The position numbers and the translations under genes were made by a program. 23,604 bases of DNA, from positions 1-23,604 of IMG/VR virus record IMGVR_UViG_3300037069_000697. One strand, 5' to 3'. Source of the DNA: a virus. The notes beneath the pieces are model-generated. The model was not told the origin of the DNA. It saw nothing but the letters and a program-made list of their open reading frames with translations, and did no database searches. This document shows positions 1 through 23,604 of this stretch, one piece after another (positions within the stretch are counted from its first letter, which is position 1; every line of letters begins with the position of its first letter).

Positions 1-552
1 GAGAACCCTAATACCTATGAAGAAGTCTACGTGTCTGGACACCCCCACTTAATGTCAACTATAGTAACCCAAGGATGGACCACCGGTAAAATGGTGGTCT
101 CGATAATGACACGTATTAGACCTTGTACGTCTGAGGAGCTGGATGATAAGGACAAAAGTCTATTCTGTCTCCTAGCAGGTGGTATTCCTATGGTTAAGAC
201 CTATGAGACAACTCCGGTTTCAGCAACAATACAACCAGGCTCCTCAGGATCGGCTGTTTATAACAACGATGGCCAAGTGTCCTCTGTGATCTTTGCAGGA
301 CGCGGAGACCTTGCATATGGACTGAGCGTACCTCACGAGTATGTATTAGAGTTTCTCACTACTGAACATAAGAATCTGCCAGCTAAGTCACCCGAATTAG
401 AGGTTTCAGCCCTAGGTGGTGACAGTGAGTCACACCAGAGTATGTCTGAGGCTATTCACACAGCCTGTAAAAGCTCTGAAACTCCTGGCCAAAAGAAACT
501 TTGTGCTCAATTTGAGTCCGAGCTTAAGTACACGCTCATGGGTGCAAAATGA
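1..552 (+). CDS. Trypsin-like serine protease, C-terminal part (5' end outside window)
   Basis: The frame is open from base 1, so the true start lies upstream; the GTG at 31 is internal. The catalytic serine motif is clear: GSSGSAV with the Ser codon at 244-246, the equivalent of G-N-S-G-G in S1 proteases. It follows a GHP...TQGWTTGK stretch typical of the strands before the serine loop of trypsin/HtrA-type folds. The His and Asp of the triad must lie left of the window. After the core there is a roughly 65-residue hydrophilic tail with two Cys. The stop overlaps the ATG of the next small gene (ATGA), so the two are probably co-translated. Role unknown: a virion maturation protease or an exported, host-derived protease are both possible. 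Confidence 0.75.
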   Translation, partial: ENPNTYEEVYVSGHPHLMSTIVTQGWTTGKMVVSIMTRIRPCTSEELDDKDKSLFCLLAGGIPMVKTYETTPVSATIQPGSSGSAVYNNDGQVSSVIFAGRGDLAYGLSVPHEYVLEFLTTEHKNLPAKSPELEVSALGGDSESHQSMSEAIHTACKSSETPGQKKLCAQFESELKYTLMGAK

Positions 553-656
553 ATAACTTAATAGGTGGAGCACTTCTTGTGTTTTTTGGTATGTTTGTAG
601 CGGCAGCTACAGGTATTGCCGTAATGTTAGCAGTTATTTTATCAGTACTGGACTAA
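549..656 (+). CDS. 35-residue single-span membrane peptide
   Basis: A short reading frame begins in an ATGA overlap with the protease stop, so translation is probably coupled. There is no separate Shine-Dalgarno sequence. The product starts MNNLIGGALLVFFGMF and is almost entirely hydrophobic (Gly/Ala/Val/Leu/Ile), ending ILSVLD: one transmembrane helix of about 25-28 residues. It could be a membrane partner or anchor for the protease, or a holin-like or superinfection peptide. No family is recognised. The tight overlap and clean hydrophobic profile are the reasons to call it. Confidence 0.5.
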   Translation: MNNLIGGALLVFFGMFVAAATGIAVMLAVILSVLD

Positions 657-660
657 ATAT

Positions 661-864
661 ATGGGTACGGGACATTGGCGACATTGTAGTTGTTTAGATA
701 TGGATATAGAGATTGAACGTATTAGGTATGTAAGCGTAAACTATGTAGTCGTCAACGTTGCTTACTTGAATAGGAACTGGCAGAACGGTAACTTCCTTAT
801 TATGAGGGAGAAAAATGTCAAGATTTATAAAAAAGACTGGACAAATTGGTCCAGAGTGTGTTAG
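661..864 (+). CDS. Hypothetical protein, doubtful
   Basis: A 67-codon frame starts 4 bases after the membrane peptide. No Shine-Dalgarno sequence precedes its ATG. The product is Trp/Tyr/Asn-rich with no recognisable motif. Its end overlaps, in another frame, the better-initiated 32-codon frame at 815-913. It may be a chance ORF in a leader region. Bases 730-735 and 760-765 (GTAAGC/GCTTAC) form a weak inverted repeat within it. Confidence 0.2.
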   Translation: MGTGHWRHCSCLDMDIEIERIRYVSVNYVVVNVAYLNRNWQNGNFLIMREKNVKIYKKDWTNWSRVC

Positions 865-913
865 GGTTATAAACGTAGGCAGGGAGAATCTAGACCCTGA
901 TAACGTCTGCTAA
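815..913 (+). CDS. 32-residue hypothetical peptide overlapping a structured RNA
   Basis: The ATG at 815 is preceded by a good Shine-Dalgarno (GAGGGAG, about 4 bases away). The product begins MSRFIKKTGQIGPECVRVI and ends with Cys. The second half of the frame runs through the 5' strand and first hairpins of the RNA-like fold at 871-985. It could therefore be a leader peptide whose translation changes the RNA fold, or a chance ORF. No family recognised. Confidence 0.25.
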   Translation: MSRFIKKTGQIGPECVRVINVGRENLDPDNVC

Positions 914-985
914 TGCGGCGAAGTACTTCGTTCGATTCGGAGACCTGGCGAATACGTCGGGTTAGTTAAATGGCCTACGTTTTTT
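871..985 (+). ncRNA. Structured RNA candidate 1, cloverleaf-like with a T-arm-like hairpin
   Basis: A perfect 10-bp closing helix pairs AAACGTAGGC (871-880) with GCCTACGTTT (973-982) and runs straight into six T (980-985). Inside, four hairpins can form in series. They are 881-884/895-898 (AGGG/CCCT); 904-910/915-920 (CGTC-GC/GC-GGCG, bulged T908, loop TAAT); 926-930/938-942 (CTTCG/CGGAG); and 944-947/958-961. The third has a seven-base loop TTCGATT, exactly the size and sequence of a tRNA T-loop. A normal tRNA is not supported: no D-loop GG, no U33-type anticodon loop, and no paired 7-bp acceptor flanking the T-arm. A tRNA mimic such as a bacterial Y-RNA-like molecule is one possibility (inference). 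Confidence 0.5.
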
Positions 986-999
986 GAAAATTGAATATT

Positions 1000-1222
1000 T
1001 AGGCAGCGGCGTGGAAAGCAGTGGCTGGCTAGTTCTGTAGGCGAATGCCTCGACCAGATCACTGGAGACACGCACTTTTAGGAAAAGCTATGAGAGGTGG
1101 CAAGCCACGGTTCCCCGCCCTTAGCCATAGGGGAGAGTCTGTGTGAATCGGACCTTAATCGGGCCAGCATCAAATCTGGTCTCTCATAAGTAGGAGTAGC
1201 GACCTACCTGCCTACACTTTTT
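1000..1222 (+). ncRNA. Structured RNA candidate 2, multibranched fold
   Basis: Bases 1000-1006 (TAGGCAG) pair with 1208-1214 (CTGCCTA), followed by five T (1218-1222). Between them lie compatible helices. Domain A: 1009-1013/1069-1073 (GCGTG/CACGC), 1019-1023/1060-1064 (CAGTG/CACTG), 1025-1028/1054-1057 (CTGG/CCAG), and 1039-1042/1047-1050 with a GAAT loop. Then 1075-1079/1083-1087 (CTTTT/AAAAG). Domain B: 1089-1096/1181-1188 (TATGAGAG/CTCTCATA) enclosing 1097-1100/1105-1108, 1113-1116/1130-1133 and 1164-1167/1176-1179. Finally 1190-1194/1203-1207 (GTAGG/CCTAC). So many nested, mutually compatible helices in 223 coding-free bases argue for a real RNA. RNase P, tmRNA and 6S signatures were looked for and not found. 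It ends just before the lipoprotein gene's SD, so it could be a stand-alone RNA or a 5' regulatory leader. Confidence 0.55.
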
Positions 1223-1237
1223 GAAATAGGAGAGTTT

Positions 1238-1492
1238 ATGAAGCTTGCATATTTATTATTGCTAACCTTAGTCACCGCCGGTTGTGTAGGAGCTTCTCCG
1301 CCCATTTCCGCAAAATACCACTTTGGTGAGAGAGTTTCCTATCAATCCAATTTCTATGGTAGATGTGTCGGACGTATAGACGAGTGTTACGGGTACGATG
1401 AATTTTCTTATGTTGTGGTAGGAAAATGCTCCTTCAGCGGAAATAAGATTATCAGAAGCCAAATCAGAGAGAACGATTTAACTAAGGAATAG
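1238..1492 (+). CDS. Small lipoprotein with SH3/KOW-like body
   Basis: The start at 1238 is fixed by a strong Shine-Dalgarno AGGAGAG (1228-1234). The 84-residue product has a short Lys start, a hydrophobic segment LAYLLLLTLV and TAGC as a lipobox (Cys16), so it should be lipidated and membrane-anchored. The mature part (FGERVSYQSNFYGRCVG...) resembles small SH3/KOW-type barrels seen in phage proteins; this is a weak family resemblance. Cys pairs may form disulfides. It converges on the endolysin gene with a 15-bp 3' overlap. An outer-membrane spanin subunit or a superinfection-exclusion lipoprotein are both possible. Its opposite orientation to the lysis genes favours an independently expressed moron. 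Confidence 0.65.
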   Translation: MKLAYLLLLTLVTAGCVGASPPISAKYHFGERVSYQSNFYGRCVGRIDECYGYDEFSYVVVGKCSFSGNKIIRSQIRENDLTKE

Positions 1493-1909
1493 TTCAGCTT
1501 CGGCAGCTCTACGTTTAACTAGAGCCTCTACTACACTACCGCCAGCGTGGTCCCATTTAGCAAACTCACCAGCTGCATCGGAGTAATTCCCGGCATTCAG
1601 AAGCTTAAGCAGTGTACTGTGTTCAAGACTTCCAGCGCCTAAGTTGAATACAAAATCAACTAACGCACTAAATTGGTTGTCATTAAGTAACACCTTAACC
1701 TGAGACATTACAGCCGATTCAGCTGCTACGAGATCCTGCTCTAGTAACTGCTCAGCAGCTTCAGCCGTAATCTTATTTCCTACCTGCATTCTATCGCTTT
1801 TGTGACCGTAACCCACAGTAGCAAACCCCGCCACATCTCTATACACGGTGAGCCTTAGTCCCTCAGACTGCTTAACTAAATCTAATCCTACTTGATTGAT
1901 CTTACGCAT
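1478..1909 (-). CDS. Endolysin, GH24 T4-type lysozyme
   Basis: A 143-residue muramidase that cleaves the glycan backbone of peptidoglycan at lysis. The catalytic Glu-Asp-Thr set is visible at E16 (SEG), D25 (YRD) and T31 (TVGYGH), with the same +9 and +6 spacing as E11, D20 and T26 of T4 lysozyme. The later FNLGAGSLEHSTLLKLLN motif and the AKWDHAGG...VKRRAAEAELF end are standard for the family. There is no N-terminal signal or SAR helix, so it should depend on a holin. It is the last gene of the minus-strand late block, starting 3 bases after the fibre gene stop without a visible SD, so it is probably translationally coupled. Confidence 0.95.
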   Translation of the reverse strand: MRKINQVGLDLVKQSEGLRLTVYRDVAGFATVGYGHKSDRMQVGNKITAEAAEQLLEQDLVAAESAVMSQVKVLLNDNQFSALVDFVFNLGAGSLEHSTLLKLLNAGNYSDAAGEFAKWDHAGGSVVEALVKRRAAEAELFLS

Positions 1910-1912
1910 TTA

Positions 1913-3895
1913 TTAGGTTTCAATGACGTGATAAGTGAAGGTATAGGCGGTAGCCGTTGTTCCGGCAGCTGCAAAATTGATGGTAAAAGTTGTGGTACTA
2001 CTAGTCACATACGCTCCGACCACTAAGGCGGCATTGGCATTAGTGGGGGTCAATACGACTACAGGGGCAGTTGCATATGATGTATTGAATGTGACAATTA
2101 ACTGAGCACCAGAGGCAATACCCGTACCCGCAACGGTGATGCTGATATTACCAGCCGTATCCGTACAACGAGTAAGTGTTCTGGACGCAGTGCTACCAGC
2201 ACCGGTCTGTAACGCACTAGTCGGCGCCGTAGTTTGTTGAGAGGTTACATGCCCGTTCTTGATTGTTAGGAGACTATGCGCATTTTGAGTAGAGCCGGCA
2301 CCGATCATTGTAGCGCCTTGTGGAAACAATGGGAAGGGAGACTGAGTTACTGTACTGATGATGTCGCCACCTGTGCTCAGTTTTGACACGTTCTGAAGGG
2401 CCACAATACCAGATCCGGTAATTGAGTTGGTAGCGGTGGTATTTAAACCAACGTTTCCAATCGATACAAATCCGGTATTAGCACTAGATGGAGTGACGAC
2501 GCATGCCACAGACCCTGAGCTGATTGTGCTGGCCGCTAGATACACCATGGCGAGGTTGTCGCTTACTGTAATTTGTCCTGTGATTTGACCGTTTGTAACG
2601 CTGAATGTACCACCTGTAGCTGAGGCCCCATCCACCGTTAACGATGGTGCAGTTGCAGCGTTGTTATTTTGGACAGTGGGGGTCGCGCCGGCTAGATATA
2701 AGTTACCAGCCGACTGAAGTATTACAGGGCTAGCTGCACTGCTGTTAAAATAATCAGTGTCCCTTGAGGTGATAGTAGATTTCGTACCTGCGCTGGTCCC
2801 GGTGTTTGTCATCACCAGTGCGGAGGCATTACCACTACTCACATAACAATCATTAATTTCTAGTCGTTGGAATGTAGTGCCGCCAAAAGTAATTCCGGCG
2901 CTAGCGCCCGATGATATGACAATGCTTTTAAGAGATACGATGTTAGAGGCAGCAACAAAGTTACCTCCACCAGACACACCCGTAAGGTTGATAGTGACCG
3001 TCCCAATAAGTAGTACAGAATCACTTCGTCTAGGTGAGAACCCTTGAACTGTCACACCCTGTTGCGACAGTGTAAGATTTTCATTATATCCAGTATTTGT
3101 GCTAGACGGACTAACGTTGACTATGACCTGATTGTAATATGCGGCAATCGCATTAGCGGCATTGATACCCGCCTGTATAGTCTTTAGAGGTTTGTATAAG
3201 GTGCCTGGGTTAGAATCATTACCTGTGTCTTGAGAGACATAGATAACTTTTGCTGTAATAGCAGTTCCAGCTGCATTTCCATTTAATTTTTGAATCGCGG
3301 TTAAAATACTGTCTGTGGATGCGACTGTACCCGCACCACTTGTATACCCCGTCAAGACTTTAGCGATAACAGGGGCGTTAGTAAGTGTAGTTGCATTCCC
3401 TACTGACGTAATGTCTCCGGTAAGGTTAGCGTTGATGGTGACATTGCCTGCCGTCAAGCCCGAGGCGGTACCACTGATATTGGTGCCCACTAAAGTAGTT
3501 GGTGTCCCTAAGTTTGGGGTAACAAGGGTAGGACTTGTGTCCATAACGAATGTAGAGCCTGTACCTGTTTGAGAAGCTACTGCGGTGGCGTTGCCCGCTG
3601 AGGTAATAGGGCCTGTCAAATTAGCGTTCGTAATCACAGTTGCTGCAGAGGCACCAGGTCCAGAGGCTGTAACTCCACCTGTTAAAGAGGTGATGTAGCT
3701 ACCAGCAGGCTGTTTGGCACTAAATGCGGCGTGATCTGTGGCGCTTAATGCACCGGGTTGTGAGTCTGAGGCAACTTGAATTGTTAAGTTAGGAGTTGTT
3801 CCGCCTGAGCTAGATAGTGGACTAGAGGCGGTGACAGTAGTCACTGTGCCTCCACCGCCGCCGGATACTACGGGATACTTGGTGTATTGGCTCAT
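1913..3895 (-). CDS. Tail fibre / adhesin with beta-helix domain
   Basis: A 660-residue Ser/Thr/Gly/Ala-rich virion protein. Residues 1-40 resemble the N-termini of other fibre genes here (MSQYTKYPVV compare MSQSYTWPPV), likely a virion attachment tag. Residues 90-170 hold an imperfect repeat (ANLTGPITSAGNAT, ANLTGDITSVGNAT) around a TSPTLVTPNLGTPT motif common in phage fibres. From about residue 216 the VIYVSQDTGNDSNPGT...KTIQAGINAA segment is the typical start of a pectate-lyase-like right-handed beta-helix, which continues to about residue 560. The last 90 residues form a beta-rich tip. It probably binds, or has enzymatic action on, the host surface. The SD (GGGAG) lies in the end of the preceding gene, one base upstream of the junction. 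Confidence 0.8.
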   Translation of the reverse strand: MSQYTKYPVVSGGGGGTVTTVTASSPLSSSGGTTPNLTIQVASDSQPGALSATDHAAFSAKQPAGSYITSLTGGVTASGPGASAATVITNANLTGPITSAGNATAVASQTGTGSTFVMDTSPTLVTPNLGTPTTLVGTNISGTASGLTAGNVTINANLTGDITSVGNATTLTNAPVIAKVLTGYTSGAGTVASTDSILTAIQKLNGNAAGTAITAKVIYVSQDTGNDSNPGTLYKPLKTIQAGINAANAIAAYYNQVIVNVSPSSTNTGYNENLTLSQQGVTVQGFSPRRSDSVLLIGTVTINLTGVSGGGNFVAASNIVSLKSIVISSGASAGITFGGTTFQRLEINDCYVSSGNASALVMTNTGTSAGTKSTITSRDTDYFNSSAASPVILQSAGNLYLAGATPTVQNNNAATAPSLTVDGASATGGTFSVTNGQITGQITVSDNLAMVYLAASTISSGSVACVVTPSSANTGFVSIGNVGLNTTATNSITGSGIVALQNVSKLSTGGDIISTVTQSPFPLFPQGATMIGAGSTQNAHSLLTIKNGHVTSQQTTAPTSALQTGAGSTASRTLTRCTDTAGNISITVAGTGIASGAQLIVTFNTSYATAPVVVLTPTNANAALVVGAYVTSSTTTFTINFAAAGTTATAYTFTYHVIET

Positions 3896-3896
3896 C

Positions 3897-4265
3897 TTAG
3901 ACTCCCTTTGCTACGATATAAGCATCTAAAGTACCGGTGCCGCTGGATGCTGTGTAAACAACTTTGATGTATTGGGCAGACATTTGATTCAGGTCAATAT
4001 AGGCGTCATCTGCGGATCCAGTCGCAGTGATTGCAGGGTTTAGAGGTAAACTAACCCAGTTGCCGACTACCTGTACGCTGCCAAATATGTCTACCAAGTG
4101 GTTTGAAGATATTTGAACATCAAACGTCCCTACAGGACTGCCGGTCCAATGTAATTGTATGCCTATATTATCCTGGTTTTTGATCTCAAGTACCTGACTA
4201 GTGATATTTGTCGACATATCTCCAGAAGTGATCACATGCACTGCAGGTAGTAGATTGTACGCCAT
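3897..4265 (-). CDS. Small beta-sandwich structural protein (paralogue A)
   Basis: A 122-residue all-beta protein with no signal peptide or membrane segment. It aligns along its length with the product of 7002-7385, sharing I-N-DN-Q near residues 28-35, GTFDVQISS, GNWVSLPL, the I-LNQM turn and YTASSGTGTLDA. The product of 4654-4890 is a shorter relative. Such small proteins sit among fibre genes in many phages and are likely virion-associated, but no specific function is known. It is packed between holin and fibre genes with gaps of 1-3 bases, so it belongs to the same transcript. Confidence 0.65.
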   Translation of the reverse strand: MAYNLLPAVHVITSGDMSTNITSQVLEIKNQDNIGIQLHWTGSPVGTFDVQISSNHLVDIFGSVQVVGNWVSLPLNPAITATGSADDAYIDLNQMSAQYIKVVYTASSGTGTLDAYIVAKGV

Positions 4266-4268
4266 AAA

Positions 4269-4652
4269 TTAATTATCCTTCTGATTGCTAGATCCAAGTT
4301 TAGATATCAGGGAGTCAAAAATGTTAGTTCCACTGAGTTCATTTAAATTTTCCATTACGCTCTTAAGCTCAACCATACCAAGCATCCCAGAGACGATCTT
4401 AAGTGCTGGGACTTCGTCTGACATCAAGTAGTGCTCAGATAAGAAAGTCATGCCAATTGCTACTTCATAGATGAATAATTTAGAGATTGAGCGTCTCAAC
4501 TGAGCACTGGTGATAGGCTCACCGCGTTTACGTGCGGCAAGAACGCCTGAGATTAAGTCCACTACGACTAAAGCTAAAACTGTGGCAAGAGTAGTTTGTA
4601 TAGGTGCAAACACCGCTAGCAACGACACTACAACTGCCTCGAAGTACTTCAT
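4269..4652 (-). CDS. Holin (phage_holin_4-like)
   Basis: A 127-residue membrane protein. The core VLALVVVDLISGVLAARKRG followed by SAQLRRSISKLFIYEVA matches the phage_holin_4 (toxin secretion/lysis holin) family: hydrophobic helices, a conserved D-x-x-x-G-x-x-A turn, then a basic amphipathic stretch and another hydrophobic segment around LFIYEVAIGMTF. It should form the membrane lesion that releases the lysozyme. The start at 4652 (MKYFEAV) is chosen because GGAG lies 6 bases upstream, in the tail of the preceding gene. A longer frame from 4670 (MLSESDMKYF) exists but has no SD. The holin and endolysin genes are separated by two virion genes, which is unusual. Confidence 0.85.
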   Translation of the reverse strand: MKYFEAVVVSLLAVFAPIQTTLATVLALVVVDLISGVLAARKRGEPITSAQLRRSISKLFIYEVAIGMTFLSEHYLMSDEVPALKIVSGMLGMVELKSVMENLNELSGTNIFDSLISKLGSSNQKDN

Positions 4653-4653
4653 A

Positions 4654-4890
4654 TCAGACTCCGAAAGCATTCATCGTAACCGTTATAGTGGAGGATCCAT
4701 GTACAGAGTTATTGTTATACCCAGCATTGTTAAGATCATTTGATGCCTGTACTTGAACCGTTCCAGCAGCAGTTACGTCGCCGAATACTGCTTGGAAGGA
4801 TGCCGAAACGAGTTGGTCCGATTGAATCGCTTTACCACTCTGGCTAGATGTGTCTACCGCACTTAAAACTATTGCATTAACTTTGTTCAT
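4654..4890 (-). CDS. Internally shortened beta-sandwich paralogue (C)
   Basis: A 78-residue product. Its first two thirds match paralogues A and B up to the GTVQVQASND strand. Its last dozen residues (SSTITVTMNAFGV) match their C-terminal GTGTLDAYIVAKGV strand. The middle of about 40 residues, including the G-W-x-L and LNQ segments, is missing, with no frameshift in between. It starts in an ATGA overlap with the Gly-rich gene and ends with the SD for the holin gene, so it may be kept as a translational link even if the protein is a minimal domain. Confidence 0.6.
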   Translation of the reverse strand: MNKVNAIVLSAVDTSSQSGKAIQSDQLVSASFQAVFGDVTAAGTVQVQASNDLNNAGYNNNSVHGSSTITVTMNAFGV

Positions 4891-5606
4891 TGATAAAATT
4901 CCTCGACTATGATGATTCCAGATCCGCCAGCTCCACCATTACCGCCTTGAGTACCTGCAGCGCCGGAAGTTCCACCGACCCCAACCGTGTATGAATAAGT
5001 TGTGAGGGGGTTTGGTATAATCGCACTAATATATCCAGCAGCGCCACCACCAGCTGCAGCATACCCAGATACGTCAATTTGTAGTCCGCCGCCAGCGCCA
5101 CCGCATCCGTTGAGACCCGAGCTGCCGTCTCCACCATACTCTCCCGGAAGCCCTAAACCTCCGAAAGTATTGTTTCCGCCAGCTCCTGCCACACCCGAGG
5201 TACTTGGGACGCCCCCTTGAGAGGCACTAGATCCACCACCATTACCACCGGTAAGAGCTAGCCCTAGAGCGGATCCTAAAGAGGCCGTTCCCCCGGCGCC
5301 GCCTGGGGCGGGCATAGATGGAGCTCCTAGCCCTTGATTAGCGACTAACAGACTAGTGCCGAATAAACTTGCTGTTCCATCTCCACCCGCACTGCCAGTA
5401 CCAGACGCTCCGCCGCCAGCTCCACCACCACCGCCACCAGTCATAGTGACCTTGAGATATAAAGGGGCTGGAGAAGTGGGGGTTGTATAGGTGCCGGACC
5501 CTGATAGGAAAGATTGAACTGTAGGTGCCGTAAAGGAGCCTGCTCCACCAGTGTTAACAGCGTCAAAATTACCTGTAAAGGGGTTTAGAACGTATTGGAT
5601 AGCCAT
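4887..5606 (-). CDS. Glycine-rich phage adhesin / receptor-binding protein
   Basis: A 239-residue protein. It opens with MAIQYVLNPFTGNFDAV, a common N-terminus of phage tail-tip proteins. A strand YLKVTMTGGGGGGAGGG then leads into about 160 residues dominated by Gly runs (GGAGG, GGNGGG, GGDG) and closes with TVGVGGTSGAAGTQGG...GSGIIIVEEF. This framing by two beta strands is the Gly-rich domain of phage adhesins, which are thought to pack as polyglycine-II helices with receptor-contacting loops. Start and stop overlap both neighbours by 1-4 bases (TAATG, ATGA), indicating coupled translation. Receptor binding is inferred. Confidence 0.75.
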   Translation of the reverse strand: MAIQYVLNPFTGNFDAVNTGGAGSFTAPTVQSFLSGSGTYTTPTSPAPLYLKVTMTGGGGGGAGGGASGTGSAGGDGTASLFGTSLLVANQGLGAPSMPAPGGAGGTASLGSALGLALTGGNGGGSSASQGGVPSTSGVAGAGGNNTFGGLGLPGEYGGDGSSGLNGCGGAGGGLQIDVSGYAAAGGGAAGYISAIIPNPLTTYSYTVGVGGTSGAAGTQGGNGGAGGSGIIIVEEFYQ

Positions 5607-6526
5607 TAGCTTGCTACCACACTTGTTAAGTTGCCGGATGTGTAGGTCAGGGTTAAAGTTTTAACTGTTGTCCCAGCGAGTTTATAAACAGCTGTAGCTA
5701 TGTCTGAGCCTGAATAGGTAAGGTCTATCTCATCATATGCTGTTGGAACTAAGGATCCTGATAACCTAGATAATTCAGTCGTTTGATTTGCAGAAGTAGC
5801 AAGTCCTGTCGTATTTGTAACGATTGATGCTAGAGAAGTGTTTGCGGTGGCTTGGTTAGCGGAAGTCGAGGCACCGGTGGGCAGGGCACTCGAGTCAATA
5901 ACTGCGTGTAAATTAGTGCCAGTAGGCTGGATGACAGTGACTGTACCGCTTACAGGTTGTGTGGTCTGGAAAAATGTTCCTGTAACAGCCAAAGGGGAGG
6001 TAAGCTTGCTATCTATTGAAGCTAAATGCCCGCCGCTTTCTAAAGCAAGAGCTGAAGTATTTAAGTTTGTACCAGCGTTTGCTACGAAACTCGTGTTGCC
6101 TATCGAACCTCCTGCTTGGAAGGGGGCACCAAGGGTAGTATTGATGGTGCTTAACTTAGTGTCCATCGATGCTAGATGTCCGCCAGTCTCCTGAGCGGCA
6201 TTGCTTGGTAGCGGCAAAGACGCCGCACTGATCGGTACTATCTCATCTGAGGCTAGCACTACTGGTAAGGAGGAGGCTGAGAGTTTTTGACCTAAGGTAA
6301 TGGCTGTACCACTTACTTCAGTCAAGTTGACGTTAGTGGTGGAGGCTGGATCTGAGGCTGTTAGAAGACTACCATCACTGGTGGTCTGTAACGGCTCTTG
6401 TGCGCCTAAAGGGTTTTGTCCGGCTACCAAGGTTGAAGAGGTAGCTGAGGGAGATTGTCCGTTTGTAGCGACTGAAGGGTTAGTTGCTGTTACTGAGACT
6501 GGAGGCCATGTGTATGACTGGCTCAT
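5606..6526 (-). CDS. Tail fibre protein with repeated coiled-coil segments
   Basis: A 306-residue Ser/Thr/Ala-rich protein. Repeats are visible: ETGGHLASMDTKLSTINTTL (residues 113-132) and ESGGHLASIDSKLTSPL (163-179), then ASTSANQATANTSLASI (219-235) and ATSANQTTELSRL (243-255). The (S/A)NQ-xx-xxxSLAxI pattern is typical of trimeric fibre shafts. The C-terminal DEIDLTYSGSDIATAVYKL...TLTYTSGNL domain looks like a small beta cap. The N-terminal MSQSYTWPPV resembles that of the 660-residue fibre. Its ribosome-binding region lies in the last codons of the HNH gene, 2 bases away. Confidence 0.7.
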   Translation of the reverse strand: MSQSYTWPPVSVTATNPSVATNGQSPSATSSTLVAGQNPLGAQEPLQTTSDGSLLTASDPASTTNVNLTEVSGTAITLGQKLSASSLPVVLASDEIVPISAASLPLPSNAAQETGGHLASMDTKLSTINTTLGAPFQAGGSIGNTSFVANAGTNLNTSALALESGGHLASIDSKLTSPLAVTGTFFQTTQPVSGTVTVIQPTGTNLHAVIDSSALPTGASTSANQATANTSLASIVTNTTGLATSANQTTELSRLSGSLVPTAYDEIDLTYSGSDIATAVYKLAGTTVKTLTLTYTSGNLTSVVAS

Positions 6527-6528
6527 TG

Positions 6529-6999
6529 TTATAACCTATTACCCTTCTTTAAATTATCTATGGCGGGTAGGTGTTGCAAATTCCATGGCACGTGGAGGCC
6601 TCGAACATCTTTTCCAGCAATAGGAACTATATGATCTACATGAAATCCTTCAGGGCAGGTGATGTAGATCTGCTTAATTTGTTCTCTTTGTTCTGCAGTA
6701 AGCCACTTAGGCATAGCGTTACGCCTATTGGCTTTTTTACGAGCCCAAGTCTCTTTTAATTTTCCTGGATTTCTTGCTTTTGAGACAGAATACTGCCCAT
6801 GGTAGTACGTTGGGTTGTCTGCTCTAAATTTTGCCCCATTTATCCGCCGTCTCTCGGTAGACAGAGGCTTCTCGTTGTGTCGAATCATAGCTTTGAGGTT
6901 ATAGCAAACCTTACACTCTGTTCTAGTTCCAGGACGACTGCCGTTTTTGTAGAACTCAGATAACTCTTTGTTTAAATTACAAGTTTTGCAAATTCTCAT
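6529..6999 (-). CDS. HNH endonuclease with N-terminal zinc ribbon
   Basis: A 156-residue nuclease. Residues C4-x2-C7 and C29-x2-C32 form a zinc-binding ribbon. The C-terminus carries the HNH signature with H120, D122-H123 (HVDHIVPIAG), N140 (WNLQHL) and N149 (DNLKKGNRL). The basic middle section (KLKETWARKKANRRN) should contact DNA. Free-standing HNH genes like this behave as homing endonucleases in phages. Here it sits between two virion genes with 2-base gaps on both sides. It interrupts no reading frame and is read with the late transcript. Homing and the target site are inferred. Confidence 0.9.
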   Translation of the reverse strand: MRICKTCNLNKELSEFYKNGSRPGTRTECKVCYNLKAMIRHNEKPLSTERRRINGAKFRADNPTYYHGQYSVSKARNPGKLKETWARKKANRRNAMPKWLTAEQREQIKQIYITCPEGFHVDHIVPIAGKDVRGLHVPWNLQHLPAIDNLKKGNRL

Positions 7000-7001
7000 A
7001 T

Positions 7002-7385
7002 TCAGCCTCCGATCTGCTTAGAGGTTAAAATTGCTGTTAAAGTGCCCGTACCCGCTACTGTGGGGGTATAAGTGAATCTGATTGAGTCATAAGGCAGCTG
7101 GTTTAGGCTGATACCGATGATGTCGTTAGCGCCGGCAGCTGTAGGGATACCGCTGAGGGTTAGTGTCAGCCAAGTGCCTGGATTTACTACAGTATTGTCT
7201 GGACCGACTGAGTAGTCATTACTTACTTGTACTGCAAAGGTGCCTGTAGAGTTTGTCGTGGTGATATCTATCTGATATGACACGTTATCCGTATTTCGGA
7301 TGAATGTCACAGGGCTGATAAACGCACTTGACATGCTCTGAGGGCTTGAATATAAAGGGTAATTAAGGGTGTTCTTACGTGCCAT
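7002..7385 (-). CDS. Small beta-sandwich structural protein (paralogue B)
   Basis: A 127-residue all-beta protein related to the product of 3897-4265. Shared segments are the IRNTDN motif, GTFAVQVSND, GTWLTLTL, IGISLNQLP, IRFTYT and AGTGTLTA. No catalytic residues are evident. Its start has an SD-like AGAAGG about 7 bases upstream. A 260-base gap upstream contains a plus-strand gene and one copy of the late motif (7434-7447), so this gene may head a late sub-operon running into the HNH, fibre and lysis genes. Confidence 0.65.
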   Translation of the reverse strand: MARKNTLNYPLYSSPQSMSSAFISPVTFIRNTDNVSYQIDITTTNSTGTFAVQVSNDYSVGPDNTVVNPGTWLTLTLSGIPTAAGANDIIGISLNQLPYDSIRFTYTPTVAGTGTLTAILTSKQIGG

Positions 7386-7433
7386 TAGGACCTTCTCGTG
7401 GATTAAGCGTTGTAGCGCCTAGGGTTACACTAA

Positions 7434-7447
7434 TGTCGAATAGTCTA
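7434..7447 (-). promoter_or_regulatory. Late-block motif, copy 3
   Basis: Minus strand reads TAGACTATTCGACA. It matches 12 of 14 positions of the motif at 20407-20420. It lies 49 bases before the start at 7385. No sigma70 -10 box follows at 16-18 bp. Confidence 0.45.
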
Positions 7448-7470
7448 TTTATTTGATTGAGGAGATATTT

Positions 7471-7641
7471 ATGACAACGAAAGATGATATTATTTTGAGT
7501 CTGAAAAGTCGCGTGCATCAAACTACTGTTCAGTTTGAGGCTATGAGAGTTACTTTCTATCACCTAATTAAGGAACTAGAGGAGATTGAAAAACTATATG
7601 ATATTAAGGTGGAGGATGTAGATAATGGGGATCGTGCTTGA
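7471..7641 (+). CDS. 56-residue plus-strand hypothetical protein
   Basis: The ATG at 7471 has a strong Shine-Dalgarno (GAGGAG at 7459-7464). A longer in-frame start at 7453 has none. The product is hydrophilic and probably mostly helical (FYHLIKELEEIEKLYDIKVEDV), with no signal peptide or metal motif. It is alone on the plus strand inside the minus-strand late block, ending 4 bases before the convergent stop at 7646. That placement suggests an inserted, independently expressed accessory gene. No family recognised. The antisense frame in the same place has no supporting features. Confidence 0.55.
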   Translation: MTTKDDIILSLKSRVHQTTVQFEAMRVTFYHLIKELEEIEKLYDIKVEDVDNGDRA

Positions 7642-7645
7642 TAGC

Positions 7646-10273
7646 TTAATTCTGCTTATTCCGACGACCCTCAGCAGTCTGATTCGGAGTAGCGTACATG
7701 TTGGGCATTTTACTTAAAGACGCAGTAGATCTCTTAGGTCCAGCACCTTGTGGAGCTTGTTGCTGACTGCTTTGTTGTCCAGACTGCACTGATTGAATCG
7801 ATTGTATGGAGGCAGGAGTCATGGTGCTATCTAGGGGCTGACCCATAAATAAGGATAAAGCCGTCCTTGTCTTGTACGGGATGGTTTTACCTTTTTCAGT
7901 TGCATCCATAACCTCGTTTAGCAACTTCTGCCTCATACCAGTGTAAAGTGCTGGATATATAGTACTGAGAGTCTTAATATCCTGAACATTTAAAGTTCCT
8001 TTTTGGATTTTGTCCAACACTATCATGGGCTGTTGTGCAACGTTTAGGGCGTTGTCATACTGCGCTTTGGTAGTAGCGGATAATACTGGTTTGGCATCTA
8101 AGGGATTTTTTGGATCTTGATTAGGTCTTAAACTATTTAAGTATTGTGCCGCAGTGCCTGCCGTCTGACTAGCACTGGAGGCGTGGTCCGGTAAGTAATG
8201 CCCTAAGTTCTCGTTATTATCTGCTGATAGTAGTTGTTGTGGGTTAGTTTGTAAGTGCTTAAGCATCTTATCTAACTTAGATCTCGAGGCTTCATTAGGA
8301 AACATAGAACTTGGAATGACGTCAGATCCTAATCTAAATACATTCTTGGCAGCTTTGGTCAGAAGACCATCTCCGCGTGCCACGGTGAGTCCATAATTTG
8401 TTGCTGCCTCGAGACCGGCTCCAGACGCTGCTCTATTTTTGAGTATCGCCCCTGCTATAGCCGGGAGGACTGTCTTAAAGAATGGTCCCAATGAATAGGC
8501 CCCAATCATAGAGCCCATTTCCATATGACCAGCGTAATGACCAAGTATACCACCAATACCCGCTCCTAAACCCTTACTACCGCCTTCTTTAACACCTTTT
8601 TGTAATAGAATGTCGAACAGTTTAGCTCCTGTAGTCTGCTTACCTAAGGTAGCCATTGTGGCGTTCAGGGGCGTGTCTACGATTGGAGACTCAATACCTA
8701 AGTTGGTATGAGTATCTCTGATAACGTTCTGGTATTTCTTACTAGCGTCGATGAAGTTACCTAGCATCTCTTGCTTAATCTCAGCAGACGGTTTACCAAG
8801 CTGATTCATGTAGATGTTAATTTTCGACGGGTCTACGACCCTCTCAGTGAGGAGGTCAGTTGTAAATCTCTTCTCAAAATCTTTAAGGGCTGGTAAGTAC
8901 TCTGTAAATGCTTTGTTAATCGCCTGTTGTCGGGTAGCGGCTCCTGCCCAAACATTCGTGTCCTCAAGCTTAGACCTTAAGTCATAGGCAAGGTTTTTCG
9001 CAGTGTTTACAAAATCATAGGCCTCGTCAACAGGTTTAACAAACTTATCAAACTTTGCATACCCTTGCAGTGATTGTTTCAAGTCTTGAGTTGCGTTAAA
9101 TACGTCTGTAACATTACCGGTGCTAGCCTTAGACGTAAATGCGTCTAAATCGCCTTGTAGCCTGGACGTAAGTCTTGCAGGATATCGACTAGGATCTTTA
9201 ATCATGTCTGAGATACTGCCTGACAATGCTCTAGAGATCTGCTCGCCCTGCTCTGTGATAGCGGGGGTAAGCTCTGTGGGCAGTGCCTTAGCGACATCTG
9301 CCGCCTTTAGACCAGATGGTCCATAGACCTCGTCCGCCATTGATTTAATACCATTGTGGAAGTTTCTAACCTCCTCCGTTACAGAGGCTACTGGATCGGG
9401 GTTATTAATGTGCTCATCTGCTCTACCAAAGAAGTCAGCAGCAAGTCTCCCTCCGGTCCTCTCCCATAAAGGAGATAAGGATTGAAGCCCACCGCCTACC
9501 GCACCGCCGAGAAGTCCACTTAGACCTACTGTTGCGGCAGCTGTCTGAGCTGACTGGTTTGGGTCGTTCAGAATCATCTTAGATGTTTCATCACTACCCG
9601 CTAAAAGCATGTTCTCAACTGACGCTTTAGCGGCAGCGGTACCGATCTGTCCGGCTAGTGTCTGAGGGACGTATTCTTGAGCTATCTTTGTAACACCGGT
9701 GCCTACTTTTTCTAGGAATGCAGCTTGAGTAAGTCCTGCAGCACCAGACAACGCGTCCGATGCACCAGTAAGTCCAGCCTTAGCGGCTAGGTTAGCTCCA
9801 CCTGTTAAAGCTGTAGGTAATAGAAGTCCACCGACCTCCCCAACAAAGTGCTTGCCTGGATGTACCTCAGCTCGTCCTCTAATGTCCCTAGGATCGACTC
9901 CAAGGCCTTCTTCTATAGCAGGCACTACCGGACCTAACAAACCCTGTCCTAGGCCCTCTAGGGCTGCCGTACCACCTTGGTCGCCATACTTCTTAACTAA
10001 CTCAAACTTTGCCACCTGTTCAGATGACGGGACCGTGTAACCATAGGATTTAGCCTCCTCTACTTGAGAGGGGGGTATTAGTCCTACTTGTCCATCGTTA
10101 GGGTCCACCATGTGAATGGTGTGCGTGTCGTCTGTACTAGGAGGAGGTAGGGGCTTAGTTCCTTGCATCGCCTGAGCCTGTACAAGATCACTGCCCATCA
10201 TATAAGGCGCACTGTCAGCTGTAGGAGCTACTACCGCACCTGCATCTATTGGGTTTCCGGTGTTATCAGCCAT
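7646..10273 (-). CDS. Large internal virion / DNA-ejection-type protein
   Basis: An 875-residue protein. Residues 55-150 (VDPNDGQVGLIPPSQ..., EEAKSYGYTVPSSE, RAEVHPGKHFVGEVGGLLLP) resemble a domain seen in large internal proteins of short-tailed phages. Several Gly/Ala-rich hydrophobic stretches follow (about 145-180, 205-225, 245-265 and a GAGIGGILGHYAGH region further on). Such stretches in ejection proteins are thought to insert into the host envelope. The C-terminus is Gln/Ser-rich and basic (QSVQSGQQSSQQQ...). It is the third of three consecutive large virion genes. There is no tape-measure or lytic domain that I recognise. Ejection function is inferred from context and composition. Confidence 0.6.
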   Translation of the reverse strand: MADNTGNPIDAGAVVAPTADSAPYMMGSDLVQAQAMQGTKPLPPPSTDDTHTIHMVDPNDGQVGLIPPSQVEEAKSYGYTVPSSEQVAKFELVKKYGDQGGTAALEGLGQGLLGPVVPAIEEGLGVDPRDIRGRAEVHPGKHFVGEVGGLLLPTALTGGANLAAKAGLTGASDALSGAAGLTQAAFLEKVGTGVTKIAQEYVPQTLAGQIGTAAAKASVENMLLAGSDETSKMILNDPNQSAQTAAATVGLSGLLGGAVGGGLQSLSPLWERTGGRLAADFFGRADEHINNPDPVASVTEEVRNFHNGIKSMADEVYGPSGLKAADVAKALPTELTPAITEQGEQISRALSGSISDMIKDPSRYPARLTSRLQGDLDAFTSKASTGNVTDVFNATQDLKQSLQGYAKFDKFVKPVDEAYDFVNTAKNLAYDLRSKLEDTNVWAGAATRQQAINKAFTEYLPALKDFEKRFTTDLLTERVVDPSKINIYMNQLGKPSAEIKQEMLGNFIDASKKYQNVIRDTHTNLGIESPIVDTPLNATMATLGKQTTGAKLFDILLQKGVKEGGSKGLGAGIGGILGHYAGHMEMGSMIGAYSLGPFFKTVLPAIAGAILKNRAASGAGLEAATNYGLTVARGDGLLTKAAKNVFRLGSDVIPSSMFPNEASRSKLDKMLKHLQTNPQQLLSADNNENLGHYLPDHASSASQTAGTAAQYLNSLRPNQDPKNPLDAKPVLSATTKAQYDNALNVAQQPMIVLDKIQKGTLNVQDIKTLSTIYPALYTGMRQKLLNEVMDATEKGKTIPYKTRTALSLFMGQPLDSTMTPASIQSIQSVQSGQQSSQQQAPQGAGPKRSTASLSKMPNMYATPNQTAEGRRNKQN

Positions 10274-10284
10274 GAGAAACTACC

Positions 10285-12078
10285 TTATTTGTTTTTCTTC
10301 ATATCTATCTTAGATTGACCTGAAGATGCGTAGGGACCTGACTTGAAGGGATTTATACCATATCGATCGAGTCTATCGAAGTTCGCTTTTTGAGTAAATT
10401 TGTCCGCAAGTTGTTTCATCTTAAGTTCAGACGTCTCTGGGGTTTCATTGAGCGCAGGTGCTAGAGAGTTTAAGTACCCAGCATCAGCTTCAGTAAACCT
10501 ACCCGCAGTATCTTTAGAAAGACTGGCTATATTTGGCTGTATTAAGGCATTTATCTGTCTCATGGTTTCGACAGGATGCATTAAATGATCCGGTGAGGTA
10601 GTGCTCAGCGCTCTAGCCTTTGCGAAAGCAGCAATAAGATTATTCTTAGTCTTATTCATACCCTCAGCCTCTTGTAGCTCCTTATAAGTGTCTTTTTGCT
10701 CGTCTTTTGGAACGATGGCGTCAATCTTAGCATATGGATTAATGGTGTTTGATGTGTCTCCTCCATTACCCAACGCTCTGCGAGCTGCGATCTGCTGCAC
10801 CATGCCCATGGACTGCATCTTAAATTGTGCTGCTGCTTCAGCTGCTCTAGCTTTAGCCTCTGGACCCATGGCCCCTGCTGCCGCTTTCTGTAAACTCATT
10901 GAGGTTACAGCCATGTGCTGAGCCCTTAATAGGTCCGCCGCGTCTCTAACATTACCTAAATGCTTAAGGTTTGCACCTAGCAGATTCTCTGTCTTACCTA
11001 GGTTAGCTTTTTGTGAGTCGATGTCCCTATCAATCTGCCCATTGATGTATTGTTGTGCCATGTTGGGTTGTCCACCCATGCCTGCACCGATACCGCTGAC
11101 TAAGAGAGCTAATGCGTTCCTAATCTTACCGCCAACACCAATTGACTCCATATAGTGGTTTGGGTTGATGTTAGAACGAGGGTCACTGAGTGATTTCTCC
11201 AAGTCTGTGACTTGATGATTTACATCATCATACTCGCTGGCAAACTTAGTCGCCGCCTCGTTTGCATCTTTGATAGCAGGCTTGAGTGCGGCACTTTGTG
11301 CATTACCAAGCCCGGACTGGGCGGCGGCAGTAGCGTTGAGTGCAGCGATATTTTCTTTAGATCCCTCGGCATACTGGTCTCCAGCAGCACCAAAACCATA
11401 TGGGTCTGGAGGAGGTTGAGGTGTACCTGCTTGTGGGGGGGCGGTTTGAGGTCCTGCAGGGGCTTGACCTTGAGGCGTCTGTTGTTGCTGAGGATCTTGT
11501 TGAGCAGGCTGTACGTTTTCATCGCCGTGAGCCGTATATGCTTTGTTGTAATCAATTGTATTAGGGTCCACTGGTGCCTGAGCCGATCCTGCTGCACCGA
11601 TGTTGATGTTTACCGGTGCTTGTGGCTGAGCATCGTCTTTTGAGACAGGTGCGTCTGAATCAGCGTAATTAGCTCTGCCCGGGACTTTACCGCCTTCAGC
11701 ATAGTCGTTTCCGGCATCATTAGCGGCAGGAGTTCCACCTGATTTTTGTGCAGCTGCTTGAGAAGCTTTGTATCGCGCAACTGCAGCGGCGTGCATCGCC
11801 TCGCCGTTATCGCTAACGGTGCTGGAGGGTTTAGCAGTAGGCTCAGGTTGTTTATCACCAAAAGCGCTGGTAATTGAGTTTTTAGCCGTAGTCATGCTGG
11901 AGGTCTGACCACCTAAATCGAAGTGTGGCAGTGCATGTAATTTTGCTTTTAGCTCAGGTCCAAGAGTTGCATGAGCTATTCTAATCTCATGCCCTTCTGG
12001 ATGCTTAAGGGTTGTTGACTTAGCATCGGATCCAACTTTTTTAAACTTCGATAGATCTAAAGAGAATTTATTTGCCAT
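10285..12078 (-). CDS. Internal virion protein, Pro/Gln-rich
   Basis: A 597-residue protein. The N-terminus (LKHPEGHEIRIAHATLGPEL, residues 24-43) is a conserved opening in this type of podoviral protein. A YAEGGKVPG motif follows near residue 127, then a low-complexity Pro/Gln region (QQDPQQQQTPQGQAPAGPQ and on). The second half is helical: an Ala/Gly hydrophobic stretch (ALALLVSGIGAGMGG), then IDRDIDSQKANLGKTENLL, a coiled-coil-like segment. It is sandwiched between two other internal-type virion genes with gaps of 1-11 bases. Probably a core or ejection component; the exact role is not known. Confidence 0.6.
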   Translation of the reverse strand: MANKFSLDLSKFKKVGSDAKSTTLKHPEGHEIRIAHATLGPELKAKLHALPHFDLGGQTSSMTTAKNSITSAFGDKQPEPTAKPSSTVSDNGEAMHAAAVARYKASQAAAQKSGGTPAANDAGNDYAEGGKVPGRANYADSDAPVSKDDAQPQAPVNINIGAAGSAQAPVDPNTIDYNKAYTAHGDENVQPAQQDPQQQQTPQGQAPAGPQTAPPQAGTPQPPPDPYGFGAAGDQYAEGSKENIAALNATAAAQSGLGNAQSAALKPAIKDANEAATKFASEYDDVNHQVTDLEKSLSDPRSNINPNHYMESIGVGGKIRNALALLVSGIGAGMGGQPNMAQQYINGQIDRDIDSQKANLGKTENLLGANLKHLGNVRDAADLLRAQHMAVTSMSLQKAAAGAMGPEAKARAAEAAAQFKMQSMGMVQQIAARRALGNGGDTSNTINPYAKIDAIVPKDEQKDTYKELQEAEGMNKTKNNLIAAFAKARALSTTSPDHLMHPVETMRQINALIQPNIASLSKDTAGRFTEADAGYLNSLAPALNETPETSELKMKQLADKFTQKANFDRLDRYGINPFKSGPYASSGQSKIDMKKNK

Positions 12079-12079
12079 A

Positions 12080-13552
12080 TTATTTAGACTTCTTAGCTAA
12101 GACACTGTTAACAAACTTATATGCATTGTTGTGGGCATTTGGACCCTCTAACACTGATCTAGGGATAACTACACCACCTTCGTCTAAGGTCTTGGGTACT
12201 GTGTCGTTCTTCAAGCTATTACCTTTTACTGCTGCCTTACCTGGAATTCTCTCACCGGACATTGGGGACTTCTTGCCTTGTGCGACAGCCTTAGCTTGGT
12301 CAGGCTTCAGATAGATCTCACCCGGTGACACCATGGCGGGGACTTTACCGCCCTTAGCCATCAATGCTGCAAGCATAGCTGGGTTAGGACTTGATGACCC
12401 GCCTGAGCTATCATCGCCGGTCAAGTTAAACAAACCGCCTGATGCCATGTGAGGGATCTGACCACCTTTAGCTTCCATAATGGGCTGTCTTAGCTGGTCT
12501 CCACTGCTCACACCGAACATTTGATTAGCAGGTTGAGCGTAGTTGTTGCCAGTTAGAGCACCAGTGTTGGGCGTTCCATACGGGTTGTATTGTGGGACTT
12601 GAGGTTGTTGCTGAGGGTCTGAGGAGTCACTCGTTGTCACTGTATCTTTCCCACCAAATAATCTCTTAAGGGAGTTGCCGAGTCCAGATCCAAAGTTTGT
12701 AACGGCGTCTGACATAGGGTCTCCGCCCTTGACAGCCTGTTGTTGAGAGGATAAAAATTTTGCTGCAGCACTTGGTTTTCGAATTGTAGGTGCTTGTATA
12801 GGGGCGGCTGTAGCCACTGGTGCTGCACCACCTGGAGGAGTACCCTCATCATAGTGTTGAACTTGTCCACCGCTTGCTAACATCGCCATACCCGCGGCAT
12901 TGATAACGCCGGATGCGACACCTGCTTGCGCTTTTTGGTTTGCTGCTGCGATACCCGCATTGGTGGTGTTTAAATTACCTTGATTGGAAACGTTGGCACT
13001 GTTTTGTCCTTGGATCCCTCCCAAGACTTGCCCATTCATTCCCATAGCAGACTGTTGATTAGCATTAGTTTGATTAATCTGTTGTCCAGCCATTTGATTG
13101 GCCATGCCGCCCATTTGTCCCAGTGCGCCGAGGGATTGGTTAGCCTGCATCGAGGCAGCTTGTCCTACAGCGTTCTGCTGGTTTGCTGCACCCTGTTGTC
13201 CTATCTGTCTAGCCATTAGTCCAGAGTTAGCACCTGCACCGCGTTGACCAGCCATAAGTGCAGCTTGGTTAGCGGTGTTAGCTCCTGTAGATTGTGCAAG
13301 CATAGCTTGTGCTGGGTTGGGTCCAGTCCCGTTAGCAACACCTTGCAACTGGTTATACACACTGGATTGGTTTCCTAAACCATTTTGACCCTGCAGTGCA
13401 CTTGCCAATTGTTGCTGTTGAGCGTACGAGCCTTGAGACTGATTATAGGTTTGATCTGCTTGTGCTTGTGTGGAGGGAGTGGTGATGTTAGCGCTAGTTC
13501 CTTGAAACCCTGCGCCTTGTTTGTCGTTGAATAAGCTGCCGATAAAAGACAT
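12080..13552 (-). CDS. Internal virion protein, Gln/Asn/Ala-rich with GGxVP motifs
   Basis: A 490-residue protein. Residues 1-230 are a Gln/Asn/Ala/Gly-rich helical region (NPAQAMLAQSTGANTANQAA, GQRGAGANSGLMARQIGQQG) characteristic of a family found beside podoviral internal proteins. The second half repeats short [AKDE]-GG-x-[VI] signatures (ASGGQV, AKGGQIPHMASGG, AKGGKVPAMVSPGE, DEGGVVIPRS). It ends with GKAAVKGNSLKNDTVPKTL, a motif also seen in large structural proteins. A good SD (AGGGAG) precedes the start. An 85-base gap upstream holds a late-motif copy, so the internal-protein trio may be a transcription unit. Function is inferred from context. Confidence 0.6.
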   Translation of the reverse strand: MSFIGSLFNDKQGAGFQGTSANITTPSTQAQADQTYNQSQGSYAQQQQLASALQGQNGLGNQSSVYNQLQGVANGTGPNPAQAMLAQSTGANTANQAALMAGQRGAGANSGLMARQIGQQGAANQQNAVGQAASMQANQSLGALGQMGGMANQMAGQQINQTNANQQSAMGMNGQVLGGIQGQNSANVSNQGNLNTTNAGIAAANQKAQAGVASGVINAAGMAMLASGGQVQHYDEGTPPGGAAPVATAAPIQAPTIRKPSAAAKFLSSQQQAVKGGDPMSDAVTNFGSGLGNSLKRLFGGKDTVTTSDSSDPQQQPQVPQYNPYGTPNTGALTGNNYAQPANQMFGVSSGDQLRQPIMEAKGGQIPHMASGGLFNLTGDDSSGGSSSPNPAMLAALMAKGGKVPAMVSPGEIYLKPDQAKAVAQGKKSPMSGERIPGKAAVKGNSLKNDTVPKTLDEGGVVIPRSVLEGPNAHNNAYKFVNSVLAKKSK

Positions 13553-13626
13553 GGATTCTCCCTAAGAAAATGTGAGCAACGCGCTAGCGGTAAAAGATTA
13601 CCTCAACAAGCGTGAGTCGTCATAAA

Positions 13627-13640
13627 TGTCATACAGTCTA
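13627..13640 (-). promoter_or_regulatory. Late-block motif, copy 2
   Basis: Minus strand reads TAGACTGTATGACA, 13 of 14 positions identical to copy 1. The first three bases are the stop codon of the GNAT gene. It lies 75 bases before the start at 13552. The ATGACA part resembles a -35, but no -10 sits 16-18 bp downstream. Confidence 0.45.
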
Positions 13641-14060
13641 CACAACTAAAGTGATTGTAGTATGGGGTTGAGCAATAAACCCGTGTTTAAGGGATCGGGT
13701 AAGTGTATTAGGGTCAACTGAAGTAGCTGTAATCGCTGTGATCCCCTCCCTACGTGCTAGTTTGATTAGCTCTTTCACTAGGTAGTCTAATGACTTATCT
13801 CTAATCTCTGGTAATACAGCGGGATTTGTACATAAACTGTCCAATAGCGCATAGTTACCCTCTACCCTACGTAGAAATCCAACAGCGACAGGACACCCGG
13901 TGTCAATTAAAATTAGACCCAGCTCAGGTAAGTTAGTCGAGCCTTCAGCTGACATGCCTCTCAGTTTTAACCAATCGGCAAGATACCTCCCATGCTCAAC
14001 GTTATCAAATTTGATAACCTTAGCCAAACGACCTGCCAGAATTGTTGGTGCGAGATCCAC
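13638..14060 (-). CDS. GNAT-like N-acetyltransferase domain protein
   Basis: A 140-residue protein with the beta-alpha order of a GNAT fold. Central strands are GLILIDTGCPVAVGFLRRV and YALLDSLCTNPAVLPEIRDK, then the helix DYLVKELIKLARREG, the strand ITAITATS and the closing helix/strand (LTRSLKHGFIAQPHTTITL). The acetyl-CoA loop is degenerate, so activity is uncertain. Small GNAT proteins occur next to podoviral virion genes and may be structural or modify a virion or host protein. The start is GTG with AGGA 8 bases upstream, inside the 3' end of the nozzle gene (41-bp overlap). Confidence 0.6.
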   Translation of the reverse strand: MDLAPTILAGRLAKVIKFDNVEHGRYLADWLKLRGMSAEGSTNLPELGLILIDTGCPVAVGFLRRVEGNYALLDSLCTNPAVLPEIRDKSLDYLVKELIKLARREGITAITATSVDPNTLTRSLKHGFIAQPHTTITLVV

Positions 14061-17049
14061 GTTTTTGTCCTACGATTAAGTTAAAACCTGATAGGGTGAG
14101 ACCTGCTCCAGCTTGAATACCAAGACTTGGATCGTAGATCTCAGCGATAGATATTTGAAATGACTCACATTTCTGCTTTTGTGGAAACACCCTAGCCTCG
14201 AAGGTTCTGCTAGCGCCCCCCCACACGTTGCTGGAGCCCCAGAGTTGATCTCCGCCCCAAGCTGGACCTGGGTAGATAGGGGACACCATTGTGGATTGTA
14301 AGGCTGCTGAATCGTAATCATAAGACAGTTGTACATTCAACTTAAATGGTGTTACATATCCACCAAGTAGATTGATCTCGTACAAACGTTGAAAACCTTG
14401 AAGTCCTGCTAAGTTAGCCCAGCCAGTGGTAAAGGACATAAGAACAGGGTTAGAACCGTCTAGATATTGACCCGGTGTTTCTTGAAGTACTTGCCCTAAA
14501 GCATTGATGTAGGTATGGAGGTTGTTATAAATGGTACTGGAGATGGCGGGAATACCAACAAAGCTACCCCATTGTCCGTAGAAGTAGTCGTACATGAGGG
14601 TGATGCCGGAGTCAAGTGTAAATCTAACTTGATTGGTGGTGGGGATGTTCTCAGCGGATTGAACTGTGGCGCCTAAAGTGAGTCCTTCGACCGGCGACCC
14701 GATATATTGGGTTGATAGGTCACGGCCCACAAGCCAAATGCCCTTATCAGACTGAAACATAAGGCCTTGAGGAGTGAATACAATCGATTTCTCATTGGTA
14801 CATCCTACAACTGAATTGATTAAGGTAAAGTCTGAGTAAGAAGAGTTAGAGCCAGTATTATCTGGACCAATACCGTTGATGTAGCCTAATGCATCCTTCT
14901 TAAAGATGATAAGCTTATCATCCATCGGAGCGAGTGCAGTGACAGGACCTGTAGACCCTTGTGAGCCTGTAGTAGGTGCGATGTATAAAGTGAGTAAGTC
15001 AGACATTTCGACAGGTGTTGCCTCAATCACTTGCTTGGAGAACCACAATAGATTGGTGTCCTCTGCATCTACCAGCCATAAACGATTATTGAATAACGTC
15101 ATGATGCTTGAGGATGGAGGAGCTATGTCCTCTATGACTCCACCAGTGGTGTAAATGATTGGGTTGCCTAAGATCTGTGCATCAGTCGCTGTGTCGGTGA
15201 TAGTGATGTAATCAACTGTAGGGTCATTGAAAATCGGTACTTGATCTGGAGATTGAATAGCATAATAAATCTGCTGAGCTGCTGACCATCGATACACTAC
15301 TATCTTAACCGGGTTAGCGGTTTTATAAGTGAGACGAAGTGTAGGTACGTATATGAGGTTAGATCCAGGACTTCCTGCACTAACGGGTATTGAGGGGGCC
15401 GAACGAAACACGTTTCCAGCATTATCCGCCCACTCATAGGTCACTTGATAAAAATCTGTGCCTGTTGTACTCGTATTAACACTGTCGGGCCATAAGAAGA
15501 AGTTTTGCTCAGTGATGGTATATCCATCGTAGCCTGATATGAAACCACCGGTTAGGTTTAGGTTAGTTCCAATCTCAGTTGAGTCCACCATATCTACATT
15601 TAAATTGAATGACACCAGGTTGAGGCCTGTTTGTGAGTAAACTGGTGTAGTTGACGCAGTGGGAAGCCCTTGAGTCTTGTTTGTCCCTGCTATTAAGTCC
15701 TTGATTAGGTAACCAATTTGGGCTGTCCCGTTGTTAAGGGAGATACTTGGGAGGCCCTTGGTGTCATATCCTCCACCGTTGCTATATGCAATGCGAGATA
15801 TCACTTGACCTAAGCCATTAATTAAGAAGTAGGAGGGCTGATAAGGTGATTGGTAGGCTACTAAGGTGTAGGATTGTCCGTTGTAAAGGAGTGCCTTAGA
15901 GGCAAGACCTACAGATCTTACTAAGATTGACGCCGTCCCTACAGTACCAGACTGAGTCAAGGTGTTTTGGCTTAAGAAGTGGGTAGGAATTGCAGTGTTA
16001 TACCCATAATAGTTATCAGCCTCTGCCAGTATGGTAAGCTTTGCATTCTGGGCCGTGCAGGTAATGTTGAGATAGGTTGTAGCAGGAGCTGTTAATGCGC
16101 TTAATGGTATCGCAGTTGGGGCCAGAACAGTCGCCATGTTGAATGTCAAGGCAAATGCCCTGGCTGAAGTTGCGTTTGCTGTGTAGTATGCCGCCCATAT
16201 GATTGGGGTCGATGGATTGGTTTGATCCACAGTCATCGACATCATCGTGCAGTTCTCTCCTGACACGGTGTGAGGAGCACCTAGTATTAAGTTGTTATTT
16301 AGTGTTTTCAGTTGTATTGATTGACCACCAGATGCAGTGGGGTATGCAATGAATAACTGGTTACTGTAGACGACGCCGTCCCAAGATACTGTCGTGGAGG
16401 ACTCGTAAGAGGCAACGATCTCAGCGATTGGCTTAGGTCCGCTAGGATTATTCATGCTTATAGCCGTGTACCAAAGAGCGCTAGTGCCCCCTGTTACGTT
16501 TGTAAACACGATGATGAAGTATACCCCTACAATGAAGACGCGAGGGCTTCCAGTGACTGTTCCGCCAGCCTGAGCGGGTATTAGAGTGGGTGCTACAATG
16601 TTCTGACCTGTCACACTGTCGGCTATAGCATATTTGTATGCGATGCCTGAGGGTAGGTTATCTGTATACACTGTGCATACGAGACCGTTTGAGGCGACTT
16701 GGGTATCTACTTGAGATTGATTTGTGTTAGATCTTATGAGAGGTAGAGTGGATAAAGATATGGGCTGAATGTTGCCTTTGTCTACCCAGACTTTGTTAGC
16801 TGATTCATAAGCATTAAGGCTTGTCCCAATAGCGGTGAGGTCACCATTGAACGTTGTTAGGAAAGTGTTACTTTTATCGGGTAGGTTTGTGAGTAAACCA
16901 TATCCGTTGCGCTTTGTGAGTCTACCACCAACATCAAATACTGAGTTTTGTAAGGACGAGAACTTCCCGAGGCTAACCTGGTTAGGGTCAGTCTTAAGAT
17001 CGAGGCCTTGAGAGAAGTTGATGTTCAGTGGTTGCTTTTGCAATGGCAT
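14020..17049 (-). CDS. Tail nozzle / stabilisation-type beta-propeller protein
   Basis: A 1009-residue, almost wholly beta-strand virion protein. The N-terminus (PLNINFSQGLDLKTDPNQ, LGKFSSLQNSVFDVGGRLTK, RNGYGLL) is the conserved opening of podoviral tail-tube or stabilisation proteins. Repeated strand-turn units rich in Tyr, Trp and Thr follow to about residue 850, consistent with a propeller like T7 gp12 or P22 gp10. It should form the distal tube or nozzle beyond the adaptor. The gene order adaptor, small protein, fibre, nozzle supports this. There is no SD before its ATG; instead its first codons lie over the promoter of the plus-strand lipoprotein gene. Confidence 0.65.
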   Translation of the reverse strand: MPLQKQPLNINFSQGLDLKTDPNQVSLGKFSSLQNSVFDVGGRLTKRNGYGLLTNLPDKSNTFLTTFNGDLTAIGTSLNAYESANKVWVDKGNIQPISLSTLPLIRSNTNQSQVDTQVASNGLVCTVYTDNLPSGIAYKYAIADSVTGQNIVAPTLIPAQAGGTVTGSPRVFIVGVYFIIVFTNVTGGTSALWYTAISMNNPSGPKPIAEIVASYESSTTVSWDGVVYSNQLFIAYPTASGGQSIQLKTLNNNLILGAPHTVSGENCTMMSMTVDQTNPSTPIIWAAYYTANATSARAFALTFNMATVLAPTAIPLSALTAPATTYLNITCTAQNAKLTILAEADNYYGYNTAIPTHFLSQNTLTQSGTVGTASILVRSVGLASKALLYNGQSYTLVAYQSPYQPSYFLINGLGQVISRIAYSNGGGYDTKGLPSISLNNGTAQIGYLIKDLIAGTNKTQGLPTASTTPVYSQTGLNLVSFNLNVDMVDSTEIGTNLNLTGGFISGYDGYTITEQNFFLWPDSVNTSTTGTDFYQVTYEWADNAGNVFRSAPSIPVSAGSPGSNLIYVPTLRLTYKTANPVKIVVYRWSAAQQIYYAIQSPDQVPIFNDPTVDYITITDTATDAQILGNPIIYTTGGVIEDIAPPSSSIMTLFNNRLWLVDAEDTNLLWFSKQVIEATPVEMSDLLTLYIAPTTGSQGSTGPVTALAPMDDKLIIFKKDALGYINGIGPDNTGSNSSYSDFTLINSVVGCTNEKSIVFTPQGLMFQSDKGIWLVGRDLSTQYIGSPVEGLTLGATVQSAENIPTTNQVRFTLDSGITLMYDYFYGQWGSFVGIPAISSTIYNNLHTYINALGQVLQETPGQYLDGSNPVLMSFTTGWANLAGLQGFQRLYEINLLGGYVTPFKLNVQLSYDYDSAALQSTMVSPIYPGPAWGGDQLWGSSNVWGGASRTFEARVFPQKQKCESFQISIAEIYDPSLGIQAGAGLTLSGFNLIVGQKRGSRTNNSGRSFG

Positions 17050-17061
17050 ATAGTGTATACT
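17032..17061 (+). promoter_or_regulatory. Sigma70-like promoter for the plus-strand lipoprotein gene
   Basis: TTGCTT (17032-17037), 18-bp spacer, TATACT (17056-17061). The predicted transcription start falls at about 17068, on the A of the gene's ATG, implying a leaderless mRNA. The box lies inside the first codons of the antisense nozzle gene. A TTGCTTTTGCAATG element covers the -35 and part of the spacer. Confidence 0.45.
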
Positions 17062-17067
17062 TTACTT

Positions 17068-17397
17068 ATGAGACACTTTATATTTATTATATTGTTTTTC
17101 GTTGGTTGTGGGCAAGCTCCAGGCGCCGCAACTTTGCCCACCACCACTTTTAATGAAAGTGCTTGCGAGATTCAAGATAGTTGCACACATGCCGCTGTAC
17201 CTGGATATCAATGTCTCTCTAGTCTGCATACTGTGAGCGCTACCAAATGCATAATTACTAGAGAGGATTGGCAATACAGCAGTGGATGTACCTCTGATAA
17301 CCTTACCCAAACCTGTGGCGGAGGCTGGAGCGGTGGACCCAGCTACCCATGCTGTAAGATTGTTCAAGGCCCTGGAGCTGCAAGTAATTTTAACTAA
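17068..17397 (+). CDS. Cys-rich lipoprotein (moron-like)
   Basis: A 109-residue product. MRHFIFIILFFVGCGQAPG is a short signal peptide with lipobox FVGC (Cys14), so the mature protein should be lipidated. The mature part has further Cys in spaced pairs (ACEIQDSC, YQC, KC, GC, TC, PCC), suggesting disulfides and export. An upstream in-frame ATG at 17008 is unlikely because the lipobox would then be internal. The gene is antisense inside the late block between fibre and nozzle genes, with its own promoter and no SD. Phage lipoproteins in such positions often block superinfection; that role is inferred here. The complementary frame (17062-17403) looks like its shadow. Confidence 0.6.
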   Translation: MRHFIFIILFFVGCGQAPGAATLPTTTFNESACEIQDSCTHAAVPGYQCLSSLHTVSATKCIITREDWQYSSGCTSDNLTQTCGGGWSGGPSYPCCKIVQGPGAASNFN

Positions 17398-17405
17398 AGT
17401 CATAA

Positions 17406-18449
17406 CTAAGTTCTTGCACCTACAGCTATTACGCTGAAAGCTTGATTAGACCCGCCAGTTCCTATAGTACAAGAGCCTGTCGAGACAGAAATAACTGACG
17501 TAAAAGCTCCCGAGCCATATGCAGCACAAGCAACTACTGAGGGAATGCTTCCAAAAATTACTGTGTCAAAAGACACTACCGCCGATCCAGCAGAAAACGA
17601 AACAATGCTCATTCCATTACCACTTAATCGAGTTCCAGAAGCATTAAATGATGCAGCTAAAATTAAGGTGCCTACTCCACCTGGTGTGTTTGGTGTTCCG
17701 ACAGCTATAGGTAAAGTGCCTGACTTATTTGCACTTCCTGGTATATTGGCATTTGTGGCACTACCTAAGATGGTGTTGGCCCCCGTGGTATCTATTGAAG
17801 CTGCAATTGCGTCCGCGCCTGTAACCGTCATGCTCTGACCCACCATGTCGTAGGTGATGCTCCCCATGTTACCTGACGTATCTAAAGTCATTACATTAGT
17901 TTGAGCTGGGATAACCGGCAGTGTTAACGAATAGCTAGCTGCCATCGCATTTGGTGGTTGTAAGGTTAAGAAATTGGAGTTAGCTACATTGTTGCCTAAT
18001 AGGATAGATCCAGCCTGTATGTTGGCAGGGGTGAGTGCTGCTGAGTCTACAACTAAGACACCGCCGATGAAGGAGGCAGAGGCTGTCCCACTTGAGATCC
18101 CTGAGGTGGTAGCGTTGATAGCCCCTCCCTTAGTGATCTGAATTACGTTTCCGTTACCATCTACAAAGTAAAGATCCACACCGAATGCATATTGATTCAA
18201 GTTAGGAGGTGTCGAAGTCTGAACAGTGTAGCCGATAGATGCAGCCCCAGTTAGGCTGTTGTCATTCATTGGTAGGTTACTGTTAATGTTGATGGCGGCG
18301 GGTGTAATCAATACGCCCGAGCCTGCCACATGGCTGTGTGCATCTATAATAGTTAATGAATTGTTAACATCTTGGGCGTATTCGGGTCCCGGCTCAGTGC
18401 CAACACCGGGTATGATGAGTGCCATGTTAGGGCTAGTAGTATATGACAT
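17406..18449 (-). CDS. Tail fibre protein
   Basis: A 347-residue virion protein. The N-terminus (PNMALIIPGVGTEPGPEYAQ, then INDSL-like NNSLTIIDAHSHVAGSGV and LITPAAININ) is a conserved opening of phage tail fibres. The DAHSHVAGSG segment has an H-x-H that might bind metal. The middle is a repetitive Gly/Ser/Thr beta region, and residues from about 260 form a beta-rich tip (FSAGSAVVSFDTVIFGSIPS). It starts directly after the stop of the 98-residue tail protein with no gap. It probably links to the adaptor/nozzle region and contacts the host. Confidence 0.75.
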   Translation of the reverse strand: MSYTTSPNMALIIPGVGTEPGPEYAQDVNNSLTIIDAHSHVAGSGVLITPAAININSNLPMNDNSLTGAASIGYTVQTSTPPNLNQYAFGVDLYFVDGNGNVIQITKGGAINATTSGISSGTASASFIGGVLVVDSAALTPANIQAGSILLGNNVANSNFLTLQPPNAMAASYSLTLPVIPAQTNVMTLDTSGNMGSITYDMVGQSMTVTGADAIAASIDTTGANTILGSATNANIPGSANKSGTLPIAVGTPNTPGGVGTLILAASFNASGTRLSGNGMSIVSFSAGSAVVSFDTVIFGSIPSVVACAAYGSGAFTSVISVSTGSCTIGTGGSNQAFSVIAVGART

Positions 18450-18746
18450 TTAGAAAACCGCCAGTGATATGGTAGCAGGTCCGCTGCTCACCAAAGTTAG
18501 AGTTAGGTTATTGAATGGGGCAGAACGATACAGACTGATAGCCGCCGTAACGTCCGTTATAAACCACCCCTGTTGAGTCTGCCCTAACTTGTGGTTAATT
18601 ACGTTGGTACCTGTTGTTATTGTTATGTTTTTCAAAATAGACATGTTAGTGGTCGGATTTGCAAGCACAGGGTTGAGCTGCGCAGTCCACTTGGTCTGGA
18701 GAAGCATGAGATTGGTATTAGGATCTTGGAATATTGGCAGAGCCAT
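18450..18746 (-). CDS. Small tail-associated protein
   Basis: A 98-residue product beginning MALPIFQDPNTNLMLLQTKW. The pattern LLQTKWTAQLNPVLANP, ITTGTNVINHKLGQTQQGW, then FNNLTLTLVSSGPATISLAVF is a recognisable family in podoviruses next to fibre and adaptor genes, usually annotated only as a structural or hypothetical protein. The start at 18746 is chosen over the frame start at 18773 because AGGTGG lies 8 bases upstream and the ATG shares one base with the preceding stop (TAATG). Function beyond virion association is unknown. Confidence 0.65.
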   Translation of the reverse strand: MALPIFQDPNTNLMLLQTKWTAQLNPVLANPTTNMSILKNITITTGTNVINHKLGQTQQGWFITDVTAAISLYRSAPFNNLTLTLVSSGPATISLAVF

Positions 18747-19780
18747 TAAAATCCACCTATAGAGCCGTTCCATCCACCACCTGAGCCGAAACTACTCGTA
18801 CCTCGGGTGTTGCTAATGGTGTCAGGCTGCCCTACGTCTTTATTCACTGCTGAGGATTGAATGCGTGCTTGCACATCTTGGAGCTGTAATGCTAAAACGG
18901 ATATATCCGACTCTTCTTTAGTGAGAGCTAAGATTGCAGCTCTGAGAATCACGTACTCAAGCCATCCTGAGTATCCAATGGTTGTAATATCAGTATCTTG
19001 CAGAAGCTGAGGAAGTCTAGGTATGTATAGGAGTTGAATGACTTGGTTAGCAGAGGGGGTAGGGATAAACTCGATTGAGTTTCCCATGAGCCTGTACCTG
19101 GAATTAAACACCCCATAGCCTGCAGAGCCAGAGTTTGGATAGATGTAGTTGTTTCTATCAATGAAGTTGTATCTATCTATAGTTACAAAGGAATTATTGT
19201 TTGTATAAACTGATAGATCTACACCGAGTAGCTTGTAGAATGGTGCTGCTATGAACGGGGCGTTGTTTTGGTCTGTAAAGCTTAGGACACCGTTGGGTAG
19301 GGGGTATCTGAACGTGGTGCCGTCTGTCGTAAACCTTGCACGTGGTGCCATAAAGTAATCCTCGTAGGAGGTTACCAGTATGTCATAGAGGGCGTATATT
19401 GATTGGTTGATGTAGGAATTCCATTCAACGTTAGTGACAAAGTTAGAGCCAACTCTATCTGCACGTTGTTGTGCGCTAAGTCTTAGCTGTCCTAAAGACA
19501 TCTCTGCGGTAGGTGTAGTGACAACTGACAGGGCAGTACTGTAAATTCCAGTGCCTGAGACGTTGACTCCTGCCATCTGGTAGTAGTATTGGGTTCCTAC
19601 CGTAACGGCAGTGTCTAAATAACTAGGTGTTGCGGGTGTGGCTACTACGGTAAAGTTAATGCCGTCTATGCTTCTCTGAATTGAATAGGATAAGGCTCCT
19701 GAAGTTAAGTCTGCTGAGACATAATTCTGGAAGTTACCAGTTTGCACTGTAAAGTTGTTAGGTATACCTGGAACAGCCAT
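18746..19780 (-). CDS. Head-tail adaptor-like protein with N-terminal FN3 domain
   Basis: A 344-residue protein in two parts. Residues about 3-88 form a fibronectin type III-like domain (PGIPNNFTVQTG, SYSIQRSIDGINFTVVA, TPSYLDTAVTVGTQYYYQ, V-STGIYSTALSV). Residues about 95-300 (GQLRLSAQQRADRVGSNFVT, EWNSYINQSIYALYDILVTS, FRYPLPNG, FYKLLGVDL) are the helical/beta core of podoviral adaptor or tail-tubular-A-type proteins that join portal to nozzle. The tail is Gly/Ser-rich. An added Ig/FN3 domain on the adaptor is less usual and could project for weak surface binding. The SD region GGTGGGG can be sequestered in a hairpin (19787-19833). Confidence 0.65.
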   Translation of the reverse strand: MAVPGIPNNFTVQTGNFQNYVSADLTSGALSYSIQRSIDGINFTVVATPATPSYLDTAVTVGTQYYYQMAGVNVSGTGIYSTALSVVTTPTAEMSLGQLRLSAQQRADRVGSNFVTNVEWNSYINQSIYALYDILVTSYEDYFMAPRARFTTDGTTFRYPLPNGVLSFTDQNNAPFIAAPFYKLLGVDLSVYTNNNSFVTIDRYNFIDRNNYIYPNSGSAGYGVFNSRYRLMGNSIEFIPTPSANQVIQLLYIPRLPQLLQDTDITTIGYSGWLEYVILRAAILALTKEESDISVLALQLQDVQARIQSSAVNKDVGQPDTISNTRGTSSFGSGGGWNGSIGGF

Positions 19781-19786
19781 TTAGAT

Positions 19787-19833
19787 CCCCACCAAAGGTA
19801 GGGGTATCTACTGTTTAAGCTTTACCCCTACCT
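19787..19833 (-). promoter_or_regulatory. Two-state hairpin covering the SD of the adaptor gene
   Basis: On the minus strand, an 11-bp stem can form between 19833-19823 (AGGTAGGGGTA) and 19806-19796 (TACCCCTACCT) with a 16-base loop. The second arm can instead pair with the ribosome-binding region: CCCC-T-ACC (19804-19797), loop TTT, GGT-GGGG (19793-19787), just before ATCTAA and the ATG at 19780. The two folds exclude each other. The rest of the 19781-19900 gap shows no gene. Confidence 0.45.
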
Positions 19834-19900
19834 ACGATAAAAGAGTTGGGTCATCACTAGGTGTGAGGCCTAGGAGAGGAATAACCAACCCATAATAGAA

Positions 19901-20296
19901 TTAGTAACTTAAAGCGCTATCGTTCAATTCGATCTGTAGCAAGATGATCTCGCCTGAAGCTGGGTCAGTAGCTGTTCCAGCTAGATTGGTAACGAGTTGG
20001 ATACTAGGAGAAGCAAAACTAGCGCTGTTATCAGCAGCGATGTACAAGCTAGGAGCAGCTGGAGCAGATGACCCAGAGTTAATAATGTGTCTTACCATTA
20101 AAAGTGCGCCATATGCAGAGCTAAGAGACACTGTGTAGTGTCCTGCTGAGGTGCGGGTAATGCTTGAGATACCTTGTCCGGTACCAGCAACTAATGTAGG
20201 TGCTCCAGAAGCGCCGATTGAGATTTTAGCGCTAAGCTCTACTCGTTTAGCTGCGTAACTATATGAAAACTGTGATCTGCCACGAAAATTGGCCAT
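19901..20296 (-). CDS. Small virion structural protein
   Basis: A 131-residue protein opening MANFRGRSQFSYSYAAKRVE, with ISSITRTSAGHYTVSLSSAY in the middle and Ala/Ser-rich strands after it. This opening and the SITR-x-SAG-x-YT motif recur in phage structural-gene blocks upstream of adaptor genes. The product is usually annotated as hypothetical or minor head protein. There is no signal peptide or membrane segment. It is the first gene of the late block in this window, with SD AGAGGAAC. It is preceded by about 230 gene-free bases with inverted repeats and late-motif copy 1, so it probably heads the late transcript. Confidence 0.6.
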   Translation of the reverse strand: MANFRGRSQFSYSYAAKRVELSAKISIGASGAPTLVAGTGQGISSITRTSAGHYTVSLSSAYGALLMVRHIINSGSSAPAAPSLYIAADNSASFASPSIQLVTNLAGTATDPASGEIILLQIELNDSALSY

Positions 20297-20366
20297 GATA
20301 TGTTCCTCTTTTAAACAATTAACCCGGTGTTTACGGGAGGTGTGAGGTTTTACGTAATCAAAGGCC

Positions 20367-20424
20367 CCCCTAGACTACGAGAATATAGTGTACCCATATT
20401 CAAAAGTGTCATATAGTCTAGGGG
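20367..20424 (-). promoter_or_regulatory. Late control region: inverted repeat flanking late-motif copy 1
   Basis: An 11-bp perfect inverted repeat, CCCCTAGACTA (20367-20377) and TAGTCTAGGGG (20414-20424), encloses a 6-bp hairpin GAATAT/ATATTC (20381-20386/20396-20401). The minus strand carries motif copy 1, TAGACTATATGACA (20420-20407), followed 19 bp later by TATATT (20387-20382), a possible -10. A further 10-base inverted repeat links TATAGTGTAC (20384-20393) to GTACACTATA (20496-20505). The interval 20297-20524 holds no gene. Confidence 0.5.
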
Positions 20425-20524
20425 CAGTGCGGTAGGAGACTCGTTTAGTTGAAACGAATCAAGAAGTTAGCTAATTGTGTGGCAAGTAGGCAGAAGTACA
20501 CTATAATTTGAATTAATGAGGATC

Positions 20525-20707
20525 TCATTTCATTCTCCTTATAGTAGAGTGTGCATTAAGATCGTCGCAGGTGATTTGCGCGGGAATGATATCTGGCCAA
20601 ACTGTGTGAATACGTTTATCTTGGATATTAACTACTAAGAATTTGTGAGCTAGGTCGCTTTCTTGGCTAAATACTCGAATAATCATGAATAATGGCTTCT
20701 TTTCCAT
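20525..20707 (-). CDS. Small hypothetical protein (tandem paralogue 1)
   Basis: A 60-residue product. KFLVVNIQDKRIHTVW followed by PAQITCDDLNAH aligns with VIIVNNLTGKTHSIW and AAQIAKDLNRL in the next gene upstream, so the two are likely a tandem duplication. The pattern of short strand, H-x-x-W, then helix suggests a compact alpha/beta domain; no known family. The SD AAGGAGG is strong, but part of it lies in the loop of a 6-bp hairpin (20713-20729). It should be co-transcribed with the neighbour from the promoter at 20988-21016. Confidence 0.55.
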   Translation of the reverse strand: MEKKPLFMIIRVFSQESDLAHKFLVVNIQDKRIHTVWPDIIPAQITCDDLNAHSTIRRMK

Positions 20708-20712
20708 ACTAA

Positions 20713-20729
20713 AAGTCCTCCTTGGACTT
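20713..20729 (-). promoter_or_regulatory. Hairpin presenting the Shine-Dalgarno of the 20707 start
   Basis: Minus strand AAGTCC (20729-20724), loop AAGGA, GGACTT (20718-20713). The SD AAGGAGG occupies loop and first stem bases, 7 bases before the ATG, so folding or protein binding here could control translation. Confidence 0.35.
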
Positions 20730-20743
20730 ATTTTGTTACTGCT

Positions 20744-20965
20744 TTACAACTTTGAGGCTAGTTTAATCGGGGTCAGTCTATTAAGATCTTTTGCTATTTG
20801 AGCGGCTTTCGAGAAGCTTCTCCAAATGGAGTGGGTTTTTCCTGTAAGGTTGTTTACTATTATAACCTCTCCTAAGCCTGACTTTTCACTATCCGGAAAC
20901 GGTTTTACGGAGTACATTTCTTTTGGTGTAACAGACTCGCTTTGTCTTTGGCCATTATTACTCAT
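20744..20965 (-). CDS. Small hypothetical protein (tandem paralogue 2)
   Basis: A 73-residue product with a polar N-terminus (MSNNGQRQSESVTPKEM). The body contains GEVIIVNNLTGKTHSIWRSF and AAQIAKDLNRLTPI, which matches the 60-residue neighbour. No catalytic or metal motif. A clear SD (AGGAGAGAG) and a full sigma70-like promoter directly upstream mark it as the first gene of a two-gene unit. Function unknown; small early phage proteins of this type often modify host enzymes (inference from size and position only). Confidence 0.6.
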   Translation of the reverse strand: MSNNGQRQSESVTPKEMYSVKPFPDSEKSGLGEVIIVNNLTGKTHSIWRSFSKAAQIAKDLNRLTPIKLASKL

Positions 20966-20987
20966 GTCTTCTCTCTCCTATGTTTAA

Positions 20988-21016
20988 AGTATATTGCAAA
21001 TTGCACGACTAGTCAA
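20988..21016 (-). promoter_or_regulatory. Sigma70-like promoter P5
   Basis: Minus strand TTGACT (21016-21011), 17-bp spacer, TATACT (20993-20988). The -35 overlaps the TAG stop of the gene ending at 21009. The spacer contains ATTGCA-AAT-TGCA (plus strand 20993-21005), like the palindromes near 23509. Confidence 0.7.
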
Positions 21017-21236
21017 TAGAACCTATCAGCATGTAATCTACCAATTCTTTGGTGTCTCTACTCTGTGGAAACTCCGGTGCGCCTGCATAGTAATCTGTTT
21101 TAGACTTCTCAGAGTCCTTAATCTTAAGCTGCTTATCACCGCAACGAATGCAGTTTAGGTATCCCATTTCAGACTTCTTAGGAATGTACCGTTCCCATTG
21201 ATGATTGCAGTAGGTGCAGGTCAGGTGGATGATCAT
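21009..21236 (-). CDS. Small zinc-ribbon protein
   Basis: A 75-residue protein with two CxxC knuckles, C7-T-Y-C10 and C29-I-R-C32, in a short beta context (HLTCTYCNHQWERYIP, MGYLNCIRCGDKQLKI). This is a typical zinc ribbon that could bind nucleic acid or a protein partner. The remaining C-terminal half is polar and ends LVDYMLIGSID. It starts in an ATGA overlap with the preceding gene and is the last gene of a three-gene unit. Confidence 0.65.
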   Translation of the reverse strand: MIIHLTCTYCNHQWERYIPKKSEMGYLNCIRCGDKQLKIKDSEKSKTDYYAGAPEFPQSRDTKELVDYMLIGSID

Positions 21237-21481
21237 ATATGGTTACATCCCCTAAGTTCCGTTATTTTATAGAAGTGCTTAAGTCGATCCATAAAAGAAT
21301 CGAGCTGAGGCGTAAATCCATAGATCTCACCTAGGTATTGGGCCACTACTATGATAGGCACGCCAGTCGCCACAGCAACACTGCCGATAAACTCGCGGCG
21401 TTCGATATCATCCTTCTTAGCCTTAAACATTAACTCTATGGATTTCATGTTAACGCGGTAGTCGTTAGCATTGACTATCAT
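21233..21481 (-). CDS. Small hypothetical protein
   Basis: An 82-residue product. A charged first third (MKSIELMFKAKKDDIERREF) is followed by a hydrophobic stretch GSVAVATGVPIIVVAQYLG and a polar end. The stretch may be a buried helix or a helix-turn-helix-like element (AVATGVPIIVVAQYLGEIYG) rather than a membrane span. Not assigned to a family. It is joined to both neighbours by 4-base ATGA overlaps, so the three products are probably made in similar amounts. Confidence 0.55.
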   Translation of the reverse strand: MIVNANDYRVNMKSIELMFKAKKDDIERREFIGSVAVATGVPIIVVAQYLGEIYGFTPQLDSFMDRLKHFYKITELRGCNHI

Positions 21482-21678
21482 GCTGCCTGCTTTTTAGAAA
21501 AATCTACTGACTTAAGAACCCTGTCAAGCTCATTTTGCAGCGCATCAAGCTTATCGCAAGATAAGCCATATCTACAAGCCCTACACATCTTAGAATGACT
21601 GTAGACTTTGTAGTTGGCATTTCTTAGATAAAGGGTTTGGGACGTCCTGTTCATTTTTGTACGAATATCCATATTCAT
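21478..21678 (-). CDS. Small Cys-containing protein, probably leaderless
   Basis: A 66-residue, basic product with C32-R-A-C35 and C41 in a MCRACRYGLSC cluster, then a coiled-coil-like C-terminus (DKLDALQNELDRVLKSVDF). There are too few Cys for a full zinc finger alone. The ATG at 21678 follows a consensus promoter -10 by only 7 bases and has no proper SD, so the mRNA would begin at or next to the start codon. In-frame Met codons at 21672 and 21654 are alternative starts, also without a convincing SD. Confidence 0.55.
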   Translation of the reverse strand: MNMDIRTKMNRTSQTLYLRNANYKVYSHSKMCRACRYGLSCDKLDALQNELDRVLKSVDFSKKQAA

Positions 21679-21685
21679 ACTTCAA

Positions 21686-21714
21686 AGTGTATTAATAAAA
21701 ACTCACAGTGTCAA
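21686..21714 (-). promoter_or_regulatory. Sigma70-like promoter P4
   Basis: Minus strand TTGACA (21714-21709, consensus), 17-bp spacer, TACACT (21691-21686). TTGACA contains the TGA stop of the gene ending at 21711. The predicted start of transcription coincides with the ATG at 21678. Confidence 0.7.
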
Positions 21715-22292
21715 GAGCCGGTCTTAAGTCTTGTCACTAACTCGGAAACCTCGTCTGAAGTTAGGTTGTTAGGCACCTGGACCCTTACGGGTTTCCCGTT
21801 TATCATTAATTCGAGACTCATCTCAAATGATTTAGATTCTATTCTCAACCCGGTGGAGGGTTTTGGTTTACCAACTTCTACGAACTCAGTGTAGTCGGTC
21901 CTGTTTAAGACAATCTCCTCAGATTCAGTTGATAGGAAGTCTGAAACTTTATTGAACTTGTTGCGGGACTTGAAATCTCTTAGTTTACTGCCGTTATTGT
22001 AGACCACGTCTCCCAAGGACTGGAAAGTCATTTTGATGTCTCTCAACCCTACAACTTTAGTTCCGACAAGGTCTGGTTGACCAAAACCGGCGTATGCCAA
22101 TGCCCCTATAACTGATTCGTATTCTTTTTGACTGTAAGAAAATCCTTCATTCGACATCTTGTAGGAGAGTCCTTTCACCGTCAGTGTCCTTCTTGGTCTG
22201 ACCCTAGTACAAAATACCACCAGAACCGATCTCAGGCAGTCGTTGGTCAAACTCTCTTTTTTCAAAAACGCTACCATATCTTTTTGTGTCAT
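21711..22292 (-). CDS. Possible winged-helix DNA-binding protein
   Basis: A 193-residue protein. Residues about 5-75 (MVAFLKKESL, CTRVRPRRTLTVKGLSYKMS, SYSQKEYESVIGALAYAGFG) look like a helical, basic domain with winged-helix spacing. The C-terminal 60 residues (GLRIESKSFEMSLELMINGK, VRVQVPNNLTSDEVSELVTR) form a separate beta-then-helix module. A regulator or accessory DNA-binding protein is plausible but only inferred. The SD AAGGAG is strong, and a TTGACC-type promoter lies 31-61 bases upstream. It is monocistronic by promoter and terminator placement. Confidence 0.55.
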   Translation of the reverse strand: MTQKDMVAFLKKESLTNDCLRSVLVVFCTRVRPRRTLTVKGLSYKMSNEGFSYSQKEYESVIGALAYAGFGQPDLVGTKVVGLRDIKMTFQSLGDVVYNNGSKLRDFKSRNKFNKVSDFLSTESEEIVLNRTDYTEFVEVGKPKPSTGLRIESKSFEMSLELMINGKPVRVQVPNNLTSDEVSELVTRLKTGS

Positions 22293-22324
22293 AATTAACT
22301 CCTTTTAGTTGTTATCTACGACAT

Positions 22325-22353
22325 TATCTATTACAAATCTCATACCAGGTCAA
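22325..22353 (-). promoter_or_regulatory. Sigma70-like promoter P3
   Basis: Minus strand TTGACC (22353-22348), 17-bp spacer, TAGATA (22330-22325). A closer -10 match GATAAT (22328-22323) needs a 19-bp spacer. It serves the gene starting at 22292. Confidence 0.6.
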
Positions 22354-22415
22354 GAGTTAATTTTAACAGGTTTGAGATGATTTTACTGTACAAGACTTTG
22401 GCAGGCGACTAATAG

Positions 22416-22613
22416 ATGTGCATGAATGAAAAAACTTATTATTGGCAGGTGTGTTCTCACGACAAATTTAGCAGGGAGGATGCTGAGGAGATGACAAAAC
22501 GAAAAAACCCTGGACATGAGATCCAGGGTTTCAAAGTTACGGACAGTAAAATATTAGACGGCTATCACACTACGACTTGGATTTCTCGGCTAATAGAGCA
22601 AGAAGATCTCTAG
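22416..22613 (+). CDS. Plus-strand hypothetical protein overlapping a terminator
   Basis: A 65-residue hydrophilic product (MNEKTYYWQVCSHDKFSRED..., GHEIQGFKVTDSKIL) with protein-like composition but no family. There is no good SD; starts at 22416 or 22422 are possible. The frame runs across the minus-strand intrinsic terminator at 22502-22531 and overlaps the convergent gene by 44 bases. Either the DNA is doing both jobs or this is a chance frame. No sigma70 promoter was found upstream. Confidence 0.35.
   Translation: MCMNEKTYYWQVCSHDKFSREDAEEMTKRKNPGHEIQGFKVTDSKILDGYHTTTWISRLIEQEDL
22502..22531 (-). terminator. Intrinsic terminator T1
   Basis: Minus strand: 10-bp perfect stem AAACCCTGGA/TCCAGGGTTT (22531-22522 with 22514-22505), 7-base loop, ending in six T (22507-22502). 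It ends transcription from the unit containing the gene at 22570-22779 before promoter P3. Confidence 0.8.
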
Positions 22614-22779
22614 CTTTTTGACCTTTATCGGCTAACAGCTCGTGAGAGACAACTTCGTTGTAATCTAGGAGCTGATTGGCATAGAAGTTGAGGACTTCGA
22701 CAATCAACTCTCTGCACTCGTTACACTCAATATTATAATATAGCGAATGTATTTCACAGTAATCATACTCTTCTCTCAT
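22570..22779 (-). CDS. Small Cys-containing hypothetical protein
   Basis: A 69-residue acidic, helical product. C8-E-I-H near the start and C18-x2-C21 (CNEC) suggest a small zinc-binding N-terminus. The rest (RELIVEVLNFYANQLLDYNE, KARDLLALLAEKSKS) is amphipathic helix. The SD AGGAGA is strong. The gene lies between promoter P2/terminator T2 upstream and terminator T1 downstream, so it is an independent single-gene unit. No family recognised. Confidence 0.6.
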   Translation of the reverse strand: MREEYDYCEIHSLYYNIECNECRELIVEVLNFYANQLLDYNEVVSHELLADKGQKARDLLALLAEKSKS

Positions 22780-22792
22780 AACATCTCCTATT

Positions 22793-22829
22793 AAAAAAGG
22801 CAGGTAGGGCGATTAAACCTTACCTGCCT
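22793..22829 (-). terminator. Intrinsic terminator T2
   Basis: Minus strand: 12-bp stem (22829-22818 with 22809-22798, AGGCAGGTAAGG/GCCCTACCTGCCT including one G-T), 8-base loop, then six T (22798-22793). It stops read-through from the secreted-protein gene at 22860. The SD of the next gene follows about 5 bases later. Confidence 0.85.
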
Positions 22830-22830
22830 C

Positions 22831-22859
22831 AACTTACCACAGTTTCTATTTTGTGTCAA
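22831..22859 (-). promoter_or_regulatory. Sigma70-like promoter P2
   Basis: Minus strand TTGACA (22859-22854), 17-bp spacer, TAAGTT (22836-22831, weak). The -35 begins directly after the TAG stop of the gene ending at 22860. Transcription would start near 22824, inside the first arm of terminator T2. Confidence 0.55.
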
Positions 22860-23447
22860 CTAAAGGTCTAGGTACGTGGGGTCTACATGACTTAGGTAAC
22901 TTACCCTATCTCCCTCAAACTCTACGCTGCACATATTCCTGGCCTGACAAATATTGTCATATACGAAGGTAAGTTCTGGGAGGTGATCTACCGAATAAGG
23001 CCTCCCAAACAGAGCCAATACCTTCGATTTTTTCATGCCAATCTTAAGTTTTAACTCGGCTACCTGTCGTTTGGCCTCAGCCTTAGCTTCTGCTACCAAG
23101 ACCCTAGCTCTATGCTTAGGTGTGAAGTTGTGGCCTATATACACCGTGAGGAGTCGAACACACCTTTCACCAGACCCACTAGCCTCGCACTCAGTCCTCT
23201 CTGGCATGACCTGGAACTCATGGTCCTTACAGTCCTCAGAGTTGTCGCACACTCTGTGGAACTCCTCTATAGCTGCCTTAAAAGCACCTGCACGAGCTGC
23301 TGTCTCATCCCTGGCAGTGTCAATGCCACAAGCTAAGATAGCGTTGCCTCGGCGTTCTGACGATTGGCTGGTACACATCCAATCATCACTAGCAAAGGCG
23401 GTTTGGGACAATACTTGCATTAAAACAATCATCATTACGTACTTCAT
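22860..23447 (-). CDS. Secreted protein with BamE/SmpA-like C-terminal domain
   Basis: A 195-residue product. Residues 1-19 (MKYVMMIVLMQVLSQTAFA) are a signal peptide with cleavage before SDDW. Residues 20-105 contain paired Cys (C25, C40, C67, C73, C87, C96) and the WMCTSQSSERRGNAILACG...TARDETAARAGAF pattern of periplasmic bacterial proteins. Residues 110-135 are a charged helix. Residues 137-190 (KIGMKKSKVLALFGRPYS, FVYDN, MCSVEFEGDRVSYL) follow the SmpA/OmlA (BamE) pattern. The start at 23447 is chosen over 23501 because AAGGAG lies 9 bases upstream and the signal peptide begins there. It looks like a bacterial gene acquired by the phage; envelope function inferred. Confidence 0.65.
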   Translation of the reverse strand: MKYVMMIVLMQVLSQTAFASDDWMCTSQSSERRGNAILACGIDTARDETAARAGAFKAAIEEFHRVCDNSEDCKDHEFQVMPERTECEASGSGERCVRLLTVYIGHNFTPKHRARVLVAEAKAEAKRQVAELKLKIGMKKSKVLALFGRPYSVDHLPELTFVYDNICQARNMCSVEFEGDRVSYLSHVDPTYLDL

Positions 23448-23469
23448 ATACTCGGTCTCCTTATATATA

Positions 23470-23498
23470 AGATTACAATAGCCGCCCGCTTCGGTCAA
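23470..23498 (-). promoter_or_regulatory. Sigma70-like promoter P1
   Basis: Minus strand TTGACC (23498-23493), 17-bp spacer, TAATCT (23475-23470). It serves the secreted-protein gene starting at 23447. The palindrome 23509-23525 lies 10 bp upstream of the -35. Confidence 0.65.
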
Positions 23499-23508
23499 CA
23501 ATTAAATG

Positions 23509-23525
23509 CATTGCATTTTGCAATG
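23509..23525. promoter_or_regulatory. Operator-like palindrome O1
   Basis: CATTGC-ATTTT-GCAATG, a perfect 6-bp inverted repeat just upstream of promoter P1, typical in size for a dimeric regulator site. Confidence 0.45.
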
Positions 23526-23573
23526 TGATATAGTTGCGAAACTAAAAGGATTTAAGTACTCGTGTAGACCCGG

Positions 23574-23590
23574 CATTGCATTTTGAAATG
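23574..23590. promoter_or_regulatory. Operator-like palindrome O2
   Basis: CATTGC-ATTTT-GAAATG, identical to O1 except one base, 65 bp away in the same orientation. It forms an 18-base direct repeat with O1 (preceding G included). Confidence 0.4.
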
Positions 23591-23604
23591 CCATAGCGTC
23601 TCCT

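Follow-up and report, generated by a model that had tools for sequence, protein, structure and literature searches.

What occupies the coding-free gap at positions 1000 to 1222 of this 23.6-kb virus record, and does it act on its own or on the gene that follows it? An initial annotation of the window (the whole stretch of DNA analysed, 23,604 nucleotides) had placed a multibranched RNA there, closed by a 7-bp helix, followed by a T-run and holding at least ten compatible helices, and had offered two readings: a new phage non-coding RNA, or a large leader for a lipoprotein gene. These coordinates, the closing helix, and the T-run are right, and twelve mutually compatible helices can be drawn. 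The proposal that the stretch is coding-free also fits: it lies between plus-strand ORFs at 661–864 (67 aa) and 1238–1492 (84 aa), and no credible plus-strand ORF was found within it. The surroundings include a lysozyme-type endolysin (1478–1909) and large structural proteins encoded on the other strand.

The expectation that the RNA would fold more stably than shuffled sequence failed. Its minimum free energy (MFE) is −76.9, compared with −72.0 ± 4.8 for dinucleotide shuffles (z −1.03), and 34 of 200 shuffles are equally stable; the test is insensitive for this RNA, because the 96 members of the family described below average only z −1.4. The unconstrained MFE fold of 1000–1214 contains exactly the four family helices: P1, P2, P3, and the last hairpin. 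In agreement with the earlier failure to assign the RNA to a known class, Rfam 15 gave no match at or above the gathering score, either for the window or for the RNA of 20 further member loci, and ARAGORN recognized no tRNA or tmRNA in the window or in the members checked. Searches for DNA similarity between the element and phages or plasmids found none, and the literature searches returned no description of this RNA.

Homologs bear out the multibranched RNA where folding energy alone does not. With the 1009-aa and 344-aa structural proteins as bait, we fetched about 100 loci of related phages; the endolysin used the same way gave one distant relative, and the 84-aa lipoprotein-like ORF gave none. 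A covariance model built from the window RNA alone (R2) matched three of these phages, with rough E-values of 2e-12 (G069), 6e-11 (L125), and 1.5e-8 (L068). These homologs are nearly letter-identical at three places, with little agreement outside them: CGGCGUGGRAAGC, UGGAGACACGC, and AGUCGCG within the loop of the last hairpin. A search pattern made from the first two pieces retrieved 42 IMG/VR stretches and six genome contigs, and a version allowing a longer P3 retrieved 56 further stretches. Nearly all of these loci have P1, in a sequence that varies by member, and the last hairpin at the expected places (L181 has a poor P1 in the automatic parse). One contig, from Clostridiales (L204), fits the first pattern but lacks both P1 and the last hairpin and scores 14 bits, and we treat it as a chance match. 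BLAST with one member added four Pseudomonas aeruginosa phages: phi297, AUS531phi, vB_PaeS-D14P, and the PACL phage. Two other routes were abandoned. One was 14-base BLAST matches in related phages, two of which sit inside coding sequence and are due to chance. The other was a scan of intergenic gaps in the relatives for stretches of low folding energy or for a T-run preceded by a 7-bp closing helix, which was uninformative owing to an excess of chance matches. The family comprises 96 distinct sequences, a lower bound given that the patterns demand exact core letters, drawn from some 100 contigs of IMG/VR, a small number of bacterial genomes, and the four P. aeruginosa phages. The majority are metagenomic, often on contig fragments without an assigned host, and the ORF calls on these contigs are mechanical.

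Table 1. Features of the RNA element and its downstream neighbour, in window coordinates.
Feature	Position	Strand	Basis or remark
Whole RNA element, P1 to P1' (1000–1214), with downstream T-run	1000–1222	+	fold; family model R3; independent homologs via R2
P1, 5' strand, TAGGCAG	1000–1006	+	pairs with 1208–1214; 8/8 P1 pairs covary, 37 sequences, 93% of cells paired
CG linker, P1 to P2	1007–1008	+	CG in 90/95 members
P2, 5' strand, GCGTG	1009–1013	+	pairs with 1069–1073, CACGC
Internal loop, 5' side, GAAAG (family GRAAG)	1014–1018	+	alignment A5; opposes GAGA, 1065–1068
P3 domain: base CAGTG/CACTG, exchangeable distal part	1019–1064	+	base covaries; insert 14–90 nt
Internal loop, 3' side, GAGA, and P2, 3' strand, CACGC	1065–1073	+	alignment, covariation, P2 compensations
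Middle domain, exchangeable; closed by TATGAGAG/CTCTCATA, about five hairpins	1074–1188	+	predicted only
Middle-domain hairpin with T-loop-like loop TGTGAAT	1137–1153	+	predicted only
Last hairpin (P11), GTAGG-AGTAGCGA-CCTAC	1190–1207	+	5/5 pairs covary; loop NNU(A/C)GCGN
P1, 3' strand, CTGCCTA	1208–1214	+	covariation
T-run (T5)	1218–1222	+	U-run enrichment in family
Lipoprotein-like ORF, 84 aa, own Shine-Dalgarno AGGAG	1238–1492	+	context, outside the RNA

All members have a common frame consisting of P1, the CG linker, P2 with its GRAAG/GAGA internal loop, the base of P3, and the last hairpin. The family model R3 matches the window at 999–1215 with 88.5 bits, the window being one of its training sequences, and every family feature is present there in order. 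Across 37 cores trimmed of their middle domains, covariation amounts to 0.589 compared with 0.151 ± 0.013 in shuffled alignments (0 of 500 reach the observed value) and at most 0.123 when partners are slid. Both sides change in all pairs of P1 and of the last hairpin, and in four of the six pairs of the P3 base. P2 is invariant in this test, its letters having been fixed by the search patterns; it covaries too, because compensated variants were found outside the first patterns, by the model or by a P2-swapped pattern: GCACG/CGTGC (L214, L279), GTACG/CGTAC (L276), GTGTG/CACAC (L215), and ACGTG/CACGT (L037). One of these members, L214, has lost P3 altogether. The compensatory changes that the initial annotation had called for are thus decisive for P1, P2, P3, and the last hairpin. 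The modelled strand also fits, since G-U cells outnumber A-C cells 24 to 6. On these comparative grounds we regard it as nearly certain that a folded RNA with this structure exists; the small helices of the window's middle domain (1075–1188), for which there is no homolog of the same type, are predictions. Two finer proposals were dropped: pairing of the CG linker with the GCG of the last loop gains no support from linker variants, and GRAAG/GAGA does not read as a kink-turn, a motif in which the G-A pairs are ordered differently.

Two domains set on this frame are exchangeable. P3 inserts range from 14 to 90 nt and are swapped between members, and middle domains range from 30 to 163 nt and fall into several unrelated types. 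When P3, the middle domain, and the flanks were compared pairwise, L160 and L179 proved 100% identical in P3 with unrelated middles, and L177 and L184b 97% identical in the middle with unrelated P3 domains. One middle type recurs in 14 members (e.g., L163, L174, L186, L202, L205, L258), mostly at 77–94% identity, although their P3 domains clearly differ and their flanks are unrelated; it is carried by P. aeruginosa phages, Paludibacterium, and, more distantly, Cerasicoccus. This type has a hairpin loop, CGGGAACAAGCG, and a conserved GUUCC 20–41 nt downstream with which the GGAAC of the loop can pair, a likely pseudoknot. Second copies with different inserts lie nearby in five loci (L173, L165, L179, L184, L225). 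A complete tRNA-type T-arm is present in the P3 of 3 of the 96 members, compared with 0.03 expected; T-arm or cloverleaf-like P3 modules occur in L232, L236, and L271, and the P3 of L232 is cloverleaf-like. Sequence comparison thus shows that neither P3 nor the middle domain is tied, in inheritance or in swapping, to the other or to the flanking genes, and from these independent swaps, the neighbouring variant copies, and the tRNA-type modules it follows that frame and payload evolve separately. At L173:8176–8614 (minus strand), two adjacent copies have P1 and a flanking repeat in common, and one carries a tRNA-like element in P3.

Is the RNA made as a unit? Sixteen of 30 strong −10 matches lie 12–15 nt upstream of the CG linker, which puts them a few bases ahead of P1, and several of them have TTGAC about 17 nt further up. 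The overall −10 enrichment is weak (31% vs 23% in shuffled sequence), with clear promoters in a minority only. No consensus promoter was found for the window copy, which may be co-transcribed or use another polymerase. At the other end, 27 of 95 members (28%) have a TTTT no more than 12 nt past P1', compared with 40 of 945 control windows (4%), and P1 with its T-run is probably a terminator. Promoter position, U-runs, and the strand signal together argue that some members at least are transcribed as a separate RNA spanning P1 to P1'; a transcript starting at P1 and ending at P1' plus the U-run is, for subsets of the family, partly shown by these signals.

The genes beside the RNA vary. Among those identified, terminase large subunit is found most often, followed by Erf/RecT, exonuclease, tail, and lysis genes, and no neighbouring gene is constant across the loci. 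Hosts include Pseudomonas, Paludibacterium, Peiella, Cerasicoccus, and an Armatimonadota MAG. Distribution is patchy, with the RNA in 5 of 50 related phage records and in 3 of 369 genomes from the class to which Paludibacterium belongs, Paludibacterium itself included, and this spread fits a mobile accessory RNA. In phi297 and AUS531phi the RNA lies between bci and the RecT operon, with a terminator-like hairpin directly after it. The bci gene is a csrA-family gene of P. aeruginosa phages (PMC7366521, whose Table 3 lists AUS531phi QGF21359.1). The phi297 record (L205) annotates a hypothetical protein, phi297_00020, across the RNA (7970–8227); the CDS is probably spurious, because the region is left unannotated in two of the other three phages.

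Several other RNAs were seen along the way. Just upstream of the window RNA is a second structured element, RNA1 (871–985, plus strand; about 870–988), of 115 nt with T6, four hairpins, a 10-bp closing stem AAACGTAGGC/GCCTACGTTT, and an MFE z of −3.0. One of its hairpins is a tRNA-type T-arm, CTTCG-TTCGATT-CGGAG, with one G-U pair. RNA1 was considered as a homolog of the window RNA and is not a member of the family; no homologs of RNA1 were found in about 2 Mb of related phage sequence. A gap in a relative phage (L067:7343–7679) holds a tRNA-like fold with an 11-bp acceptor-like stem (one mismatch) and an adjacent T-arm-like hairpin, recognized by neither ARAGORN nor Rfam. A lone tRNA-Asn(GTT) occurs in 4 of 22 related phage records (L037, L060, L070, L077), and the Rfam RT-15 RNA (RF03018, 169 bits) lies at L186:3246–3432 (minus strand), on a contig that also carries a family member some 10 kb away.

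We consider it fairly likely that the window RNA belongs to an undescribed family of trans-acting structured phage RNAs. The first of the two readings offered originally, a new phage non-coding RNA, is supported by a covarying family that lacks an Rfam match and is found almost only in phage contigs and prophage-like loci. Action in trans, which we hold to be quite likely, is the best reading because there is no constant partner gene, variants stand in tandem, and domains are swapped. For single copies, the window's among them, the strongest competitor is the second reading: a cis-acting leader, riboswitch-like or an attenuator, whose core at the P1 junction would sense a ligand or protein while P1 and the U-run control the next gene. 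A conserved core by P1 with a variable periphery is the typical aptamer pattern, a Shine-Dalgarno sequence and start codon lie within 90 nt downstream in 42 of 95 members (10 of 94 controls), and in the window the ATG of the lipoprotein-like ORF, which has its own Shine-Dalgarno, follows the T-run by about 16 bases. A leader may account for the window copy but fits the family poorly. The RNA does not regularly precede functionally related genes in its own orientation: those that follow it are unrelated and have no function in common, and in 33 of 81 loci the closest ORF downstream is encoded on the other strand. Tandem second copies, and a core that stays constant while whole domains swap, likewise argue against a leader, which we regard as unlikely.

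The phi297 and AUS531phi copy, set in an early operon before a strong terminator-like hairpin, would suit an RNA-only antitermination element like put of phage HK022, allowing read-through of later terminators; many copies have no same-strand gene after them, the U-run often comes directly after P1, and exchangeable domains would be unexpected, all of which makes this very improbable. Slightly less credible still is a sponge binding CsrA/Rsm in the manner of RsmZ or CsrB beside a phage csrA. The csrA-family gene upstream in the P. aeruginosa phages (bci) and in L200, and the GGA in the conserved internal loop, would speak for it, but the other loci scanned have no csrA match, the GGA reads AGA in 11 of 95 members and is not set in several hairpin loops, the last loop often lacks GGA, and the conserved NNU(A/C)GCGN loop would have no role. 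We give equally scant credence to a packaging RNA of the terminase motor, functionally like the pRNA of phi29: the frequency of terminase neighbours, within 40 nt in L177, L182, and L193, points that way, but most loci lie away from terminase, one genome can hold different copies, domains are strongly swapped, and the carrier contigs reach 177 kb and bring terminases of different families alongside. Chance helices in a GC-rich intergenic stretch would account for the unexceptional folding energy and are refuted by the family covariation and the compensated P2 changes, leaving practically no room for that explanation.

We favour a scaffold RNA with exchangeable host-facing domains over a cis-acting leader, a function that we infer from the pattern of conservation, and incline toward a division of labour between frame and payload. 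The constant frame would be docked by a single partner common to widely differing hosts, which could be a conserved protein or RNP of the host, or else by the RNA itself; the exchangeable P3 tip and middle domain would face variable partners; and the whole might serve as a scaffold or decoy for host takeover or counter-defence. A counter-defence or decoy role, suggested by the modular, patchy, fast-changing pattern, is tentative. Equally speculative is a phage RNA chassis, its frame recognized in very different bacteria and its P3 and middle domains, including tRNA-like ones, recombined to counter or hijack host factors; such a chassis, if it exists, would be the RNA counterpart to modular anti-defence or effector proteins. 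Few small stand-alone phage RNAs are known to have a proven structure, and this family occurs in a wide range of phages and in loci resembling prophages. That two domains swap independently while the frame stays fixed suggests a docking part and a payload, so the binding partners of the constant and variable parts pose a concrete, testable question, for which phi297 of P. aeruginosa offers a cultured system.

The family is new as far as Rfam 15 and the literature searched go; its mechanism could be of a known kind. A few members resemble tRNA or tmRNA in their T-arm or cloverleaf-like P3 modules, but ARAGORN finds neither and the constant frame is unrelated. Like HK022 put, the phi297 copy is a structured element before a terminator in an early operon; unlike put, some members of the family are preceded by a promoter of their own, and in many loci the genes downstream lie on the opposite strand. 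It shares with CsrB and RsmZ a position beside csrA-family genes, in two lineages, but not the repeated GGA hairpin loops, and its GGA is not strictly conserved. The phi29 pRNA is another small stand-alone phage RNA, of about 170 nt, and members of the present family adjoin terminase in some phages; they differ in having no covariance-model match to pRNA, in not being tied to one motor, and in their variable domains. GOLLD and ROOL are several times longer than the window RNA. They are large, ornate, structured, non-coding RNAs, often phage-borne, multibranched, and of unknown function (PMC12286853). The window family is likewise structured, non-coding, phage-borne, and multibranched, but it has no Rfam match to either and is built differently, as a small constant core carrying exchangeable domains.
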